The position numbers and the translations under genes are program-made. Positions 1-64,000 of a stretch of 64,000 nt of DNA are shown in pieces. The DNA is from Candidatus Thorarchaeota archaeon SMTZ1-45 (lineage in GTDB: Archaea > Asgardarchaeota > Thorarchaeia > Thorarchaeales > Thorarchaeaceae), in the NCBI GenBank assembly GCA_001563335.1, contig LRSL01000055.1, positions 1 through 64,000 of the forward strand. The letters run 5' to 3'. Positions within the stretch are counted from its first letter, which is position 1. The number at the start of each line of letters is the position of its first letter. The notes under the pieces were generated by a model. The model saw only the letters and a program-made list of their open reading frames with translations. It did no database searches and was not told the DNA's origin.

Positions 1-496
1 GACTTGCACTAGCCCACACCATTCCTTCACGTGCCATCTGAGCAGCTAAAGCCTCACCCTCCGATGGTGCCTGAATGACAGGAATTCCTAATGCTGTGAG
101 CAGACCCTTGCTCTCATCAATCATGGAAGTTGTCAATCGGGAGCTACTTTTTGCCGCCTTAAGAGCATCCTCGATTCGTCCCTCAGCTTGAGCTGTCTTC
201 CATTCAATGTATGCAGCTTCGCGGATCTCTCTCCTCTTTTGAACTTCCTTGGCTTTTAATGTGGGAGCTTCGCCATCGAAGACATAGACTGGTAGAATTC
301 CATTCTCTAGTAAGTTGATGTTCCGATAGAACAGCCCACTCAGGTGGCTGGTAACTCGTCCCTGTCGGTCAGACAATGGCGTACCATCGGGTTGCCTTAT
401 GCTGGATAAAAATGCATAGATTGTGTTGAATGCATCAACAGCTATTTTCTTTCCAGACAAATCTTTCAGGGAGATTGCTGTTGCATCAACTGTCAT
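1..496 (-). CDS. fen: Flap endonuclease 1 (FEN1), N-terminal part, cut by window edge
   Basis: Structure-specific 5' nuclease that removes flaps from Okazaki fragments and repair intermediates, normally with PCNA. The reverse strand translates to about 165 residues without a stop up to base 1. Family motifs are present: GKKIAVDAFNTIYAFLSSIR (metal-binding Asp), FDGEAPTLKAKE, and a second acidic cluster ending in APSEGEALAAQMA. The start is odd: archaeal FEN1 normally begins MGV-x-L with about 13 residues before the ISLxDL strand. Here only seven residues (M-T-V-D-A-T-A) precede it, and an in-frame TGA sits directly before the ATG. A TATA-like element about 28 bases upstream suggests a leaderless transcript starting at this ATG. 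Family identity is very sure; the exact N-terminus is less so. Confidence 0.93.
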   Translation of the reverse strand, partial: MTVDATAISLKDLSGKKIAVDAFNTIYAFLSSIRQPDGTPLSDRQGRVTSHLSGLFYRNINLLENGILPVYVFDGEAPTLKAKEVQKRREIREAAYIEWKTAQAEGRIEDALKAAKSSSRLTTSMIDESKGLLTALGIPVIQAPSEGEALAAQMAREGMVWASAS

Positions 497-518
497 TCAT
501 ACAATATATGACAGCTCA

Positions 519-528
519 AGAATATATG
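519..528 (-). promoter_or_regulatory. TATA-like box for the FEN1 gene
   Basis: On the minus strand this AT-rich stretch reads CATATATTC and is centred about 28 bases before the FEN1 ATG. That is the usual archaeal TATA to start-site distance for a leaderless mRNA. A second similar stretch lies closer (about 503-509), so the assignment is tentative. Confidence 0.35.
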
Positions 529-635
529 CTTCGGGATGACACTCACACTTCGACAGATTTATAATAACTCATCAGCACGCCCCCAAAACTGGTGCTTATA
601 GCATCTGTAAATCTTCTGGTGATAACTTGGCAACG

Positions 636-803
636 ATGAGAGCTATCCGATGTACATCCTGTCACGCTTCTGTTTCTCCACAGGAAGATGGCGTGAAATT
701 TCAATGTCCATCATGTGGTGAATTCACCATATGGCGTTGTGAGTCATGTAGACGATTTTCGAATAGGTACACATGCCCTAACTGTGGATTTGAGGGACCA
801 TAA
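636..803 (+). CDS. Small zinc-finger protein next to aEF1-beta
   Basis: A 55-residue protein made almost entirely of two rubredoxin-like knuckle pairs: CTSC...CPSC and CESC...CPNC, ending GFEGP. This matches the small archaeal zinc-finger family (HVO_2753 type) conserved directly upstream of the elongation factor 1-beta gene. The next gene 23 bases downstream is aEF1-beta, so the pair is probably co-transcribed. The eight cysteines should bind two zinc ions. The molecular role is not established from sequence; a link to translation is inferred from the conserved neighbourhood. ATG start, with a GGTGAT element about a dozen bases upstream. Confidence 0.85.
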   Translation: MRAIRCTSCHASVSPQEDGVKFQCPSCGEFTIWRCESCRRFSNRYTCPNCGFEGP

Positions 804-826
804 CCAAATTCTAGAGATGATATCAA

Positions 827-1093
827 ATGGCACGAGTAGTTATGACCCTCCGAATAATGCCTGAGGATGTTGAAATTGACTTAGATGATCTACTTGAGAG
901 AATCAAGCGTGTGATTCCAGAAGGAACAGACTTGGGAGCTACAGAAACGCAGCCCGTGGCCTTTGGTCTTCAAGCACTCAGAATGAATCTTTCACGCGAC
1001 GAGTCTTTGGGTGGCACTGATGATATCGAAGAGGCAATAGGCGCTGTGGAGGGAGTATCACAAGTCGAAGTAGAAAGAGTGTCTAGAATGTAG
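827..1093 (+). CDS. ef1b: Translation elongation factor aEF1-beta
   Basis: Nucleotide exchange factor for aEF1-alpha, recycling GDP to GTP during translation elongation. The 88 residues match the archaeal family length. The pattern is typical: an N-terminal strand ARVVMTLRIMPEDVEIDLDD, a middle helix and VAFGLQALRM strand, and the C-terminal IEEAIGAVEGVSQVEVERVSRM. The ATG is preceded by GAGATGAT with short spacing. It follows the small zinc-finger gene, as in many archaea. No oddities. Confidence 0.95.
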   Translation: MARVVMTLRIMPEDVEIDLDDLLERIKRVIPEGTDLGATETQPVAFGLQALRMNLSRDESLGGTDDIEEAIGAVEGVSQVEVERVSRM

Positions 1094-1302
1094 TAGGCGC
1101 GGAATCCAAGCGTTCTTGATTCATTCAGAGCTCTTTGAAAGGTATTAAGCACCCATAGAGTAACATAGCTAAGTTCTGTATCTGAATATATTGGTAAACA
1201 AAGAAACATTGAATAACGGAAACTGGACGATTCTTAATGATTGAACTAATCACGTCCGGTTTCTCATACTATAATAATGGTATAGGAGGATGCTTCAAAG
1301 AA

Positions 1303-3510
1303 ATGGTCGAAATAATCCTAAAGGTCGCAGAGGCCGAGCACAGAGATATTGGTAGGTTCATAGTCCGTATTGACGCTGTTTCAATGGAGAAGCTGGGAGT
1401 TAGAACTGGGGATATTATCCAAATCAAGGGCAAAAGGTTGACTGCAGCCATTGCATGGCCAGCATATCAAGGTGATAAGGGTAGAGAAATTATTCGGATG
1501 GATGGTCGAATCAGAAGGAATGCAGGCGTGAGTCTAAGCGAGAAAGTGACCGTTACAAGAGCTAACGAAGAGCCTGCAAAGAATGTGACTCTTGCACCCA
1601 CATCGGTTCCAATCAGACCAGAACCTCGATTCGAGGAATTTGTCAAGAGGAAACTCCTCAACTGTCCTGTTACGACCCAAGATACTGTGTTTATTCCGAT
1701 TCTTGGAAGGGCTATTCCCTTCAAAGTCACCTCCATAAAACCAGCTGGTACAGTGGTAGTACAACATTCAACAATTCTAGCCATAGCAGAGAAACCAACA
1801 GGGGATGTTGTGGGTGCAGCACAGGTGACCTATGAGGAGATTGGTGGACTATCTGACGCAATACAGAGAATAAGAGAGATGGTTGAACTCCCAATGAAAC
1901 ATCCTGAGATCTTTAAGAGATTGGGAATTGACCCACCTCGAGGGCTTATTCTTCATGGACCACCAGGTACAGGAAAGACACTGCTAGCCAAGGCAGTTGC
2001 TGGTGAGTCTGAGGCCAACTTTGTTCATATCAATGGTCCAGAGATTATGTCCAAGTTTTATGGAGAGTCAGAGCAGAAGCTTCGAAAGATTTTCGAAGAG
2101 GCTGAAGAAAACGCGCCAAGTATCATATTTATTGATGAGCTAGATGCTATCGCACCTAAGAGAGAAGATGTGCAAGGCGAGGTCGAGAGACGTGTAGTTG
2201 CACAGCTTCTGGCAACAATGGATGGGCTTAAGGTACGTGGTCAAGTAGTAGTAATAGGTGCAACAAATCGTGTGAATGCGCTTGATCCCGCTCTTCGGCG
2301 GCCAGGTAGATTTGACAGAGAGATTGAGATTGGAGTTCCAGATGAAACAGGAAGATTGGAAGTACTTCATATTCACTCAAGAGGCATGCCATTGACCACG
2401 GAGGGTAGTGGGACAGTAGACTTGCAGAATCTGGCAAAGATCACTCATGGATTTGTAGGCGCAGACCTTCATGCACTATGCAGAGAGGCTGCAATGAAAG
2501 CTCTTAGAAGATACCTCCCTCAAATCGATTTGGAGGCCGAGGAAATCCCCCAAGATGTGCTGGATAAACTTGAGGTTCATAATGGAGATTTTCTGGAGGC
2601 ATTGAAAGAAATTCAACCCTCTGCAGTCAGAGAAGTGTTCATTGAAGTTCCGGATGTGAAATGGAGCGACATTGGAGGATTGGACCAAGCAAAACAAGAG
2701 CTAAAGGAAGTTGTTGAATGGCCGCTCAAAAGACCAGAGTCATTCCGACGACTGGGAATCACACCACCCAAAGGAGTCCTTGTTTTTGGACCACCTGGTT
2801 GTGGAAAGACTCTCCTAGCAAGAGCTGTGGCAACTGAGAGTGAGGCCAACTTCATTAGTGTTAAGGGACCAGAGCTAATATCAAAATGGGTCGGAGAAAG
2901 TGAAAAAGCTATCAGAGAAGTATTCAGAAAAGCAAGGACCGCTGCGCCTGCCATTATCTTCTTTGATGAAATTGACGCGTTGGCACCAACAAGAGGAGCT
3001 GGAGGAGATGGTCCTGGAGCAGTACACAATCAGAGAGTAATCAGCCAACTCCTAACAGAGATGGATGGATTGGAGTCAATGAAGGATATCGTTGTTATCG
3101 CTGCGACAAATCGTCCAGAATTAATAGACAAAGCTCTCCTAAGAACTGGCAGGTTTGATCGATTTGTCTATGTGGATGCTCCAAATGCAGAGAGTAGAAG
3201 GGCAATTTTTGAAATCTATACTAAGGGTATGCCCCTTGATGCAGATGTCGAAAAGCAGTTTGACAAACTTGTTGAACTAACAGAGGACTATGTCGGAGGA
3301 GACATCGAAGCAATCTGCAGAGAAGCTGGAATGAGAGCTTTGAGGGAGAATATGGAAACTGAGGCTGTTTCTTGGAAGCATTTCCAAGATGCTATTGGGT
3401 CCGTGCATTCATCAGTGACTAAGGAGATGCTAGAACGCTATAGAAAGATGGATCAAACGCTTCGTAGAACCACTGAAGTAGACGCTGCAGCACATGCAAT
3501 GTATGGCTAA
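1303..3510 (+). CDS. cdc48: Cdc48/VCP-type AAA ATPase
   Basis: Hexameric unfoldase that extracts and unfolds proteins, in archaea partly for the 20S proteasome. From the ATG at 1303 it has 735 residues: N-terminal double-psi barrel region (about 1-185), D1 AAA module (Walker A GPPGTGKT near 219, Walker [11 protein letters not shown] near 274) and D2 module (GPPGCGKT near 496, [10 protein letters not shown] near 551). The arginine-finger helices [10 protein letters not shown] and RTGRFDRF are intact. The reading frame extends 22 codons further upstream, but family alignment ([18 protein letters not shown]) and an AGGAGGA element at 1284-1290 favour 1303. The last three residues are Met-Tyr-Gly, a hydrophobic-Tyr-X tail of the kind that docks on the proteasome. 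Confidence 0.96.
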
Positions 3511-3529
3511 GCAATGAGGTGAGAGAGAA

Positions 3530-3790
3530 TTGGCCCCGTGGAATGCAATGCCTATGACAAATTTGATTGTTGATATTGTAAAGAAACGACGAGGAGTCAT
3601 CCTGGATGATGAGCTCATAAGGGCGTTGAAAAAGGAACTTGGAGCAGAGCCTAGTGAGGCTGAACTCAATGAAGCTTTACTAGTCCTCGAAATAAATGGG
3701 CTTGTTCATGTCAGTCAAATAACAAAGACAAAACGTCGAATCGAGGTCATCACTGAAGCAGAAACTTTCCTCGCTGTAGACGAAGACTAA
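3530..3790 (+). CDS. Small winged-helix-like protein, function unknown
   Basis: An 86-residue protein. The pattern NLIVDIVKKRRGVILDDELI, an acidic linker, then AELNEALLVLEINGLVHVSQ and a beta hairpin IEVI is what a small winged-helix domain looks like. No specific family was recognised. The TTG start is supported by GAGGTGAG seven bases upstream; in-frame ATG codons at 3548 and 3554 are alternatives. It lies 19 bases after cdc48 and 18 bases before the FAD synthase gene, suggesting one transcript. DNA binding is an inference from fold only. Confidence 0.65.
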   Translation: MAPWNAMPMTNLIVDIVKKRRGVILDDELIRALKKELGAEPSEAELNEALLVLEINGLVHVSQITKTKRRIEVITEAETFLAVDED

Positions 3791-3808
3791 ACCTCAGGTG
3801 TAATCCCA

Positions 3809-4270
3809 ATGAGAGGAATAAGAGTCCTTGCAGCGGGAAAGTTCGATATACTTCACTTGGGACATATCTCTTATCTTGAACAGGCAAGAGAACTGGCGGG
3901 AGAAAATGGAGAACTAATTGTAGTAATTGCCCTCGATAAGACAATTCTCAGAGAGCGAGGTGCCCCACCTGTGTTTCCACAGGAGCAAAGACGCAAAATT
4001 GTAGAGTCGTTAAAATTTGTTGACAGGGCTGTAATTGGTCTTGACACTGATGACCATACTTTGATTGTTTCAGATATAAATCCAGATATCATTGCCCTTG
4101 GTTACGACCAGTATACGGATACCGATTCACTTGAGGCTTATTTTGTAAGTAAAGGAATGAAGACCAAGATTGTGAGATTGGAGAAACGTGATGCTGATGG
4201 TCTGTGTTCGTCTACATTGATAAGAGAGCGTATAATTGACTATTATCGCGAGAATGGAACACCTCGGTAG
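3809..4270 (+). CDS. ribL: FAD synthase-type cytidylyltransferase family protein (RibL-like)
   Basis: A 153-residue nucleotidyltransferase of the archaeal RibL family, which adenylylates FMN to FAD; glycerol-3-phosphate cytidylyltransferase-like members are the alternative. The nucleotide-binding motif GKFDILHLGHISYL carries the H-x-G-H pair near the N-terminus, and the second signature SSTLIRERI lies near the C-terminus. The cysteine in LCSSTLI matches the redox-sensitive cysteine seen in RibL. ATG start preceded by CAGGTGTAA. It ends five bases before the convergent membrane-protein gene. Confidence 0.8.
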   Translation: MRGIRVLAAGKFDILHLGHISYLEQARELAGENGELIVVIALDKTILRERGAPPVFPQEQRRKIVESLKFVDRAVIGLDTDDHTLIVSDINPDIIALGYDQYTDTDSLEAYFVSKGMKTKIVRLEKRDADGLCSSTLIRERIIDYYRENGTPR

Positions 4271-4274
4271 GGAG

Positions 4275-5627
4275 TTAAATAATAAGTTCTCCTCGAGTTT
4301 CAGCTTCTTTCATTAGCTTTATTTTCCGGTCTCTGCGATCAAATTCCCATTTCCATAGTAAATATGTCATTCCTGCAAGAATGCCAATGAGAATTAAGCC
4401 AAGGAAAGTACCCACTCTCAAAGGAAAGTGTCCCACGAAATCACGTAGAGGACCAGGATCTCCACTGAAATATGGCCAATTGCATAATAGTCCAAATGCA
4501 TAGAGAAAACCAACCACTACCATTTCTTTCAAGTATCCACTAGCTCGTTTATCACTGTCAAAGAGAATTACAAGTGGTGCAAGCCAGTAGAGATACCAAG
4601 GCATGACCCACCGAAAGACAAAGAGTATCCCTGGTAACAAGTAAAGGTAGAAATACTTGAGCTCAAGTATTTTTTGCCAAAGCGATTTCCCTTCAAGGTC
4701 AGTTTTTGCTGGTAAATATTGTCTTATGGTAAAAATCATGAAGGGGACATAGATGACAAGTGGAATCGCTGCAGGTAGCCACCAATAGTATGAGATTGGG
4801 TCTGTGGATAAGTTAGGTGTACCCCATATCAGTCCAGGATACATAGAATTCACAATGTATTCACTGTAACTGGATGTATTGAGGATGTGAGAGATAAGAG
4901 ACTCAAAACTTGCTCCGAAGAATGATGGAATCACTGTAGCAAACATTGAAACAATAAACCAAACTGAGGATACAGGATTCATAATAAAGTAGAGGGGAAA
5001 TAATACAGCTGGATACACCTTAGTCTGTACACTTAATCCTAAGGTAAACATTGCTTTCCCATGCTGGTTTTCTTGCCAAAGAACCATGGACATGAAAAAT
5101 AAGCAATCCACAAGTGGTTCGAGTTTACCACCACCAGCAGACATGATGAGTCCGTATACAAAGTATCCAGCGAAGAACATTCGTGCCCATTGTTTAGTCT
5201 GTAGTTTTTCTTTCAGAAGAATAGAAAGTAAAACAAGGTTCAGGTTGAATACAAGTACTAATATGAAATTAAGCCAGAGTGGTTGCAGTCCTCCCGCACC
5301 AGGGAACAACCATGTAGCTATTGCAAAAAAAATGAACCCAAAGATTGGGTACTCATAAGCCACCCCGCCCAAATAATCAGGTAGTACATGGTATGTGTCG
5401 TTGTAGGGAAAACCTAAAGCTGCCATAGAATCAGCGAGATGCGTGTCATTCATAGTATAGACGCTAAATCCATAGATCCAGAAAGCTTCACCATACATCT
5501 CACTTCGATTTCGGTCTCTCTGGATAACTAGAACATCAGCTATAGGTATTGCGATTAGTGAAACTACAAGCGTTAGTACGAGGTACTTTCGATACCTGTA
5601 TATATGCAGACTAATCGCTGACAGCAT
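4275..5627 (-). CDS. Multi-pass membrane protein, GT-C glycosyltransferase-like
   Basis: 450 residues with about ten hydrophobic spans and a charged cytoplasmic tail (WEFDRRDRKIKLMKEAE). Features reminiscent of GT-C/GT87-type lipid-linked sugar transferases are an early acidic loop with GVAYEYPIFGF, and the later KVYPAVLFPLYFI segment, a pattern common in that superfamily. The PWYLYWLAPL span is aromatic-rich. If correct, it would transfer a sugar from a dolichyl phosphate carrier on the outer membrane face. The assignment rests on pattern only. It is transcribed convergently to ribL. Confidence 0.55.
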   Translation of the reverse strand: MLSAISLHIYRYRKYLVLTLVVSLIAIPIADVLVIQRDRNRSEMYGEAFWIYGFSVYTMNDTHLADSMAALGFPYNDTYHVLPDYLGGVAYEYPIFGFIFFAIATWLFPGAGGLQPLWLNFILVLVFNLNLVLLSILLKEKLQTKQWARMFFAGYFVYGLIMSAGGGKLEPLVDCLFFMSMVLWQENQHGKAMFTLGLSVQTKVYPAVLFPLYFIMNPVSSVWFIVSMFATVIPSFFGASFESLISHILNTSSYSEYIVNSMYPGLIWGTPNLSTDPISYYWWLPAAIPLVIYVPFMIFTIRQYLPAKTDLEGKSLWQKILELKYFYLYLLPGILFVFRWVMPWYLYWLAPLVILFDSDKRASGYLKEMVVVGFLYAFGLLCNWPYFSGDPGPLRDFVGHFPLRVGTFLGLILIGILAGMTYLLWKWEFDRRDRKIKLMKEAETRGELII

Positions 5628-5710
5628 TATACACTCAACTGAGGCTTCTGGCTAAAGCAGAGATAATAAGCTTGCTGTTACAAGACAACATATACTGCGT
5701 CTTGTTCTGA

Positions 5711-7663
5711 CTATGTGAGATATGTTGGGCAAGGCCAATTGTCACACTTGAGACAGTTCGTGCACTTCTTTTCATCAACAGAGATCTTACCAGAATCTAT
5801 GGAGAGTGCACCATGTTCACACTGAGGAACACAAGAACCACATTCTTGGCAGAATATTGCTCGTTTTACAGCACGTTCCATCTTTTCGGTCAACCGGTCC
5901 ACAGTTTTTTCATCAGTCCCCCTGACAACTACGGACCCTGAGCTAAAGAGAGAGATGCTATTCTCACCAGTTGTTGTCCTTAGAGCACCCATCTCTTCCG
6001 ACAGTCTTGTTTTACCGAATATTGGAAATACCTTTGAAACTCGATTCAAATCGATTCCTGAGGAGAAAGTACCCTCTAGGCTGAACCCAGATTTTGTACA
6101 GGGTGCAATACCCTTAGTCACTTGAAGTTCTAGATTTTCCCCTGGACTAGATCGGTCGGGTTTGATGTCCAGACCAAGTTTGTTGACCAGATTCATCTGT
6201 CCCTTAGGTAGTGTTTTCCATCTCCAGAAACCCATCTCAATCCATTCGCTTGGGAACCCATACTTCCTTGCCCAGTCTTGCATCATGGATGTCCATCTAG
6301 CATGATACTCTGGATGAGTTTCTCGTAGACTCTCTAGCTCGGCTAGAGGTGATGAGGGACATAGATAGCAGCCCATCCTATGATACCCTTGGTTGTATAA
6401 TGGATTGAAGGCAGCCTTTTCTCTGAAAATATAGAGCCATACCTCAAGGGCATTCCAATTCTGGATTGGATTGGCAGAGATTTGTCCAGGAACCCATGGG
6501 TTCTCAGTGACACGAGGTTCAATAGAACGTTGAAATGACTCCAGTTTTCGTTGCCCCATGAAACTCAGTGTTTCTCCTCCTATCTCGTCCGCAATCGAGG
6601 TGGCTGCTGGACCAAGCTTCAACACTTTGCAGCACCAGCGAAAGTCGCGGGCAGGAGGGCCAAAAACATCAACTGATTCCCAGAATCGATCACCAGCCTC
6701 CTGTCCAATGATTAGGACCTTTCGACTTTCTGCAAAGTTCCTTATGTACTCTACAGTTTCAGGAAGTTCGATGCCTGTATCCATAAAGAAGACTGGTGGA
6801 CTGTATTCCATTGCTTTTTCCACGACTAAGTATGTTGCAAGTGAGTCCTTGCCACCACTGAAGCCAACGACTATTGGAATGTCTTGCTTTGAAGCAGTTC
6901 GTTTGATGAATGAGATGGCTTCCTCCTCGACTTTGACCAAGTCATTAAAATTGGACTTCACAACATCCTCCCATGTGGATGTTTTTTCATTGTCCGAAGA
7001 GAGAGCAGGGTCTGCAACTGCTCGGATCTTCACTGCAAAGCCTTTCTTCTCCTTTGCCATCTCTTCGCCATTCATCCGAGATATGCCTGAGGCAATGACC
7101 TGACCATTAGGGTCAGTCAGCCACACTTCATCGTCAACCTGAATCTCTGAGTCACACCCTGCAATACCTGGGACCATGAGATTGGCTCCATCCTTGAGGT
7201 ATTTCAGGACTCCATCGTGTATTGTGATCCATTTCTGCTTGCTCACAGCACCTATTCTACGGGCACCCTCGAGGGAGAGCAGAAAAGTGTAGGTCAGGTT
7301 TTTGATTTCAAACCTTAATCGACCAACAATGTAGCCATCAACAATTATCTCATACATTGCATCAAGTGAGGGAACTTTGTTCATCACAATTGTTTTGTTG
7401 GATGGCAGAATTGATTCTCCAACGCCCTCACCAAATTGTGCGTTAAGTGCTTTCTTTGCCTTTTCAAGATGGCCATCCATAGAAGGGAATGGGTCTCCTG
7501 GTGGAGAGATATCAACCGTTCTTGGCATCGTTCCGCAAGTGCTACATTCAGTGAGAGCTATCCTAGGAACATTGCATACATCACACCAGAAGAAACGGAT
7601 TTTTGCAAGATACGGAGCATGACCTCTTCGAAATTTCCTAGGTCTTCGATTTCCTCTGGCCAG
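5711..7663 (-). CDS. PAPS-reductase-family protein with N-terminal zinc ribbon, PUA-like domain and C-terminal 2[4Fe-4S] ferredoxin
   Basis: A large archaeal fusion of unknown substrate. Counting from the ATG at 7528 (605 residues): a PUA-like domain (about 40-175), the adenine-nucleotide alpha-hydrolase core with the PP-loop FSGGKDSLAT near 223, the WCCKVLK cysteine pair, PIQNW, a CYLCPS motif, and a ferredoxin tail with CxxCxxCxxxC and CxxCxxCxxxxC. The frame stays open upstream of 7528 and encodes WCDVCNVPRIALTECSTCG, the zinc ribbon that starts this family, so the true start is upstream. No ATG, GTG or TTG occurs between the TAA at 7679-7681 and 7528. A CTG at 7663 (about 650 residues), with GGAG ten bases before, is the best candidate. 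It lies downstream of the AOR gene, in the same direction. Confidence 0.8.
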   Translation of the reverse strand: MARGNRRPRKFRRGHAPYLAKIRFFWCDVCNVPRIALTECSTCGTMPRTVDISPPGDPFPSMDGHLEKAKKALNAQFGEGVGESILPSNKTIVMNKVPSLDAMYEIIVDGYIVGRLRFEIKNLTYTFLLSLEGARRIGAVSKQKWITIHDGVLKYLKDGANLMVPGIAGCDSEIQVDDEVWLTDPNGQVIASGISRMNGEEMAKEKKGFAVKIRAVADPALSSDNEKTSTWEDVVKSNFNDLVKVEEEAISFIKRTASKQDIPIVVGFSGGKDSLATYLVVEKAMEYSPPVFFMDTGIELPETVEYIRNFAESRKVLIIGQEAGDRFWESVDVFGPPARDFRWCCKVLKLGPAATSIADEIGGETLSFMGQRKLESFQRSIEPRVTENPWVPGQISANPIQNWNALEVWLYIFREKAAFNPLYNQGYHRMGCYLCPSSPLAELESLRETHPEYHARWTSMMQDWARKYGFPSEWIEMGFWRWKTLPKGQMNLVNKLGLDIKPDRSSPGENLELQVTKGIAPCTKSGFSLEGTFSSGIDLNRVSKVFPIFGKTRLSEEMGALRTTTGENSISLFSSGSVVVRGTDEKTVDRLTEKMERAVKRAIFCQECGSCVPQCEHGALSIDSGKISVDEKKCTNCLKCDNWPCPTYLT

Positions 7664-7706
7664 TTGGATCCAGCTCCATTAGCTATGATGGCACCACTCA
7701 GGGAAG

Positions 7707-8921
7707 CTATTTCCCTGTTGTTATAGGGATGTCAAGCTTCTTCAGCGTGTCTGAGGTTGGTCGACCTTCTTTATCCCACCCTCGAAGTTTGTAGTACTCT
7801 GTTAGCATCATATCAAGATGTACAATTCGCTTTCTTGAACCTCCCTCCGGGAGCGGTTTGAAGAACCTTGGTGGAAGAGTGTCATCTTGTGAAGTGAGTC
7901 CCTCTCGGAGATTGAAGAGACGTTCTAAGTTGTAGATTCGTTCACCTAACTGAAGTAAATCACGACCTGTGAGATTGAGACCTGTTCCAGCAGAGAGCAT
8001 CTCGGCATAATCGTCAACAGTCCATGCAAAGTTTGTGAACCTACAGACGACCATACAGTCCATTGCTGCAGAGAGGTCCTGATAGAGCATCACAAGGTCA
8101 GCCTTTCCATCAGGTCTATCACGGTCTACAAGAACAGGGGAACCCAGTACCTCGGGTCCAATCAAATAAGACCTTAGATGACAACCTCCACGGTTCGACG
8201 TGGCATAACCAAGAGCATGTCCCTGTGCACCACGAGGATCATATGCAGGGAGTTCAAGTCCCTTTACCTGCATTGCAAGCTCGGGAGCTCCATACCTCTC
8301 AGCAAGTCTCTTTGATCCCTCACTTATTTCAGCCCCAAGACCTCGCATATGAGCAATATCATCTAGGATATCAAGAAGACCAGTTGTGTCACCAAATCTT
8401 AGAGGCGCTTCAAGATTTCCCTTTTCTACAAGTTCCATTGCAGCTCCAATGGTAGAACCTGTAGATATTGTATCTAGACCAAGACGATTACAATGGTCAT
8501 TAGCAATGGCAATCCATTCTAGGTCGTTTATACCACACTGAGGACCAAGAGCCCATAGAGACTCATATTCAGGCCCTCCAACTTTCTTTCCTTGAATTAG
8601 ACTGACACGTCCGCACCCAATGGGACAACCATGACAGTGGTATGTTCCTGCTGAAAACCGTTCAAGGAGCTTTTCGCCAGACACACCCTCAGCATCATTG
8701 AATGTACCCTCTTGGAAATTGTGTGTGGGAAGCATACCCAGTTCATTCGCCACACTCACGAGTACTGGTGTACCATACACAGGAAGCGATTTGTCAGTCA
8801 CAGCATTCTTCTTGATGAGTCTACGAGCACGTTCTACAGCATCCTTGAGTCTTTCGGGGTCATGTACTCCAACCTCTCCTGTGCCTTTTGCAACGATTGC
8901 TTTGAGGTTCTTTGACCCCAT
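7707..8921 (-). CDS. aor: Aldehyde ferredoxin oxidoreductase, C-terminal two-thirds (separated by frameshift)
   Basis: Tungsten enzymes of this family oxidise aldehydes to acids with ferredoxin as acceptor. This frame carries domains 2 and 3: the GAVMGSKNLKAIVAKG motif at its beginning, the cluster-binding CHGCPIGC (CxxCxxxC), the late cysteine in MVVCRF, and the LNLTGRDLLQLGERIYNLER helix. The nominal ATG at 8921 lies inside a conserved motif, so it is not a real start. The residues just before it (TDGRG) still read as protein in this frame, while the N-terminal third continues in another frame. Together the two frames would make about 600 residues, the family norm. It ends 44 bases before the candidate CTG start of the PAPS-reductase-like gene. 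Confidence 0.85.
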   Translation of the reverse strand: MGSKNLKAIVAKGTGEVGVHDPERLKDAVERARRLIKKNAVTDKSLPVYGTPVLVSVANELGMLPTHNFQEGTFNDAEGVSGEKLLERFSAGTYHCHGCPIGCGRVSLIQGKKVGGPEYESLWALGPQCGINDLEWIAIANDHCNRLGLDTISTGSTIGAAMELVEKGNLEAPLRFGDTTGLLDILDDIAHMRGLGAEISEGSKRLAERYGAPELAMQVKGLELPAYDPRGAQGHALGYATSNRGGCHLRSYLIGPEVLGSPVLVDRDRPDGKADLVMLYQDLSAAMDCMVVCRFTNFAWTVDDYAEMLSAGTGLNLTGRDLLQLGERIYNLERLFNLREGLTSQDDTLPPRFFKPLPEGGSRKRIVHLDMMLTEYYKLRGWDKEGRPTSDTLKKLDIPITTGK

Positions 8922-9463
8922 AACAGCCCCTCGGCCATCAGTCCTAGATTTTCCCCGGCTGGGCCAATACAGGCAACTTGAGCCTTGGGGTCAGTTTCTT
9001 CCAACAACTCATCAGTTGTGGCATATGTGTCCTTTCCCCAAAGCTTTGAGGCGTCTCTAATCTCAACATCATCATCATTAATCCATAGATAGACAGGAGT
9101 TTCTGCTTTTCCATGAAAGACAACAGCTGCGAACCCTGCGCGTCTTAGCTGAGCACCAAAGTACCCTCCTGCATGAGAGTCAAATATCGTACCAGTTGTT
9201 GGAGACTTGGTTACTACAACAAACCGTCCTGCAGTTGGGACACTCGTTGCAGTTGATGGACCTACTGCAAACACAAGGATGTTGTCAGGAGTCAGAGCAT
9301 CCGTCCCCGGTGCAAGATTATCAAAAAGGAGCTTGACTCCAAGCCCTCTACCTCCGAGATACTGTCTGAATAGATCAGGAGGGAGAGACTCTTTATGAAT
9401 GCTTTTGTCGTTCAGAGAAACATGCAGGAGTGGTGCATCTGAATAGAGTGAAGATTTTGACAT
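8834..9463 (-). CDS. aor: Aldehyde ferredoxin oxidoreductase, N-terminal third (frameshifted)
   Basis: Domain 1 of an aldehyde ferredoxin oxidoreductase, which holds the tungstopterin: LGGRGLGVKLLFDNL, the GPSTATSVPTAGRFVVVTKSP strand-turn and the IFDSHAGGYFGAQLRRAGF motif. It reads well to CIGPAGENLGLMA (about 8937); after that the frame gives a non-homologous tail. Family members have roughly 20 residues (ending RAAGRGGxG) between GENL and AVMGSK. Here about 13-14 of these are absent, so the lesion looks like a deletion near 40 bases rather than a single-base slip. The ATG has a strong TAGGAGGTAA site and follows deoC by 12 bases. It is either a pseudogene or an assembly error. Confidence 0.85.
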   Translation of the reverse strand: MSKSSLYSDAPLLHVSLNDKSIHKESLPPDLFRQYLGGRGLGVKLLFDNLAPGTDALTPDNILVFAVGPSTATSVPTAGRFVVVTKSPTTGTIFDSHAGGYFGAQLRRAGFAAVVFHGKAETPVYLWINDDDVEIRDASKLWGKDTYATTDELLEETDPKAQVACIGPAGENLGLMAEGLLWGQRTSKQSLQKAQERLEYMTPKDSRML

Positions 9464-9475
9464 GTTGTTTACCTC

Positions 9476-10297
9476 CTAATCATTGAAGACGTTGTGTTCT
9501 TTATCAGGACAAGTGAGACATCGCTCTTTGTACCACTTGTAGACTTCCTTCGGTTGCTTTGCCATGTTAGCCTGTCGACTTGGACAAGTCCAACATGGCT
9601 TGTCAGGTGCCATCCACGAGTCACTATATTTAGCCCACCGAAAGTCTTCAACTATTGCAACACCTGCACTCGTTCCAATTCGATCAGCTCCAGCATCAAT
9701 CACACGAATTGCATCTTTGAATGAACGAATTCCACCAGCAGCCTTGACACCCATTGATGGACCAACTGTTTCACGCATTAGCCTAACATCATGTGGTGTA
9801 GCGCCCATTGGACCAAACCCAGTAGAGGTCTTGACAAAATCAGCTCCAGCCTCTTTACATATGATACATGCTTTTCGTTTCTGGTCATCCGTGAGGAAAC
9901 CCGTTTCAAGTATAACCTTGATATGTGCATCTCCAGAAGCTTCTACAACTGCTTCAATATCACGTTTAACAAGGTCATAGTTCTCATCTCGCATGGCTCC
10001 AATATTCATGACCATGTCAACCTCTTGAGCTCCAGCACTGACAACATCAGCTGTTTCGCAAGCTTTCACCTCAGGTGTTGTAGCGCCAAGAGGAAATCCT
10101 ACCACAATACAAACCTTCACCGAGGTGTTTCTCAGAAGTTCCACAGCATATGCAGTATGAACTGGATTGATACAGACCGCTGCAAAATTGTAGATTGTTG
10201 CTTCATCACACAGTTGTTTGATCTTCGCTTTGGTTGATTCTGGTTTGAGAACTGTATGATCAATATACTTGGCTAATTTTTCCACTGTGAGATCCAT
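9476..10297 (-). CDS. deoC: Deoxyribose-phosphate aldolase with Cys-rich C-terminal extension
   Basis: Cleaves 2-deoxyribose 5-phosphate to glyceraldehyde 3-phosphate and acetaldehyde. Residues 1-220 are canonical: KYIDHTVLKPE, VVGFPLGATTPEVKA, the Schiff-base lysine in DFVKTSTGFG, VKAAGGIRSF and DRIGTSAG. Beyond the usual end there is a tail of about 45 residues with C235-x2-C238-x21-C260-x2-C263, shaped like a zinc ribbon or iron-sulfur site. GGAGG precedes the ATG. Directly downstream is an aldehyde ferredoxin oxidoreductase gene, which could use the acetaldehyde. The aldolase identity is sure; the tail's role is unknown. Confidence 0.94.
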   Translation of the reverse strand: MDLTVEKLAKYIDHTVLKPESTKAKIKQLCDEATIYNFAAVCINPVHTAYAVELLRNTSVKVCIVVGFPLGATTPEVKACETADVVSAGAQEVDMVMNIGAMRDENYDLVKRDIEAVVEASGDAHIKVILETGFLTDDQKRKACIICKEAGADFVKTSTGFGPMGATPHDVRLMRETVGPSMGVKAAGGIRSFKDAIRVIDAGADRIGTSAGVAIVEDFRWAKYSDSWMAPDKPCWTCPSRQANMAKQPKEVYKWYKERCLTCPDKEHNVFND

Positions 10298-10367
10298 GGA
10301 GATGCCTCCAGATGTGGAAAAGCTGCACTCATCACAATAAACCCTTCGAATTCACCAAGCAACGTGT

Positions 10368-10709
10368 TTATCGGGTGCCCAAATACGATTTGATGTCATC
10401 CAAGACCTCTTTCTGAAGTCTGATTACATCATGGACTTCTATTTCCTCTGCATCTTTCACTACAGAGTTCAATTGGACCACTGTCCCAACTGCATCCACC
10501 TTTGAGAAATCAACAGGGAATTCCACTTCGGCGCCTTTCACAATAAGCTCTGAACGTGTTGGATTTAGGGCAATTCTGATGCTTCTTACAATACCAATTC
10601 GCCTAGCTCTATTGTCCAAGACTTCCTTTCCCAACAGTCGTCCGGGCATACTGAGTTCATATAGCTCTGCTTCGACACTGGGCATGGTTTCCTTAGTCGT
10701 TGTGGTCAT
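10368..10709 (-). CDS. PRC-barrel-like small protein
   Basis: 113 residues. After a polar N-terminus, the stretch SMPGRLLGKEVLDNRARRIGIVRSI followed by beta strands (ELIVKGAEVEFPVDF, VVQLNSVV) and VHDVIRLQKEV resembles the archaeal PRC-barrel domain, a small beta barrel also found in RNA-processing proteins. The family assignment is by pattern. Transcribed divergently from the hef gene, with about 100 bases between the two starts. No catalytic residues are evident. Confidence 0.6.
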   Translation of the reverse strand: MTTTTKETMPSVEAELYELSMPGRLLGKEVLDNRARRIGIVRSIRIALNPTRSELIVKGAEVEFPVDFSKVDAVGTVVQLNSVVKDAEEIEVHDVIRLQKEVLDDIKSYLGTR

Positions 10710-10758
10710 TTCAATTTGGCTCCTTGCTCTATTACTTCTGTTTGTAGGAGGCTTTTTA

Positions 10759-10776
10759 CAGTGAGTATTATCACTG
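10759..10776. promoter_or_regulatory. Inverted repeat in the divergent PRC-barrel/hef promoter region
   Basis: CAGTGA and TCACTG arms separated by six bases lie between the divergent starts at 10709 and 10812, a typical place for an operator. The repeat is short and could be chance. Confidence 0.3.
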
Positions 10777-10811
10777 ATAGGTGGAAATTATACATTATCT
10801 ACGAGGCTTTG

Positions 10812-13118
10812 ATGTTGGCCAAGGCAGAGTCCTATGTGAATGAACCAATGGTACGAAAGAGTAGTATCGAATATAGAGCGTATCAGGTCAATCTCGCTGA
10901 GGTCGCAACCAAAGAAAGCACAATGATTGTTCTGAGTACTGGTCTAGGTAAGACTGTGATTGCTGCGCTCGTTGCAGCAAAGCGCTTAGTGCAATATCCA
11001 GAATCTAAGATTCTCTTCCTAGCTCCATCAAGACCTTTGGTCGACCAACAAGCGCGCTATCTCAGAAGAGTACTAGACCTTGATGAGAACTTAATCGTCT
11101 GTTTGACAGGACATGATTCACCAGAACAAAGACGGGAAATCTGGAAGGCGGCTTGTGTGGTTGTCATGACACCACAGGCTCTACAAAACGATCTTGTCCA
11201 GAGAAGCTATAGCCTAGAGGATGTAACGCTAATTGTATTTGATGAAGCCCATCGCGGTGTTGGTAACTATGCATATACCTTCGTTGCAGAACTCTATGAG
11301 AAACAGGGAATCAACAGAAGGAGTCTTGGACTAACTGCATCTCCTGGCCATCAGGCTGAACACATCAGAATGGTCTGTGAGAACCTCAGACTTTCACATG
11401 TTGAGGTTAGAGATGAGAAGAGTCGAGACGTACGTGATTATATTGTATCAATAGATTCTGAGATGCGATTTATCACAATACCTCCGGAGATTGAGGTCTT
11501 GAGGGATATCCTCTACTCAATCATTGATGTATATAGAACTCCAATAATCAACCAAGGCTTCAATCTTCCAGATGCACGACGAATGACTCGAAAAGAGATC
11601 TTGAAAACTCAGAAAGTGGTCCGAAAAGAGATAGGCTCATACACAAAACCACCTCGAGCACTGTATCTCGTCATTCGAAATCTCACAGCGCTACTTCGAG
11701 TTGTACATCTCTTGGAGTTTGTTGGAACGCAGGGTCTGATGCCAACTCATAGGTATATTCAAGGTGTCTACGAAGAAATTCGCAACAAGAAAAGCTCGAA
11801 AGGTGTCAAAGATCTAGTTTCAAGGTCAGAGTTCAAACAGTTTGAGAGCTTGCTTGGAGCTCTAATTGATAAAGGACTCACCCATCCTAAGGCAGATGCC
11901 ATACTAGAGATTGTAAGCGAGCAGCTTTCTGTTAATCTAGATTCTCGGATTTTGATATTCACGCGTTTTCGGGATACAGCAGTCGAAGTGAGTGAAACTC
12001 TAGAGCAGTTGGAGGAGGCACGAGTCAGTCGTTTTGTGGGACAGAGCTCTCGTGGCTTAGACAAGGGGTTTAGTCAGAAAAAACAGGTCGAGATTCTTGA
12101 TGGATTTCGGAATAATGAGTTCAATGTCTTAGTTGCCACACAAGTTGGTGAGGAAGGTCTTGACATTCCTGAGTGCAATTTGGTAGTGTTCTATGACTGC
12201 GTGCCATCTGTTGTACCGTATATACAACGTCGTGGTAGAACAGGACGTCATTCCCCTGGACGTGTAGTGATCTTTGTGGCAAAAGGAACTCATGATGAGT
12301 TCTACCATTGGAGTGTGATTAGTAAATTGAAGAAGATGCCATCAGCTCTGAAGGAAACAGAGAAAGAAGAGGAGGAAAAGCAGACAAGCCTTGACGAGTT
12401 TGTCAGTGAGGATGATGAGCAAGTTTTAGAACGCATGATAAGCAAAGCTCCTAAGAGGCAAGATGACCGAATTCGACTCATTGTCGATTCCCGAGAACTT
12501 CCAACAGCTGTTGCACGTGAGCTTGCCAGACTTGATGTTGAGATATCTGGAGAGAGTCTTGAGATTGGTGACTATGTGGCTTCTGAGGATGTAGCAATCG
12601 AGCGTAAAGAAACTGGCGATTTCATTCAGTCACTTATTGATGGTCGACTCTTTGTCCAGTTGTCTGCTCTACGTTCAGCGTATCGTCGTCCGGTTCTCAT
12701 AATTGAAGGAGAGCAAATCATCGGATTGCGAGCTGTAAATCCAACATCGATTTACGGGGCGCTTGCATCAATTGCCATCAGGATTCAAGTTCCAATACTT
12801 TGGACTCGAAACGCTGAAGAAACAGCTAACGTTCTCTATAGGATTGCACACCTTGAACAGAGTGAGTCCAAGAAGCCTCTTAGAACGCGATCAGGTGAGA
12901 TAAGAGGAACCGACGCGGAAGCGCTCGAATATATTCTATCTGGTTTCCCGGGTATAGACACAGTTACCTCCAGAGCAATCCTATCAGAGTTTGGCACCTT
13001 GGAGAAGATTTTCACAGTGGAGCAGAAAGAACTACAAAAAGTGAAAGGTGTTGGACCTAAGATTGCAGGACGTATAAGACGTCTATTGACTACAAGATAC
13101 CCAGGCTCAAAAAGCTAG
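10812..13118 (+). CDS. hef: Hef-type helicase/XPF-family nuclease
   Basis: Processes stalled replication forks and branched DNA. From the ATG at 10812 (GAGG five bases upstream) it has 768 residues. The N-terminal superfamily 2 helicase has motif I STGLGKT near 42, DEAH near 144, TASPG, and motif VI QRRGRTGRH near 472. An acidic linker follows, then the XPF/ERCC4 nuclease (VDSRELP, GDYVASEDVAIERKETGDF with the ERK core near 597) and C-terminal helix-hairpin-helix repeats (FPGIDTVTSRAILSEFG, KVKGVGPKIAGRIRRLL). This is the fused helicase-nuclease form. The frame extends 32 codons upstream into the promoter region, which is judged non-coding. Its stop overlaps the stop of the next, convergent gene. 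Confidence 0.95.
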   Translation: MLAKAESYVNEPMVRKSSIEYRAYQVNLAEVATKESTMIVLSTGLGKTVIAALVAAKRLVQYPESKILFLAPSRPLVDQQARYLRRVLDLDENLIVCLTGHDSPEQRREIWKAACVVVMTPQALQNDLVQRSYSLEDVTLIVFDEAHRGVGNYAYTFVAELYEKQGINRRSLGLTASPGHQAEHIRMVCENLRLSHVEVRDEKSRDVRDYIVSIDSEMRFITIPPEIEVLRDILYSIIDVYRTPIINQGFNLPDARRMTRKEILKTQKVVRKEIGSYTKPPRALYLVIRNLTALLRVVHLLEFVGTQGLMPTHRYIQGVYEEIRNKKSSKGVKDLVSRSEFKQFESLLGALIDKGLTHPKADAILEIVSEQLSVNLDSRILIFTRFRDTAVEVSETLEQLEEARVSRFVGQSSRGLDKGFSQKKQVEILDGFRNNEFNVLVATQVGEEGLDIPECNLVVFYDCVPSVVPYIQRRGRTGRHSPGRVVIFVAKGTHDEFYHWSVISKLKKMPSALKETEKEEEEKQTSLDEFVSEDDEQVLERMISKAPKRQDDRIRLIVDSRELPTAVARELARLDVEISGESLEIGDYVASEDVAIERKETGDFIQSLIDGRLFVQLSALRSAYRRPVLIIEGEQIIGLRAVNPTSIYGALASIAIRIQVPILWTRNAEETANVLYRIAHLEQSESKKPLRTRSGEIRGTDAEALEYILSGFPGIDTVTSRAILSEFGTLEKIFTVEQKELQKVKGVGPKIAGRIRRLLTTRYPGSKS

Positions 13119-13801
13119 TATACACGAGGATTCTTGCCTTTTCCTCGCTCATAGGCCTCGCGTAGGACATCTGTGATCTTCCTACTGATTTCCCAATAAT
13201 CTAGGTAATCGTTTTGTTCAAGTCGGACGAGACTGAGAATACTACGGAACAACATATACAATTTAGGGTCAATCTCACAGATCTCGCCGAGGCTTTCCTT
13301 GGCAAACTGTAGCCCTCTTAGGTAAATCTTGTCTCGTTTTGTCATAGCCTCAGCTATTTCTTTCATCTCTTGTTTATCCTTTAGCTCGAAACCCAATTGT
13401 TTCATCGTACCTATGATGTCAAGTGTCCGATCCAGTTCAGACTCAGCTTGATCAGGCAGTTCATCCATATCCCCAGTGGCTATGAAGACGTTCTCAGCAG
13501 TTGCCCTCCAGAGCTTCTGCATGATATGACTATCACCATTTCCTGCTGGTTCGTAGCCATCTTGCTCCACCAAGCCACACTTCTCGAGCTCTTTGATGTG
13601 ATATCTTACGGTTTGAGGTTTGATTTCCTTTTCAGGATCTTGTTTTGATAGAAAATCGATGAGTTCTGTAGTAGACATTCGTCGGGCTCTCAAGGCATGA
13701 AGTATCTGTCTACGACTTTCGTCACTTAGGACTTTGTACGCATCGATTGCTTCTTCACCAGTCAGGACCCGTATCGTGTCGATTGGTTTCGCCCCCTGCA
13801 T
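13115..13801 (-). CDS. ArsR-type winged-helix transcription regulator
   Basis: 228 residues. The N-terminal winged helix reads AYKVLSDESRRQILHALRAR, MSTTELIDFLS, then the recognition helix QTVRYHIKELEKCGLVEQDGY, the pattern of archaeal ArsR-like repressors. Residues 110-228 form a charged, mostly helical region, probably for dimerisation or sensing; no ligand residues are recognised. Convergent with hef: the two stop codons share the four bases CTAG at 13115-13118. The target genes cannot be told from sequence. Confidence 0.8.
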   Translation of the reverse strand: MQGAKPIDTIRVLTGEEAIDAYKVLSDESRRQILHALRARRMSTTELIDFLSKQDPEKEIKPQTVRYHIKELEKCGLVEQDGYEPAGNGDSHIMQKLWRATAENVFIATGDMDELPDQAESELDRTLDIIGTMKQLGFELKDKQEMKEIAEAMTKRDKIYLRGLQFAKESLGEICEIDPKLYMLFRSILSLVRLEQNDYLDYWEISRKITDVLREAYERGKGKNPRVY

Positions 13802-13861
13802 CAGAATTCAACCTTACCTCAAACTATAAGCTTTGAGAAATGTACAAAGTCATATTTTACA

Positions 13862-13895
13862 CGACAGCTAATAGCCCACAGGGCTACTAGTGTCG
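13862..13895. repeat. Long imperfect inverted repeat (hairpin) between two regulator genes
   Basis: Arms CGACA-CTA-TAGCCC and GGGCTA-TAG-TGTCG pair around an ACA loop, with one bulged G and one A/C mismatch, giving 14 base pairs. It lies downstream of the 87-residue winged-helix gene and about 60 bases upstream of the ArsR-type gene, both on the minus strand. No T tract follows immediately, so it may be an operator, a leader hairpin or a processing signal. Confidence 0.5.
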
Positions 13896-13908
13896 GAATT
13901 CCATTGGT

Positions 13909-14172
13909 TTATGCAGGCACGTAGATCCATTGCCGCATGTCCTGCAGGCATGGTACGCGCTTGATTAGTTTCTTCTTCAAGAGTTTTCTAAGAGCATATC
14001 TGACAGTTCGAGGTGCGAAAGACACTTTGTCCAAGAGTTGCTTTGGTGTAACGCCACCCTTACCGCTACTCCTGAGAATATCTAGGACTATCATCTGACT
14101 CTTAGTGAGCTTCATGTTCTTGAGCTCTTCTTGGAGTTGTTGATCACTCATCATTTTTGAATACCTTCCCAT
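13909..14172 (-). CDS. Small winged-helix DNA-binding protein
   Basis: 87 residues that are one winged-helix domain: a basic N-terminus, KLTKSQMIVLDILRSSGKG, VTPKQLLDKVSFAPRTVRYALRKLLKKKLIKRVP and a final strand RQWIYVP. Similar small proteins are annotated as MarR/ArsR-like regulators; a distant likeness to the RPC34/TFE-type winged helix is possible and cannot be settled here. The upstream 240-base gap to the nucleotidylyltransferase gene is AT-rich and should hold both divergent promoters. Confidence 0.7.
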   Translation of the reverse strand: MGRYSKMMSDQQLQEELKNMKLTKSQMIVLDILRSSGKGGVTPKQLLDKVSFAPRTVRYALRKLLKKKLIKRVPCLQDMRQWIYVPA

Positions 14173-14413
14173 TGTAATTTGTCAATTTTGTGAGGTTTTC
14201 TAATAGAAATTGCCTCAATCAACTAAATATTTGACCAACAAAGTTACTTATTAACTTATCGCCGTGTGGAGTAGTATGTCGCGGTGTGTGACTGCGAATA
14301 CTTAACATTGTTAATATCATTATTTGAAAGAAACGATCAAAGGCTTACTGGATGTATTTATCTAATTGCGGGAAAGTCTATAACTCCGAAGAACATGAGC
14401 TAGATGACCAGCA

Positions 14414-15691
14414 ATGAAAAAAGCCGTCATACTTGCAGCAGGTGACTCAACAAGATTGTTGCCGCTATCAGCCAACCAACCCAAACATGTTCTTCCTATT
14501 GCTGGGAAACCTTTAATCTTTCACACATTGGAAGCACTGGAAAAGGCAGGGATCAGAGAAACACTTGTAGTCTATGGATATCAAGCAAGTAAGCTTCGAG
14601 AAGCTGTAGAAACACGTGCCTGGAAGATGAAGATTTCATTTGTAGATCAAAAAGAACGAAAGGGAACTGCTCACGCTGCAGGATATGCCAAGAAGTTTGT
14701 AGGAAAGAGTAATGCAATTTTGATGTATGGTGATGTTATGGTTGGTCCTAATACCTTTGAGGGTCTTATTGAGCGTCATAAGAAGAGAAAGTTTGACTTG
14801 ACACTCTCAGTTAAACCAATTGAGAATCCAAGTGCATATGGAGTTGTTAAAGTACAAAGAGGCAAAGCCAAAGCTCTCATTGAAAAGCCTGAGCCAGAAC
14901 AAATGGTTAGCGATCTTGTGAATGCAGGAATCTATGCAATCAGCTACCCAATATGGGAAGCAATAGAGAAGACTGAACTCTCCCCAAGAGGAGAATATGA
15001 GATAACCGATTCAATATCTATGCTGATAGAGAAAGGTAATGTTGGGGCTTATTCATTACCATCTTGGTGGCTGGATATTGGAAAGCCCTGGGATTTGCTT
15101 GAAGCAAACAGGCTGTGTCTTGAGCAGTTGGAAAGACGTGTTGAAGGCACAGTAGAAGATGGGGCCACTGTGAAGGGCAAGGTCATTGTAGAAGAAGGCA
15201 CCCTGATGAAGAGTGGTGCATATATTGAGGGTCCAGTTTTCATAGATGGGGAATCTGTCATTGGGCCGAACTGCTATATTCGACCACATACATCTCTTGG
15301 AAAGAGAGTCAAGATTGGAAATGCTGTAGAGATTAAGAACTCAATCATAATGAATGACACTAATGTTGGACACCTCTCATATGTCGGTGATTCTATAATT
15401 GGTCAACGATCAAACTTTGGTGCAGGAACCATCACAGCTAACCTTCGTCATGATAACGAGACCATCTTTGCGACTGTAAAAGGTGAGCGTATAAACTCTG
15501 GGAGACGAAAACTTGGAGCTATCATCGGTGATGACGTAAAAACTGGTATTGGAACATCGATAAGTCCTGGGGTGGTGCTTCATCAGGGCTCTCAGACGGG
15601 AGTTGGTGTTATCGTCAAACGGGACATTGCACCGTATAAACTAGTTACTGTAAAACAGGACCAATCTATAATGGATGTAGAACGCCGATAG
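14414..15691 (+). CDS. glmU: Bifunctional sugar-1-phosphate nucleotidylyltransferase/acetyltransferase (GlmU-like)
   Basis: Makes an activated sugar, most likely UDP-N-acetylglucosamine, for surface glycans. 425 residues. N-terminal Rossmann-like domain: VILAAGDSTRLLPLSANQPKHVLPIAGKP (pyrophosphorylase signature with the lysine), GTAHAAGYA, YGDVMV, and WWLDIGKPWDLL. C-terminal left-handed beta helix with hexapeptide repeats from about residue 255 (VIVEEGTLMKSGAYIEGPV, YVGDSIIGQRSNFGAGTITAN). The FGAGT acetyltransferase signature supports the two-domain archaeal enzyme. ATG start. The following radical SAM gene lies 14 bases downstream, so the two may be co-transcribed. Confidence 0.88.
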   Translation: MKKAVILAAGDSTRLLPLSANQPKHVLPIAGKPLIFHTLEALEKAGIRETLVVYGYQASKLREAVETRAWKMKISFVDQKERKGTAHAAGYAKKFVGKSNAILMYGDVMVGPNTFEGLIERHKKRKFDLTLSVKPIENPSAYGVVKVQRGKAKALIEKPEPEQMVSDLVNAGIYAISYPIWEAIEKTELSPRGEYEITDSISMLIEKGNVGAYSLPSWWLDIGKPWDLLEANRLCLEQLERRVEGTVEDGATVKGKVIVEEGTLMKSGAYIEGPVFIDGESVIGPNCYIRPHTSLGKRVKIGNAVEIKNSIIMNDTNVGHLSYVGDSIIGQRSNFGAGTITANLRHDNETIFATVKGERINSGRRKLGAIIGDDVKTGIGTSISPGVVLHQGSQTGVGVIVKRDIAPYKLVTVKQDQSIMDVERR

Positions 15692-15705
15692 AGAGGAGTG
15701 ATGCT

Positions 15706-17232
15706 TTGTCATCCAATAAACTGAAAGAGTTCAACACAGTAGTAAAGGACTCAAGCAGTGTCAATGTTCTCTTCGGGTACTGTTATCCATCCACATACAG
15801 AGCAGGAATGACTGGACTTGCATTGCATATCTTTTATGCGATTTTAAACTCAAGAGAGGACACCTCATGCGAGAGATACTTCCGATATGATACTCCATCT
15901 CCAGCTCTTTCAGTAGATAGTCAGAGACCTCTGAAACATAATCACATTATTGGATTTTCACTTACTTATGAAGAGGACATAGTCAATCTAGTACAGATGC
16001 TCGACTCAGGTGATGTGCCAGTTCTTTCTGAGAAAAGAACCGAAGATGACCCTTTGGTCATTGTTGGAGGACCAGTCATCACTGCAAACCCTGAGCCCTT
16101 TGTTGATTTTGTAGATGCATTTGTAATTGGGGAAGGAGATGCAATAATTCATGATATTGTAGATGCAGTTGCATCTGGAAGTTCACGGAAAGAGGTATTG
16201 GCGCAATTTGCGGAACTCAACGGCGTATATGTTCCAACGATTCCAAGATTGAATATTGATAGGAATATCATTCTTGACCTTGATTCACTCGAGTATCCCA
16301 TTTCTCAGATTGTTCCCGATGTTCCAGAGGATTCAAGACTTGAGCCTGTTTTCGGAAAGTCGTTTCTTCTTGAGGTGACTAGAGGTTGTGGTCACTCTTG
16401 TCGATTTTGTCTCATTGGTCATGTATGTCAACCAAGAAGAACTAGAAGTCTTGACAGACTGAAATATCTAGTCAATATGGGGATAGAAAATACACCCGTA
16501 GGTAAAGTATCCATGATAGGATCTTCTCTTGGAGACCTTGATGGATTGGAAAGCCTTGTTTGTTGGACCGTAGACCAAGGCCTTGGAGTTTCTGTACCAT
16601 CATTACGTGCAGACTCTGTGAGTGAACCACTCTTGGAGTGTTTGGTTAAGAGCGGACAACGAACACTAACAATTGCTCCGGAAACGGGATCACAAGATCT
16701 GCGAAAATCGATTGGAAAAGGATTACAGAACTCTGACATCGAGAATGCTGTGGAAGTGGCAGCACGATCTGGTTACAACGCACTGAAGCTCTATTTCATA
16801 ATTGGACTTCCAGGGGAGACTGATGATGATATTAAGGCCTCTGTAGACATGATTATCAACTTAGCAAAAGCCTCTAGTTTGAAGGTCACAGCCAATATCA
16901 ATCCCTTCATTCCTAAGGCGCAAACTAGATGGGAAAGGGAACCCCAACCACCAATAGAAGAACTACGTCGAAAGTTGAAGCTGATTGAAAGAGGTGTGAA
17001 AGGGAGAGTAAAAGTAACGATTGAATCACTGGACCCAAGAAATGCAAGGATACAGGCGGCGCTTTCAATTGGAGACCGGTCATTAGGCAGGGTGATTCGG
17101 AATGCAGCTACCTATGGAGGATATGGAGGGTGGCGGCGGGCTGAGAAAGAAACTGGAATCCCGTTCTTTTCATTAGCAAATGATGCAGAAAGACTACAAA
17201 ATGAGTTGCCTTGGTCCTTTTTGCGCAAATGA
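15706..17232 (+). CDS. Radical SAM protein with N-terminal B12-binding-like domain
   Basis: 508 residues. Residues 15-170 look like the cobalamin-binding-type Rossmann domain of radical SAM enzymes (FGYCYPSTYRAGM, IIGFSLTYEEDI, VIVGGPVITANPEPF, AFVIGEGD). The radical SAM core begins with TRGCGHSCRFCLIG, giving CxxxCxxC for the 4Fe-4S cluster, followed by TIAPETGSQDLR and LYFIIGLPGETDDDI. The substrate is not known. TTG start with GAGGAG seven bases upstream; an out-of-frame ATG at 15701 should be ignored. Confidence 0.85.
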   Translation: MSSNKLKEFNTVVKDSSSVNVLFGYCYPSTYRAGMTGLALHIFYAILNSREDTSCERYFRYDTPSPALSVDSQRPLKHNHIIGFSLTYEEDIVNLVQMLDSGDVPVLSEKRTEDDPLVIVGGPVITANPEPFVDFVDAFVIGEGDAIIHDIVDAVASGSSRKEVLAQFAELNGVYVPTIPRLNIDRNIILDLDSLEYPISQIVPDVPEDSRLEPVFGKSFLLEVTRGCGHSCRFCLIGHVCQPRRTRSLDRLKYLVNMGIENTPVGKVSMIGSSLGDLDGLESLVCWTVDQGLGVSVPSLRADSVSEPLLECLVKSGQRTLTIAPETGSQDLRKSIGKGLQNSDIENAVEVAARSGYNALKLYFIIGLPGETDDDIKASVDMIINLAKASSLKVTANINPFIPKAQTRWEREPQPPIEELRRKLKLIERGVKGRVKVTIESLDPRNARIQAALSIGDRSLGRVIRNAATYGGYGGWRRAEKETGIPFFSLANDAERLQNELPWSFLRK

Positions 17233-17340
17233 TGATTGAAAAACTAGCGCCATCTTGACAAAGCTCATAAGTCAATTCTCAGAAGTCTCTCTTGAGATAC
17301 ACTATGCCCTGTACGGGTCATGGTTGTCTGGTGACGATAC

Positions 17341-17685
17341 ATGTCTGAAGATGGTGAATTTCGGGAAACATTTCCCGCTCTCAGTAAGGAGCTTGAAGAG
17401 AAAACCACAAAGACATTGAAGATAGATGGTGTCCGGACAATGGCGGAGGAAACAGGTCCCAAGGGAGGCACAGAAACATTCACACCGGATGTGGTGGATT
17501 ATATTCGACGATGTGACACAGTGTCGCAGGCTCTTGAGATCGTTGATTATCTTATGAGAAGAAACGAGATTAGTCCATCGCAAGCTAGGGAGATAAAGGG
17601 TCAATTGAAGACTGATGGTCTTAGGAGCTTTGGCTCAAAGAAGGAAAAAGACCACTACCTCCACCACGGAATTGGTGAGGAATAG
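17341..17685 (+). CDS. Conserved archaeal protein of unknown function (DUF2095-like)
   Basis: 114 residues, charged, no membrane span. Begins SEDGEFRETFPALSKELEE and continues LKIDGVRTMAEE, resembling the short archaeal DUF2095 family by pattern. The second half is helical (DVVDYIRRCDTVSQALEIVDYLMRR). ATG start with GGTGAC upstream. It is a single-gene unit between the radical SAM gene and the convergent atpB gene. The 190 bases that follow contain no feature I can support. Confidence 0.65.
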   Translation: MSEDGEFRETFPALSKELEEKTTKTLKIDGVRTMAEETGPKGGTETFTPDVVDYIRRCDTVSQALEIVDYLMRRNEISPSQAREIKGQLKTDGLRSFGSKKEKDHYLHHGIGEE

Positions 17686-17875
17686 AACAGAATAGCCTTA
17701 AAATGTGGCTAAGACTTTCATGAGTTTTACATGCTTAGTAGAGCCTACTAGGTAACTAAGATACACATAGAGCAATTCTTTCATACAACTTTGTACGAGG
17801 AGGAGAGGGTTTGAGAAAGCAAAGCTAAGTAGAACGCGTGCAAAGACTGTTAGTGAGTCTGGATACGGACTTCAC

Positions 17876-19276
17876 TTAGCTTGGTTTGTAAACACCCTTG
17901 TCACGAGCCCACGAGATCGTTTCTGGGTCGCAACGCTTGAGTTCACGTTCTGGGAAGTCACTCAGGAGGTTCCACCCAATATCAAGAGTCTGCTCAAATG
18001 AACGGTCTTCAAACTCACCTTGGTTGATGAATTCAGTCTCAAATTTATCTGCAAACTTGAGATACTTCTGATCGCGGTCTGTCAAAGCCTCTGATCCTAC
18101 GACTGCAACAAGGTCTCTGAGGTCACGACCTTCAGAGTAAGCATAGTACAGTTGTGCCTGTATTTCCTTGTGATCAAATCGTGTCATTCCTTCACCTATT
18201 CCTTCTTTCATCAATCTGCTCAGTGATGGGCCAGGATCGATTGGTGGAAATATACCTCGTCTGTGTAGTCCTCTTCCAACGATAATCTGGCCTTCAGTGA
18301 TGTAACCAGTGAGGTCTGGGATAGGATGAGTCATATCATCCTGTGGCATGGATAGAATCGGCATCTGAGTGATTGTACCATTTCGCCCATGAATACGACC
18401 AGCTCGTTCATAGATAAGACTGAGATCTGTGTAGAGATAACCAGGATACCCGCGTCGTCCAGGCACCTCAGACCTGGCTGCACTGATCTCTCGAAGAGCC
18501 TCAGCATAGTTAGTCATATCGGTCAGGATTACAAGTACGTGCATATCAGCAGTGTAGGCTAAATACTCAGCAGCTGTGAGCGCCGCTCGTGGAGTGATGA
18601 TACGTTCAATTGCTGGATCATTCGCCAAGTTCAGAAAGAGTGTAGTGTGTTCGAGTGCACCTGTTTCTTCAAAGGACTGCATGAAATATTGTGCCTCAGT
18701 GGCTGTGATACCCATCGCTGCAAACACAATAGCAAAATCACCTTCCTCACCAGGAATCTCTGCTTGTCTTACAATCTGCGCAGCAAGTCTATTATGAGGG
18801 AGTCCGGATCCAGAGAAGATTGGTAGTTTCTGCCCACGGACAAGTGTGTTGAGTCCATCAATCGCAGATACACCAGTTTGGATTGGCTGTCGTGGATATT
18901 GTCGTGCATATGGATTGATGGGTGACCCGTAAATATCCCAATGATCCTCAGCAGTGAGCCGGGGGCCTTTATCCAATGGGTTTCCAGCGCCATCAAGAAC
19001 CCTACCTAGAATCTCAGATGAAACAGGAAGCTTTAGTGTGTCACCTGTGAAACGTACAGCTGTAGTGTCTGTATCAAGTCCGCTTGTCCCTTCAAAGACT
19101 TGGATTACAGCACGGCCCTTTCCTGTTTCTAGAACAGTGCCTGTGAGTAACTCACCAGCGGGTGACCTGATTTTCACAACTTCATTGTATGACACATCGT
19201 GAGTGTTTTCGACGACAAGTAGCGGACCACTTACGTCAGAAACGGTTCTGTAGACGATTGAGGATTCTTTAGACAT
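17876..19276 (-). CDS. atpB: A/V-type ATP synthase subunit B
   Basis: Non-catalytic nucleotide-binding subunit of the A1 head. From the ATG at 19276 it has 466 residues, the family norm: beta-barrel N-terminus ([20 protein letters not shown]), [11 protein letters not shown] in place of a Walker A motif, [16 protein letters not shown], and the [10 protein letters not shown] region and C-terminal helices. The frame runs 29 codons further upstream, but those residues do not fit the family, and GGCGG lies about eight bases before 19276. It is separated from atpA by a uracil-DNA glycosylase gene and a small membrane-protein gene, which is unusual. Confidence 0.96.
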
Positions 19277-19353
19277 TATAGAAACCGCCTTTGTCATGTG
19301 TTCTGTGCTTCGATGTCGTAAAAGTAGCTGAGTTTTAAGAGTTGCGAAGTGCT

Positions 19354-19869
19354 CTACAGCCATGCGGCAACATGAAAGAAGGCAAGAATCGGAGCCAGCA
19401 ATAGGGCTCGAACAATTAGAGACTTGCCCTTTCCAGTCATATCATTTGCGCTGGGGGTGAAGTATAAGATAGCACCAGCAAGCAGACAGATTGCAACAAT
19501 AGCATCCCCTAGCCAGACCAGTATCGAGATTATCTCCGCATCAGTCATACCAAGGAGATGAAGCCAGGCGCTTGTTGCACTTTCAACTGTGATTGTTTCA
19601 ACTCCACTGAGCTGAGCGAGTAGATTTATGATAAGGGGCCCACCGAAGAAAAGAACTATGCCTGCTGCAACCAAGGATTTTGCTAGACCATCGCTAAGCC
19701 CAGTTGCATATATCATCATGCCAATCAGGATGAAAATTAGGTAACCACGAATTGCCAGTGCAAAAAGAGCATTGAGTATCTCGCCTAATGTGCTGAACCA
19801 AGTATCAGGCAGTGGTATATCAAATGGCGACTGTATCAATAGAAGCACTAGATTGCCCATGTGACTCAC
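19354..19869 (-). CDS. Small multi-pass membrane protein of unknown function between atpA and atpB
   Basis: 171 residues with four or five hydrophobic spans (around 28-60, 64-90, 112-135, 150-170) and short loops. Not recognised as an ATPase subunit: it has neither the conserved glutamate of the c/K ring nor the length of subunit I/a. The layout of paired hydrophobic helices recalls small TrbC/VirB2-like proteins, but this is weak. GTG start, or ATG three codons later. Its position suggests co-expression with the ATPase head subunits. Confidence 0.7.
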
Positions 19870-19904
19870 AGAAGAGAGTTAGCATGATTGGATATAATGA
19901 CCAC

Positions 19905-20456
19905 TCAAACGAGCTCTTGTTTTAGAACTTGAAAATCTTCTCTCATTCGGTTTTTGACCTTAGGGAATCTGAGTGCAGCTGCTGGGTGGTAGGTCATGAA
20001 GTATTTTCTATCATCGATCTCATGGAACTGGCCATGTGCTTCTGAAACCTTCCGTGGACCGAGAAGTGAAGTGATTGCCACCCCTCCCAAGAGAACTACA
20101 ACTTTGGGATTGATTATCTCAATCTGCTGTTCAAGATATGGTCTGCACGTGTTGATTTCGGCCTGAGTAGGAGTCCGATTCCTTGGGGGTCTTGACTTTA
20201 AGATGGATGTTATGAAGACATTATCTCTTGAGAAACCTATCTCTTGAATCATTGACGTTAGGAATTCACCAGATCTTCCAACAAATGGACGACCAGTTTC
20301 ATCCTCACTCGCACCAGGAGCTTCACCTATAAACATCACTTCTGAGTCCACTGAGCCTTCCCCAGGAACTGCATTGATACGTGTCTTATGTAGAGGACAA
20401 AGTGTGCAATTTCTGATTACATCATGTAATGCTTCAAGCTGCTTTTTTCGTGTCAT
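19905..20456 (-). CDS. udg: Family 4-type uracil-DNA glycosylase with an altered iron-sulfur ligand
   Basis: Removes uracil from DNA at the start of base excision repair. 183 residues. Motifs: CTLC (C17, C20), the catalytic GEAPGASEDETGRPFVGRSGE, RPPRNRTP, C104 in INTCRPYL, and the second motif MTYHPAAALR. Family 4 enzymes bind a 4Fe-4S cluster with four cysteines, the third in KCRPP. Here that residue is a serine (S88 in LKSRPP), confirmed by the codon TCA on the minus strand. The cluster may be absent, three-ligated or serine-ligated. The gene sits between atpA and the small membrane-protein gene. Confidence 0.93.
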   Translation of the reverse strand: MTRKKQLEALHDVIRNCTLCPLHKTRINAVPGEGSVDSEVMFIGEAPGASEDETGRPFVGRSGEFLTSMIQEIGFSRDNVFITSILKSRPPRNRTPTQAEINTCRPYLEQQIEIINPKVVVLLGGVAITSLLGPRKVSEAHGQFHEIDDRKYFMTYHPAAALRFPKVKNRMREDFQVLKQELV

Positions 20457-20520
20457 GTCTAGTTACTATATCACAATCTTAGCGATAAAAGCCACGAATT
20501 TCCAGATTACCGCTCACATA

Positions 20521-22329
20521 CTATTTTGCACTTTCTTGATACAACAGACCAGATTCGGACATCTCTTGAAACAGTGATTGAAACTCGCCTTCCATCTTCC
20601 GCTCTATTGCATCCATTGTTTCATCATACGAGTCCCAAGGTGCAATCTTCATTCTCGCAATGTTATCTAGAACACTGAGCTCTAGGATTCTTCGAACATG
20701 AACACCTAGCTGCACAGCTTCTGTCATCTTCTTTGTGAAGTTGATGATGATTCTCAACATACGATAGGTCTTACCCATAGGAGAGAATGTGTCAATCTCA
20801 TGAAGTGCACTCTGTGTCAGAAAGTCTTCCTTAATCATCCGTGCAGCTTCTAAAACTGCACGTTCAGATTCAGGAAGTGCATCAGGTCCAACAAGCTGTA
20901 CAATCTCTCTTAGTTCTTGATCTTTCTGCAAGAGAGCTAATGCTTCCTTTACTAGCTCTGGCCAGTCATTTCCCATGTTCATTCTTTGCCACTTCTCAAG
21001 AGTACCAAAGTATAGAGAATAGCTTGTCAGAGTGTTAATAGCAGGGAAGAATCTTCGGGCTGCAAGATCCTTATCAAGTGCCCAGAACACTTTAACGATC
21101 CTAAGAGTTGCTTGAGTGACTGGTTCTGAGAAGTCACCTCCAGGGGGTGAAACAGCCCCGCAGATTGTAATTGAGCCAAGTGTTTCTTTAGACCCAAGTG
21201 TCTTCACTCTACCACCACGCTCATAGAACTGAGCTAGTCGTGAACCAAGATAGGCAGGATAGCCCTCTTCAGATGGCAGCTGTCCGAGACGACCTGAAAT
21301 CTCTCGTAGTGCCTCAGCCCAACGGGAGGTTGAATCAGCCATAAGTGCTACGTCAAAGCCTTGGTCTCTGAAATATTCAGCAAGCGTGACAGCTACATAG
21401 ATAGATGCTTCACGCGCTGCCACTGGCATATTAGATGTATTGGCAATCAGAACTGTCCGTTCCATCAGGGGACGACCTGTCTTTGGGTCTTTCAGATGTG
21501 GCCACTCCTCAAGTGCCTCTGTCATCTCATTCCCACGTTCACCACAACCAACATAGACAACAACTTGTGCGTCTGCCCACTTAGCAAACTGATGGAGTGC
21601 GACTGTTTTTCCGGTCCCGAAACCACCTGGGATAGCACCAGTACCACCCTTTGCTTGGGGCATGAATGTATCAATGACGCGCTGTCCCGTCACCAAAGGG
21701 GTATCCATTCCAACACGTTCTTTGAAGGAACGACCCACTCTGACGGGGGTTCTCTGCATCATCATGACATTATGGACATCACCATGTTGATCTTTCACTT
21801 TACAGATAGTTTCATTGACTGTGTACTCGCCCTTCTTAACTATCTCAACAATCTCGCCCTTCACTCCAAAGGGAATGAGAATTCTGGATGTGATGATACC
21901 TGTTTCAGGCACCTCACCAATGATGTCGCCAGGTTCAACATTGTCGCCTACTTTTACGGTGGGATTGAACTCCCATTTCTTCTCTTTGTTAAGACCTTCA
22001 ACACTGAGCCCTCTTGTTATGAAGTCACCAGACATTTCTCGTAGGTCGGGTAGTGGTCTCTGAATACCATCATAGATTGATCCCAGAAGACCAGGTCCAA
22101 GTTCTACTGAAAGAGAGTCCCCTGTGGCTTCAACTGGCTCACCAGGAGCAACACCAGATGTTTCCTCATAGACCTGGGCTGTGAACTCTTCTTCTCCAAC
22201 TTCAATCACTTCGCCAATTAGCTTTTGGTGTCCTACTCGCACGACTTCGTACATACGAACAGCAGGAATACCAGAGCACTTGACTACGGGTCCTGCAATA
22301 CTTTCAATACGCCCAGTTTGTCTAGTCAA
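20521..22329 (-). CDS. atpA: A/V-type ATP synthase catalytic subunit A
   Basis: Catalytic subunit of the A1 head. 602 residues. N-terminal barrel [15 protein letters not shown], the bulge domain (about 110-195), the P-loop GGFGTGKT at 235-242, [31 protein letters not shown] and [15 protein letters not shown]. No intein is present, unlike some archaeal atpA genes. TTG start with GGAGATAT eight to twelve bases upstream. atpF precedes it by 27 bases on the same strand. Confidence 0.97.
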
Positions 22330-22356
22330 TGTTCATATCTCCAGTTTGGTCTTAGC

Positions 22357-22680
22357 CTAGATGTTAATCTCGATTCCAACAGCTCTGCGAATCAGCTCTT
22401 TTAGCACTGTTTCATAGGCGCCAGTGGTTCCATTTCTGTCTGGTACCAGCAATATAACTGGTATGGGTGATTGTGAGAACTCAACGATTGTATCTTCTAC
22501 TTCCGCAGCTAATGGTTCGGTGATGATGATAAGTCCCATAGCGGGGTCTCTGAAGAACTGATAGAGCAGATCACGGGTTTCCGCTGGAGTTTTTGGAATA
22601 GCACACTCGCTCACACCGACCAACCGAAATCCGGTGACTGTGTCCCTATCACCAATCACTGCAATCTTATCACTCGACAT
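22357..22680 (-). CDS. atpF: A/V-type ATP synthase subunit F
   Basis: Central-stalk subunit F, 107 residues from the ATG at 22680: KIAVIGDRDTVTGFRLVGV, then LIIITEPLAAEV and PVILLVPDRNG, the typical CheY-like fold of this subunit. The open frame continues 48 codons upstream across the gap after pyrI, but that part is unrelated to the family. It precedes atpA, so F-A order is kept while B is displaced. Subunits C, D, E, H, I and K are not in this window. Confidence 0.9.
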   Translation of the reverse strand: MSSDKIAVIGDRDTVTGFRLVGVSECAIPKTPAETRDLLYQFFRDPAMGLIIITEPLAAEVEDTIVEFSQSPIPVILLVPDRNGTTGAYETVLKELIRRAVGIEINI

Positions 22681-22763
22681 GGTAGATACCACTGTAGTCG
22701 GACTTGGCTCATGCTTTAGCTGTCCACTAAAAAGCATTTGGAATGAACATGATTGATAGAAAT

Positions 22764-23258
22764 CTAACCTGCAAATTGAGTAATGATGTCTTGCTCCTCG
22801 ACAATTGTCCAGCAATACAGACATTTTAGCTGAACAGGGGTTCTAGAAACTACCTCATACTTGCTATGGATTGGTTCGCGCTCTTTATTTGTCACACACC
22901 GCTGATTAGGACATTTAAAGATGTCAGCAATTATCTCAGGTAGCTGAACACGTGTCTTCTTTATGACTTTGAAGTCCTCAATAAGATTGATTGTAGCCTC
23001 TGGTGCGACAAGTGCAATTCGTGCAACCTCTTCTTCTTTGAGAAATCGATGCTCAACTTTCACAATGTCTTTTTTCCCTATCTTTGAACTGGTTATGTTC
23101 ATAGCTAGAGAAACAACATTCCCATCCTTCCCTGTGATTCCTAGAATCTTTAGAACCTCTAGAGCTTTTCCAGCTCTGATATGATCAATCACAGTTCCAT
23201 CATGAATCTTGACAATTCTGATTTTTTCAGTACCAACTTTCTCAGACATATAAGACAC
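22764..23258 (-). CDS. pyrI: Aspartate carbamoyltransferase regulatory chain
   Basis: Nucleotide-binding regulatory subunit of aspartate transcarbamoylase (pyrimidine synthesis). 164 residues. N-terminal allosteric domain (IVKIHDGTVIDHIRAGKAL, LKILGI) and C-terminal zinc domain with FKCPNQRC and LKCLYC, i.e. C-x4-C and C-x2-C. The catalytic gene pyrB is not adjacent: upstream is the divergent srp54 gene, and downstream are the ATPase genes. GTG start, or ATG three codons later. Confidence 0.94.
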   Translation of the reverse strand: MSYMSEKVGTEKIRIVKIHDGTVIDHIRAGKALEVLKILGITGKDGNVVSLAMNITSSKIGKKDIVKVEHRFLKEEEVARIALVAPEATINLIEDFKVIKKTRVQLPEIIADIFKCPNQRCVTNKEREPIHSKYEVVSRTPVQLKCLYCWTIVEEQDIITQFAG

Positions 23259-23388
23259 ACGCAGCTCGTCATATCATTCACCCAGTTTTAGACCTTATCA
23301 TTCAGAGCGCGAAAAACGTTCATCTTCTCAAAGGCGAAGGTTGATATGGACAACCGCTTGAACAGTCCCAGAAAACGGTGGAATTGTC

Positions 23389-24726
23389 TTGGTTTTAGAA
23401 GGTCTAGGAAAGTCACTGAACTCCGCTCTAAAGAGGCTGTTTGGCGCAAGCGTAGTAGACGAGGAACTCGTGAAGGAGCTAGTGAAGGATATCCAACGTG
23501 CATTGCTAGTTGCTGATGTTGATGTCAATCTTGTGATGGCAATAACCAAGAGAGTACAAGAACAAGCATTGGATGAAAGACTGCCAAGAGGTGTGTCCCG
23601 TCGTGAACATATTGTCCGTGTTGTGTGGGACACCTTAGCCTTCTTTCTTGGGGAAAAGACCGTCCCTCTAACAATCAATCCAGGAAAACCCAACCTTGTC
23701 ATGATGGTTGGCATTCAAGGATCTGGTAAAACAACCACAATCGGAAAATTGGCACGTTACTACCAGAAGAGAGGTATCAGGACTGGAGTGATTTGCGCAG
23801 ACAACTTTAGACCTGGAGCATATAATCAATTGAAGCAGTTGGCTGAGAAATCAAATGTGCCCTTCTGGGGAGATGAGAGTGAAAAGGATGCCATAAAACT
23901 AGCAAAGCAAGGCGTCAGAGAGATGCAAAAGAAGGGAATCGAGCTCATCCTCTTGGACACCTCAGGTAGACACAGAGAAGAAACAGGGCTAATCAAGGAG
24001 ATGCGCGATATCTCAAAGAGCGTGAAACCTCAGGAGATTGTGCTTGTAGTAGATGGTACTCTTGGTCAACAGGCAGGGGTCCAAGCGGCTGCATTCAAGA
24101 AAGCCACAGATATTGGATCGATAATAGTGACCAAGCTTGATGGAAGTGCCAAGGGAGGTGGTGCCCTCTCTGCAGTGGCTGCAACTCAAGCACCTATCAA
24201 ATTCATTGGCCTTGGAGAGGGGATGGATGCGATCGAACCTTTCAATCCAACAAAATTTGTTGGACGTCTTCTTGGTATGTCAGACATCCGAGGACTGATT
24301 GAGAAGGTCAAAGAGGCCCAGATAGAGGTTGAAGAAGATGCAGCTAAACGAATCATGAAGGGACAATTCACACTAAAAGACATGATGGCTCAAATGAAGC
24401 AACTCAAAAAGATGGGGCCTATCGGAAAAGTAATGGAGATGTTGGGGCTTCAATACAAACTTCCTGATGGCATTGCTGAGATTCAAGAAGAGAACATGAA
24501 ACGTTGGGAAGTCATTATGAATTCAATGACCAAGGCAGAGCTGGAAGAACCCAAGCTGATCAAATCATCAAGAATCAAGCGTATTGCGAAAGGTTCTGGA
24601 ACCTCTCAGAAGGACGTTAGAGACCTCTTGAAGCAGCATGACCAGATGAAGAAGATGATGAAACACATGGGAAAGCAGCGACGCGGGCGAAAGGGAGCTA
24701 TCCCTGGTTTTCCAGGACTCCAATGA
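23389..24726 (+). CDS. srp54: Signal recognition particle 54 kDa protein
   Basis: GTPase that binds signal peptides and 7S RNA and targets ribosomes to the membrane. 445 residues: N domain (1-85), G domain with [18 protein letters not shown] near 107, [25 protein letters not shown], and a methionine-rich M domain from about 300 with the RNA-binding [16 protein letters not shown] start supported by GGTGG seven bases upstream. Divergent from pyrI with a 130-base shared promoter region. Confidence 0.96.
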
Positions 24727-24750
24727 ATGCATCCATAGGTTACCAAAGTT

Positions 24751-25212
24751 GTGATGCTCATGCGTCATTATCTAGTGAGATTCGAAAAGTTTCCAATAGA
24801 TAAGAGATCTGTAAGAGCAGGTCAAAACAGCCCCGAAGTTGTGACTGCATGCAGATGCATCAATGTTGGACTATTTCTATCAGGAAGCCTTAGGCAAGAC
24901 GTGGCAGTGTCCATAGCAATAGGAGTTCCGGATGATTTGATAGTGATTTCATTTCTTGGAAAATCATTGAGAAGGGTTTCGCCAGAGGAGAGGTCAATTT
25001 CTTTTTTCCTGTTAAAGTCAATTGAAAAGGCGCAGAATCTCAAGATTGATGATATGTTCACTATGGACAATGGAATCGAATTGATACGAGCTTCAAATGA
25101 AAAGATCTTAGAGCTATGGGCCTCTGAAATTATTCAAGTTCCCTCATCCAATCCAGAAAGGTATATTCTCGACACCAACCTGTCTGCAGATAGGATAGAA
25201 AACAAACCATGA
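24751..25212 (+). CDS. trmY: TrmY-family tRNA pseudouridine-54 N1-methyltransferase, apparently truncated
   Basis: SPOUT-fold enzyme that methylates pseudouridine 54 of tRNA. The body matches TrmY (VTACRCINVGLFLSGSLRQDV, VISFLGKSLRRVSPEERSISFF). The family continues after the IEN motif with PVF-x-GDH-x-G and about 30 further residues that build the knotted SAM site. Here a TGA follows IENKP, and only 34 bases remain before the next gene. With 153 residues against about 190-200, the SAM loop is missing in every frame. In-frame GTG (24751), ATG (24754) and ATG (24760) are all possible starts; MRHYLVRF at 24760 fits the family best. Confidence 0.78.
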   Translation: MMLMRHYLVRFEKFPIDKRSVRAGQNSPEVVTACRCINVGLFLSGSLRQDVAVSIAIGVPDDLIVISFLGKSLRRVSPEERSISFFLLKSIEKAQNLKIDDMFTMDNGIELIRASNEKILELWASEIIQVPSSNPERYILDTNLSADRIENKP

Positions 25213-25246
25213 AGAAAGCTTCATAATCACAGAGTTTCTGTTTTCA

Positions 25247-26449
25247 GTGAAATCAGCCGATGGGTGTGATTCTTTGCCTACCAATGTTACCCCAGAATTC
25301 GACAAGCAGAGGATTATTTACGAGGAAACAGAAGACCTCGCTCAGCGGATAGTAGAGCTTGAAAAACTTCTATCTCTTGCACCTAGACACAAGGGTGCAG
25401 AGAGAATGGTGGGGGACTACAGAAAGAAGTTGGCTACACTCAAAGCTCAGTTTGAGAAGAAACGAGAACAGGAACGTGCGCGTCGAAGTGGTAGTTCAGA
25501 TGAGGGTGTTATACGAAAAGAGGGGGCTGGTCAAATCTGTCTTATTGGCGTCACAAACAGCGGAAAATCATCGCTGATCAATGCAGTCACTAATGCAGAA
25601 TTTGATGTTGGTGACTATCCATTCACAACACCAATTCCCACTCCTGCCATGTTAACTCTGGAGGACATCAATATTCAATTGGTGGAACTTCCAGGCGTCT
25701 TTGAAGGCAGCAATGAAGCAGGAATTGGTCGGCAAGCATTATCCGTAGCTAGAAATACTGATTGTATTGCTCTGGTTATTGACCTCTCTCAGGATATTGA
25801 GCAGCAGATGAGGATTATTCTTGGGGAGTTGGATGCCGCCCGAATTCGTCTTAACAAGGAGAAGTCTGCAATCAGGATTGAGAGAGTTGGTCTGGGGGGT
25901 CATATGATCTACGGTGCCCAGAATTTTCAAGGTGACATTGAAGAGGTCAAGGAATATCTCAAAGCACGTAGAATCACAAACATAATTGTACGGTTTCAAA
26001 AACCAGCCACATTCGAACAGCTAGTTGATGCAATGGACTCAAGTGTTGCATATGTTCGAGCAATGATTATTGCCACAAAGGGTGACGCAGAGGGGTCTGA
26101 GGCTAGATTCAAGGAGCTTGAAGAGAATTACAGCCATCGCTTTGACATAATCCCAACCTCCGCCTTGAGAAAAGAGAATCTTGATGGCATGAGCTGGGCA
26201 TTCTATGAGCATCTTGATATTCTTAGGGTCTATACAAAGATTCCAGGAAAAAAGAGAGAGGACAAACCCATTGTACTTCCTGAGGGTTCAGTAGTTGAGG
26301 ATGCTGCACGAAAGGTGCACAAGGAACTCTTTGTGGAAAGGTTCCGCTCAGCTGTCATACTACGAGACAATGACAAGATCAGGAGGAGAACTGTAGGTCT
26401 CAGTTATCCGCTTCAGGATGGAGATGTATTACAGCTTGCCCACAGGTAG
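25247..26449 (+). CDS. OBG/DRG-type GTPase with TGS domain
   Basis: Ribosome-associated GTPase of the OBG/DRG group, 400 residues. An N-terminal basic coiled coil (about 20-85) is followed by the G domain: G1 GVTNSGKSS, G2 in YPFTTPIPTPA, G3 VELPG (the usual Asp is Glu), G4 ATKGD (variant of NKxD) and G5 TSAL. The last 60 residues form a TGS domain (IVLPEGSVVEDAARKVHKEL, YPLQDGDVLQL). GTG start. DRG members act in translation with partner proteins; the neighbours here are RNA methyltransferase genes and L10e. Confidence 0.88.
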   Translation: MKSADGCDSLPTNVTPEFDKQRIIYEETEDLAQRIVELEKLLSLAPRHKGAERMVGDYRKKLATLKAQFEKKREQERARRSGSSDEGVIRKEGAGQICLIGVTNSGKSSLINAVTNAEFDVGDYPFTTPIPTPAMLTLEDINIQLVELPGVFEGSNEAGIGRQALSVARNTDCIALVIDLSQDIEQQMRIILGELDAARIRLNKEKSAIRIERVGLGGHMIYGAQNFQGDIEEVKEYLKARRITNIIVRFQKPATFEQLVDAMDSSVAYVRAMIIATKGDAEGSEARFKELEENYSHRFDIIPTSALRKENLDGMSWAFYEHLDILRVYTKIPGKKREDKPIVLPEGSVVEDAARKVHKELFVERFRSAVILRDNDKIRRRTVGLSYPLQDGDVLQLAHR

Positions 26450-26458
26450 GGATGGCAT

Positions 26459-27196
26459 TTGACAGAGTTTCCAAACCTGGTTGTAGTTCTAGTTGGTCCA
26501 GAGAATCCCGGGAACACCGGGTCTGTGGCCAGAGCTTTAGGGAACTTCGGAGTGAACGAGCTAAGAATAGTTGGGGAAGACCATCGACAGGACCAATTTG
26601 CTCAGATGCTCTCAGTGCACGCTCATGAGATTTTGAACAATGCGGGAGTTTTTAAGAGCCTAGGTTCTGCCCTTGCTGATATTGACTTAGCGTGGGCTGC
26701 AACTGCAAGAACAGGTGGAAATCACAGCGTCACAAGAGCCTTGGTGCCTCTCTCTGAATTGCCTGATCCAAATGCGCTTGAAGGTCGTATTGCACTAGTC
26801 TTTGGAAGAGAGAGTACAGGATTGTTCAACGATGAGATAGCGTTGTGTGACCTTGCCTTTACAATTCCAGCTTCGAAGGAATATCCAAGTCTAAACCTCA
26901 GTCATGCGGTGTCAATTGTACTTTATCATCTGTTCTCAAAATTCGCTCCAGAAGAGCCACGAAGGCCCTATGAGACGCGAGCAGCAACATATCAGGAACG
27001 AGAACAGGTGTACAAATTTTATGATGCTATAGTGGATCATTTGAACCTAAAGGAGCATAAAATCCCAATCGCGAAACAGGTCTTCAGAAATCTTCTAGGA
27101 AGGGCCTATATGACAGGGAGAGAGGTCTCTACACTTACTGGAGTCATCAGACGAATCAGTGAACTTGTAAATGAGCGCGAAAAGCCTGAAGATTAG
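26459..27196 (+). CDS. TrmJ/TrmH-family SPOUT RNA methyltransferase
   Basis: Ribose 2'-O-methyltransferase of the TrmJ type, which modifies tRNA position 32 or related sites. 245 residues. Motifs: VLVGPENPGNTGSVARALGNFG, LVFGRESTGLFNDEI and the SAM-knot segment IPASKEYPSLNLSHAVSIVLY. A C-terminal helical extension (QEREQVYKFYDAIVDHL) fits TrmJ. TTG start with AGGTAGGGATGG just upstream. It ends in a four-base overlap with the convergent L10e gene. Confidence 0.88.
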   Translation: MTEFPNLVVVLVGPENPGNTGSVARALGNFGVNELRIVGEDHRQDQFAQMLSVHAHEILNNAGVFKSLGSALADIDLAWAATARTGGNHSVTRALVPLSELPDPNALEGRIALVFGRESTGLFNDEIALCDLAFTIPASKEYPSLNLSHAVSIVLYHLFSKFAPEEPRRPYETRAATYQEREQVYKFYDAIVDHLNLKEHKIPIAKQVFRNLLGRAYMTGREVSTLTGVIRRISELVNEREKPED

Positions 27197-27732
27197 TTCC
27201 CATAGCCCATCTTACGTTTCAGTTCAGGGTCAATCTTGTCGAAGACTATCTTGCATGGAGTAGGCATCTTTGGTGCTGCTTTCTTTAGGGCGGTCATTGC
27301 TGGACCTATGTGTCGAGGGTTCACTCTAACTGTAATCAACGGTTGTCCTGGTCGAACTCGTGCGGCGAGCCCTATTACTTTGCCCCATGCCCTTCGCATT
27401 CCATCCTGAACACGGTCTGCACCAGCTCCGGAGATCATCTTATTCTCACGGAGATAGTGGTAGGGTTTGACACGCATCCGCAGGTGATAGTTCTGTCTAC
27501 CTACCTTCTTGGTCATCTCCCTGTTGGAGGCAATACGTGCAGCCTCAAGGGCTTGATGTCTAATCTGGCATCTTTCAAGACCAACCAGGGATAGCTCAAC
27601 CTCAAATACACCGCTTGCGTCACCCATGTCAAAGCTAGTCAATCTGCTAGGGGGCTGTCTATGAATATACCGCCGCCTGACAAATGGCTGTCTATCACAT
27701 TCTCTGTAACAATGACCTGGTCGCTTTCCCAT
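27193..27732 (-). CDS. rpl10e: 50S ribosomal protein L10e (uL16)
   Basis: Large-subunit protein near the peptidyl-transferase centre and the 5S RNA. 179 residues from the ATG at 27732: GKRPGHCYRECDRQPFVRRR, RPGQPLITVRVNPRH and the C-terminal KIVFDKIDPELKRKMGY. The frame begins four codons earlier with GTG, but GGTGAT lies directly before 27732. The 5' end and promoter of this gene are duplicated in diverged form at 34893-35000. Confidence 0.95.
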   Translation of the reverse strand: MGKRPGHCYRECDRQPFVRRRYIHRQPPSRLTSFDMGDASGVFEVELSLVGLERCQIRHQALEAARIASNREMTKKVGRQNYHLRMRVKPYHYLRENKMISGAGADRVQDGMRRAWGKVIGLAARVRPGQPLITVRVNPRHIGPAMTALKKAAPKMPTPCKIVFDKIDPELKRKMGYGN

Positions 27733-27817
27733 AATCATCACCAATTGGTCCTTTAGCCTAGTAGCTGGCTAGAACTACTCGAAACCGCGGGGATTCCAAT
27801 AAAAGGATTATGGACTA
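27708..27817. repeat. Duplicated segment, source copy: L10e promoter, leader and first codons
   Basis: This stretch aligns over its whole length, with one or two single-base gaps, to 34893-35000. Shared blocks include CCCATAATCATCAC (reverse of the gene start), AATTGGTC, AGAACTACTCGAA, CGGGGA and GATTATGGACT. Identity is roughly three quarters by eye. It covers about nine codons of rpl10e, its ribosome binding site and the upstream promoter region. Confidence 0.75.
27797..27806 (-). promoter_or_regulatory. TATA-like box of the L10e gene
   Basis: On the minus strand this reads CCTTTTATTG, about 66 bases before the L10e start, allowing a leader of about 40 bases. In the duplicated copy near 34990 the same place reads ATCATTGTAC, so the box has been lost there. 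Confidence 0.4.
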
Positions 27818-27905
27818 GACCTTGAAGAAAAGATTGCAATTCGAGAAGGGAGCATTGGTTCGATTCGTCTAGTCAAATGATGACGATAACTGCAGGACTA
27901 GCCCA

Positions 27906-28871
27906 CTAGAGGAGAATAATAGAGCTGCTAAGACCTAAGATGAGAAGTATTATTAGTATTAGGATAATTTCAAGCCACGTTCTATGTTCAATTATCTTTC
28001 TCTTCACATAATGTCTTGTTATTCTGATTTTCTTGTACTGCGCATAGCTGTAAACGGTTAGCGTAGCTGAGAACAGTATTATCCCCGCGGTGACGATTAT
28101 TCTATTTGTTGGGTAATCCCAGAAGCCATTATTGATTGTTCTTAACACTTCAGCTGATTCGGTAACGTGGTTCAACGGATCATATACAACAACCTTCAAA
28201 ACGTACACAGAGTTTTCGTATCGAGTGGTGTCCCAGAGTAGTACACCCTCCAATGTGGTCCCATTGATATCAATCGTTTCATGACAATTAAATGATGATG
28301 TAGCAACAACTGTGTCATTAGCATGGAGTTCGACCATGTAAATAAAAAATCCCTCATCATGCACCCTGAAGCTCACATTTGTGATACCGGTAAGTGGTCC
28401 ATCAGGAATGTGAGTTTCTTGGATTACCGGGCCTTCAATATCCCTTCCAACACGACCCTCAATTGTCGCTGCTGAGTCTGCAAAAGGGACACCGCTAACC
28501 TTGGAAAACCAGACATACCAAGTGTCACTATGTGTTGCTTGGAAGAAAACCATGTTCAACCGACCCTCTTGTGCAGGATAACTATAATCCTCATGCTTAG
28601 TAGTTGGCTCACTCCCATTCATGATGGCATCTTGACCTGCTTGGTCAACAATGAAGAAGTAAATACCTTCTCCATCGATAATCCGAAAACGCGCATATAG
28701 GAGCTCGTCCTGGGTGAAATATAATGAAACATTGTGATACTCCCCGGGGTTTATTGTGAGTAACTCCATGTCCTCAACAAGGTCAGCCGTAACCTCTCCT
28801 GATTCGCAGAAGACTAGACAACATATAACCAAAATACAAAGAATAACCGTCCTACCTGTTGGCAAACACAA
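27906..28871 (-). CDS. Membrane-anchored extracellular protein, unknown function
   Basis: 321 residues. A signal-peptide-like hydrophobic N-terminus (VILCILVICCLVF) is followed by an outside domain of about 230 residues with several N-x-S/T sequons, predicted to be beta-rich. Two C-terminal hydrophobic spans flank a basic loop (YKKIRITRHYVKRKIIEHR). The early part (INPGEYHNVSLYFTQDELLYARFRI) resembles a GOLD/emp24-like beta strand pattern, but only weakly. It belongs to a series of small surface proteins in this accessory region. Confidence 0.7.
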   Translation of the reverse strand: MCLPTGRTVILCILVICCLVFCESGEVTADLVEDMELLTINPGEYHNVSLYFTQDELLYARFRIIDGEGIYFFIVDQAGQDAIMNGSEPTTKHEDYSYPAQEGRLNMVFFQATHSDTWYVWFSKVSGVPFADSAATIEGRVGRDIEGPVIQETHIPDGPLTGITNVSFRVHDEGFFIYMVELHANDTVVATSSFNCHETIDINGTTLEGVLLWDTTRYENSVYVLKVVVYDPLNHVTESAEVLRTINNGFWDYPTNRIIVTAGIILFSATLTVYSYAQYKKIRITRHYVKRKIIEHRTWLEIILILIILLILGLSSSIILL

Positions 28872-28962
28872 TCCTCCTACGGAAATAAGAACACATCAGC
28901 TAAATTATCTTTCGACCTCAAAAAAGGAGCTTCTCATTCACCTGTAGTATCAGCCCGCCATA

Positions 28963-29017
28963 CGTTCCTACACGGATGTGTGGCTTCTCGATGATCGGTA
29001 TCTCAAACAACCGGAGT
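28963..29017. repeat. Dispersed repeat copy R1
   Basis: 55 bases matching 32442-32496 at 47 of 55 positions without gaps; the longest shared block is ATCGGTATCTCAAA, and CTACAC, GATGTGTG and AACCGGAGT are also shared. It ends 39 bases before the start of a small membrane-protein gene (29057). Confidence 0.75.
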
Positions 29018-29056
29018 ACCATCATCTTTCATAAGGATTAACGTACTAACATCATT

Positions 29057-29701
29057 GTGGTTTCAGCTGTTCTCTTGATTCTTGGTCTACTGGTTATCGT
29101 ACTACGAGTCAGCAACATTCACGATGGACAAGCATGTTCTGAAAGAATCTATGACTCCCTATATGACTCATGCACAACACTAAGTTCTGACTCCCCAGTA
29201 GTTGGTCCTAATATCAGCTGGTTTCCTGATCCGAATGTCACTATGGCCATCGATGGCTATTACAATGGTCAGAACCAAGAAATCTTCGATTATTGGGTTT
29301 GGGTAAATGATTCTCTAGGAGTTGACTCTGTGATCTTTCGTTTCAAGTGGAGTAACGACGAAAAGTGGCTGAACAGAACTACTGGATTAATAGAGGGGGA
29401 TGAGTTTCATGGGAGGTACAAAGGGAATCTAACTTGGCCAGCTCCCGGTGGTGGCAATTTTCAGTTCAAGGTATTCGCCAACAATACGTTAGGATACTGG
29501 AATGAAACTAGTCCTATGTCTGTTTGGTTTGGCTACTTGTACTGGAATCCGATTTACACCCCACACTTCTGGATTCTGTTCGTGATTCTTCCACTGGTGT
29601 CATTGATTGGTCTAGTTGGAGTTTGGAAGCTTAGACAAAAACGCACGTTATCTTGGACGCATGTGACATCAGCCCACAAAGGATTATGGACTGTGACCTG
29701 A
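29057..29701 (+). CDS. Membrane-anchored extracellular protein, unknown function
   Basis: 214 residues. A hydrophobic N-terminus (VLLILGLLVIVLRV) starts immediately after the GTG, then an extracellular region with many N-x-S/T sites and aromatic-rich strands (DYWVWVNDSLGVDSVIFRFKW, GGGNFQFKVFANNTLGYW), suggestive of an Ig-like beta sandwich. A C-terminal span (FWILFVILPLVSLIGLVGVW) leads to a short basic tail. No family recognised. Repeat R1 lies directly upstream. Confidence 0.65.
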   Translation: MVSAVLLILGLLVIVLRVSNIHDGQACSERIYDSLYDSCTTLSSDSPVVGPNISWFPDPNVTMAIDGYYNGQNQEIFDYWVWVNDSLGVDSVIFRFKWSNDEKWLNRTTGLIEGDEFHGRYKGNLTWPAPGGGNFQFKVFANNTLGYWNETSPMSVWFGYLYWNPIYTPHFWILFVILPLVSLIGLVGVWKLRQKRTLSWTHVTSAHKGLWTVT

Positions 29702-29827
29702 GAACAAAGAAATATATCGGGTAAATTCTCAAGTGATTACCACCTTCCTCAAAGAGCATAAATTGATTCATGTCAATGTATTCTGCGTGGCGTGTGCAAG
29801 CACGATTCAGATTTTGGGGGATAAAGA

Positions 29828-30607
29828 TTGAATCCAATTGAGATTAGAAATCTTGTAAAGTCCTATGGTCATTTGATTGCTGTCAATAACCTATCTTTCG
29901 ATGTTCGTGAGGGTGAAATCTATGGTCTACTAGGACCAAACGGTGCTGGGAAGACAACAACCTTGAAAGTTTTGATGGGACTTTTAGATCCTGATTCAGG
30001 AACTGTCAATGTCTTTGGAATCAGTTCGGTTTCTGATCCTATTGAGGTTAAAAAAAGAGTAGGTTATGTTCCTGAAGAACAACTTCTCTATAATTCGTTA
30101 ACATCTCGAGAAATCCTTGAGTTCGTAGCGTCAATTCGTGGCCTCGATTATTTTCATGCAAAAAACCGAGTGACAGAGATGGCTCGTGCACTTGATTTTA
30201 CAAGTCACTATAATAAACCAATTGTGACATTATCTCAAGGGAATAAACAGAAGGCAATGCTTCTCATAGCAATGCTACATGCTCCTGATTTGCTGATACT
30301 CGATGAACCTTTCTCTGGTTTGGATGTTAGAACAACGCGGATAATGAAGGACGTTATTCGTATTCACACAGAAAAAGGTGGATCAGTATTATTAAGTACA
30401 CACATAATGGAGATGGCTGAGGGTCTCTGTGATCGTGTTGGTATTATTGATGAAGGTGTTTTGGTAGCAGAAGGAACTCTGGAGGAGCTTCGGGATCAAG
30501 CAGAATCTGAAGGAGCTACGCTGGAGAATGTATTTCTGAAACTAACAGGTGAAGAGGAGGAAGTCAGAGAGGGCGTCGATGCATTACGGGAGGCTTTGGA
30601 CAATTGA
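29828..30607 (+). CDS. ABC transporter ATP-binding protein
   Basis: 259 residues of an ABC-2-type ATPase: Walker A GPNGAGKTTTLK near 37, Q-loop PEEQLLYNSLTSREIL, signature LSQGNKQK (the usual variant in this subfamily), Walker B LLILDEPFSGLD, and the switch histidine in LLSTHIMEMAE. TTG start with GGGGGATAAAG upstream. Its stop overlaps the start of the permease gene by four bases (TTGA), so the two are translationally coupled. The exported substrate is unknown. Confidence 0.93.
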   Translation: MNPIEIRNLVKSYGHLIAVNNLSFDVREGEIYGLLGPNGAGKTTTLKVLMGLLDPDSGTVNVFGISSVSDPIEVKKRVGYVPEEQLLYNSLTSREILEFVASIRGLDYFHAKNRVTEMARALDFTSHYNKPIVTLSQGNKQKAMLLIAMLHAPDLLILDEPFSGLDVRTTRIMKDVIRIHTEKGGSVLLSTHIMEMAEGLCDRVGIIDEGVLVAEGTLEELRDQAESEGATLENVFLKLTGEEEEVREGVDALREALDN

Positions 30608-32250
30608 ATTTTCGTGAGCGTTGGAAGATTGCAGGTACCATCGCTCAGGAAATTAGATTTCATGGAATGCTAGAAGCCAACCCTTCCAATCTTTCTAGAA
30701 TCAAAGAGAAACCTGAACGTGTTGTTAATCAAATTAAGAGAAGTGCATCATGGAATGCAATCCTGACGGGGTTTGTCATCATTATGATTGGTTTTCTGAT
30801 GGTGGCGTCAGTATTATTCCTTGGAATACCTGGTGAACGCGAACTGAATTTTGCTATATCGCTTGGAATCTTCCTTGGTCTGGGTTTTGTAATAATATTC
30901 TTTGTAAATCTGACCTCCGCAGCCGGATTCTTCAATGCAGGTGCTATGCTATTACCTTCTACATTGCCATTTAGCAGACCCGATCTGGAGGGATTGATGA
31001 CCTTGGTCTTTGTACGAATATTCGTAGCTCCCTACGTCCTGCTTCTGACTATTTTTCCTTTAATAACATCTCTTGCTTTTGGGATTGTCACAGGAATCTT
31101 TGTTCTTGGAGCATTAGTAACAACGCTGATTTTATCTCTAGGTGCCTTAATCAGAGCAGCGGGATGGTTTCATCAGAAATCGCAGTCTGGTGACGAGTCA
31201 GCATTTTCGGTCATCATTCGAGTTGGGGCAGGCATAGGAATGACTCTCGGTATTGTCATGGCTTACGGCGCTATGAATTTTGTACCATATATTGTTGAAT
31301 TTATCATCTTTGTTTCAACAGCTTTTAATCCGGAAGTTCTGAGTATTTTTGCTCTAATTTTCCCATTCTCCTTTGGATTCGTTGGGGCAATGTTGACATA
31401 TGGTCTTGTATTCTCTCTCCCAACAAACACTATTGCTATTGCTGCATCAATCATCTATGTTTTTCTAAGCCTGCGAAGTTATCGTTCAAGCGGTCGAATA
31501 TTGCGTTCTCTTGCACTAGGCGGTGTGCCCATGGCAGTAGCATCCACTATAAGGCCAATCGATTTGCATATCTCTTCTTCAATTCCTGCTCTCATTAGAA
31601 AAGATATCCGAGTCGCAACTCGGAGTCTTGGTTCAATTATGCTCCTTGTGTTTCCTTTTCTTATGATCTTTGTAATCCTTCCTACTTTATTCATCGGATA
31701 CACTGAATCTACCGTTATACGGAGTTTTTCGGTTTTAATGGTGGTGGGATATGCTACAATGTTTGCAGGCCTCTCAATAATGGGGCTACTTGGGCTTGAT
31801 ACACAGGGAGCGTCAGTGTATGAAGGATTACCACTTCAAACAAGACAAGTTCTTAACTCTAAGATAACCATATTCGCCATTTCTTATGCGGCTACATTAT
31901 TGATTGTTTTCGTATTACTCCTATCTAGTCGCTTAATTTCACCATTTCTTCTATTCATACCATTATTTCAACTACCTTGTGGGTATTCAATTGGTGGAGC
32001 TGTAGGTGGTGTAATTTATAGGATACGTGGTGGTGGTCGAGTAACTTCAGTGAATCTTGTAGGTGACCAGGCAGTATCATTCATGGCCCTGATAGTAAGT
32101 GCAATAGTTGGCTTTCTACCTTTGATTGGTTATTCTGTTATCTTATTGCAAACTGGGAGTCATTTGCTATCAATCCTCTCCCAACTGTCAATATCGTTGC
32201 TTGAAATGGTTCTGTTACTAATTGGTATACCCCGTGTCTTGAGAGATTAA
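30604..32250 (+). CDS. ABC-2-type transporter permease
   Basis: 548 residues with an N-terminal cytoplasmic stretch (about 1-50) and some twelve hydrophobic spans in two halves joined by a loop around 330-350 (SSIPALIRKDIRVATRS). The second half opens with the LIRKDIRVATRSLGS pattern common in archaeal ABC-2 permeases. It partners with the ATPase encoded directly upstream (TTGA overlap). The substrate is not evident; neighbouring surface proteins might be functionally linked. Confidence 0.8.
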   Translation: MNFRERWKIAGTIAQEIRFHGMLEANPSNLSRIKEKPERVVNQIKRSASWNAILTGFVIIMIGFLMVASVLFLGIPGERELNFAISLGIFLGLGFVIIFFVNLTSAAGFFNAGAMLLPSTLPFSRPDLEGLMTLVFVRIFVAPYVLLLTIFPLITSLAFGIVTGIFVLGALVTTLILSLGALIRAAGWFHQKSQSGDESAFSVIIRVGAGIGMTLGIVMAYGAMNFVPYIVEFIIFVSTAFNPEVLSIFALIFPFSFGFVGAMLTYGLVFSLPTNTIAIAASIIYVFLSLRSYRSSGRILRSLALGGVPMAVASTIRPIDLHISSSIPALIRKDIRVATRSLGSIMLLVFPFLMIFVILPTLFIGYTESTVIRSFSVLMVVGYATMFAGLSIMGLLGLDTQGASVYEGLPLQTRQVLNSKITIFAISYAATLLIVFVLLLSSRLISPFLLFIPLFQLPCGYSIGGAVGGVIYRIRGGGRVTSVNLVGDQAVSFMALIVSAIVGFLPLIGYSVILLQTGSHLLSILSQLSISLLEMVLLLIGIPRVLRD

Positions 32251-32370
32251 ATAGAAGATATTGTTGTCAAACTGTACACATGGATTCTTTCTTGCTGTAG
32301 AGATGATTATCGTTGCTGAATTGGTCTGGTGGTGTCGATTAATTGAGAATGGATGAGATGTGTTTCATGC

Positions 32371-32496
32371 GAGAATAAATCGCCCTACTTTGTATTAATC
32401 CCGAGAGAGAGTCACACTGGTAGCACCAGTGGATCGAGTCGCGTTTCTACACTGATGTGTGATATCTCGGTTATCGGTATCTCAAATAACCGGAGT
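32371..32496. repeat. Dispersed repeat copy R2 in a 363-base intergenic region
   Basis: The gap 32251-32613 has no gene I can support but holds two repeat modules. The left one (32371-32427) matches R3 at 34074-34127 (GAGAATAAA, TGTAT-AAT-CCGA, TCACACTGGT). The right one (32442-32496) matches R1. CGGTTAT and ATAACCG inside the right module can form a seven-base hairpin. The beginning of the gap (ATAGAAGATATTG at 32251, AGATGATTATCGTTG at 32301) matches R4 at 35726-35765. Confidence 0.75.
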
Positions 32497-32613
32497 GCAG
32501 GCTTGCTCGAACATGCTTACAATTCAGATGAACAGTACACATCAACAACCTTCCAACATTTTATCAACATCCCAAGCGGGATATAGACGAATGATATGAG
32601 AACGTGACATTGA

Positions 32614-33072
32614 ATGATAATTATCACTGTGGTCACACTACTAGCATGGAGATTACTCAGACGCTTTAGAAAGCAGTATTCACTTGCCATATTTCTCGTT
32701 GTGATAGCTATAACCTCATTTCTCGTCATGTACGATGTTAAGACTGCTGGAGTGTTTCGAGAGAACATAACGCCGGATTATGACATTGTTCACTACAACA
32801 GTTTCGTATTGTTCCCATTTGTTGTTCAGAAGCATCACAACTGGTCATCGCAGGAGTACTTCTATCGAGTTCTCCTCTTGGGTCGCGAAGGGAGTGTGAA
32901 GTATGAGGAAACTCCAAAGCCAGACCAGAGCGAGTACATGCATTTGTCCCTCGTAGTGATCTCTGCAATATTCTGTGTTCTAGGGTTCCTCTCCGCTTCA
33001 TTGGTAATTATCGTTGTTGAGTTTGTTAATTGGTATCGATTCAGGAAGGGAGTGCGGTGCGAAGAAAGGTAG
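32614..33072 (+). CDS. Small membrane protein, unknown function
   Basis: 152 residues: two N-terminal hydrophobic segments (IIITVVTLLAWRLL and LAIFLVVIAITSFLVMYDV), an outside loop of about 60 residues with two N-x-S/T sites, and a C-terminal span (LSLVVISAIFCVLGFLSASLVIIVV) followed by a basic end. No family recognised. Its end overlaps the next gene by 16 bases when that gene starts at 33057, suggesting coupled translation. Confidence 0.6.
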   Translation: MIIITVVTLLAWRLLRRFRKQYSLAIFLVVIAITSFLVMYDVKTAGVFRENITPDYDIVHYNSFVLFPFVVQKHHNWSSQEYFYRVLLLGREGSVKYEETPKPDQSEYMHLSLVVISAIFCVLGFLSASLVIIVVEFVNWYRFRKGVRCEER

Positions 33073-34037
33073 TGGTAATATCAATAGCAGTAATTATCCT
33101 AGTCCTAATCCTTGTCTATTTTCGACCTCCTTCTTATCATACGACACCAGAAGGAATTCCAGTTTTAGATTCCGTCTTTGCAGAATTAGTTGACCAAGAT
33201 CCAGATCCGGTTGTTTTCCCACAGTTTCCGGTTGTTGAAACTCCATTATCTATCACGATGGATTGCGACTACAGCCAATTTGAAAAAGTGAATGAGAGCA
33301 TTGCACTGTTAGCATCGATTGAATTCAGCTTGAAAGTCTGGTATCTGACGGAATATAATCTGACAATAGACACAGATTGGACTATTCTTGATGACGAAAT
33401 TTGGCGTTTCAGATTCCATGATGATAGTGTAGATGTCTATGTGTCAGTGAATTCGATATCGGGGAAAGTTTGTGGTTTTTCTTCCGTATGGCCTATTGGT
33501 GAATCACCATTCTTGCCAAATACATCGGAAAACCAATTTGCCAACTCTTCAGAACTGGAGCAATTAGCAATCGATTTCTTCAATCAATTCAACTACTCAT
33601 TATCACCTCATGCAAGATATATTGGTCCTAATCTAAGATATGACTATGCCTTTCATCATGACGTTTTTGTGATTTCATTTTCTAACGTAGTTAATAATAT
33701 ATTAATCGAAAGTGGAATACATCTTCGTCTTGATGTTGAAGCAAATGCAATCTTAAGTTTCAGTTATACTTGGGTACATGTCGATGCCCTTCCAATAGAG
33801 AATATAATTTCCCTTGAACAAGCTAGTCAATATGCACGGAGTTATCTAACAGAAGAAGCTAATATTTCGCAATTTACAATAAATACAGTAGAACTTCTTT
33901 TCGACAGGACTTGGACACCAGTAGGCGACCTTTATCGACTAGGCTGGATTGTTTCCATTGACTCTGAATATATAGTAGGGTTAAAGATTGATGCAAAAAG
34001 TGGATTCATCTATGATATTGGATACAAGGTAGTCTAG
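33057..34037 (+). CDS. Secreted, N-terminally anchored protein with PepSY-like repeats
   Basis: 326 residues from the GTG at 33057: RRKVVVISIAVIILVLILVYF is a signal anchor, and the rest is extracellular. Two or three segments have the PepSY-like layout of helix, strand, strand (SSELEQLAIDFFNQFNYSL; ISLEQASQYARSYLTEEANI; then LGWIVSIDSEYIVGLKID followed by AKSGFIYDIGYKV). PepSY domains often inhibit proteases; this is a pattern-level guess. The frame also runs from TTG 33030, but AGGAAGGGAG lies just before 33057. Confidence 0.62.
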   Translation: MRRKVVVISIAVIILVLILVYFRPPSYHTTPEGIPVLDSVFAELVDQDPDPVVFPQFPVVETPLSITMDCDYSQFEKVNESIALLASIEFSLKVWYLTEYNLTIDTDWTILDDEIWRFRFHDDSVDVYVSVNSISGKVCGFSSVWPIGESPFLPNTSENQFANSSELEQLAIDFFNQFNYSLSPHARYIGPNLRYDYAFHHDVFVISFSNVVNNILIESGIHLRLDVEANAILSFSYTWVHVDALPIENIISLEQASQYARSYLTEEANISQFTINTVELLFDRTWTPVGDLYRLGWIVSIDSEYIVGLKIDAKSGFIYDIGYKVV

Positions 34038-34073
34038 TCTGCTGAAACTAATAGCAGAATTTTCGTTTTCTAC

Positions 34074-34127
34074 GAGAATAAACCATCCAATCTTGTATCA
34101 ATTCCGAAAGATTCACACTGGTGGAAC
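34074..34127. repeat. Dispersed repeat copy R3
   Basis: Matches the left module of R2 (32371-32427) at about three quarters of positions with small gaps: GAGAATAAA, CTTGTAT, CCGA, TTCACACTGGT. It lies 125 bases upstream of a small membrane-protein gene (34253). Confidence 0.65.
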
Positions 34128-34252
34128 TGGCAGTCTGGCATAAAAACATCCATGTCTATTCCACTTGTATATTACACAATATCTTCAACTCTTCTGATAT
34201 TATTAAAAAATCTTAAAGTCAAAAAGGGGTTATACATAATTGGGGATTTGAT

Positions 34253-34861
34253 TTGGATGAAAATCAGCCTGAGCAGGTCAGGAATAGAGTAATTGAGAGT
34301 ATTAAAACGCAGAGAGCAATTCTTGTGCGGCGTGTTGCAATCATACTACTGCTTCTTTATTTTGCCGTTATGGTGGATGTTGGAAGTTACGTCTACGGGA
34401 CTGTCGATCATGGGTTCTATTTTACATATCTTGGATATGACATATTCCCCATACCGTATCAATGGGCGGTCCTTCTACCTGTAATAACTGAACTGGACCC
34501 ACTCAGATCATTCATCTTCTTCACTTTCATCGGGCAAGGGATATGGATTGTCTGGGCGTTATTAGGTATCATTTACATTGTGATGCCACTTGTTCATTGG
34601 GCATACAACATCAAGAGAGAACCAGATTCGGAAATTATGCAAGTTCGATCAGATAAGGTTGAGAAAATAGGAGTCATCACAGGGATAGTTGCAGTTCTCT
34701 CGGTATATCTTTCAGTTGTAACTTTCAGGATCAATCTCGTGAATTATGGTCTTCTGCCACTAGTATTAGTATCAAGCTTATCAATCGTGGTCATATGTTT
34801 CCTAGTAATTGAAATTTTAAATATGATTAGAAATAAGACAAGGAAAATTCCAGTCACTTAG
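34253..34861 (+). CDS. Small multi-pass membrane protein, unknown function
   Basis: 202 residues with four or five hydrophobic spans (about 25-45, 60-80, 90-120, 140-165, 168-195), a short charged N-terminus (DENQPEQVRNRVIESIKTQR) and a basic C-terminus. No recognised family. TTG start with GGGGAT upstream. The decayed copy of the L10e start region follows directly. Confidence 0.65.
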   Translation: MDENQPEQVRNRVIESIKTQRAILVRRVAIILLLLYFAVMVDVGSYVYGTVDHGFYFTYLGYDIFPIPYQWAVLLPVITELDPLRSFIFFTFIGQGIWIVWALLGIIYIVMPLVHWAYNIKREPDSEIMQVRSDKVEKIGVITGIVAVLSVYLSVVTFRINLVNYGLLPLVLVSSLSIVVICFLVIEILNMIRNKTRKIPVT

Positions 34862-34892
34862 TGATGAATCATTTAGAAACACTAGATCAATC

Positions 34893-35000
34893 AACAATGA
34901 TCTGGTTCTCTCCCATAATCATCACAAATTGGTCTTTTAAACTAGTATCTAGTCAGAACTACTCGAACCAACGGGGAGTCAGTACAATGATTATGGACTG
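34893..35000. repeat. Duplicated segment, decayed copy of the L10e 5' region
   Basis: A diverged copy of 27708-27817. It retains the reverse of the ATG and ribosome-binding region (CCCATAATCATCAC), but the encoded frame ends after about 31 codons and differs from L10e after nine. The TATA position is altered. It lies between a membrane-protein gene and the 3' end of the minus-strand gene at 35029, inside the accessory region. Confidence 0.75.
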
Positions 35001-35028
35001 TGATCTGATTGCATCTGACATTTGTAAA

Positions 35029-35541
35029 CTACATATGTCGAAGGCACACTTCGAATTGTGTTTGAAAGACAGCTGAGCCGGTATCTAAGTCAATGAAACG
35101 AAGTGCCCAAATGTATGCTCCGATAAAGCTTACACCAAAATAGCCAGTGGAGTATTCTGTGCCTGTCAAATCCCAACCGCCTCCACTACCATATCCCTCA
35201 AATGAATCTATCTTGTCAGAGTCGTTGAGTGACATAAAACTGGTTAATGTCATATGTGCATAACCAAATTCTAGTATGAAATTATCTTCATTTTTGTTAT
35301 GACTAAATAAGACACCCTCAACACCAACCCCGTACTCCAGATGGTCATCATCAATAATGAACTCCCTACAGAACCATTCCCCGTTGCTTAAACTGATACT
35401 TTCTCCGGGACTCGAATATATGATCTCTCTTTGTCCCAAATACATTGGAATGATACTAGGGCCTACTAATATTAGAAATAGCACTGAGAGGACACCAATA
35501 GAAAACAAGATTCGTCTTCTTTTTGTTGTTTCTTCCACCAA
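35029..35541 (-). CDS. N-terminally anchored extracellular protein, unknown function
   Basis: 170 residues: a charged start (VEETTKRRR), one hydrophobic anchor (ILFSIGVLSVLFLILVGPSII), then an extracellular beta-rich domain (GESISLSNGEWFCREFIIDDDHLEYGV; the glycine-rich YGSGGGWDLTG). The final YIWALRFIDLDTGSAVFQTQFEV looks like the closing strands of a small jelly-roll. No family recognised. TTG start preceded by AGAGGATGA. A strong inverted repeat lies about 85 bases upstream. Confidence 0.62.
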   Translation of the reverse strand: MVEETTKRRRILFSIGVLSVLFLILVGPSIIPMYLGQREIIYSSPGESISLSNGEWFCREFIIDDDHLEYGVGVEGVLFSHNKNEDNFILEFGYAHMTLTSFMSLNDSDKIDSFEGYGSGGGWDLTGTEYSTGYFGVSFIGAYIWALRFIDLDTGSAVFQTQFEVCLRHM

Positions 35542-35625
35542 GATTCATCCTCTGGGTTTCTTATCTTCACTGATTTTTGTAAAATTCGTTCTACTGGATA
35601 AATAGCTTTCAAAACTTATGTACTC

Positions 35626-35655
35626 TTGTCCAGGTCTTGTCCAAGACTTGGACAA
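35626..35655. promoter_or_regulatory. Nested inverted repeat between divergent genes
   Basis: TTGTCCA-G-GTCTTG-TC-CAAGAC-T-TGGACAA: a 30-base sequence with 7 plus 6 perfect base pairs, one mismatch and a two-base loop. It lies between genes transcribed away from each other (35541 minus, 35770 plus). This is the position of an operator; a transcript hairpin is the alternative. Confidence 0.5.
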
Positions 35656-35725
35656 TCTCTTCATAATAGATGTTATTTGTGATCATGCATAATGACGTCA
35701 AATGAGTAGTCGTGTTTGAAACGAG

Positions 35726-35765
35726 ATAGAAGATATTGCTTAAGAACAAAAGATGGTTATCGTTG
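35726..35765. repeat. Dispersed repeat copy R4
   Basis: ATAGAAGATATTG (13 identical bases) and AGATGGTTATCGTTG (one difference) occur in the same order at 32251-32263 and 32301-32315. The copy here is shorter between the two blocks and runs up to the start of the DUF3795-like gene. Confidence 0.55.
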
Positions 35766-35769
35766 ATAC

Positions 35770-36162
35770 ATGAAAGAAGAGCTCATAGCACCCTGTGGCA
35801 TGAACTGTGCAATATGTGTTGCATACTTTGGATATAGAATGGATGGAGGCAGGAGAAAGACTGCATGTAGTGGTTGTAGAATTAAGAACAAGGATTGTGC
35901 CTTTGTCAAAAAGCAATGTGAACTTCTTTCCAAACACCAGATTGAGTATTGTTTCGAGTGCGATCACTTTCCTTGTGAGCAGTTAAAGAAACTTGACAAG
36001 CGCTACAGAATTAGATTCAATATGAGCAGTATTGAGAACTTGGAGAACATAAGAGATAATGGAGTTAGAAAGTTCCTCAAACAGCAAAGGACAAGATACA
36101 GATGTCCTGAATGCGGTGGCACTATATGTGTTCACACCAACAGATGCTATAGTTGCTCTTGA
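35770..36162 (+). CDS. DUF3795-type cysteine-rich protein
   Basis: 130 residues. Begins LIAPCGMNCAICVAYFG, followed by CSGCRIKNKDC, CEL and CFECDHFPCEQLKKLDKRYR, the arrangement of the DUF3795 family, thought to bind zinc. A further C-terminal ribbon CPECGG...CYSC is present. 15 cysteines in total. The function of the family is unknown. ATG start; repeat R4 is directly upstream. Confidence 0.85.
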   Translation: MKEELIAPCGMNCAICVAYFGYRMDGGRRKTACSGCRIKNKDCAFVKKQCELLSKHQIEYCFECDHFPCEQLKKLDKRYRIRFNMSSIENLENIRDNGVRKFLKQQRTRYRCPECGGTICVHTNRCYSCS

Positions 36163-36218
36163 AATCAAGAGATTGAAAAGGAGTACTGATACAAGATATA
36201 GAGAAGGAGTATTGAATT

Positions 36219-36437
36219 ATGGGAAAGAAAGGAGTTGCAGCTGGTGTTCTGACCTTCCTTGTAGGGTTGGTGTTAGTCATAGATGACCTCCACGACTTTG
36301 TCGCAGGGACTGATTTTCTTCACTTCCTGCCAGACTTTGACCCCTATATCATCTTTGGATTCCAGCTACACCATCTCTACATTGGTATTGTATTAATCCT
36401 GATTGGACTAGCCATTGCCATGAAGTATGATGAGTAG
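36219..36437 (+). CDS. Small two-span membrane protein
   Basis: 72 residues: hydrophobic span GVAAGVLTFLVGLVLVI, an aromatic acidic loop with several histidines (DDLHDFVAGTDFLHFLPDFD, then HHLY), and a second span IGIVLILIGLAIAM with a charged tail. GAGAAGGAG before the ATG supports translation. No family recognised. It is likely co-transcribed with the DUF3795-type gene 56 bases upstream. Confidence 0.6.
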   Translation: MGKKGVAAGVLTFLVGLVLVIDDLHDFVAGTDFLHFLPDFDPYIIFGFQLHHLYIGIVLILIGLAIAMKYDE

Positions 36438-36449
36438 CGCACTTGAAGT

Positions 36450-36863
36450 CTACTTCTCACTCTTCACACGAGGCTCAGCGACGACCTGAATTGGATTACC
36501 CTCAGGGTCCTTCAGATTGAAGTAGGAAACCATGTCAGGAATATCCATGATGTCAGATGTGTCTAGACCTTTACTTTCGAGGTATGTCTTGCAAGCATCG
36601 AGATCATCAACATCCAAAGTAAGAGTTCCTGAACCTTGACGATGTTCACCATCGCGAATGAGGTTGATACCAAGCTTGGCGCCCCTTGCAGGGAGTGCAA
36701 ACTCAGCCCAACCGACTTCAGCACCTCCGTCCCAGGTTATGTCAAAACCCATGATTTCAGAGTAGAACTTTTTCGCACGATCAAAGTCCTTCACTTGATA
36801 TTGAAAATATACGGATCCTTCTTTGTAGGGCATTGGCCATTTCTTATCGCTCATAACAATCAT
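36450..36863 (-). CDS. VOC (glyoxalase/bleomycin-resistance) family protein
   Basis: 137 residues from the ATG at 36863 (or 134 from 36854): SVYFQYQVKDFDRAKKFYSEIMGFDITWDGG, then TLTLDVDDLDACKTYLESKG and YFNLKDPEGNPIQVV, the two beta-alpha-beta-beta-beta modules of the vicinal oxygen chelate fold. The substrate is unknown; the metal ligands would be the terminal glutamate and glutamine or histidine positions. No ribosome binding site, but TTAAAT about 20 bases upstream fits a leaderless start. The longer upstream frame overlaps the next gene and is not family-like. Confidence 0.85.
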   Translation of the reverse strand: MIVMSDKKWPMPYKEGSVYFQYQVKDFDRAKKFYSEIMGFDITWDGGAEVGWAEFALPARGAKLGINLIRDGEHRQGSGTLTLDVDDLDACKTYLESKGLDTSDIMDIPDMVSYFNLKDPEGNPIQVVAEPRVKSEK

Positions 36864-36912
36864 GCTATTCAGGTATAATTGTGATTTAACTATTGTGAAC
36901 ACAGTAGAGGTT

Positions 36913-37848
36913 CTATAAACCTTGAAGGCATGCGATTGCAATCAATGGGAAAAGGATAGTTGCATCACCAATAACGGTCTCAAAGTTCGCTTCTGTCTGT
37001 ACTTTTTGCCAGGATATCCCCTCATCAAGGGGTGCACCACCAAGACTACCACCCTCAGGTCGGTCAAGTGTGATTTGAACAGCCATGTCGAGACCCCCCC
37101 TAAGAATAGTAGAACCCATGGTGAAGTGCTTTGTGAGACCTCCTCCAAGCATGATGGCTCCGGTTTTTTTCTGTTCTGTCACAATTTTACCAAGAATTCT
37201 GAGATCCTTCACAAAGTCAAGGGCAAGATTCTTGGTTGTGCTGTAAGTATAGAGATGAAATCCTAACATGGAGTCCATGAGACCGGGAGAGAATATCGGA
37301 ATATTATGAAGAGCAGCCTGTTTGACGATGGAGTTGTCATCTTCGATTGTCATGCCAAGTTCAGTAAGAAATTCACTTGGAGCAAGAGTTGTCAGTTTCT
37401 CATCAGAGAGTCTGTCGAGGAATCCATAGATACCCTTCTCGAAGAGCTCAAAGTCCTTTTCGTGCACGAAAATGTCTGCTATTCGTCCCATTCCAGCCTC
37501 GCGAAGTTCAACATCATCCTTTGAGGGCGGAACTCTGAAGTGGCTGCCTCCATATGCCTCGACAAGATCATGTACAATGTTTGCGCCACTTGTGACGATA
37601 GCTTGGATGAAACCCTTCTCAACAAGATGACGAACAATGTTTCGTAGACCTCCTGGAACCATAGGTCCAGACATAGAGAGGAATGTAAAGCAGTCCGTGT
37701 CGTCAAACATGCGCTTTGTAATTTCAGCAGCTCTTCCCAGTCTTCCTGCTCCAAGAACACCCACCTTTTCCATGGCTTTGAGATAATCAGGGATTTCCTT
37801 GATCTTAGTAGGGTCTACATGGTTGACCTTGTCCAAATCAGTCACCAA
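36913..37848 (-). CDS. dys: Deoxyhypusine synthase
   Basis: Transfers an aminobutyl group from spermidine to a lysine of initiation factor 5A. 311 residues. Motifs: CFTFLSMSGPMVPGGLRNIV, VTSGANIVHD, and the active-site lysine segment MLGGGLTKHF, followed by GGLDMAVQIT, GSLGGAPLDEGISW and DATILFPLI. The lysine matches the catalytic residue of the family. The start is TTG. It overlaps the longest reading frame of the VOC gene but not its likely start. The 250-base region upstream (to 38098) holds no gene; it has a short CTGGA/TCCAG hairpin near 37935. Confidence 0.93.
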   Translation of the reverse strand: MVTDLDKVNHVDPTKIKEIPDYLKAMEKVGVLGAGRLGRAAEITKRMFDDTDCFTFLSMSGPMVPGGLRNIVRHLVEKGFIQAIVTSGANIVHDLVEAYGGSHFRVPPSKDDVELREAGMGRIADIFVHEKDFELFEKGIYGFLDRLSDEKLTTLAPSEFLTELGMTIEDDNSIVKQAALHNIPIFSPGLMDSMLGFHLYTYSTTKNLALDFVKDLRILGKIVTEQKKTGAIMLGGGLTKHFTMGSTILRGGLDMAVQITLDRPEGGSLGGAPLDEGISWQKVQTEANFETVIGDATILFPLIAIACLQGL

Positions 37849-38098
37849 GAGCGAACCATGAGCTTGCTGAGATAAGTCATTCTGTTGAGATGAAATGAAA
37901 GAAACGAGCCCAGGCCATATTCCGGGAGGGCAGGACCTGGACTCACAAATCCAGAACGAATTCTAAATATATTATGACAGGAACAATGTTCAGGTTTGTT
38001 TCGACTCTAGATACTGTTTGACGAATTGTTGTAGAGTGGGGAGGCTTCCGAAAGTAATCATTAGAAGCGTACTTCAATACGTTTAAACGCTAAGACCC

Positions 38099-38746
38099 AT
38101 GGCTTGTCTTATGCAGCTAAGTCCCTATAGCACTCTCCCCCTAGTAATCATTGTTCATGCACTATTTATGCAAGGAGTGTGGCTCTTCTTAGGTCGTCGA
38201 GCTCGGGACATATATCTTGGAGACATTATGCACTTTCGAAAGCCATCATCAGTGCTCTCAAGATACTACGATTGGCGTGTCACGAAATTCCTTAATGCGC
38301 TGATTGAGGGCATTGTGTTCTTAGTCATTCTGCTTGCTTCGTTAATATTGATATCAATAATACTGGTTGACTTTGCTGCGTTTATAGATGCAATTCTCTA
38401 TGTCTTGTTTGTGATGTTCCTCTCCTTCTTGAGCTCTATCCAAATGGCATGGCGTGTCAAAGAGATCAATCAGCGAGAGAACGAATTGAGGTCTTCAATT
38501 AGTTCATCCACGGATAAGATTGGCGTAGCAAGAGAAATGATTGAGAATCTAATTGTCCAGGGACCTATGGGGGATGGGAGAATCTGGTTTGCTCTATACA
38601 GACTGGCTCAAAAGCCAAACCAGGTTGGATGGGCAATTAGGGATGTACTTTTTGAGAAGGCGAAAGAGTTGAGGGCAATGGATCAATATTCAACTAGGGA
38701 ATATAATTCAGCCACACGTGACAAAGGACCAGGAATAGAATCTTGA
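38099..38746 (+). CDS. Membrane protein with helical cytoplasmic C-terminus, unknown function
   Basis: 215 residues: a hydrophobic N-terminal span (LPLVIIVHALFMQGVWLFLG), two strong spans in the middle (about 75-125: FLVILLASLILISIILVDF, LYVLFVMFLSFLSSI), then a charged helical region of about 90 residues (KEINQRENELRSSISSSTDK, ALYRLAQKPNQVGWAIRDVL). No recognised family. Upstream of the L35Ae gene by 80 bases. Confidence 0.6.
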   Translation: MACLMQLSPYSTLPLVIIVHALFMQGVWLFLGRRARDIYLGDIMHFRKPSSVLSRYYDWRVTKFLNALIEGIVFLVILLASLILISIILVDFAAFIDAILYVLFVMFLSFLSSIQMAWRVKEINQRENELRSSISSSTDKIGVAREMIENLIVQGPMGDGRIWFALYRLAQKPNQVGWAIRDVLFEKAKELRAMDQYSTREYNSATRDKGPGIES

Positions 38747-38773
38747 ACCAGGGCTAAAGGCTATTCAGTAAGT

Positions 38774-38782
38774 CTTATATCC
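38774..38782 (+). promoter_or_regulatory. TATA-like box of the L35Ae gene
   Basis: CTTATATCC lies 45-53 bases before the L35Ae ATG, leaving room for a short leader with the strong AGGAGGAA site. Confidence 0.4.
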
Positions 38783-38826
38783 GATTCCAAAGGCGTTCAC
38801 GAGAATCCCATTAGGAGGAACTCCAT

Positions 38827-39111
38827 ATGTCAAAGAGTGACGTTCTAAAAGGCCGTAGAGGCGTTGTCACAAGTTATCGTAGGGGAAAGCACCTACAGCA
38901 TCCAAATCAAGTGATTCTGCTATTCAATGAGATCAAGACCAGATCCGAGGCTTCAACACTTGTTGGTCGTAGGGTGAAGTGGATCTCGTCTGAGGAGAAG
39001 GAGTTCCTAGGCAAGGTGCTTGGTCCACATGGAAACAGTGGGGCAGTTCGTGCTAAATTCCGGACAAATCTACCCGGGCAAGCTATTGGAACCCCAGTTG
39101 TCCTATTATAG
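38827..39111 (+). CDS. rpl35ae: 50S ribosomal protein L35Ae
   Basis: 94 residues: GRRGVVTSYRRGKHLQHPNQ, TLVGRRVKWISSEEKEFLGKV, and the signature GPHGNSGAVRAKFRTNLPGQAIGT. This eukaryote-type protein is found in only part of the archaea, including Asgard lineages. ATG with AGGAGGAA seven bases upstream. A probable structured RNA follows about 40 bases downstream on the same strand. Confidence 0.95.
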   Translation: MSKSDVLKGRRGVVTSYRRGKHLQHPNQVILLFNEIKTRSEASTLVGRRVKWISSEEKEFLGKVLGPHGNSGAVRAKFRTNLPGQAIGTPVVLL

Positions 39112-39153
39112 ACAATCACGAACTTTTATCTAGCTAGCAGAGGATGCCTAATT

Positions 39154-39225
39154 GGCTCCGATGATGCAACTGGCTATCTGAGGGCAGAGATGCCCAGCGA
39201 CGATTCATAGTTAGACTGAGGAGCC
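39154..39225 (+). ncRNA. Possible C/D-box guide sRNA
   Basis: The segment is framed by a perfect six-base stem, GGCTCC (39154-39159) and GGAGCC (39220-39225). Just inside lie ATGATGC (box C, six of seven to RTGATGA) and CTGA (box D, 39216-39219). An internal CTGA (box D', 39178-39181) and a GATG (box C', 39189-39192) complete the pattern. Ten bases separate C and D', a normal guide length; the C' to D spacing of about 20 bases is long. GGGCA-GAGA-TGCCC can also form a GNRA-capped hairpin, an alternative structure. Archaeal C/D sRNAs bind L7Ae and direct ribose methylation. Target unknown. Confidence 0.45.
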
Positions 39226-39267
39226 ACATCTTGAACACATTTGTCTGCTTATGGTTGGAGAAATATT

Positions 39268-39846
39268 ATGCTTGAGTTGTTGCTGTATTTCACTGCATAC
39301 TTTCTTGCAGGGCTCTCACTCAAGCTAGGAGATGACCTACTGGATGAGCTTGATAGGTCTCAACTGGCCATGATTCCTTTGTCTATTGCGGGACTTCTAT
39401 TTGGCCTACTCATGACAATCTCAGAGTGGGACTTGGTTCTACTGACCAGCATAGTGATTGGTGTCTTAGTTTCAGGGAAAGTGAATAATCCCCAATTCAT
39501 TGTGGGGTTTGTGTTAATCTTCGGAACTTTGCTAGTGGTTGGAGTTCCAGTTGTTACAGACTGGTTAGAGTGGATGACTTTACTCATCATTCTCTTCATG
39601 GCAGCAGTCCTTGATGAGAAAGGAAATGATTGGGCAGATAAGGAGAAATCACCATTGGCCTTCAAAATGTTCGAGTATAGATTCGTGCTCAAGATAGTTG
39701 TGCTTGGCCTTGTGATACCTTGGCCAATGTTTCTTTTAGCAGCAATTGGACTTTGGATCTTTGATCTTGGGTATGAATCTGCTGGGTGGCTAATAAAAGG
39801 ATTATCAAGCAAGAGTCTTGTAAGCAAGACTACAACAGACATCTAG
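39268..39846 (+). CDS. Multi-pass membrane protein, unknown function
   Basis: 192 residues from the ATG at 39268, preceded by GTTGGAG at seven bases; the frame opens nine codons earlier at TTG. Six hydrophobic spans are separated by short loops, with a conserved-looking acidic motif LKLGDDLLDELDRSQ after the first span and DEKGNDWADKEKSP in the middle. The acidic loops recall prenyl-chain or phosphatase membrane enzymes, but no family is recognised. It overlaps the convergent radical SAM gene by 42 bases. Confidence 0.6.
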   Translation: MLELLLYFTAYFLAGLSLKLGDDLLDELDRSQLAMIPLSIAGLLFGLLMTISEWDLVLLTSIVIGVLVSGKVNNPQFIVGFVLIFGTLLVVGVPVVTDWLEWMTLLIILFMAAVLDEKGNDWADKEKSPLAFKMFEYRFVLKIVVLGLVIPWPMFLLAAIGLWIFDLGYESAGWLIKGLSSKSLVSKTTTDI

Positions 39847-40812
39847 AAAAACAGGATCTAGTCCCTTTTCTCGGGCGAAGTCTACCCCTTCTTGACTTAT
39901 CAGAGCAATTCCATTTACACCACTCAGAATCGCATATCGGTCGGTCTCAATTTTGTGTTTTCCCATTGGTCGAGCACATCCCAAGAGAAGTGGAACTTCT
40001 TTCATTCCTAATCTTGCAATGGTGATTATGCGTCCAATGTCCTCAGGAGCTGGTGGGTTGATGTCTTGCATTGGTGTCTTCCTCAAGGGACTCAACGCAA
40101 TAATTACAACTGCAGCTGGATTGCCTTGGGCAATCATATCCAAAGCTTCAATCTCACCAGTCAGTCTTCCATAATCGAGACCTACGAGTACATGAGGCAC
40201 AGTTGGTATACCAAGATCCTCAAGGATGTCAAGTGAACGTCGCATCTTCTTTGGTCCATCTTTAATGTGATAGACCTCCCTTGAAACACGCTCACTGCCA
40301 ATGACATCAAGCATTGCTGCGTCAATCTGGGCCTCTGCTAAACCTCGAGCTGTTTTTTTACTAACAAGACCAGTATGCACTACAATCTCGAGGTCTAATT
40401 CAGATTTCACCCTTTGAATTGAGTCAGTGAATCGCTCCAGAGGGACGTATCCCTTTGAGTCAGACCCGCCACTAATCAATACACCTTCTCCACCCAACTT
40501 TTTGATTTCTTGGCACCTATCAAACAGACTCTCAGGAGTGAACGTGGACTCCATTCCCTTCAAAAGCCGTCCATCACAATGTTCACATTTGAGAGAACAT
40601 GATGTGCCTGTCACACTGAGTGATGCAAAGTTCTGGGAGCTTACTTGAACATGGTCTTTGATCTCATATGGATATGCTGTTGGGCTATAGCATAGAAGGT
40701 CATGATCATAGATAATTAATCGCTGATCAAATCCTTCTTTCATTAACTCCTTAAGCTCATTGGATGATGCTTGTAGGACTGCATATCCTTCATTGATTAT
40801 ATCAAAGCTCAC
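39805..40812 (-). CDS. Radical SAM protein related to biotin synthase (COG1856-like)
   Basis: 335 residues. The cluster motif is CSLKCEHC (CxxxCxxC) within LSVTGTSCSLKCEHCDGRLL. Further family-like blocks are LISGGSDSKGYVPLERF, VVHTGLV, TVPHVLVGLDYGRLTGE and LLGCARPMGKHK. This matches the archaeal BioB-like group without a fixed name; some members have been linked to lipoate synthesis (LipS1-type), but no partner gene lies nearby. ATG start. Its 3' end overlaps the preceding membrane-protein gene. Confidence 0.8.
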   Translation of the reverse strand: MSFDIINEGYAVLQASSNELKELMKEGFDQRLIIYDHDLLCYSPTAYPYEIKDHVQVSSQNFASLSVTGTSCSLKCEHCDGRLLKGMESTFTPESLFDRCQEIKKLGGEGVLISGGSDSKGYVPLERFTDSIQRVKSELDLEIVVHTGLVSKKTARGLAEAQIDAAMLDVIGSERVSREVYHIKDGPKKMRRSLDILEDLGIPTVPHVLVGLDYGRLTGEIEALDMIAQGNPAAVVIIALSPLRKTPMQDINPPAPEDIGRIITIARLGMKEVPLLLGCARPMGKHKIETDRYAILSGVNGIALISQEGVDFAREKGLDPVFLDVCCSLAYKTLA

Positions 40813-40940
40813 AGGAGTACCTCGTGATTTCTGAGTATACCTAGGTTTTTAGAATTGTTATGTATGCTAAAGAGTAACAAACAAGTACATCTTGAGTTTC
40901 TTTTGGACTCATCTCCAAACTTGATGGCAGGTGGCATACT

Positions 40941-42380
40941 GTGTCTACTGTGCAAACAGATTCAATCAATCTCTTCTTTAATGCAAAAAGCGTAGCTATC
41001 TATGGTGCTTCTGCAAGTCAGAACAGTGTGGGTCAAGCAATAGTTCAGAACTTTATCAAGCCACAATACACGGGGAAGGTCTATGGGGTCAATCCAAAAT
41101 ATACACAGGTCCTAGGTATTCCCTGTTTTCCTACACTCCAAGATATAGAGGCACCAATAGATTTAGTCGTTGTAGCGGTACCCGCCAGAATTACACCAAG
41201 GGTCTTTGAAGATATTGCAGCCAAGGGGTCCAAGGCGGTTATTGTGATATCAGGAGGATTCTCAGAGACTGGTCCCAAAGGAGCAGAGATTGAGGATGAG
41301 ATTGTTGCAATAGCTAGGAAGAGTGGAATTCGAATAATAGGTCCAAACTGCGTGGGAGTTGTGGATACACACAGTCACATTGACACATTCTTCTTACCTG
41401 AGTATCGATGTGGGCGTCCAAAACCCAGTAATGTGGCAAATATCTCTCTTGTATCTCAGTCAGGAGCGTTTGCCGCTGCAATATCTGACTGGACTGCTGA
41501 GCTTGGTCTGGGGATAAGCAAGCTCATCAGCTTGGGAAACAAGAGCGACATTGATGATGATGATCTTCTTTGCTATCTTGGAGATGACTCTACAACCCAA
41601 GTCATATGTTATTACACAGAAGGCTATGATGAGGACAAAGGTCGTACGTTCTTTGACACAGCAAAGACTGTGACTCCACGCAAGCCAGTTCTCGTTGTAA
41701 AATCAGGAAGAGGAAAGAGAGCTAAGGCAGCTTCAATGTCACACACAGGGTCTCTTGCTGGGTCTGATAATATCACTGATGCAGCCTACAAACAAGCTGG
41801 AATAATTCGGGCAAATAACTTTGAACATATGTTTGACATGGCTAAAGCGCTAGCTATGCAACCAGCAGCGAAAGGCGACAGGGTTCTAATGGTCACTAAT
41901 GGGGGTGGTCTTGGTGTAATGACCACTGATGCTCTTGAAGCATTAGGGCTTAACATACCAAGTCCCTCAGCTGAACTTGTGAAGAAGTTCAACGAGAAAT
42001 TACCTGCGTATTGCGCAGTGGGTAATCCAATCGATGTGGTTGGGGATGCAAACTCAGGTAGGTATAATGTGGTACTTGAAGAGGCAATTGCGAGTGGCGA
42101 ATATGACATCTTCGTGGTAGGCATGTTACTGCAGACACCTAGTCTGGACATGGATGTTACCAATGTGATTTCAAACCATCAGCGTTCATCAGGACTTCCA
42201 TTTGTTGTTGTTTCCATGGGAGGAGGATTCACAACAAAAGCAGGTGAGATAATGGCGCTGATGGGAGTTCCGACCTACCCAACAGGTGAGAAGGCAGCTC
42301 TTGCTGTGAAGGCTCTCGCGCAATATGGAGAGATCAGGTATGGTGCCAAGTTCAGCAAAACAATGGTGTCGGACAAATGA
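40941..42380 (+). CDS. acdA: Acetate-CoA ligase (ADP-forming) alpha subunit
   Basis: Interconverts acetyl-CoA, ADP and phosphate with acetate, CoA and ATP, the main ATP-yielding step of archaeal fermentation. 479 residues: CoA-binding domain (SVAIYGASASQNSVGQAIVQ, VVVAVPARITPRV), ligase domains with GPNCVGVVDTHSHIDTFF, LVSQSGAFAAAISDW, and the phosphorylated-histidine segment MSHTGSLAG. GTG start with AGGTGG upstream. The beta subunit follows 48 bases downstream. Confidence 0.94.
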   Translation: MSTVQTDSINLFFNAKSVAIYGASASQNSVGQAIVQNFIKPQYTGKVYGVNPKYTQVLGIPCFPTLQDIEAPIDLVVVAVPARITPRVFEDIAAKGSKAVIVISGGFSETGPKGAEIEDEIVAIARKSGIRIIGPNCVGVVDTHSHIDTFFLPEYRCGRPKPSNVANISLVSQSGAFAAAISDWTAELGLGISKLISLGNKSDIDDDDLLCYLGDDSTTQVICYYTEGYDEDKGRTFFDTAKTVTPRKPVLVVKSGRGKRAKAASMSHTGSLAGSDNITDAAYKQAGIIRANNFEHMFDMAKALAMQPAAKGDRVLMVTNGGGLGVMTTDALEALGLNIPSPSAELVKKFNEKLPAYCAVGNPIDVVGDANSGRYNVVLEEAIASGEYDIFVVGMLLQTPSLDMDVTNVISNHQRSSGLPFVVVSMGGGFTTKAGEIMALMGVPTYPTGEKAALAVKALAQYGEIRYGAKFSKTMVSDK

Positions 42381-42428
42381 TATAATAGGATGGACAAATC
42401 AGCAACAAGAGAGAGGTCTGAGTCATAG

Positions 42429-43160
42429 ATGAAAGAAGCGAAAAAAATCTTCAAGGCTGCTCGTGAGGAGGGCAGGACCTTTGTTCTTGAACACGAAGCA
42501 AAGGACATCATGAAGGCATATGGCATCCCAATTCCAGCCTATGCAACTGCAACTACGGTTGAAGAAGCAATTGAGAAATCCAAAAGCATGGGATTTCCCG
42601 TTGTACTCAAGATCCTTTCCAAAGATATTCTGCATAAGTCAGATGCAGGAGGCGTGAAGATTAATCTCAAGAATGAGGACGATGTTCGAAAAGCCTTCGA
42701 TGAGATTATGAAGAATGCAAAGAAGTATGGAAAAGAGAAAGGTTTGGAGATTGACTTGAGTCGTGGGGTTTTCATCTCCGATTTTGTAGACATGGGGACT
42801 GAGATCATTGTGGGAGTCACAAAGGATCCACAATTTGGTCATGCTCTTATGGCAGGTCTGGGCGGCATCTTTGTCGAGGTTCTCAAAGATGTGTCATTCA
42901 GACTGATTCCATTCTCAGAAACTGATGCTAGGGAGATGTTAAGCGAACTCAAAGCATACAAGATTCTCGAGGGTGTGAGAGGCGAGGGTCCCCGGGACAT
43001 TGACGCGTTAGTCGAAGTAATGCTCGCAGTTTCAAAGATGGTTGAGGAGAACCCTGAGATAATTGAACTTGACTGTAATCCAACATTCGTATATGAGAAA
43101 GGAAAAGGTGCCCTCGTGGTTGATGCGCGGATTTTGATAGAAAACCTCAACGAAACTTAG
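42429..43160 (+). CDS. acdB: Acetate-CoA ligase (ADP-forming) beta subunit
   Basis: ATP-grasp subunit of the ADP-forming acetyl-CoA synthetase, 243 residues: EHEAKDIMKAYGIPIPAYA, VVLKILSKDILHKSDAGGVK (with the histidine that accepts phosphate), IIVGVTKDPQFGHALMAGLG and ELDCNPTFV. Separate alpha and beta genes are the arrangement in hyperthermophiles and several Asgard genomes; here they are adjacent and codirectional. Its stop overlaps the convergent 398-residue gene by four bases. Confidence 0.94.
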   Translation: MKEAKKIFKAAREEGRTFVLEHEAKDIMKAYGIPIPAYATATTVEEAIEKSKSMGFPVVLKILSKDILHKSDAGGVKINLKNEDDVRKAFDEIMKNAKKYGKEKGLEIDLSRGVFISDFVDMGTEIIVGVTKDPQFGHALMAGLGGIFVEVLKDVSFRLIPFSETDAREMLSELKAYKILEGVRGEGPRDIDALVEVMLAVSKMVEENPEIIELDCNPTFVYEKGKGALVVDARILIENLNET

Positions 43161-44353
43161 TCACTAATCATAGTATGAAGAAGAACTAGACCTCTCTTGA
43201 GATCGATGTCCTTCAGAGGATCTTTTGATGATGTCTTTGTAGCTGTGGCTAGAAGCAACAAGAGTGCAACCAATCTAGGCACAAGTCTAGCGTACTGAAG
43301 TAGGAAGTCTTTGTTTCCAGTTGAGTCTACAACAAGACCTTCAAGACGTCTTATCAAAAGCTGAATCCTCTCTTCTACGCCATTATCAAGTTTAAGTCCT
43401 CGAAAAAGCTGAATCGCCACTGATTCATCTTGCAAGAAGGCAGATGAAACACCAATATTCTCGAACATCTGCAAAGCATTGAGAATAGTAGAGTCGTAGT
43501 GCTCATCTTCGAGCCGTTCTATCTCTTGTTTTACAGCCTGAAGTTGACCTAGAAAACGGAGTGAGTTTGTCAGTATAGTCCGCGAAGCCCCAGAGGTGGC
43601 TGGAGCCATTTCTGCTAAATAATCACCATGAACCTTCTCAAGGCGTGCAGCAGCTGACGAGTTCAGTTTTCTCTCGAACCCTGGAGAGAATCCAACACTT
43701 GCTGCTTTTGGCAGAACAGGATGCGACCCCAATCTACGAATTACAGTCAGCGCTTTGAAATCCTCACTTGGAACATAGAAGCAAAGTATTCGGAGTATGT
43801 CATATGCTGTTTCAAAGTCAGTTTCTGATATCACATTGCGACCTTGTCCTTTGCATGCAAAAGCACTAAGAATAGCCCATGAAGAAATAAAACTCTCACG
43901 AAGGTCATCTCGTTGGACTTTATCTGCCACCTCATGTTCTTTCAAGAAACGAAACAATTTCTCTGCAGCACCTGAGATTCTCTGTAGAGTATTGGGTCCA
44001 AATTGGAGGTCAGTTATGGACTTAATGAAGTTCCTTGGTTCCCTAGAGGGTGGTCTTAATACAAAACCAGGCTCATTTCTGGTCATTAGCCACCATTTTG
44101 ATGTTGAAGTGAAATAGTCAAGCACATCAATTGCTTCAGTGACATCAGTTGGATTTGCTAGATCTCGGGATTCTAAATATGCCACAAGTTTCGTGAAGAG
44201 ACTGACAAATCGTGTTAGATGGACTGATATCTTGGACCCTAAGAACAGAAAATCTGTAAACCTAGTTACTACTATTTCGATTTGTTTAGGGACAGAGTCC
44301 TCTACCGTTATTCCTAGCAAACCTTTGTAGACTTCAACTGGAGTTCGCGTCAA
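43157..44353 (-). CDS. All-helical protein of unknown function
   Basis: 398 residues, soluble, predicted almost entirely helical, with no cysteine motif or P-loop. Two internal segments have a similar rhythm (VSLFTKLVAYLESRDLANPTDVTEAIDVLDYF and ILSAFACKGQGRNVISETDFETAYDILRIL, shown in part), reminiscent of the helical lids that follow AAA+ cores. This suggests an ATPase-adaptor-like fold, but without a core. No family recognised. It overlaps the end of acdB by four bases on the opposite strand. Confidence 0.6.
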   Translation of the reverse strand: MTRTPVEVYKGLLGITVEDSVPKQIEIVVTRFTDFLFLGSKISVHLTRFVSLFTKLVAYLESRDLANPTDVTEAIDVLDYFTSTSKWWLMTRNEPGFVLRPPSREPRNFIKSITDLQFGPNTLQRISGAAEKLFRFLKEHEVADKVQRDDLRESFISSWAILSAFACKGQGRNVISETDFETAYDILRILCFYVPSEDFKALTVIRRLGSHPVLPKAASVGFSPGFERKLNSSAAARLEKVHGDYLAEMAPATSGASRTILTNSLRFLGQLQAVKQEIERLEDEHYDSTILNALQMFENIGVSSAFLQDESVAIQLFRGLKLDNGVEERIQLLIRRLEGLVVDSTGNKDFLLQYARLVPRLVALLLLLATATKTSSKDPLKDIDLKRGLVLLHTMISD

Positions 44354-44414
44354 AACTCTGCAATCTCCTGTTATGTCAATTCACTGATTTTGACATATAA
44401 AAGCTGACAAGATA

Positions 44415-45191
44415 CTACTTACCAAATCTTCTAGACCGTGCTCCATAGGAACGTAAAGCGCGCCATATATCAATCCGGCGAACAGCTGGCCAGTAAACTT
44501 GTGCAAAGTAAAGCTCTGAATATGCGGATTGCCACAAGAGAAAACCAGAGAGTCGTTCTTCACCTGATGTACGAATTATAAGATCAGGGTCAGGTATACC
44601 ATTAGTGTATAGGTGGCCTTCTATAATGTCCTCATCAATCTGAGATGATGACAATTCGCCAGTTTCAATCTTTTCACCAATCGCCCTCACAGCATCAACA
44701 AGCTCAGCTCTTCCAGAGTATCCAATAGCGACATTTAGAATGTGGTCATTATATTCTTTGGTTTCCTCCTCGGCATCTCGGATAGCTTTCTGAACTTTTT
44801 CAGGAAGAAGGTCAACTCTTCCAATAGCCTGTATTCGAACTCGATGACGGTGAACATCCGGATTCCCGACGACTTCACTAAACTTTTCTTCTGCAAGAGC
44901 CATTATCTCCTCGACTTCATCCTTTTTCCTCTGAAAATTCTCGATAGAGAAGGCATACAATGTGCACACTTTCACATTAGCCTCCCAAAGAATACGCAAC
45001 ACATCCATCACCTTCGCAGCACCCCTTTGATGACCAAACCATGGAACCTCAAGGCCATGTTTTCGTGCGTATCTACGGTTCCCATCTAGAATAATGCCAA
45101 CATGTCGTGGAGCACTATCTTTGTCTAATTGTCTGAAGAGATAGTATTCATACAGTCTATACATAGGACCAGATAGGTTCAATTCTAACAC
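44415..45191 (-). CDS. uppS: Cis-prenyltransferase (polyprenyl diphosphate synthase)
   Basis: Builds the long polyprenyl chain used as lipid carrier for glycosylation. 258 residues. Motif 1 HVGIILDGNRRYARKHG with the catalytic aspartate, WFGHQRGAAKV, the FSIENFQRKKDEVEEIM helix, AIGYSGRAELVDA, and the C-terminal DLIIRTSGEERLSGFLLWQ and ELYFAQVYWPA, all standard. GTG start at 45191; an ATG nine codons later is possible. Related in role to the GlmU-like and GT-C-like proteins of this window. Confidence 0.95.
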   Translation of the reverse strand: MLELNLSGPMYRLYEYYLFRQLDKDSAPRHVGIILDGNRRYARKHGLEVPWFGHQRGAAKVMDVLRILWEANVKVCTLYAFSIENFQRKKDEVEEIMALAEEKFSEVVGNPDVHRHRVRIQAIGRVDLLPEKVQKAIRDAEEETKEYNDHILNVAIGYSGRAELVDAVRAIGEKIETGELSSSQIDEDIIEGHLYTNGIPDPDLIIRTSGEERLSGFLLWQSAYSELYFAQVYWPAVRRIDIWRALRSYGARSRRFGK

Positions 45192-45253
45192 ACTCTACTA
45201 AACTAAAATGGAAACCTCAACTTAATAGAGTTGATGTTGTGTTGGTAGATGCA

Positions 45254-45625
45254 TTAGATCATTTTCGCAATCTTCTCTGCAGCACGTTTCATATCTAAGA
45301 ATATGAGACCTAGTTTGGCATTTGCAGTGGTGGAAACAGTCAGACAAGCGTTGATGCCAGCTGCCGTGACCAACAACCAGCCATCGACACCCTTGACATT
45401 GACTTGCTCAAGGTTGCCTTTCCCAAGCTCTATCGCCGCTCTCTCACCAAGACTCAGCATAGCAGCAGTCATTGCTGCGACCTTTGCCTCATCTACATCT
45501 GTGGGAAGAGCCGAAACAATTGGTAACCCTTCTACACTAACTATAGCACAGGCTTCAATCTCGGGAATGCTTCCTTGTAGTTCGTTCAGAACACCTTCGA
45601 GAGTATTTTCGCGGGTCTCTGCCAT
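45254..45625 (-). CDS. Roadblock/LC7 domain protein 1
   Basis: 123 residues, one Roadblock/LC7 domain: LEGVLNELQGSIPEIEACAIVSVEGLPIVSAL, the alanine-rich helix VAAMTAAMLSLGERAAIEL, then strand pairs EQVNVKGVDGWLLVTAAG and ACLTVSTTANAKLGLIF. Such proteins dimerise and serve as platforms or GAPs for small GTPases, as MglB does for MglA or Ragulator for Rag. It lies 13 bases after the GTPase gene on the same strand, which supports that pairing. Confidence 0.92.
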   Translation of the reverse strand: MAETRENTLEGVLNELQGSIPEIEACAIVSVEGLPIVSALPTDVDEAKVAAMTAAMLSLGERAAIELGKGNLEQVNVKGVDGWLLVTAAGINACLTVSTTANAKLGLIFLDMKRAAEKIAKMI

Positions 45626-45638
45626 TTGGTCTCACCTG

Positions 45639-46211
45639 TCATTTGTACATTCTTTTCAGGATGACTTCTCTTGCTATTGCTTGAAAAGCCCTCTTAACTC
45701 CTACGCCCTGTACAGCAATTGTTTCATAGATGGGTACATTTCCACCAAGACCAAGTAGGTCGAGCATTTCATCTCGTGACATCCTGTTTGGTAAGTCTCG
45801 CTTGTTTAGCATGACTACTATCGGAATTTCACGACCAAGAGCATCACCGAGGAACAACTTTAGCTCCTCGAAACTCTCTGTGTTCTCATCGCGCTGATCC
45901 GGTGAAGAGTCTGCAACAAATAGGATTCCATCAGTGCCCTGAAGCACCACCTTTCTCTGATGCCTGTGTCGTTTCTGTCCAGCCACTGTGAAGACATCGA
46001 AAAGCACTCGGCCACCCGCTGACATAGGGACATAGTCAAAGAACAGCGTACGATTGGTTTCATCCTCAATTGCAGTGAACTCTCCCTTCTGTAGCCCTTC
46101 TACTTTTCCATAAAGCCAGCGGAGCGCGGTTGTTTTGCCTCCTAGGGACGGGCCATAGAATACTAGTTTGAGATGAATTCGTCCCTTGTCGTCTTTTCGA
46201 ATTGTAAACAC
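45639..46211 (-). CDS. MglA-like small GTPase
   Basis: 190 residues. G1 FYGPSLGGKTT near 17, the MglA-type ETNRTLFFDYVP switch I region, G3 TVAGQKRHRHQR (TVAGQ instead of DxxGQ), G4 NKRD, and the G5 region IAVQGVGVKRAF. MglA GTPases belong to the Ras superfamily and are abundant in Asgard archaea. It is encoded between Roadblock genes and downstream of a Sec23/24-like gene, which suggests a switch with its regulators. No membrane anchor is evident. Confidence 0.92.
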   Translation of the reverse strand: MFTIRKDDKGRIHLKLVFYGPSLGGKTTALRWLYGKVEGLQKGEFTAIEDETNRTLFFDYVPMSAGGRVLFDVFTVAGQKRHRHQRKVVLQGTDGILFVADSSPDQRDENTESFEELKLFLGDALGREIPIVVMLNKRDLPNRMSRDEMLDLLGLGGNVPIYETIAVQGVGVKRAFQAIAREVILKRMYK

Positions 46212-46273
46212 CTCATTGTGTCACTGCAGAGGTCCCTGTAGTGGGATGTTGGTTGAGTAAAGTTCTGTCTAAT

Positions 46274-46315
46274 AAAAGCCTTTGTGGCACGAGAGGGTGC
46301 CCTCGGACGGCTTTT
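46274..46315. terminator. Hairpin between Roadblock 2 and the GTPase gene
   Basis: An outer stem AAAAGCC/GGCTTTT encloses an inner stem GGCAC/GTGCC. A/T tracts lie at both ends, so it could act as a terminator on either strand; the genes on both sides are on the minus strand. It would separate the Roadblock 2 transcript from the GTPase-Roadblock 1 pair, or be a leader hairpin of the latter. Confidence 0.45.
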
Positions 46316-46399
46316 TGGTTGACTGAACTGATTCACTCCAGTACTCATGATTACTGGAACAGCCAAGCGTGGATACATCTGTGTGTGATATGTATGATT

Positions 46400-46864
46400 T
46401 CACACACGCTCGAGCTCAGCCAGGGCAGATTTTAGGTCTTCTTCGTCAAGCTCGCTCTCTTTGGGAGATAATGGCTCCACTGCAAGGAACTTGTCAAGCT
46501 CATTAGCTAGTTGTACACCTTGTTTCTTCATCACAAGCCGGATCAGACCAATATTCACCTCTGCCTCAGAAACTACACAGAGTACACCTTTCCCACAAGC
46601 TGAGGCGAAAATTTTGCCCTCCGAGAACTCAGAAGTGACTATCTCAAGCTCCCCAATCTGCAGGTTCTTGCCCTGCTCCTCACTTGCACAGAAGACCGCA
46701 CTGGCAATGGCTCCAATTGAGTCGACGTCTACTGGGTAGTAGCTCAGCTTCGACACATTAGCTATTGTGAGGCCTGTCTTGTCGACTAGTATGACCTTTT
46801 TGATACCTTTGTCTTGGCGAATGATCTCTGTCAAAATTTTATCAAACGCCTTTGGGTCGCTCAT
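46400..46864 (-). CDS. Roadblock/LC7 domain protein 2
   Basis: 154 residues: a Roadblock domain (LTEIIRQDKGIKKVILVDKTGLTIANV, IGAIASAVFCASEEQGKNL, IGELEIVTSEFSEGKIFASACG, VNIGLIRLVMKK) with an acidic C-terminal extension of about 30 residues (EPLSPKESELDEEDLKSALA). The two cysteine-containing strands are unlike the other copies. The gene follows Roadblock 3 by 26 bases and probably shares its transcript. Confidence 0.9.
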   Translation of the reverse strand: MSDPKAFDKILTEIIRQDKGIKKVILVDKTGLTIANVSKLSYYPVDVDSIGAIASAVFCASEEQGKNLQIGELEIVTSEFSEGKIFASACGKGVLCVVSEAEVNIGLIRLVMKKQGVQLANELDKFLAVEPLSPKESELDEEDLKSALAELERV

Positions 46865-46890
46865 TCATAGTTCACCTCAATCTTATTCTC

Positions 46891-47193
46891 TTACTGATTG
46901 TTCTTAAGGACTACTAGGATGAGTCCTTCGTTCACTTCCGGTGCGATGTTAATCTGACCCTTGGTTGTATCCAAGGTCAGAAATGACAACGACCCCTCTC
47001 GAAGTTCTCGCACAGCATCTAGTGCTTTTCCAACGAGGGAGGTGATTATTGCAGCGACGTTCTCTGTAGTTTCCGGGTCTAGATCACTACTGAGTGGCAG
47101 ACCTTCCAAGGTGGTCACGACAACTCCTCGGACTCCTTCTTGTGACTTAAGTTTAGAAAGAATCCCTTGGAGCTTTTCTTGGCTAATCACCAT
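46891..47193 (-). CDS. Roadblock/LC7 domain protein 3
   Basis: 100 residues from the ATG at 47193, preceded by GCGAGGCC: LQGILSKLKSQEGVRGVVVTTLEGLPLSS, VAAIITSLVGKALDAVRELR and LSFLTLDTTKGQINIAPEVNEGLILVVL. This is a minimal Roadblock domain. The frame runs 27 codons further upstream but those residues do not fit. First gene of a pair with Roadblock 2. The 297 bases up to the Sec23/24-like gene hold a terminator-like hairpin and otherwise nothing recognised. Confidence 0.9.
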   Translation of the reverse strand: MVISQEKLQGILSKLKSQEGVRGVVVTTLEGLPLSSDLDPETTENVAAIITSLVGKALDAVRELREGSLSFLTLDTTKGQINIAPEVNEGLILVVLKNNQ

Positions 47194-47431
47194 ACAGAGG
47201 CCTCGCTGATTCAACTGTGCCTTAACATCTACGCCGCAGTTGACTATTTTAGACTTGTGGAGATATGTTACCAACCCACGTAGCTCATTTGCGCATTTGA
47301 AGAATATTTGGGGTTGTGTTACATCATCTGTGGGGATTTTATACCTTCATTCATAATAAAGAATTGATTCCAGTGTCGTTCCTGGAAGGACATGAATAAT
47401 GCCCAGTAAACAATGAACGATTGTGTTACAT

Positions 47432-47471
47432 AAAAAAAGAAGCGTGGTCGTGTTAGAAAAACACACGACCA
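47432..47471 (-). terminator. Intrinsic-type terminator after the Sec23/24-like gene
   Basis: TGGTCGTGT and ACACGACCA (47445-47453 and 47463-47471) form a perfect nine-base stem with a nine-base loop. On the minus strand it is followed by CGCTTC and seven T. It begins 20 bases after the stop of the minus-strand gene. Confidence 0.7.
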
Positions 47472-47490
47472 TTGATTTTGATTCAAAGTA

Positions 47491-49113
47491 TTAGGCTTCT
47501 TCATCTTTGTCAAAGAGTTTCTTTGAGCTTCTTTTCATCTGAGCAAGACTACCTGTGAAAGCTTCATCAGCAGCTCCTGATGGGCCTGCAGCTGGAGCCT
47601 CAGCCATCATCTCCTCCTGACGAGTAATCTCAGCCTCCTCGTTGTTCAAGACATTGTCAGTCTTATCCAACATTGCTTGAACGCTAGCAGGAGCAGACTT
47701 TGCCTTTGTCTTCAGAGCCTTTCTGAATGAGGCGATCCGCTCTCGCCCCTTCTCCCTATCACCACGGAAAGACTCTTCCCCAGCTTTCTGTGTCACAAAG
47801 GTTGCACCAACTGTTGGGTCGAGGGTTTCCATTATTTCTTCCTCTTTCTTGGTAACACGAAGCTTGGTTGTCACCACACGAACTCTTCGTGCACCCTCTT
47901 CATCAGTGTAAGATACTTGGACCTGTATTGGTACTTCAGGCGCCTTAATCTCCATTTCTGGTTCAACCTCAAAGTATAGCTCATGATCCTCACCAACAAC
48001 TCCAATCTTACTCTCGCCGTTCTTCTTCAACTGGTCAACAACAGCCCGGGAAACTCCAGAGGCATCTTTGACTTTCACACCTGGAGGTGTGACAAGCCGC
48101 ACCTCTACATCCCTACCTAGAAGAGATGCTCCAGCCAATTCAGAGAGACTGCGATCAAGCTCATTTGGAGTCACATAGTACATCTGACCACCAGTTGCTT
48201 CAGGTAAGAGCCCTAACGTCTGAAGCTCCATGCCAGCACCTGAGGCAATACCAACTACATCGACCGCGGTACCGAGTTCCATGAACATCTTTCCTAGGTC
48301 CTCGTAGTATTTACTCGCAGGAGTGACCTGATATCCCTCAAGAGCACCAATACCTTCGTTAGCAAGCCCATCCGTGAGAAGGACCACTCTTCCAACATTG
48401 CGATGCTTGGCAATGACATAGGCCATTCCAACTGCTGGGCCCAACGCAGTGCCACCTTGGTCACGGAGTGTTTGTACATGCTTTTTTAGCCGGTCCTTGT
48501 TCTTTCCCACACCTACTAATTTCACCTGGTCAAGAAGCTTCTTTGTAGACTCCATGATATCTTTAAGACTCGCAAAGGAGTCTCTCGGAAGTTCAACTGG
48601 ATTTCCGTTTTCCAGATTTCGAGCAACAACAGAGCTCTCAAACTCTATCAATCCAAACATGGTGTCTGGTGCGTTCGCGGCAAGACTGTCAATGGATGTG
48701 TTCAGACTGCGTTTAACTGCAGCTAGGTTTGCTCCAGCCATTGATCCTGAAACATCAATTAGCCCAAGAAATGAACGTCCGCCTACAGAGATTGTTTCCG
48801 TTTCGGTGGTTGTGTCTGGTGGCGGGTTAACAATGAAATCGGTGTCATCACCTGCTACTACAATCTCACCCTCAATGACATTTAGAGTTCCACAGAAAGG
48901 ACAAACAAAGTGTTTGCCCACCTTTGGATCGTCTTCTATTTGGTCTACACTAAGAAGGAAGCCATTACATTTGTGGCATGCAATGGGCTTTCCTACAATC
49001 TTTGTGGTTTCATGCGCAAGATGACCAAATTCTACACGCAGGACATATGGAATATCGCTCAGTACTTTTTTCGAAGCTGGAAAAGCCGCTGAGCTAGTTC
49101 TCAACATAGGCAT
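47491..49113 (-). CDS. Zinc-finger/von Willebrand A protein with Sec23/Sec24-like architecture
   Basis: 540 residues. Order: beta-rich N-terminus (1-40), zinc finger C46-x2-C49-x21-C71-x2-C74, vWA domain with the metal site DVSGSM (D120, S122, S124), GGTALGPA and LTDG; beta sandwich (about 330-420, VEVRLVTPPGVKVKDA, PIQVQVSYTDEEG); helical tail (to about 505) and a disordered alanine-rich end. Zinc finger, vWA trunk, beta sandwich, helices is the order in the COPII coat subunits Sec23 and Sec24, and Sec23/24-like proteins have been reported from Asgard archaea. The intact metal site differs from eukaryotic Sec23/24. A plain vWA protein is the alternative. TTGGAGGC precedes the ATG. Its neighbours are Roadblock proteins and an MglA-like GTPase. 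Confidence 0.75.
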   Translation of the reverse strand: MPMLRTSSAAFPASKKVLSDIPYVLRVEFGHLAHETTKIVGKPIACHKCNGFLLSVDQIEDDPKVGKHFVCPFCGTLNVIEGEIVVAGDDTDFIVNPPPDTTTETETISVGGRSFLGLIDVSGSMAGANLAAVKRSLNTSIDSLAANAPDTMFGLIEFESSVVARNLENGNPVELPRDSFASLKDIMESTKKLLDQVKLVGVGKNKDRLKKHVQTLRDQGGTALGPAVGMAYVIAKHRNVGRVVLLTDGLANEGIGALEGYQVTPASKYYEDLGKMFMELGTAVDVVGIASGAGMELQTLGLLPEATGGQMYYVTPNELDRSLSELAGASLLGRDVEVRLVTPPGVKVKDASGVSRAVVDQLKKNGESKIGVVGEDHELYFEVEPEMEIKAPEVPIQVQVSYTDEEGARRVRVVTTKLRVTKKEEEIMETLDPTVGATFVTQKAGEESFRGDREKGRERIASFRKALKTKAKSAPASVQAMLDKTDNVLNNEEAEITRQEEMMAEAPAAGPSGAADEAFTGSLAQMKRSSKKLFDKDEEA

Positions 49114-49172
49114 CAGTATTTGCCTCCAAAATAATTCGAGTGACCTTTGCGTGAGGAGTTTTAAGTGATTCT

Positions 49173-49191
49173 ACGAAGAATGCTTCTTCGT
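49173..49191. promoter_or_regulatory. Palindrome between the divergent Sec23/24-like and Roadblock 4 genes
   Basis: ACGAAGAA-TGC-TTCTTCGT: eight-base perfect arms with a three-base centre, in the 185-base gap between the starts at 49113 (minus) and 49299 (plus). It lies 60 bases from one start and 108 from the other, as expected for an operator shared by both promoters. Confidence 0.5.
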
Positions 49192-49298
49192 GTACAAGAT
49201 AGTAATCTATAATGAACACTACAGACCAACACACAAGATATTTACATGCCTAATACCTGAAAGCAGATAGACAATTCAGGCCTCTTGGGAGGAATTTC

Positions 49299-49664
49299 AT
49301 GATGGATAAAGCTAAGATTGAAAAAGTTGTATCAGAAACGATGGCTGCCAATGCAGATTTGGAAGGTATAGTCATATGTGATGCTAAAGGAAGTGTGCTC
49401 TTTGGTCACACAATTAGTGGAGGGACAAAGCATTCAGACATAGCAAACCTTGCGGTGAAGATAGCAGCTAACTCGTCCCAGCTCTCAGCTGGTCTAGACA
49501 AGGGGGGCCTGAAGGAAGTCAATATTGCATCAGATACCGGTTTCATTCTTATCCTCGGCGATGTTAAATTGGTACTAACGGGAGTCGCAGGAGAAGGAGC
49601 GAGAGAGTCACTAGGGCTTCTCAGAATGGCTCTGCGAAGAGCGCTTTTGCAAATGGTTACATAG
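49299..49664 (+). CDS. Roadblock/LC7 domain protein 4
   Basis: 121 residues: IEKVVSETMAANADLEGIVICDAKGSVLFGHT, the helix DIANLAVKIAANSSQLSAGL, and strands LKEVNIASDTGFILILG and KLVLTGVAGE, ending in a helix ESLGLLRMALRRALLQM. GGGAGGAATTTC precedes two adjacent ATG codons. It is divergent from the Sec23/24-like gene, and the SMC operon follows on the same strand 199 bases downstream. Confidence 0.9.
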   Translation: MMDKAKIEKVVSETMAANADLEGIVICDAKGSVLFGHTISGGTKHSDIANLAVKIAANSSQLSAGLDKGGLKEVNIASDTGFILILGDVKLVLTGVAGEGARESLGLLRMALRRALLQMVT

Positions 49665-49676
49665 AACCAGCCCAAA

Positions 49677-49700
49677 AAAAGTCAACAGAGTTAGACTTTT
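49677..49700 (+). terminator. Possible terminator after Roadblock 4
   Basis: AAAAGTC and GACTTTT form a seven-base stem with a ten-base loop 12 bases after the stop codon. The T tract is part of the stem and is short, so confidence is modest. Confidence 0.4.
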
Positions 49701-49863
49701 CAACACATTAGAGAATGCCCTCCAAGCCTGAATACGTTATCCAGATATAGCTGGAGTATTACTAAGGTCATACCAACCGTATTTAGGCCTCTGTAAAATC
49801 AGAATAACACAATTGGTCACGCTAAGGTTGTTCTGACTGAAACTTGCCGGAAGGGAATGGGAC

Positions 49864-52800
49864 TTGGTTCATATTGAGAAGCTTGTATGCAAGGGCTTCA
49901 AATCATTTGGACGAGAGACAGTCACCATTAAGCTAAACCCAGGTTTCACGTGCATAGTTGGACCAAATGGATCTGGCAAGTCCAATGTTGTTGATGCCAT
50001 TCTCTTTGTGTTGGGACAACTAAGTGCTAAGACTCTTCGTGCTAATGTGTTTTCGGACTTGCTATATTCTCCGCCGAAACCAAATATGCCTCCAAAAGCT
50101 AAGTCTGCTCATGTAGAGTTGCACTTCGATAATAAGGATAGAAAATTACAGATTGATGCGGATCGTGTTGTGATTGAAAGAGAATTAGATGATTCTGGAA
50201 AATCAGTATGCCGCATCAATGGAAAAGTAGTTACTCGTACTGCAGTGTTGGATGTATTAGGCGCCATTGGAGTGGACCCCAATGGGTACAACCTTGTCCT
50301 CCAAGGGGAGATTGCTCAGATGGTCAAGGTTAGTCCAATAGAGCGAAGGAAATTGATAGAGGATATCGCAGGAATATCAGCTTATGATGAACAGAAGGAA
50401 CGCGCTCTCAAAAAGCTGGCTGAAAGTGAGAGCAACTTGGGTAAAGTTGACATGCAGCTTCAGGAAAGGCGCCGACAGCTTGAGAAATTAGAAGAAGATA
50501 TGTCTGATGCGCGTAGGTATCAGAGTCTCCATAATCAGACACGAACACACAGAGTTGACATTCTCGCATGGAGTACCATAAAGGGTAATTCTAGGATTGA
50601 AACCATCAACGAAACGCTGGCGCAACGCGCTGAAGAGGCCGAGAGTCTTGTCAAGGAATTTGTAGAAGTGGAAACAGGTATACAGAGCACGGAAACTGAG
50701 ATTGAGAAGATAGATCATGAGATTGATCAGATCACTGGAGGAGATTCAACTAGGGTATCAGAACAGTATGGTATAGTTTCTGCTGCTGTTTCTCATGTAA
50801 GAGGTGACCTGGAGAGAGCTCAAGCAGAGTTTGACAAGGTAGCTGGAGAGATGTTGGCGCTCAGTGAGGAACTTGAAACTGTACAAGATGAGATTAGTCA
50901 CAATGAACAGGTTTTGGCGGACAAGAACAACGAACTGACTGGTCTTGAAAAAGAGATAGCAGGTACAGCTGCAGAGATCATCCGATTAGAGGACATGTCA
51001 GAAAGGGCACAGATTGAATATTATGAAACTACACTACGGCTTCAGGATTTGAACAATCAAATGAGACACCTAGATGAGGGTGTTTCTGAAGTTCGATCAA
51101 CGATAAAGTCAGACAACAGGGAGTTAGGACTTGCATATGAGGAACTAAGAGATGCAAAGGAGAGTCTGGAGAAGACTGAAGCAGAGATTTTACAATTGAA
51201 GGAAACCGTTCCTGAGAAGAGAACTGAGCTCGAAAAGTCCGAACAGCTCGAGCGAACTCGACAGGCTGAAATCGATGATTTGACTGAACGGCTTACAACT
51301 GTAGATGCAGAAGTTGCAGAGAGCACAAAAATAGTAGCTCAGACAAGAGAGGAGCTCATCAAGGTAAAGGCACGTCAAGACGCTTTGAAAGAGGCAGAGG
51401 ACGCGTTTCTTAAGAGACGTCGTGCAATCGCCACAGTTCTGGAGCTTAGAGATGCAGGTGCAATTGGTGGAATATATGGCACAGTAGCAGAGCTTGGAAC
51501 AATTGACCCAGACTATGCGGTAGCATTGGAAATAGCTGGGGGCAATAGACTCTCACATATTGTTGTTGAGAATGAGCGTGTTGCAACGGAATGTGTCAAC
51601 GTGTTGAAGAATGAGCGAGTTGGTAGAGCCGCGTTCATTCCACTTGACAAGATTAAGACTAGTGCTCCTGGAAAACTCCCCAAAGATGATGGAGTTATCG
51701 ACTTCGCATTGAACTTGGTGAAGTTTGATCCTAAAATGCACCCAGCATTTGAGTTTGTATTTTCTGATACAATTGTGACTGAGGATTTTGAAACAGCAAA
51801 ACGGCAAGGGTTCCAAGGACAGAGAGCAGTATCTCTTGAGGGAGATCTTGTAGAGCGTTCTGGATTGATTACAGGGGGATATTTCCAACAGGCCACAGCT
51901 GGGCTGTCGCTCCAGGTGGAGGACACTAGCCCTGAGATTGAGGATCGTCTTAAGGGATTGGAAGAGATTCTGACCGAGCTTCGTAGCAAGCAGGATGTTC
52001 TTCGGAAAGAGCTAAAGAGCTATGAAAAGGAAGTTCAAGGTCTTTCAAAGACAAATTACAAACTCCGTATGGAACTGGAGCGATTAGAAGAACGATTTGA
52101 AGAGCAAAAATCTAGATCTACGATATTACAGGAGCGAATAGACAAGGCGAGCCTCACAATCAATGAACTTGAATCTCAGATAAAAGACCTTCAAGAGCGC
52201 GATGATGAACTTAGTGTACAGCGAGAGAGAGTTCGTACTCAACGTGATGAAGCTAATGAAGCATTGGTCACCTCGGATGCCAACAAGCTCAATCAGGAAA
52301 TCAAGGATTTGAAGGAAGTACTGGAACAATATCAGAAACAAAGAGAGAAGCTTCAGAGTGAAATCACCTCTGTAAGAGTTGCGATTGATGAACGGCTTGG
52401 ACCTAAAGCCATTGAGCTTGAATCCAAGATTCAAGCTCACGATGCAATTATTCCAGGCCTTGAGGAGGAAGTGAAACGACTACAAATGGGACTCTCAGAG
52501 AGAGAAAGAGAGTTTGAGAAGCTCAAGGAAGAGCGGGAACGCATTGATGAGGCTGTAAAGGATAAGCGAGTTCGCCAGCTTGAATTAAAAGAAGACCTAC
52601 GAAATCTAAGGCTGCGGCATGAAGAGATTCGTGAAGCACAGACATCCAATGAAAAGGCAGTATATCGGCTTCAGACCGAACAAGGCAGACTAGAGGCGGA
52701 TGTCGTTGGATTTGTAGCTGAACTGAACACAGTTGGAAGCGCCCAAGAGGCTCTTGAGGAGAGAGCAGAAGAACGGGAACTCACCTACAAAGAGATAGAG

Positions 52801-53454
52801 GAACTTGAGGAGAAAATCAAAGAGATTGAGAGAGAACTCGAAGCCATGGGACCTGTCAACCTGAAGTCTCTGACAGACTATGACTTGGAGAAAGAACGGT
52901 ACGAAGAAATTGTTGACAAAAAGACTAGGTTGGAAAATGAACGAAAAGAGATACTTGTGTTCATGGAGGAACTTGAGGCTGAAAAAACACAGAAGTTCCT
53001 CACCGTCTACAACGAGATTGCTGACAACTTTTCAAAAGTTTTTGCAAAGCTTTCTCCTGATGGTGAAGCCAACCTCATGCTTGAGAATCCCGAACATCCT
53101 TTGATGGGAGGAATAACAGTCAGATCAAAACCACGCGGAAAAGAGCTGGTCACTCTTGATGCGATGAGTGGCGGAGAGAAGACGCTTACTGGATTGGCAC
53201 TCATTTTTGCCATTCAGATGTATAGTCCTGCAAGCTTCTACATATTTGATGAGATAGATGCTGCGCTTGACAATGTTAACGCTCATAATGTGGCACTACT
53301 CATCTCAGAGATGTCGAAAAACTCACAGTTTGTTGTTGTGTCCTTGAGAGACACCACAGTTCGAAAAGCTGATTTATTGGTTGGAGTATCAAATCAAGAT
53401 GGAATCTCAAGGATTGTTTCAGTCGATTTGGAGGAGGTTGCTACATCAGCATGA
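49864..53454 (+). CDS. smc: Chromosome segregation protein SMC
   Basis: ATPase of the SMC-kleisin complex that shapes and segregates the chromosome. 1196 residues: ATPase head with GPNGSGKSN at 33-41, a Q-loop in VLGQ, a first coiled coil (about 170-500), the hinge (about 510-660, GGIYGTVAELGTIDPDYAVA), a second coiled coil (about 680-1020), and the C-terminal head with SGGEKTL near 1102 and FDEIDAALDN near 1128. TTG start. The stop overlaps the ScpA start (ATGA). Confidence 0.97.
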   Translation: MVHIEKLVCKGFKSFGRETVTIKLNPGFTCIVGPNGSGKSNVVDAILFVLGQLSAKTLRANVFSDLLYSPPKPNMPPKAKSAHVELHFDNKDRKLQIDADRVVIERELDDSGKSVCRINGKVVTRTAVLDVLGAIGVDPNGYNLVLQGEIAQMVKVSPIERRKLIEDIAGISAYDEQKERALKKLAESESNLGKVDMQLQERRRQLEKLEEDMSDARRYQSLHNQTRTHRVDILAWSTIKGNSRIETINETLAQRAEEAESLVKEFVEVETGIQSTETEIEKIDHEIDQITGGDSTRVSEQYGIVSAAVSHVRGDLERAQAEFDKVAGEMLALSEELETVQDEISHNEQVLADKNNELTGLEKEIAGTAAEIIRLEDMSERAQIEYYETTLRLQDLNNQMRHLDEGVSEVRSTIKSDNRELGLAYEELRDAKESLEKTEAEILQLKETVPEKRTELEKSEQLERTRQAEIDDLTERLTTVDAEVAESTKIVAQTREELIKVKARQDALKEAEDAFLKRRRAIATVLELRDAGAIGGIYGTVAELGTIDPDYAVALEIAGGNRLSHIVVENERVATECVNVLKNERVGRAAFIPLDKIKTSAPGKLPKDDGVIDFALNLVKFDPKMHPAFEFVFSDTIVTEDFETAKRQGFQGQRAVSLEGDLVERSGLITGGYFQQATAGLSLQVEDTSPEIEDRLKGLEEILTELRSKQDVLRKELKSYEKEVQGLSKTNYKLRMELERLEERFEEQKSRSTILQERIDKASLTINELESQIKDLQERDDELSVQRERVRTQRDEANEALVTSDANKLNQEIKDLKEVLEQYQKQREKLQSEITSVRVAIDERLGPKAIELESKIQAHDAIIPGLEEEVKRLQMGLSEREREFEKLKEERERIDEAVKDKRVRQLELKEDLRNLRLRHEEIREAQTSNEKAVYRLQTEQGRLEADVVGFVAELNTVGSAQEALEERAEERELTYKEIEELEEKIKEIERELEAMGPVNLKSLTDYDLEKERYEEIVDKKTRLENERKEILVFMEELEAEKTQKFLTVYNEIADNFSKVFAKLSPDGEANLMLENPEHPLMGGITVRSKPRGKELVTLDAMSGGEKTLTGLALIFAIQMYSPASFYIFDEIDAALDNVNAHNVALLISEMSKNSQFVVVSLRDTTVRKADLLVGVSNQDGISRIVSVDLEEVATSA

Positions 53455-54170
53455 TGAATGAAGATTCTCCCTTCTGGGCAACTCCACCCTACATTCTTCT
53501 CACAGATGTGCTCCAACTAGATAAAGTTGAACCTTGGAATGTAGATGTCGGTAAGCTTGTGGTTGGTTTCCTTGATGAGATGAAGCGACTGGGAGATATT
53601 GATTTTCGTATCTCAGGAAATGCACTATACTCAGCATCTGTGATTTTCATGAGAAAAACCAGAGAGTTAGTTGAACTTGGGCTCCTACCACCAGAGGAAG
53701 ATGATGATGAGGATTTCGTGATTCCGCTCATTCGTCCCCCCTTCAGACTGACAAATCGGCGTGTGACGCTTGAAGAGTTACTTGTTGCTATGGATCAGGT
53801 TCTCAGCAAGGGTGTCAGACAACGAGCTATTACTACCAAACGAAGATACAGCTCAAGAGCGGATCCATTGACATTTGAGATGAACAAAGACCAAGCCAAC
53901 ATTGAGGAGACAATAGCTGATGTCTATGGAGATCTCTGCAGGATAATGAAAGTTGGAGAGGTGTCAAGGTTTACTGATGTACTTATGAATAACACAAGAC
54001 AAGAGATTGTGAGAGTCTTCTTTTCACTCCTGTTCCTTTTTGCAAGAGCTTACATTGACATTTGGATGGATGAAAATAGCATCATCTGGGTAAAACTAGA
54101 GGGACCTCCTAAGGCGACTAAAAAGGACAAGTCTAGTGATGAGGGGATAAAACCAGAGATTAAGACCTAG
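53451..54170 (+). CDS. scpA: Segregation and condensation protein A (kleisin)
   Basis: Kleisin that bridges the SMC heads. 239 residues: N-terminal LLTDVLQLDKVEPWNVDVGKL, a helix with MKRLGDIDFRISGNALYSAS, an acidic linker (PPEEDDDEDF), and a C-terminal winged helix (IVRVFFSLLFLFARAYIDIW) that binds the other head. It starts with an ATG overlapping the smc stop by four bases, so translation is coupled. ScpB follows. Confidence 0.94.
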   Translation: MMNEDSPFWATPPYILLTDVLQLDKVEPWNVDVGKLVVGFLDEMKRLGDIDFRISGNALYSASVIFMRKTRELVELGLLPPEEDDDEDFVIPLIRPPFRLTNRRVTLEELLVAMDQVLSKGVRQRAITTKRRYSSRADPLTFEMNKDQANIEETIADVYGDLCRIMKVGEVSRFTDVLMNNTRQEIVRVFFSLLFLFARAYIDIWMDENSIIWVKLEGPPKATKKDKSSDEGIKPEIKT

Positions 54171-54180
54171 GGTGTTGTCA

Positions 54181-54726
54181 ATGGATGATGATATGATCAC
54201 ACTAGAAGCAGCCCTTTATGTTTCGGGTCGAGCTCTGACTTTAGAGGAACTGGCAGACATCATTGGTAAGTCTCAATCTACTGTGCAGAAGATACTTGAT
54301 GAATTAAGCTTCGAATATAGCAAGAGAGAGAGTGCTTTAGAGGTAGTTGCTCTACCAAAGGACCGGTATGTGATGCAGTTGAAACCAGAACTCACTCCCC
54401 GCGTTGGTAAACTAATACCAGGAGGACTCCTCTCATTCGCAACTCTTCAGACTCTGGTTTTTGTTGCTCTCAAACAGCCCATACTTCAATCAGAGCTTGT
54501 ATCTCTACGAGGAACACATTCCTATGATCATATCAAAGACCTTGTTGACAAGAAGTTCATTGATGCTGTACCTGAGGGTCGCTCAAAGTTATTAACAACA
54601 ACCCAACTCTTTGCTGATTATTTCGGTCTGGATAGTGATAGAGTCAAACTCAAAGCACAACTCAAGTTCAAAATGAAGAAAATACTTGAAGACCAGAGTG
54701 AAATTAAAGAACCATCTACACATTAG
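54181..54726 (+). CDS. scpB: Segregation and condensation protein B
   Basis: Winged-helix partner of the kleisin. 181 residues from the ATG at 54181: ITLEAALYVSGRALTLEELADIIG, STVQKILDELSFEYSKRESAL, RYVMQLKPELTPRVGKL, then FATLQTLVFVALKQPILQSEL and HIKDLVDKKFIDAVPEGRSKL. In-frame GTG (54172) and TTG (54175) codons precede it; AGGGTG at 54169-54174 fits the ATG. It completes a contiguous smc-scpA-scpB operon. Confidence 0.92.
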   Translation: MDDDMITLEAALYVSGRALTLEELADIIGKSQSTVQKILDELSFEYSKRESALEVVALPKDRYVMQLKPELTPRVGKLIPGGLLSFATLQTLVFVALKQPILQSELVSLRGTHSYDHIKDLVDKKFIDAVPEGRSKLLTTTQLFADYFGLDSDRVKLKAQLKFKMKKILEDQSEIKEPSTH

Positions 54727-54733
54727 ACCGGTT

Positions 54734-55747
54734 CTAACACACCCTTGGTATAGGCTCTCCATAAGGCACCTGGAGTATTTTACGACCTCCGATTTTAGTT
54801 CTCATGACGACTCTGGCTTTACCATCAAGAACCTTTCCAACTACACGAGCATCATTGGTGGTCTTGTGTTTTGAAAGAGCACTTAGAATGTCATCAGTAT
54901 TGGTTGAGTCCACAATCATGACTGCTGTGCCTTCACAGGCCATATGAAGTGGATCAAGACCAAGTACATTACATAAGGATTGTACTGCTGGACGAATAGG
55001 AATTAGGTCTTCTTGTAGCTCAAATTCAACCTTTGATTTTGATGCAATCTCGTTCAGTGCGACTGATGTGCCGCCCCTGGTTGGGTCCTTCATGGCATGC
55101 ACTCCGCCTATATCAAGACATGAATGAATAGGGTCCCAGAGAGGTGCTACATCACTGACCAAATTAGTATCAAACTTCAGTCCTTCTCGATGCGCTAGTA
55201 ATGATGTTCCATGATCACCAACTGGTCCTGTCAGGATTATGTCATCACCTGGTCTGGCACCACTGTCTTTGATGGGATGGTCTAGGTATGGAATCCCTAT
55301 GCCTGTTGTTGACATAACAATCCCATCAAGAGTGCCAGGGGGCATCACCTTTGTATCACCAGCTATCATAGCCACGTCAAGTGGTTCGATGATGCTATTG
55401 AGAGACCGAAGCATGGTTTCAAGGAGCGCGATTTCAACTCCTTCTTCTACAATCACTGTGTTTGTCATTGCAACTGGTCGAGCGCCCATAACAGCCAAGT
55501 CATTAATGGTGCCACATGCTGTCAGAGTTCCCAAATTACCACCTGGGAATACTATTGGATGTACAGTATGAGCGTCAGTGCAGACAATTAAGTTAGCACC
55601 TGCAGCTTGAAATGTGGCTCCATCGTCCATCTCATCCAGACCTATATCCCCAATCTTTCTTCGACCAAAGGAGGGGATTATGACACCTTCCAATAGACGA
55701 TGCATTACCTTTCCACCAGCCCCATGTGCTGTTTCAATCTTAGACAT
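54734..55747 (-). CDS. hypE: Hydrogenase maturation protein HypE
   Basis: Dehydrates a C-terminal thiocarbamate to thiocyanate, giving the cyanide ligand of [NiFe] hydrogenases. 337 residues of the PurM/AIR-synthase fold: IETAHGAGGKVMHRLLEG, VFPGGNLGTLTACGTINDLAVMG, IAGDTKVMPPG, DPTRGGTSVALNE, and the essential C-terminal cysteine in GEPIPRVC. ATG start. Another maturation gene, hypA, lies 550 bases away on the same strand, with S8e on the other strand between them. No hydrogenase genes are in the window. Confidence 0.95.
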   Translation of the reverse strand: MSKIETAHGAGGKVMHRLLEGVIIPSFGRRKIGDIGLDEMDDGATFQAAGANLIVCTDAHTVHPIVFPGGNLGTLTACGTINDLAVMGARPVAMTNTVIVEEGVEIALLETMLRSLNSIIEPLDVAMIAGDTKVMPPGTLDGIVMSTTGIGIPYLDHPIKDSGARPGDDIILTGPVGDHGTSLLAHREGLKFDTNLVSDVAPLWDPIHSCLDIGGVHAMKDPTRGGTSVALNEIASKSKVEFELQEDLIPIRPAVQSLCNVLGLDPLHMACEGTAVMIVDSTNTDDILSALSKHKTTNDARVVGKVLDGKARVVMRTKIGGRKILQVPYGEPIPRVC

Positions 55748-55842
55748 TATCGATTCTCCAGCTAAGTGGTATCCTGAAGCAACCCCTGAAAGTATTTGAA
55801 GAGGTCGCTTTGGTCATGAGAAGAAGTTGGCCACTAAGCAAG

Positions 55843-55850
55843 ATTTAAAA
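55843..55850 (+). promoter_or_regulatory. TATA-like box of the S8e gene
   Basis: ATTTAAAA lies 47-54 bases upstream of the S8e ATG, which has a GAGGTAGT ribosome binding site. Position and sequence fit an archaeal TATA box. Confidence 0.4.
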
Positions 55851-55896
55851 CGAATCTACAAGGAGCCTCATTGACCTAACTAAGAGGTAGTCAGAA

Positions 55897-56274
55897 ATGG
55901 GTGTCTGGCATAGAAGATCATCACGAACATCCACCGGAGCTCGATTAAGACGTTTCAGAGGCAAGAGAAAGCACCAGATGGGGCGAACTCCAACTGAAAC
56001 TCTAATGGGTGAAGCCAAAAGAATATCAATCGATAGTAGGAGTAAAGCAAAGAAGACCCCAGCCCTCCGTCTGACCCAGGTTAACGTTACCGACCCATCA
56101 AAAAATGTCACATACCGTGCTGAGTTACAGGATGTCGAGAAGAACCCAGCTAATATGGACTATCAGCGAAGGAAAGTCATCACACGCGGTACTATCATCA
56201 AAACCTCGAAGGGGCGTGCAAGGGTAACAAGCAGGCCAGGGCAAGATGGCATTCTGAATGCGGTACTAATCTGA
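55897..56274 (+). CDS. rps8e: 30S ribosomal protein S8e
   Basis: 125 residues: GVWHRRSSRTSTGARLRRFRGKRKHQMGR, then LRLTQVNVTDPSKNVTYRAEL and KVITRGTIIKTSKGRARVTSRPGQDGILNAVLI, matching the archaeal length and pattern. GAGGTAGT precedes the ATG. It stands alone on the plus strand between hypE and hypA. Confidence 0.96.
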   Translation: MGVWHRRSSRTSTGARLRRFRGKRKHQMGRTPTETLMGEAKRISIDSRSKAKKTPALRLTQVNVTDPSKNVTYRAELQDVEKNPANMDYQRRKVITRGTIIKTSKGRARVTSRPGQDGILNAVLI

Positions 56275-56301
56275 GAAACTGGCTCTTGCTCACAGTTCTC
56301 T

Positions 56302-56697
56302 CTAAGATGATGGAGATTCAACAATCTCCGCTTCTATACTTGTTATCACGAAATCCTTTCCACCTGTGATTTTAGTAGAACTACTTCTGCATCTTGGACA
56401 CTTCATAGGTGCAAAAACAGCTATCTGATCGGGAATATCAGGGTCTATCTTTGACTCGCCTTCAAATCCACAGTCACTACAGAGGAGTCGACCTCTGACT
56501 GTCTTGATCCTTAACTCTGCACCCTCCAGGATTGAATTTCTACTGGCAATCTCGAAATTGAAAATTAGTTGTTCAGGTACAAGAAATGTGAATTCTCCAA
56601 CTTCTACATTTACAACTGACACTTTTGATGCCCTATTGCTCTTTGCTGCTTGGAGTGCAGTGTCCACAATAGAACAGGCTGCGGAGAATTCGTGCAA
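56302..56697 (-). CDS. hypA: Hydrogenase nickel incorporation protein HypA
   Basis: Delivers nickel to [NiFe] hydrogenase. 131 residues. Begins Met-His-Glu, the nickel-binding MHE motif, followed by FSAACSIVDTALQAAKSN and VEVGEFTFLVPEQLIFNFEIAS. The zinc domain has CSDC and CPRC (C-x2-C pairs about 32 residues apart). ATG start. It pairs functionally with hypE upstream of 54734; the other hyp genes are not in the window. Confidence 0.93.
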   Translation of the reverse strand: MHEFSAACSIVDTALQAAKSNRASKVSVVNVEVGEFTFLVPEQLIFNFEIASRNSILEGAELRIKTVRGRLLCSDCGFEGESKIDPDIPDQIAVFAPMKCPRCRSSSTKITGGKDFVITSIEAEIVESPSS

Positions 56698-56766
56698 CTA
56701 GTCACACCAATTGGAGCTTGTTTGAAGTCCTGTTAAGTCATTTCCGATATAGTCAAAGGTCAGACT

Positions 56767-56776
56767 CTTTATATGA
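56767..56776 (+). promoter_or_regulatory. TATA box upstream of the HEAT-repeat gene
   Basis: CTTTATATGA is close to the archaeal consensus. Transcription would start near 56800, leaving a leader of about 27 bases with GAGGGAGAC before the TTG start. Confidence 0.5.
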
Positions 56777-56826
56777 ATCAGTGTCCACGGAAGGATTGTT
56801 CTGTTATGATTTAAGAGGGAGACGCT

Positions 56827-57432
56827 TTGTCAAAGACACCTAAAGAGTCAAGGAAGAAATCTGCGTCTAAGAAAGAAACAACGAGTAGTAAAAAGACCTC
56901 ATCCAAGCAGACAAAAAAGAAGGTATCTGAACCCAAGACAAAAGCTAGTGAGAAGAAGACTACTAAGACAAAGAAGACACCCGTCAAGAAGACAAGTCAA
57001 AAGAAATCAACACCTAAGATGACTGTAAAGAAAAAACCTGCGAGAAAAACTCTCAGCAAAAGTGAGAGAGAGATGCTTAGCGAACTGGAAACCGAGATAC
57101 ATAGTGATGACGAGCAGGTGTGTCTGGGAGCTGTCGAGCGTCTTGGCGCTTTGAAACATCCTGATGCAACACGTGTTTTGATTGTCGCATTGGCTGATCA
57201 AAGATACATGGTCAGGATTCATGCAGCAGCTCAGCTTGGTGAACGGAGGGACAAGGAGTCAGTGGATGCATTGGTAAAATCATTAAATGATGATTCAATT
57301 TTCGTTAGGCAGACTGTGGCTGGGGCTCTTGAGAACATAGGTGGTGCCAAAGCAAAGAAGGCTATCTCTAAGGCTGAGAAAGATGGTTTACTACTGGATG
57401 AATTGCCAGAGGGAAAAAGACTAGGTGAATAG
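56827..57432 (+). CDS. Lysine-rich histone H1-like tail fused to HEAT repeats
   Basis: 201 residues. Residues 1-78 are almost only Lys, Ser, Thr and Pro (for example KKTPVKKTSQKKSTPKMTVK), like the basic tail of linker histone H1 and predicted to be disordered and nucleic-acid-binding. From about 80 on come two or three HEAT/PBS-lyase-type repeats (VCLGAVERLGALKHPDATRV, YMVRIHAAAQLGERRDKESV, IFVRQTVAGALENIGGAKAK). TTG start with GAGGGAGAC upstream. A DNA- or RNA-associated scaffold is inferred; no specific family was recognised. Confidence 0.75.
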   Translation: MSKTPKESRKKSASKKETTSSKKTSSKQTKKKVSEPKTKASEKKTTKTKKTPVKKTSQKKSTPKMTVKKKPARKTLSKSEREMLSELETEIHSDDEQVCLGAVERLGALKHPDATRVLIVALADQRYMVRIHAAAQLGERRDKESVDALVKSLNDDSIFVRQTVAGALENIGGAKAKKAISKAEKDGLLLDELPEGKRLGE

Positions 57433-57500
57433 GAGTTAGATGCTTCTTTGTCATTGTCAGAGAAGTAATGTATTTGACTACATTCTGCTTATATTGAAAG

Positions 57501-58079
57501 ATGTCAGGAAGTTGTTACAAGACTAGACGGAGAATATCTATCTTGAATGAAGAGATTACGAAGATTGAGTCGCAAATCAAGGATCTCGATTTAGATTACA
57601 TGCGTGGATTGGTTTCAGAGGAAGAATACAACAGGAAAATGGCTAACTTGAAGCAGCAACTTGAACAAGTCGGTGGCTCAACACAGACTGTTTCATCAGT
57701 TCAAAGAATCGAGTCAAAGGAACTACAAGCCACTAAGCTTCATCCCCCGCCAGTTGAAAAAAGAGCCACCGTGGATCCCGTAACAGCAGTGAAAAGAGCA
57801 GTAGAGGGCATGAGAAGACTTGCGTTGGAGAGAATAGCGCAAGAAGCAGGTGTTTCAACTATGAATGCCACTCAGATCCTAAGCGACCTTCTTGATGGAA
57901 GGGAATTATCTGGAAGAATTGATCATGAGAGAGGCGACTTCATTCTTGGAACTGGGAGCGGACCTCCACCAAAGACTATTGCGGTGTGTCCATATTGTAA
58001 GAATGATTTGAAGCGAATTGCAGTAAAGGGAGAAACTGTGACCTGTACCATGTGCAAAGAGTCATTCATCATTTCATGA
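57501..58079 (+). CDS. Coiled-coil, winged-helix and zinc-ribbon protein
   Basis: 192 residues. A coiled coil (about 10-60, ISILNEEITKIESQIKDLDL) is followed by a polar linker, then a winged helix around 105-150 (ALERIAQEAGVSTMNATQIL, SDLLDGRELSGRIDHERGDF), and a C-terminal zinc ribbon CPYC...CTMC. The winged helix has the PCI/DDRGK-like ending (short helix, G-x-I-D, then FI). A role in a protein complex or the ubiquitin-like field is possible but unproven. ATG start; the next gene follows after 15 bases. Confidence 0.65.
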   Translation: MSGSCYKTRRRISILNEEITKIESQIKDLDLDYMRGLVSEEEYNRKMANLKQQLEQVGGSTQTVSSVQRIESKELQATKLHPPPVEKRATVDPVTAVKRAVEGMRRLALERIAQEAGVSTMNATQILSDLLDGRELSGRIDHERGDFILGTGSGPPPKTIAVCPYCKNDLKRIAVKGETVTCTMCKESFIIS

Positions 58080-58094
58080 AATCAGTCTGGGTGG

Positions 58095-59372
58095 ATGCAA
58101 ATGGACTTCTTTCAGGCTTGTCTCAAGGCTGATAATCGAGAAGCTGTAAATGCTATCAGGAAGATGATTCCATCCTCACGCCCATCAGCAATTTGGGCTG
58201 TACTTATGCATGGCGCAGCATGGCACGAACAACGAACCTATGATACACCGCACTCAACAATCCTGGTGAATTCTATCCACAGAATGATTGAGGACCTGGG
58301 CAGCCATCCTGGACTTACACCTGAGGTCCCGTCTAAATCAGTCAGAATTACACTTGAAGAGGAGAAAAAGCTAGCAGTTCAGGAATTACTAGTTGAGCGT
58401 CTTGCCTATCATTTGGCTGATATTGACCACTGGAATCTGGAGAAAGGACCAAGCTACAATGTTGAGAAGAGCATTGATTCACCTGACAATGCAGTACGTA
58501 AGTTTGAGAGTACAATACGACAAAAGAGTCTAGTAGGTTCCTGGGAGGCTTCACTAATTCTAGCATCCCGAGATGAGCCTATTAGGTTAAGACGTGTGAT
58601 TGCTTCACTGGCAGCGGAAGAACCTGATAAGCTGGGACATGCTTTCATTATGCCAGTTTCACTCATTCTCGAGTTGCCTGGAGCTGAATATACTCGGCCT
58701 CAGATTGCATCATTGTGGCATCTAATGGAATATCTTGTAAGAAAAATACCCTCAAAATCTCCAGATGGGTACTCTCCAGATGATAATCTGTCAAAGCTGA
58801 CAAAACCGATTAGTCTGGTAGAGTATAGGAACGTCTTTTTGAACTCTATAGTGAATTATGGAATTCTTGGACACAACACAATCTTTGCTCAGAGAATTGC
58901 AGATGCAAACCAGAGAGGACTTGTGACTAAAGAGATGACTCTTTGGCTTATTGAGAAGTTGAAGCGGAACATTGGTAGTTCAATAACCTCTGCTAATGAT
59001 CTAGTATACGAGAGAGTCGTGAAAAAACAAGTAGACTCAGACTGGACTCAACAGCCTGAAGTTATCAGACTTCCGCACACAAAGGACACTCAAGACTGGG
59101 TCAATTCGAGTGATATTTCTGAAATGTGGACTACTATGACTCAGGAGAGCTCTAGTGAGTTTGAGAGTAGAGTTCCTGAGTTTGATGATGAGTGGCACTT
59201 GGTCCGATGTTGTCAATACATCATGGCGGCTCTTCTGAGTGAACCGCGAGCAGCTCATGTGATGATTTTCACTCATGCTGCTTGGAGTCTTGTAGACCAT
59301 GATCTGGTACCAAATGATTTAGCAGCTCTCCAGGTTCATAGAATGCTGCGTAAACACCTGAGTGAGTGGTGA
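58095..59372 (+). CDS. Large helical protein of unknown function
   Basis: 425 residues, soluble, predicted mostly helical, rich in Trp and His (AVLMHGAAWHEQRTYDTPHS, LAYHLADIDHWNLEKG, LGHAFIMPVSLILEL, MIFTHAAWSLVDHDL). The spaced histidines could be structural or metal ligands; no known enzyme signature is seen. Probably in one transcript with the winged-helix/zinc-ribbon gene 15 bases upstream. Convergent with tfrB, with a 75-base gap holding a short AGAGGA/TCCTCT hairpin. Confidence 0.6.
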   Translation: MQMDFFQACLKADNREAVNAIRKMIPSSRPSAIWAVLMHGAAWHEQRTYDTPHSTILVNSIHRMIEDLGSHPGLTPEVPSKSVRITLEEEKKLAVQELLVERLAYHLADIDHWNLEKGPSYNVEKSIDSPDNAVRKFESTIRQKSLVGSWEASLILASRDEPIRLRRVIASLAAEEPDKLGHAFIMPVSLILELPGAEYTRPQIASLWHLMEYLVRKIPSKSPDGYSPDDNLSKLTKPISLVEYRNVFLNSIVNYGILGHNTIFAQRIADANQRGLVTKEMTLWLIEKLKRNIGSSITSANDLVYERVVKKQVDSDWTQQPEVIRLPHTKDTQDWVNSSDISEMWTTMTQESSSEFESRVPEFDDEWHLVRCCQYIMAALLSEPRAAHVMIFTHAAWSLVDHDLVPNDLAALQVHRMLRKHLSEW

Positions 59373-59447
59373 CCAGTCAACAAATCCGGATTCGTATTCA
59401 AGCATGCATTAAACAAATTTCGGAAGAGGAATATATCCTCTCAAGAG

Positions 59448-61010
59448 TTACTTTCCTTCTCCCTTACGATAGGACTCAGCAAGAAGATCAGGGATGTACC
59501 GAACCTGCATGTTTGTTTCCTTCATCATATCATTGATTTGGATTGTACAAAAAGGACATTCAGTAGTCACCATGTCAGCACCTGTCGCTTCAATATACTC
59601 CTTCTTTGTTAACGCAATCTTCTGGGATAGTTCACGTAGGCCTGCTCGAACTCCACCACCAGCACCACAACAGCGATTCTTGTATGGGTCATCAATGTAT
59701 TCTACACCTGGAATCATCTTGAGAAGCTCGATTGGTTCATCGTAGACGTGTTGACCTCGTCCCAAGTGACAAGGTTCGTGATAGGTTATCTTCAACTTGA
59801 TCTCCCCTTTTGGTGGGACTATGTTCTCCTTCCCAATCACTTGTATCATATATTCAGCCATATCATAGACCTTGTAGAGTGGTGGTTCACCTCGCTCTGA
59901 CTCAATGAAAGGTCTATGGTCTTCACGAAGTGTCTTTCCACATCCTGCACATGCAACTACCACGGTATCACAATTGTACTTTTTACAGGCTTCTTCGAAT
60001 ATTTCGGTCACCCTTCGTGCTGCAGCGTGAGCTGTGTTGAGGTCTCCAGTTCTGAAAGCAGGACTTGCACAACACCACTGTTCCTTCGGAACGACTACAT
60101 CAATGTTGTTACGGTTCAGGACATCAATCAATGCTTTCCCAGTGTTCTGCATTCGATAGTCTATGAGACATCCTGTGAAGAAGGCAACTCGACCGCGCGG
60201 GTTGTCCACAAAGAACTCTGCGTCTTTAACCTGCTTTAGAAGTGGCTCATCCTTAACGGGTACAGCCCTGCCAGTTTCATTGATAGAATCAAGAAATGCC
60301 TGTTGTCCCTCAGCTAATGGATAACCAGCCTCAACAGCCTTCGCACGGAGCAACTCGACTGCCAAAGCTGGGATGTCTATCTTTTTTGGACAGATATCGG
60401 TACACATCCTACAAGTCGTGCAACTATAGACTGACTCATTCATTGCCATTGCCACTCGATCCTCAACGTCACGTGGGTCAAGCTCGAGCCTGGCAAGTTG
60501 ACGAATAATCATTGGACCAGGATAATCCCAAGTTTCATGGACAATTGGACAGTTTGAAAGGCATGCACTGCATTCAATGCATTTGCGAATCTCACGAAGT
60601 TTCTCTATCTCTTCAGCACGGATGATCTCTGGATGTTGTGGTTGTTTATCGCGTGCAACGTAGGGACGGATTCGTCTAATACGAAAGGTTGTTTGAGCCA
60701 TGTCAGTGACCAGGTCCTTGATGACTGGCATCTTTTCAAGAGGTTCAAGGACTAGATTCTCATCAGGATTAACCTTGGTTCTGCATGCGATTCGGGCCGT
60801 TCTGTTTACTTTTACAGCACAGGAACCACACTGGCCGCCTCTGCACTCCCAGCGAAATGCCAAGCTTGAATCAAATTTGTCCTGAATATAGAGTAACGCG
60901 TCTAGGACCGTCATTCCAGGTTCATACTCAACATCGAACTCTTGAAAATACGGTGCATCATCACTGTCAGGATTATAGCGCTGCACTCTTGTTTTGATTG
61001 TCTTTGCCAT
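59448..61010 (-). CDS. tfrB: Fumarate reductase iron-sulfur subunit fused to HdrB-like CCG domain (TfrB-like)
   Basis: 520 residues. The N-terminal part is an SdhB/FrdB: [2Fe-2S] site CRGGQCGSC plus a later Cys, then two ferredoxin clusters (CIECSACLSNCP, CTTCRMCTDICP). The C-terminal half has two cysteine-rich CCG domains (WCCASPAFRTGD with CAGCGKTL; YHEPCHLG with NRCCGAGGG and CPFC), as in heterodisulfide reductase subunit B. This fusion is the layout of thiol:fumarate reductase subunit B of methanogens. The electron donor in a non-methanogen is uncertain. 12 bases separate it from tfrA, its likely partner. Confidence 0.92.
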   Translation of the reverse strand: MAKTIKTRVQRYNPDSDDAPYFQEFDVEYEPGMTVLDALLYIQDKFDSSLAFRWECRGGQCGSCAVKVNRTARIACRTKVNPDENLVLEPLEKMPVIKDLVTDMAQTTFRIRRIRPYVARDKQPQHPEIIRAEEIEKLREIRKCIECSACLSNCPIVHETWDYPGPMIIRQLARLELDPRDVEDRVAMAMNESVYSCTTCRMCTDICPKKIDIPALAVELLRAKAVEAGYPLAEGQQAFLDSINETGRAVPVKDEPLLKQVKDAEFFVDNPRGRVAFFTGCLIDYRMQNTGKALIDVLNRNNIDVVVPKEQWCCASPAFRTGDLNTAHAAARRVTEIFEEACKKYNCDTVVVACAGCGKTLREDHRPFIESERGEPPLYKVYDMAEYMIQVIGKENIVPPKGEIKLKITYHEPCHLGRGQHVYDEPIELLKMIPGVEYIDDPYKNRCCGAGGGVRAGLRELSQKIALTKKEYIEATGADMVTTECPFCTIQINDMMKETNMQVRYIPDLLAESYRKGEGK

Positions 61011-61022
61011 CTTCTAGCCTCC

Positions 61023-62711
61023 TCATGGTAGCGTGATTTTGGTGATCACTAGGTCTTCCTTTCGCAGCTCCATCTCGCCATTTTTCCCCTTGCGAATAAT
61101 GATATTGTAATGGCCCTTCTCATTGGGGTCAGCATCAACTCGATAGTGAGCGCCTCTGCTTCCCTTCCGCATTACTGCTGCCTCTGCAACCATTCTAGCA
61201 GTTGTCACCATGTGAGCAAACTCTATTGCTTGATGCCAGCCAGGATTGAAACGTTTCACAGGAACATCGACCTTAATCTTAGGAACTACTTCTTTCTCAA
61301 TTCGTCTCAGTTCCTTGACTGCATACTGCATCTCGTCTTCTTTTCTGAAAATCTGGACCTTGTTCCACATAAGCTCGGTGAGCTCATCACGCGCATCTGC
61401 AGGAGATACGCCCTCCTTCCGCTTGAGCATCTCTTCAAGATTCACAAACTCACTCATAATCGCATCGCGGTCCACACCTAGATGAGTGTTCTTTTTCGCA
61501 TACTTAGCAGCATTTTCACCAGATAATGCGCCAAAGACTTGAGTGTCTGCAAGAGCATTCCCTCCGAGTCTGTTTCCTCCATGGACACCACCTGTACACT
61601 CACCAGCGGCATAGAGACCAGAAATGTTAGTGGCTGAGTCTTCATCAATCTTAATTCCGCCCATGAAATGGTGTGCGGTTGGTGACACTAGCATCGGTTC
61701 ATCTCGGATGTCAACTCCAGCGTCTTCGAACTGTTCAATCATGCTTTCCAGTCTAAACTCAATAATCGTTCGTGGGAGATGTGCTATGCTAAGATAGACA
61801 CCTCCATCAGGAGAACCTCTTCCCTCAAGGACCTCGGTCATGATAGACCGTGCAACTTGGTCACGACCAGCAAGCTCCATGACCTCAGGATAATACCGAT
61901 TCATGAATCGCTCGCCTTCATTATTCAGAAGAATTCCTCCTTCACCACGAACTGCTTCTGTGACCAGACGACCTTTGGCTGACTCGGGCTTGACCATACC
62001 TGTGGGATGAAACTGGACCATCTCCATATCGATCATCTCGCAGCCTGCTTCGTAGGCCATTCCATAGCCATCTCCAACATCTAGCTGAGCATTACTGGTA
62101 ACACTGAAGATTCTGCCTGCACCTCCAGTAGCCATGACTACAGCTTTCGCACGAAACACAAGGTAGTCTCCATACTTCAGGTCTACAGCACAGACACCAG
62201 CAATCTTACCATCTGTTACCAAGAGTTTAGTGGCAAACACTTCGTCAAACACACGAACTGATGACTTACGAATTCCCTCTGTGAGCGTGACCATTATCTC
62301 AGAACCGGTTCTGTCAGAGGCATAGGCAGTTCTTCGCCAGCTCTGTTTACCAAAAACTCTCTGAGCAATTTTACCCTCAGGAGTCCGATCAAAGACTGCG
62401 CCCATGTCTTCTAGGTCGAAGATTCTCTGCGGCGCATCTCTTACAAGTATCTCTGCCAATTTCTGATTGTTTAGGTAATTCCCACCGACAATTGTGTCCT
62501 TGAAGTGTGTTTCAGGATTGTCATCTGGATCTACATTACCCAGAGAAACATTATAGCCGCCCTCAGCCATGGCTGTATGTGCCTTACCGAGCAGCTCTTT
62601 GCTTAGCATGATGACGTCCAGGTTGTGTTTTGAGGCCGCTATTGCAGCACGGCACCCAGCTCCGCCAGCGCCAACAACAAGAACGTCACACATGATTGTC
62701 TTGTAGTCCAA
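61023..62711 (-). CDS. tfrA: Fumarate reductase/succinate dehydrogenase flavoprotein subunit (TfrA-like)
   Basis: Interconverts fumarate and succinate. 562 residues. FAD-binding VLVVGAGGAGCRAAIAA, the histidine of GKAHTAMAEGGYN (site of covalent FAD in many members), VVMATGGAGRIF, MVQFHPTGMVKPE, EGGILLNNEGERFMNRYYPE, and the fumarate site HHFMGGIKID...GECTGGVHGGNRLGGNAL. Upstream of tfrB and downstream of the fumarase genes, from which a terminator separates it. No membrane anchor subunit is encoded next to it, fitting a soluble TfrAB-type enzyme. Confidence 0.95.
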   Translation of the reverse strand: MDYKTIMCDVLVVGAGGAGCRAAIAASKHNLDVIMLSKELLGKAHTAMAEGGYNVSLGNVDPDDNPETHFKDTIVGGNYLNNQKLAEILVRDAPQRIFDLEDMGAVFDRTPEGKIAQRVFGKQSWRRTAYASDRTGSEIMVTLTEGIRKSSVRVFDEVFATKLLVTDGKIAGVCAVDLKYGDYLVFRAKAVVMATGGAGRIFSVTSNAQLDVGDGYGMAYEAGCEMIDMEMVQFHPTGMVKPESAKGRLVTEAVRGEGGILLNNEGERFMNRYYPEVMELAGRDQVARSIMTEVLEGRGSPDGGVYLSIAHLPRTIIEFRLESMIEQFEDAGVDIRDEPMLVSPTAHHFMGGIKIDEDSATNISGLYAAGECTGGVHGGNRLGGNALADTQVFGALSGENAAKYAKKNTHLGVDRDAIMSEFVNLEEMLKRKEGVSPADARDELTELMWNKVQIFRKEDEMQYAVKELRRIEKEVVPKIKVDVPVKRFNPGWHQAIEFAHMVTTARMVAEAAVMRKGSRGAHYRVDADPNEKGHYNIIIRKGKNGEMELRKEDLVITKITLP

Positions 62712-62794
62712 CTACAGTCCTCCGATGAAAATTCTGTCCGTGATTGAACCGTCGGGGCTAGACCCTCTCTTTAAGAGTTACTGTTGAAACCAAT

Positions 62795-62825
62795 AAAAAA
62801 AGCGAGAGGCAGACTATAGTCTGCC
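62795..62825 (-). terminator. Intrinsic-type terminator after the fumarase genes
   Basis: GGCAGACTA-TAGTCTGCC (62808-62825) is a perfect 18-base palindrome. On the minus strand it is followed by TCTCGC and seven T (62795-62801). It begins 12 bases after the fumarase beta stop and would end the fumarase transcript before tfrA. Confidence 0.7.
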
Positions 62826-62837
62826 CTAGACCTATAA

Positions 62838-63446
62838 TCACTCTTTGATTCCAATTTTAGCATAAACATCCGCTTTTCGACTTGCAACTAACTTGTCCAT
62901 GTCTTCATGTATGCTACTTCCATGTGAGTCCATGGTGACTAACAGAGGGCCAAACTCCTCAGCAGTGATGACCCAAAGTGCTTCAGGCATTCCAAGATCC
63001 TGCCATTCATATGCCCGAACCTCTTTCAACCCTTTAGCTGCAAGCGCACCACATCCACCAGTGTAGCTACAATAAACAGCTCCAACTTCTTTCAGAGCTG
63101 CTAGAGTCTTCTTCCCCATTCCACCTTTTCCAACTATCATTCGGGCTTTGTACTTGCGGAGAAACTCGTCTTCGAACATCTCCAACCGACCACTTGTAGT
63201 AGGACCAGCTGATACAATAATCCACTTTCCACCCTTTTGCCAAGCCACTGGACCAACATGATAAACCACACTACCCTCAAAGTCTACAGGAGGTCGTTCA
63301 CCCTTCTCAAACATGTGTAGAGCTCGTTCATGCGCTTCATCACGGGCAGTATAGACATGTTCACCTGTGACATAGACCACATCACCAACCTTCAGTTTTC
63401 GTGCATCTTCTTCCGAGATTGGGGTTGTCAAATGATGTTCAACCAT
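62838..63446 (-). CDS. fumB: Class I fumarate hydratase, beta subunit
   Basis: 202 residues, the C-terminal-type subunit of iron-sulfur fumarase (malate to fumarate). HHLTTPISEEDARKLKVGDVVYVTG, the ARDEAHERALHM segment, VVYHVGPVAWQKG, SAGPTTSGRLEMF, MIVGKGGMGKKTLAAL, YTGGCGALAAKGLKEV and WVITAEEFGPLLVTMDSHG are characteristic. It starts one base after the alpha-subunit stop, so the two genes are tightly coupled. Confidence 0.95.
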   Translation of the reverse strand: MVEHHLTTPISEEDARKLKVGDVVYVTGEHVYTARDEAHERALHMFEKGERPPVDFEGSVVYHVGPVAWQKGGKWIIVSAGPTTSGRLEMFEDEFLRKYKARMIVGKGGMGKKTLAALKEVGAVYCSYTGGCGALAAKGLKEVRAYEWQDLGMPEALWVITAEEFGPLLVTMDSHGSSIHEDMDKLVASRKADVYAKIGIKE

Positions 63447-63447
63447 C

Positions 63448-64000
63448 TTAGTTTCCCTCCAATGGATGTGTAAGATATGATACCTTCAGGTCTTTCGTGA
63501 TTATTGCAGTACTACGCCTTGCAGCCCAGCACTGAACAGCTACACCAACAGGAAGGCTGGCTGGGTGCCGCATGGCATAATCGACCTTTACACCGAGAAC
63601 TGTTGTCTTTCCTCCAAGACCCATAGGGCCAATTCCTGTTGAGTTAATAGCGTCCATGAGCTCTTCCTCAATCTTAGCAACCTCAGGTTCTGGGTGTTTG
63701 TCATTAAGAGGACGTAGAAGTTGTTGTTTTGCGATTTTGATCGCTATATCTGAACCACCACCGATACCTACGCCGATGATGTTGGGAGAACAAGCGGCAC
63801 CCATGTAAGAGAGCGCGTTATCAACTACAAGTTTTTTCACTCCTGTCAGACCAACACCTGGTTTCAGCATTCCCACAATGCTGGCATTCTCACTACCTCC
63901 ACCCTTTGGAAATGCTGTGATCTCTACAGAGTCACCATCGACAATCTCCCAATTTATCCACGGAATCTTCGCACCAGTATTATCACCAGAGTTACCTCCA
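63448..64000 (-). CDS. fumA: Class I fumarate hydratase, alpha subunit, 5' end outside the window
   Basis: The minus strand is open from the window edge to the stop at 63448, giving about 184 C-terminal residues: GGNSGDNTGAKIPWINWEI, then the GGGSEN segment, GMLKPGVGLTGVKKLV, AACSPNIIGVGIGGGSDIA, GIGPMGLGGKTTVLGVKVDY and LPVGVAVQCWAARRST. The cysteines in AACSP and VQCWA are two of the conserved positions. The N-terminal part and start are not visible. Confidence 0.94.
   Translation of the reverse strand, partial: GGNSGDNTGAKIPWINWEIVDGDSVEITAFPKGGGSENASIVGMLKPGVGLTGVKKLVVDNALSYMGAACSPNIIGVGIGGGSDIAIKIAKQQLLRPLNDKHPEPEVAKIEEELMDAINSTGIGPMGLGGKTTVLGVKVDYAMRHPASLPVGVAVQCWAARRSTAIITKDLKVSYLTHPLEGN

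Follow-up and report, generated by a model that had tools for sequence, protein, structure and literature searches.

Several described systems pair a small GTPase with Roadblock proteins. In MglA-MglB (Myxococcus, Thermus) and in the actinobacterial conservons (CvnB-CvnD), a single-domain GTPase with a threonine in its G3 motif is encoded near a Roadblock gene. Criteria for the MglA family after Wuichet 2014 (PMC4316618) are a single GTPase domain of at most 240 amino acids, closest to MglA, and a Roadblock gene within four genes; that study shows that MglA genes are usually coupled to Roadblock genes and counts one or two such MglB for each MglA. In the same classification, bacterial Group-1 MglA is marked by an intrinsic arginine next to the G2 threonine together with TVPGQ, and Groups 2-5, the archaeal Group 4 among them, have GTPGQ. 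Ragulator-Rag (LAMTOR1-5 with RagA/C) likewise brings together four Roadblock-fold subunits and GTPases.

Asgard archaea are relatives of the ancestor of eukaryotes, and in their genomes small GTPases and Roadblock proteins number in the dozens. According to Tran 2024 (PMC10933270), MK-D1 does not as a rule keep its GTPase genes and Roadblock genes in shared operons, and Asgard GTPases and Roadblocks are hard to pair for that reason; the published view of these genes as generally non-operonic rests on this one Lokiarchaeon. Homologues of Sec23/24 in Thorarchaeota have already been reported (Zaremba-Niedzwiedzka 2017, as cited in PMC7997004 and PMC9648965). The searched portions of the open-access Asgard and Roadblock literature yielded no earlier description of a GTPase-Roadblock island such as the one reported here.

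Gene content of the locus

The window is a stretch of 64,000 nucleotides of contig LRSL01000055.1 from Candidatus Thorarchaeota archaeon SMTZ1-45. A preliminary description of this DNA had claimed an island of six genes, and all six (four for Roadblock proteins, here Rbl1 to Rbl4, one for a GTPase and one for a Sec23/24-like protein) were confirmed with their coordinates and strands. They are listed here together with their flanking features.

44415..45191, minus strand: cis-prenyltransferase (UppS); Pfam Prenyltransf, 260 bits
45254..45625, minus strand: Rbl1, full-length Roadblock protein, 123 aa; Pfam Robl_LC7, 61.9 bits
45639..46211, minus strand: small GTPase of the MglA type, 190 aa, with a GTG start codon; best PDB matches are MglA
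46400..46864, minus strand: Rbl2, Roadblock protein, 154 aa; Pfam Robl_LC7, 38.1 bits
46891..47193, minus strand: Rbl3, short Roadblock protein (LC7 type), 100 aa; Pfam Robl_LC7, 60.6 bits
47428..47471, minus strand: terminator-like hairpin with T-rich tail, directly following the Sec23/24-like gene; folding energy compared with shuffles
47491..49113, minus strand: Sec23/24-like protein, 540 aa; Pfam Sec23_trunk and Sec23_BS, above cut-offs
49299..49664, plus strand: Rbl4, divergent Roadblock protein, 121 aa; family-profile match to Roadblock structure 9jq8
49864..54726, plus strand: SMC, ScpA and ScpB, beyond Rbl4; SMC by Pfam; ScpA and ScpB are putative names, given on the strength of position and size

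The Rbl3 gene comes first and is separated by 26 nt from the Rbl2 gene, and the Rbl1 gene starts 13 nt past the GTPase gene. The source genome (3.54 Mb) contains 11 Robl_LC7 matches, a density at which three within 1.9 kb have a chance expectation of approximately 1e-4 by simple arithmetic. Given this expectation and the recurrence of the arrangement across Asgard families, the clustering of Roadblock genes exceeds chance. The flanking genes recur as well: UppS lies less than about 250 nt after Rbl1 in families f1, f5, f6, f9, f12, f16 and f20, and SMC-ScpA-ScpB are recurrent upstream neighbours beyond Rbl4, with an identical order in f1, f9 and f11. A scan for bacterial sigma-70 promoters gave no more matches than in shuffled sequences, this consensus being bacterial and not meaningful for an archaeon.

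An MglA-type GTPase

The GTPase is a single-domain protein whose 190 residues fall within the size limit of the MglA family, and four Roadblock genes lie within four genes of it in the window. In a comparison with the PDB, the best match was MglA (E 3e-38, 134 bits), extending to residue 185, and the next family, Arf, reached 49 bits. The result bears out the earlier label "MglA-like": the GTPase is of the MglA type and not Sar1-like. Its motifs are GPSLGGKT in the P-loop, NRT in G2, TVAGQ in G3, and NKRD. Among 97 distinct Asgard GTPases, 90, including that of the window, have the arginine beside the G2 threonine; G3 reads TVAGQ in 77 and TVPGQ in 5, with Thr-Val kept and the proline usually replaced. 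Judged from its motifs, the GTPase carries a catalytic signature like that of bacterial Group-1 MglA (arginine beside the G2 threonine, TVxGQ), the comparison with bacterial MglA being one of this signature alone. One family, f13, keeps the island with a GTPase that lacks the G2 arginine. The island differs from MglA-MglB and the conservons in its TVAGQ in place of TVPGQ, in a distinct switch II (KRHRHQR), in having four distinct Roadblocks per GTPase and in that no histidine kinase gene is adjacent to the GTPase gene.

Within Thorarchaeota the GTPase is 91-100% identical, above the V-ATPase A subunit (78-91%) and Cdc48 (79-94%) in the same comparison; in other Asgard archaea the identity is about 46-65%. 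This exceptionally conserved GTPase is one to study.

Four Roadblock families

The four Roadblocks are distinct, old families. In the Roadblock tree, Rbl2 and Rbl4 each form one clade at 100%, and the Rbl1 and Rbl3 groups are broken only by long-branch paralogues from the same genome. Alignments place a C-terminal helix-like stretch in Rbl1, Rbl2 and Rbl4; Rbl3 ends before it and lacks the C-terminal helix, as in the LC7 type. Rbl1, which is 77-98% identical among Thorarchaeota and adjoins the GTPase gene in many Asgard families, has a solved relative in 7f8m (Thorarchaeota SMTZ1-45; E 7e-25). Relatives of Rbl3 were found in 102 of the 119 Asgard genomes, and Rbl3 itself matches 7f8f (E 3e-26) as well as the dynein light chain Roadblock (E 3e-13) in the PDB. 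Rbl4 falls short of the Pfam cut-off for Robl_LC7 (16.5 versus 23), but its family profile matches the solved Roadblock structure 9jq8 (E 8.8e-22); the Rbl4 gene is oriented divergently to Rbl3 in seven families. Relatives of Rbl1, Rbl3 and Rbl4 are thus among the solved Asgard Roadblock structures (7f8m, 7f8f, 9jq8, and 7yh1 and 9jue from MK-D1), for which we found no report of a link to the island GTPase.

Rbl2 is present in all 45 good-quality Asgard genomes. The window protein scores above the cut-offs of both Robl_LC7 and MAPKK1_Int (the LAMTOR3 family), and all 30 relatives match both at E <= 0.001. The top structural match of its AlphaFold2 model is LAMTOR2 of Ragulator, with an MK-D1 Roadblock homodimer and MglB almost as good; with scores so nearly equal and a model of only medium confidence (pLDDT 69.5), Rbl2 was assigned specifically to neither LAMTOR nor MglB. 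A conserved C-terminal tail (LKSALAELERV), scored as present when the profile match reached position 150 or more, is found in nearly all genomes with Rbl2 beside Rbl3 or the GTPase gene and in 1 of 21 genomes of family f2. The presence of Rbl3 does not cleanly account for this pattern: the tail occurs in f24, where Rbl3 gave no match, the Rbl3 matches of f21 are weak paralogues only, and f2 has Rbl3 relatives and lacks the tail.

Conservation of the island in Asgard archaea

The module genes are present in 100 or more of 119 Asgard genomes. Rbl3, Rbl2, the GTPase and Rbl1 occur all together in nine sampled families (f1, f4, f5, f6 and f9-f13, with Rbl1 inverted in f10), and parts of the island occur in nine more. 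Where both genes were found, neighbours in at least one genome were Rbl3 and Rbl2 in 13 of 19 families, Rbl3 and the GTPase gene in 14 of 19, and Rbl2 and the GTPase gene in 11 of 21. The recurrence marks the GTPase and its four Roadblocks as an old Asgard island, the GTPase gene lying beside up to four Roadblock genes in most sampled families. Gene order in related genomes, on which the preliminary description had staked its proposal, is conserved for the GTPase and Roadblock genes, and its claim that a GTPase switch is encoded together with its probable Roadblock regulators is supported by this recurrence.

Family f2, apparently Lokiarchaeota, keeps the genes in scattered positions (Rbl3-Rbl2 linked in 0 of 17, Rbl2-GTPase in 0 of 11), and co-transcription is therefore not required. 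Within Thorarchaeota the gap between Rbl2 and the GTPase gene ranges from 111 to 3925 nt and can hold unrelated genes. Because SMC-ScpAB and UppS likewise stay close to these genes, some of the linkage may reflect simple synteny.

The Sec23/24-like protein

The 540-residue protein consists of a zinc finger, a vWA trunk with an intact MIDAS motif, a beta-sandwich and helices. Its AlphaFold2 model (pLDDT 84.6) matched Sec24/Sec23 in Foldseek (E 1e-29), and all 24 relatives match Sec23_trunk and Sec23_BS. The zinc finger is below the Pfam threshold in the window protein (17.4 of 25), and its cysteines 46, 49, 71 and 74 are invariant in the 24 relatives. Pfam detected no gelsolin domain, the chain ending after helices 433-534. 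The earlier label "Sec23/24-like" therefore holds, and the protein is a genuine relative of the Sec23/24 fold without the gelsolin domain. In common with COPII Sec23/Sec24 it has the four-cysteine zinc finger, the vWA trunk, the beta-sandwich and a helical region; it is set apart by its intact MIDAS motif, by the missing gelsolin domain and by its single copy in the source genome (88% complete), where COPII has a Sec23-Sec24 pair. In Sec23 the GAP arginine comes from the gelsolin domain.

The protein was found in 44 of 119 Asgard genomes and is 53-91% identical across Thorarchaeota. Of 25 genomes of that group, 24 have its gene placed between Rbl4 and Rbl3, and one (G036) has it elsewhere. Outside Thorarchaeota the gene was linked to the island in 0 of 18 genomes and lies elsewhere in families that have both; neighbours at the loci inspected there were unrelated, except for one weak Roadblock-like score of 25 bits in a 500-aa protein. 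The gene is thus an insertion between Rbl4 and Rbl3 confined to Thorarchaeota. A hairpin with a 9-bp stem and a loop of 9 (47445-47471) follows its stop codon, the 70-nt stretch that contains it having an MFE of -14.7 (z -3.4); a generic consensus scan, with a loop limit of 8, did not list it. Half of the Thorarchaeota loci (15 of 30) have a similar hairpin after the gene, compared with 0.8 expected from shuffles, and none follows the Rbl2 or GTPase gene in these loci. The Sec23/24-like gene probably forms a transcription unit of its own, and its product is probably not a component of the module.

Interpretation

We consider it likely (probability approximately 0.7) that the GTPase and its cognate Roadblocks form a small-GTPase switch module that is old in Asgard archaea. 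Such a module would combine a single MglA-type GTPase, whose arginine finger is intrinsic, with four Roadblocks of its own, three full-length and one short. Homo- or heterodimers of these Roadblocks would most likely bind the GTPase at its switch regions and, by analogy with MglB-MglA, would control its hydrolysis of GTP or its exchange of nucleotide and localise it to a membrane or a protein scaffold. Within this putative complex the Roadblocks could act as GAP, GEF or scaffold.

A different role for the same Roadblocks, as a mainly structural, light-chain-like platform for other partners with the GTPase linked by history and not regulated by them, appears unlikely. The likeness of Rbl3 to the dynein light chain Roadblock and the universal presence of Rbl2 among good genomes are consistent with it, as are the f2 relatives of Rbl2 and Rbl3 that lie apart from the GTPase gene, and Tran 2024 (PMC10933270) sees a possible scaffolding role for one Thor Roadblock; however, Rbl3 stays beside the GTPase gene in 14 families despite rearrangement of other genes, and coupling of a GTPase to Roadblocks is the known MglA/MglB pattern. 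The switch module might in a special case be a pre-eukaryotic Ragulator-like complex, with the Roadblocks as two heterodimers around the GTPase. Four Roadblocks per GTPase recall LAMTOR2-5, Rbl2 resembles LAMTOR2/3, and Rbl3 and Rbl4 score near the LAMTOR5 cut-off of Pfam (27.3 and 23.2 of 27), but the size classes are three long and one short here versus two and two in Ragulator, the MK-D1 homodimer and MglB match Rbl2 nearly as well as LAMTOR2 does, and the GTPase, matching MglA almost to its end, is not Rag-type and has no C-terminal Roadblock domain. We regard this special case as doubtful, and equally speculative is an obligate hetero-oligomeric Roadblock complex around the MglA-type GTPase, essential across Asgard archaea and a forerunner of Ragulator-like platforms, in which the missing helix of the short Rbl3 would come from the conserved Rbl2 tail (compare LAMTOR1, or dynein intermediate chain with LC7-type partners).

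Least probable is the earlier proposal that the GTPase, the Roadblocks and the Sec23/24-like protein are one membrane-coat system. The fold of the neighbour protein (closest to Sec23/24), its position in nearly all Thorarchaeota genomes and its retention through their divergence speak for it. Against it stand the lack of linkage outside Thorarchaeota, where the neighbours at the loci inspected were unrelated apart from the one weak Roadblock-like score, a distribution far narrower than that of the module, the displaced gene of G036, a single copy without a gelsolin domain and a GTPase that is not Sar1-like. Because the adjacency is confined to Thorarchaeota and a terminator-like hairpin often follows the gene, a coat-plus-switch system is unsupported, and the Sec23/24-like neighbour is weakened as evidence for one.

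For the switch module, the island offers a GTPase-Roadblock match for one GTPase in most sampled families other than the apparent Lokiarchaeota, and it suggests that a catalytic signature like that of bacterial Group-1 MglA, together with several Roadblock partners, goes back to an early stage of Asgard evolution. As for the Sec23/24-like protein, Foldseek also matched it to the archaeal ArnA-ArnB complex (8s05, E 7e-15), in which the zinc finger of ArnB's system lies in a separate zinc-finger/FHA partner, ArnA, whereas the Thorarchaeota protein carries its zinc finger in cis.

Conservation of the GTPase-Roadblock island

The preliminary description had placed four Roadblock proteins (Rbl1 to Rbl4), an MglA-like GTPase, and a Sec23/24-like protein in one island; its coordinates and domain calls were correct for these genes, with a family profile being required to confirm Rbl4 as a Roadblock protein.

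Genes of the island and its flank in this thorarchaeal genome, with the minus-strand set in order of transcription
47491-49113, minus strand, Sec23/24-like gene, first of the set
46891-47193, minus strand, Rbl3
46400-46864, minus strand, Rbl2
45639-46211, minus strand, GTPase (MglA-type, 190 amino acids)
45254-45625, minus strand, Rbl1
44415-45191, minus strand, UppS (cis-prenyltransferase), last of the set
49299-49664, plus strand, Rbl4, opposite to the genes above

The SMC gene, which lies beyond Rbl4, is likewise oriented opposite to the minus-strand genes. Comparison of 49 loci from named genomes showed that almost all Thorarchaeota maintain the gene order. The same order minus the Sec23/24-like gene was observed in records titled Jordarchaeia, Sigynarchaeota, and Freyarchaeota, and Rbl3 and the GTPase remain together in Heimdallarchaeum. 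Across 119 Asgard genomes sampled evenly over 24 families (f1-f24), the GTPase was present in 100 genomes, Rbl2 in 104, and relatives of Rbl3 in 102. Among families possessing both genes of a pair, and with one or more genomes with the pair adjacent being sufficient, Rbl3 and Rbl2 were neighbours in 13 of 19 families (f1, f3-f7, f9-f13, f16, and f23, with that in f16 being a single case from a genome with 12% contamination), Rbl3 and the GTPase in 14 of 19, and Rbl2 and the GTPase in 11 of 21. The complete set was found in nine families and parts of it in nine others; the island genes are retained in scattered form in f2, which we infer to be Lokiarchaeota. The GTPase-Roadblock module is real and strongly conserved, and the gene order proposed for comparison in other Asgard genomes held in related ones.

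Two loci titled Candidatus Lokiarchaeota (L032 and L036) carry a Thorarchaeota-type island with a GTPase of 96-97% identity, and these titles look wrong or outdated. In four Thorarchaeota loci (L019, L023, L031, and L044), differing unrelated genes occupy one point, between Rbl2 and the GTPase, splitting the island into Rbl3-Rbl2 and GTPase-Rbl1. The recurrent neighbourhood with UppS and SMC-ScpAB (ScpA and ScpB named by position and size) may be plain synteny. A 398-amino acid uncharacterised protein without a Pfam match (window 43157-44353) adjoins UppS in nearly all Thorarchaeota loci, among which its identity is 40-80%; islands of other families showed no such protein.

Catalytic signature of the GTPase

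The closest solved relatives of the GTPase in the PDB are MglA proteins. Across Thorarchaeota its identity was 91-100% (median, 98), rendering it the most conserved of 14 neighbourhood genes compared and exceeding V-ATPase A and Cdc48 within the same family. Group-1 MglA proteins are characterized by TVPGQ and an Arg beside the G2 Thr, and Groups 2-5, including archaeal Group 4, by GTPGQ without the Arg (Wuichet and Sogaard-Andersen, PMC4316618). Of 97 Asgard GTPases of the island kind, 90 have the Arg and 82 have either TVAGQ or TVPGQ; their catalytic signature is therefore, as judged by sequence, Group-1-like, a likeness that need not reflect common descent with Group 1. The Asgard GTPases also have a basic switch II, mostly K/R-R-H-x-x-Q, whereas MglA does not.

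A second GTPase, approximately 50% identical to that of the island, was found at G000:C75:19225-19767 (L141) and in most Thorarchaeota genomes sampled, with an open frame of ~275-311 amino acids that includes a COOH-terminal extension; in genome G000, ~8 kb separates it from a Roadblock gene on its contig. In two genomes (G043:C55:79053-82451 and G090:C583:19041-22448; open frames of 1142-1147 amino acids), V-ATPase subunit A is split at about query residue 237-244 by an in-frame insert that resembles an intein close to the P-loop.

Roadblock families and proposed mechanism

In a tree of 115 sequences, Rbl1, Rbl2, Rbl3, and Rbl4 from different families each grouped with their own kind, with 7 label changes compared with a minimum of 4 and with 66 for shuffles; deeper forks are limited by few columns and long branches. 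On the basis of this grouping, we take the four to be old paralogues rather than recent local copies. Rbl3 belongs to the short LC7 type; its relatives include 7f8f and the dynein light chain Roadblock. LC7-type Roadblocks are described as lacking a COOH-terminal helix and borrowing one from a partner (Tran 2024, PMC10933270). A conserved terminal motif of Rbl2, LKxALxELExV, follows a variable linker and was modelled by AF2, at low confidence, as a separate helix. We hypothesize only that this tail might supply the helix missing from Rbl3; the phylogenetic profile of the two was not clean.

The module represents the MglA-MglB type, in a form whose Roadblocks outnumber those described for that system. 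By analogy with how MglA and MglB behave, and from homology and gene order, the most likely mechanism is that Roadblock dimers would dock on the GTPase switches, where they would either help to place the Gln and Arg of the GTPase itself for hydrolysis or aid exchange. Because four Roadblocks would permit several dimers, different ones could act as GAP, as GEF, or in localisation.

The Sec23/24-like protein

The AF2 model of this protein (pLDDT of 84.6, pTM of 0.87) matched Sec24 and Sec23 chains (E of 1e-29 to 1e-20, TM of ~0.7 of the query), followed by another vWA protein (9e-17) and ArnAB (7e-15), the structure of which is titled as an archaeal ortholog of the Sec23/24 core motif. The zinc finger lies within the same chain, the metal-site motif DxSxS...T...D is intact and invariant in 24 relatives, and the gelsolin domain is absent. 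Sec23/24 homologues in Thorarchaeota have been reported previously (Zaremba-Niedzwiedzka 2017, cited in PMC7997004 and PMC9648965). The protein was present in 44 of the 119 genomes, and its gene adjoined Rbl3 in 24 of 25 Thorarchaeota genomes and in 0 of 18 others with both genes, being placed elsewhere in the latter, with unrelated neighbours in the inspected loci except for one weak Roadblock-like score. The proposal that it forms the coat part of one membrane or surface system was therefore not supported. Jord- and Freyarchaeal loci show a directly divergent Rbl4-Rbl3 pair, and the Sec23/24-like gene is thus most simply read as having been inserted between two divergent start sites.

In 30 Thorarchaeota loci, no hairpin with a T-rich tail followed the Rbl2 or GTPase gene. 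Such a hairpin lies 3' of the Sec23/24-like stop in the window and was found after this gene in 15 of the 30 loci, compared with 0.8 expected, with some of the loci being close relatives and the 15 thus representing fewer independent events; this detector found none in the remaining 15. The Rbl2-GTPase spacer (window 46250-46399, minus strand) folds more strongly than shuffles (z of -2.7) and may serve as a leader or processing element.

Follow-up and report, generated by a model that had tools for sequence, protein, structure and literature searches.

Does the protein encoded at positions 47491-49113 of this window (the 64,000-nucleotide stretch of Thorarchaeota DNA that was analysed) belong with Sec23 and Sec24, the inner-coat subunits of COPII (the coat of vesicles that depart from the endoplasmic reticulum), or is it an ordinary vWA protein? 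And, if it is kin to the coat, what might it do with a metal site that the eukaryotic proteins have lost? The origin of the COPII coat is an open question in the study of eukaryote origins, and a single-copy Asgard homologue bears on it. Sec23/24 family proteins have already been reported in Thorarchaeota (PMC7997004; PMC9648965, which cites the 2017 Asgard genome paper), and COPII homologues have been mentioned for Asgard archaea (PMC10307638). The published proteins very probably represent the same gene family as the one discussed here; the passages that deal with them in PMC7997004 and PMC9648965 are silent on the metal site (MIDAS), on gene neighbourhood and on the wider Asgard distribution. 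The existence of Thorarchaeota homologues of Sec23/24 is thus known already; for their invariant MIDAS no earlier report, and for the MIDAS of Asgard Sec23/24 proteins no statement of any kind, was found in the open-licence papers searched.

Architecture and the reach of the homology

The gene occupies exactly the span just given, on the minus strand, in a genome of 3.54 Mb (119 contigs); its nearest named relatives are Candidatus Thorarchaeota MAGs, whose Sec23/24-like proteins are up to 94% identical to it. The highest 19-residue hydropathy mean is 1.49, so there is no clear membrane span. The first-pass annotation, which named no strand, had proposed a zinc finger (C46-x2-C49-x21-C71-x2-C74), a vWA domain with the motif DVSGSM and the domain order of Sec23/Sec24. 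All four cysteines stand at those positions, with the spacing x2, x21, x2; DVSGSM is found at residues 120-125, accompanied by the Thr (T222) and the Asp (D248) of the metal site; and Pfam together with the secondary structure of the predicted model yields the order strands, zinc finger, trunk, sandwich, helices (Table 1).

Table 1. Features of the Sec23/24-like gene and its neighbours (positions are those of the window; aa, residues of the 540-residue protein)
Feature	Position	Strand	Basis or remark
Sec23/24-like protein	47491..49113	-	540 aa, predicted cytosolic; ORF and Pfam
N-terminal strands, aa 1-42, ahead of zinc finger	48988..49113	-	predicted strands 4-6, 10-12, 23-28; pLDDT ~85
Sec23/24-type zinc finger, aa 43-80 (C46, C49, C71, C74)	48874..48987	-	PF04810 aligned at 43-80
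vWA / Sec23 trunk, aa 111-334	48112..48783	-	PF04811 at 115-315
MIDAS motif 1, DVSGSM (D120, S122, S124), aa 120-125	48739..48756	-	three residues constant in 49/49
MIDAS motif 2, TALGPA (T222)	48433..48450	-	ALGPA common to yeast and human Sec24
MIDAS motif 3, TDG (D248)	48367..48375	-	constant in 49/49; Asp missing from 4/4 eukaryotic sequences
Beta sandwich, aa 335-421	47851..48111	-	PF08033 at 335-421
Helical region, aa 424-505	47599..47844	-	helices in predicted model
C-terminal tail, aa 506-540, basic-x-Ser/Thr motif (KRSSKKLF)	47494..47598	-	motif count over family
Robl_a, Roadblock/LC7 gene, directly downstream	46891..47274	-	PF03259 2.5e-16
Robl_b, Roadblock/LC7 gene	46400..46864	-	PF03259 1.3e-9
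MglA-type small GTPase	45639..46211	-	MglA 3e-38, Arf 6.5e-12, SAR1b ~2e-7
Robl_c, Roadblock/LC7 gene	45254..45625	-	PF03259 4.8e-17
Robl_d, Roadblock/LAMTOR5-like, divergent	49299..49664	+	PF16672 7.7e-5 and PF03259 0.007, both below cut-off

The Pfam models for the Sec23 trunk (PF04811: 41 bits, cut-off 27) and for the Sec23 beta sandwich (PF08033, Sec23_BS: 39.8 bits, cut-off 33.5) pass; the zinc-finger model (PF04810) aligns in the right place at 17.4 bits, below its cut-off of 25. When the close alignment of 20 sequences described below (A1) is compared with Pfam at E<=0.01, trunk and sandwich are matched 20/20 and the zinc finger 12/20. PF04810 rises above its cut-off in 7 of 222 genomes of the phylum, and those matches fall inside the Sec23/24-like family. 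Pfam searches gave no match to a gelsolin domain (at E<=0.1) and none to an FHA domain.

Generic vWA Pfam models also match the protein, and the vWA subunits of TFIIH superpose on its model at Z 17 through the vWA part only. Could the likeness to Sec23/24 then come from the vWA core by itself, in an ordinary vWA protein that has acquired an unrelated zinc ribbon? This is very improbable: Sec23_BS is above its cut-off, and the alignment extends from the N-terminus into the helices. A profile built from 29 Asgard sequences of nine families and searched against the PDB matches yeast Sec24 at 70 bits (E 1.3e-18) over profile positions 44-474, that is, across zinc finger, trunk and sandwich; the match to human Sec24A (E 1.2e-15) begins at position 4. 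Other scores of the same profile are 37 bits for ArnA/ArnB (8s05), 28-29 for Sec23 and 23 for ITIH, a vWA protein.

The predicted fold points the same way. (A technical note: the AlphaFold model, made with 20 sequences, is a middling one, with mean pLDDT 69.3 and pTM 0.54, and residues 121-125 of the MIDAS lie under pLDDT 50; the completeness of the metal site is accordingly read from sequence and not from model geometry.) In Foldseek, ranks 1 to 46 are, all of them, Sec23/Sec24 chains or their Toxoplasma relatives. VIA-align places model residues 1-540 onto Sec24A 382-948 (Z 24.2, 488 residues, 4.1 A) and the model onto Sec23 13-635 (Z 22.5, 480 residues, 4.4 A); the corresponding figures for ArnB (8s05_B) are Z 19.5, 361 residues and 4.8 A, and proteins that share only the vWA domain reach Z ~17-18. 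The alignment ends at Sec23 residue 635 and Sec24A residue 948, ahead of the gelsolin domain, which in Sec23 we take to begin near residue 627.

Three Asgard ArnB-like vWA proteins that lack an N-terminal zinc finger (L134, L135 and L136, two of them near copies) provide the control. Against human and yeast Sec23 and Sec24 they score below 0 bits, whereas random three-member profiles of the Sec23/24-like family match in 8/8 cases (18-52 bits against Sec24, 4-27 against Sec23); the likeness to Sec23/24 is thus not that of any vWA protein. Matches to generic vWA proteins only, the outcome that the first-pass annotation had named as contrary to its claim, did not occur, and the ArnB-like controls showed no match to Sec23/24. 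A generic vWA or TerF-type identity is rejected, the Foldseek ranks, the span of the profile match and the ArnB-like control all being contrary to it. The homology proposed from the letters does continue past the vWA domain: a single alignment spans zinc finger, trunk and sandwich, in sequence and in fold, and the evidence supports the 540-residue protein as a Sec23/24 homologue beyond its vWA domain. It is named a Sec23/24 homologue, and neither Sec23 nor Sec24, because the gelsolin domain and a paralogue pair are both absent.

(ArnB-like vWA proteins of this kind, with no zinc finger at the N-terminus, are encoded in some Asgard genomes of families f20 and f7; the one from f7 has, in its place, a zinc ribbon at the C-terminus.)

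The metal site and what it may hold

Two sets of sequences define how constant the metal site is. Alignment A1 comprises 20 sequences; four of 23 loci were omitted from it, L047 because its match exceeds the gene in length and seems interrupted, and L051-L053 as partial. The second set comprises 30 sequences from ten Asgard families and shares with A1 only the protein encoded at 47491-49113, which makes 49 distinct sequences. D120, S122, S124, T222 and D248, and with them C46, C49, C71 and C74, are constant in 20/20, in 30/30 and hence in 49/49, so the motif is not a matter of chance, and the claim of a complete MIDAS holds throughout the family as sampled. The further claim, that the site is degenerate in eukaryotic Sec23/24, was borne out in all of the four sequences compared (human Sec23A, yeast Sec23, yeast Sec24 and human Sec24A): an equivalent of D120 is retained in 4/4, of S122 in the two Sec24s only, and of D248 in 0/4.

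The stretch at the MIDAS Thr also carries information. It reads TALGPA in 23 of the 29 sequences, TALGPG in 3, TSLGPA in 2 and TALGAA in 1, and ALGPA after the Thr is common to the Asgard family and to both yeast and human Sec24. Another candidate for a Sec24-specific mark, LANxGIG, is weakened by the finding that Asgard ArnB-like proteins also carry DGLANxGI; ALGPA is the better Sec24 mark.

Which state of the metal site came first? In ArnB the MIDAS is complete and has Na+ bound, as described in PMC12852372, and the Asgard ArnB-like proteins have a complete one by motif. Since the outgroup ArnB has the complete site, the ancestor probably had it too, and its loss is likely to be eukaryotic. 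A published parallel exists: a zinc site in Thorarchaeota TRAPPC3 is replaced in the mouse protein (PMC10933270). The first-pass annotation had gone further and suggested an ancestral, ligand-binding coat subunit. The ancestral part of that suggestion is reasonable, given the motifs of ArnB and of the Asgard ArnB-like proteins. In vWA proteins generally, the MIDAS takes up a metal and, with it, an acidic residue from the partner; by analogy, ligand binding at the Asgard site is likely. A vesicle coat is not claimed for the Asgard protein; it is a possibility, to be weighed below with the gene neighbourhood.

The reading that we prefer, with a probability of roughly 0.6, is that this is Sec23/Sec24 in its Asgard form, from before the eukaryotic duplication: a single, cytosolic, metal-dependent protein-binding scaffold without a gelsolin domain. 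What is established, namely homology, architecture, fold prediction, invariant metal-site residues, single copy and the Thorarchaeota neighbourhood, is its foundation. One cytosolic protein would constitute the body of Sec23/24 (strands, zinc finger, trunk, sandwich and helices); its MIDAS would probably hold a metal ion, which in turn could hold an acidic side chain of a binding partner in the manner of other vWA proteins, and the whole would act as a metal-dependent scaffold. In Thorarchaeota its partners may be the MglA-type GTPase and the roadblock proteins encoded beside it.

The main rival reading, an unlikely one in our estimate, would make the protein a signalling switch of the ArnA-ArnB type condensed into one chain, its zinc finger docked on sandwich and helical bundle, its C-terminus subject to control by phosphorylation, and its role not connected with membranes. 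ArnB has the same core and a complete MIDAS, and the zinc finger of ArnA docks on the sandwich and helical domain of ArnB (PMC12852372); the model aligns with ArnB at Z 19.5. In 25/29 family sequences the last 40 residues contain an Arg with a Ser/Thr no more than two residues after it, but this is a raw count of a short motif, without a background rate. The FHA domain, moreover, was not found by Pfam in the Sec23/24-like protein, and kinship in sequence is closer to Sec24 (70 bits) than to 8s05 (37 bits).

Copy number, distribution and a probable eukaryotic duplication

With the close profile, a match was found in 80 of 227 genomes of the phylum and not in the other 147; the Thorarchaeota family (f1) accounts for 41 of its 47 genomes, and the remaining 39 genomes with a match are spread over nine further families. 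A scan of genome contigs with the 540-residue protein as query gave loci labelled Thorarchaeota or Lokiarchaeota. Sec23_BS is found in 73/225 genomes and in 0/14 control genomes. Sec23_trunk is found in 51/392 genomes, every one inside the phylum, and the wider profile in 88/392, with full-length matches confined to the phylum; beyond it there are two matches, each limited to a short stretch of vWA. A second paralogue, such as a heterodimer of the Sec23/Sec24 type would call for, is absent, each of the 73 genomes positive for PF08033 having one match (73/73). The Sec23/24-like gene is single-copy and, among the genomes searched, Asgard-specific.

In a tree of 33 rows, which has no outgroup and has long branches (0.8-2.4), Sec23 and Sec24 fall on the same side of a branch with support 100/99. 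This puts the duplication on the eukaryotic side, provided that the root does not lie within the eukaryotic sequences, and it fits a Sec23/Sec24 duplication that would have followed the split from Asgard archaea. Nesting of eukaryotic Sec23/24 within a particular Asgard family was not seen in this long-branched tree without outgroup.

(Two loci call for separate mention. L052 (CP070658.1; G036:C1:931703-932242) is a second, shortened copy, aa 1-179, with Robl_d and SMC as neighbours, in a genome that also has a full copy elsewhere; it is either a real duplication or an assembly fault. The copy in the f28 genome, L121 (G205), groups with f11 in the tree, possibly through contamination or transfer.)

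Gene neighbours, the question of a coat, and known systems

Downstream of the gene, on the same strand, follow Robl_a, Robl_b, the GTPase, Robl_c and an undecaprenyl-diphosphate synthase-like gene; upstream and divergent are Robl_d, SMC, ScpA and ScpB. The set of Thorarchaeota-family neighbourhoods consists of 29 loci at 28 distinct places (L042 and L063 are the same). Robl_a is next downstream in 25/29: two of the exceptions are locus ends (L051, L053), one is the truncated second copy (L052) and one, L054, is a true absence. Robl_d and SMC are upstream in 27/29, missing at L046, which is at a contig edge, and at L054. The GTPase was considered as a Sar1-like neighbour, an identification that is rejected: it is MglA-type (3e-38, against ~2e-7 for SAR1b). 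Where found across Thorarchaeota-family loci it is 93-100% identical, above most neighbours, while the Sec23/24-like protein is 45-94% identical; since the GTPase is so much the more conserved, co-evolution of the two is not suggested. BLAST clustering of neighbours, used in the search for an operon common to Asgard archaea, found none outside the Thorarchaeota family, and the GTPase/roadblock arrangement is absent both at L054 and beside the gene in non-Thorarchaeota loci. The association of the gene with GTPase and roadblock proteins is real in Thorarchaeota; confined to that family, it may be simple linkage.

(In two of five f2 loci (L124, L129) the gene has a different cluster, of Ras-like small GTPases, immediately upstream; in 3/3 f22 loci (L114, L115, L132) such a cluster is four genes off.)

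Is the protein, then, a true if primitive COPII-like coat subunit, assembling on membranes under a small GTPase and aiding vesicle budding? A fold that matches both inner-coat subunits over nearly the whole length invites the thought. The genome that encodes the protein also has 24 Arf-family matches and a pair of TRAPP-family genes about 3 kb from each other (G000:C13:76870-80131); a GTPase gene is nearby in the Thorarchaeota family, and the other small-GTPase cluster adjoins or neighbours the gene in f2 and f22. Even so, we judge a coat role improbable. The GAP arginine with which Sec23 acts on Sar1 sits in the gelsolin domain, and that domain is absent; the neighbouring GTPase is MglA-type and not Sar1; BLAST clustering found no partner gene conserved across Asgard families; and Asgard genomes are so rich in small GTPases that GTPase neighbours may be there by chance. 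The pre-duplication scaffold is the reading with which we continue.

One can extend that reading, doubtful as the extension is. Both inner-coat subunits of COPII might descend from one Asgard protein whose metal-dependent adhesion site worked and which was switched by an MglA-type GTPase/roadblock module; a scaffold gated reversibly by metal would have become a constitutive coat heterodimer once the metal site was lost and the gelsolin domain acquired. The difference between complete and lost MIDAS is a single, sharp one with a measurable effect, and a homologue present in ten Asgard families with an invariant metal site is an ancestor-like protein to express, solve and mutate.

How does the Asgard protein stand to the systems already known? 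With ArnA-ArnB of Sulfolobus (8s05) it shares the vWA domain, the inserted sandwich, the helical bundle, a complete MIDAS (with Na+ in ArnB) and a zinc finger, which in ArnA docks on ArnB; PMC12852372 describes ArnAB as having the Sec23/24 core, and structurally related Heimdallarchaeota proteins as well. The zinc finger of the Arn system, however, is on a separate, FHA-carrying protein, whereas in the Asgard protein it is in the same chain, and the match is the weaker one. Sec23 has the same architecture and fold (Z 22.5), but the sequence match to it is weaker (28-29 bits), its MIDAS is lost except for D120, and its gelsolin domain is absent from the Asgard protein. Sec24 is the best match both in sequence and in fold, with the same order of strands, zinc finger, trunk, sandwich and helices, and with ALGPA; the Asgard protein differs from it in having no gelsolin domain and no paralogue partner, and in possessing a complete MIDAS, which makes it a good view of what a coat protein did before there was a coat.
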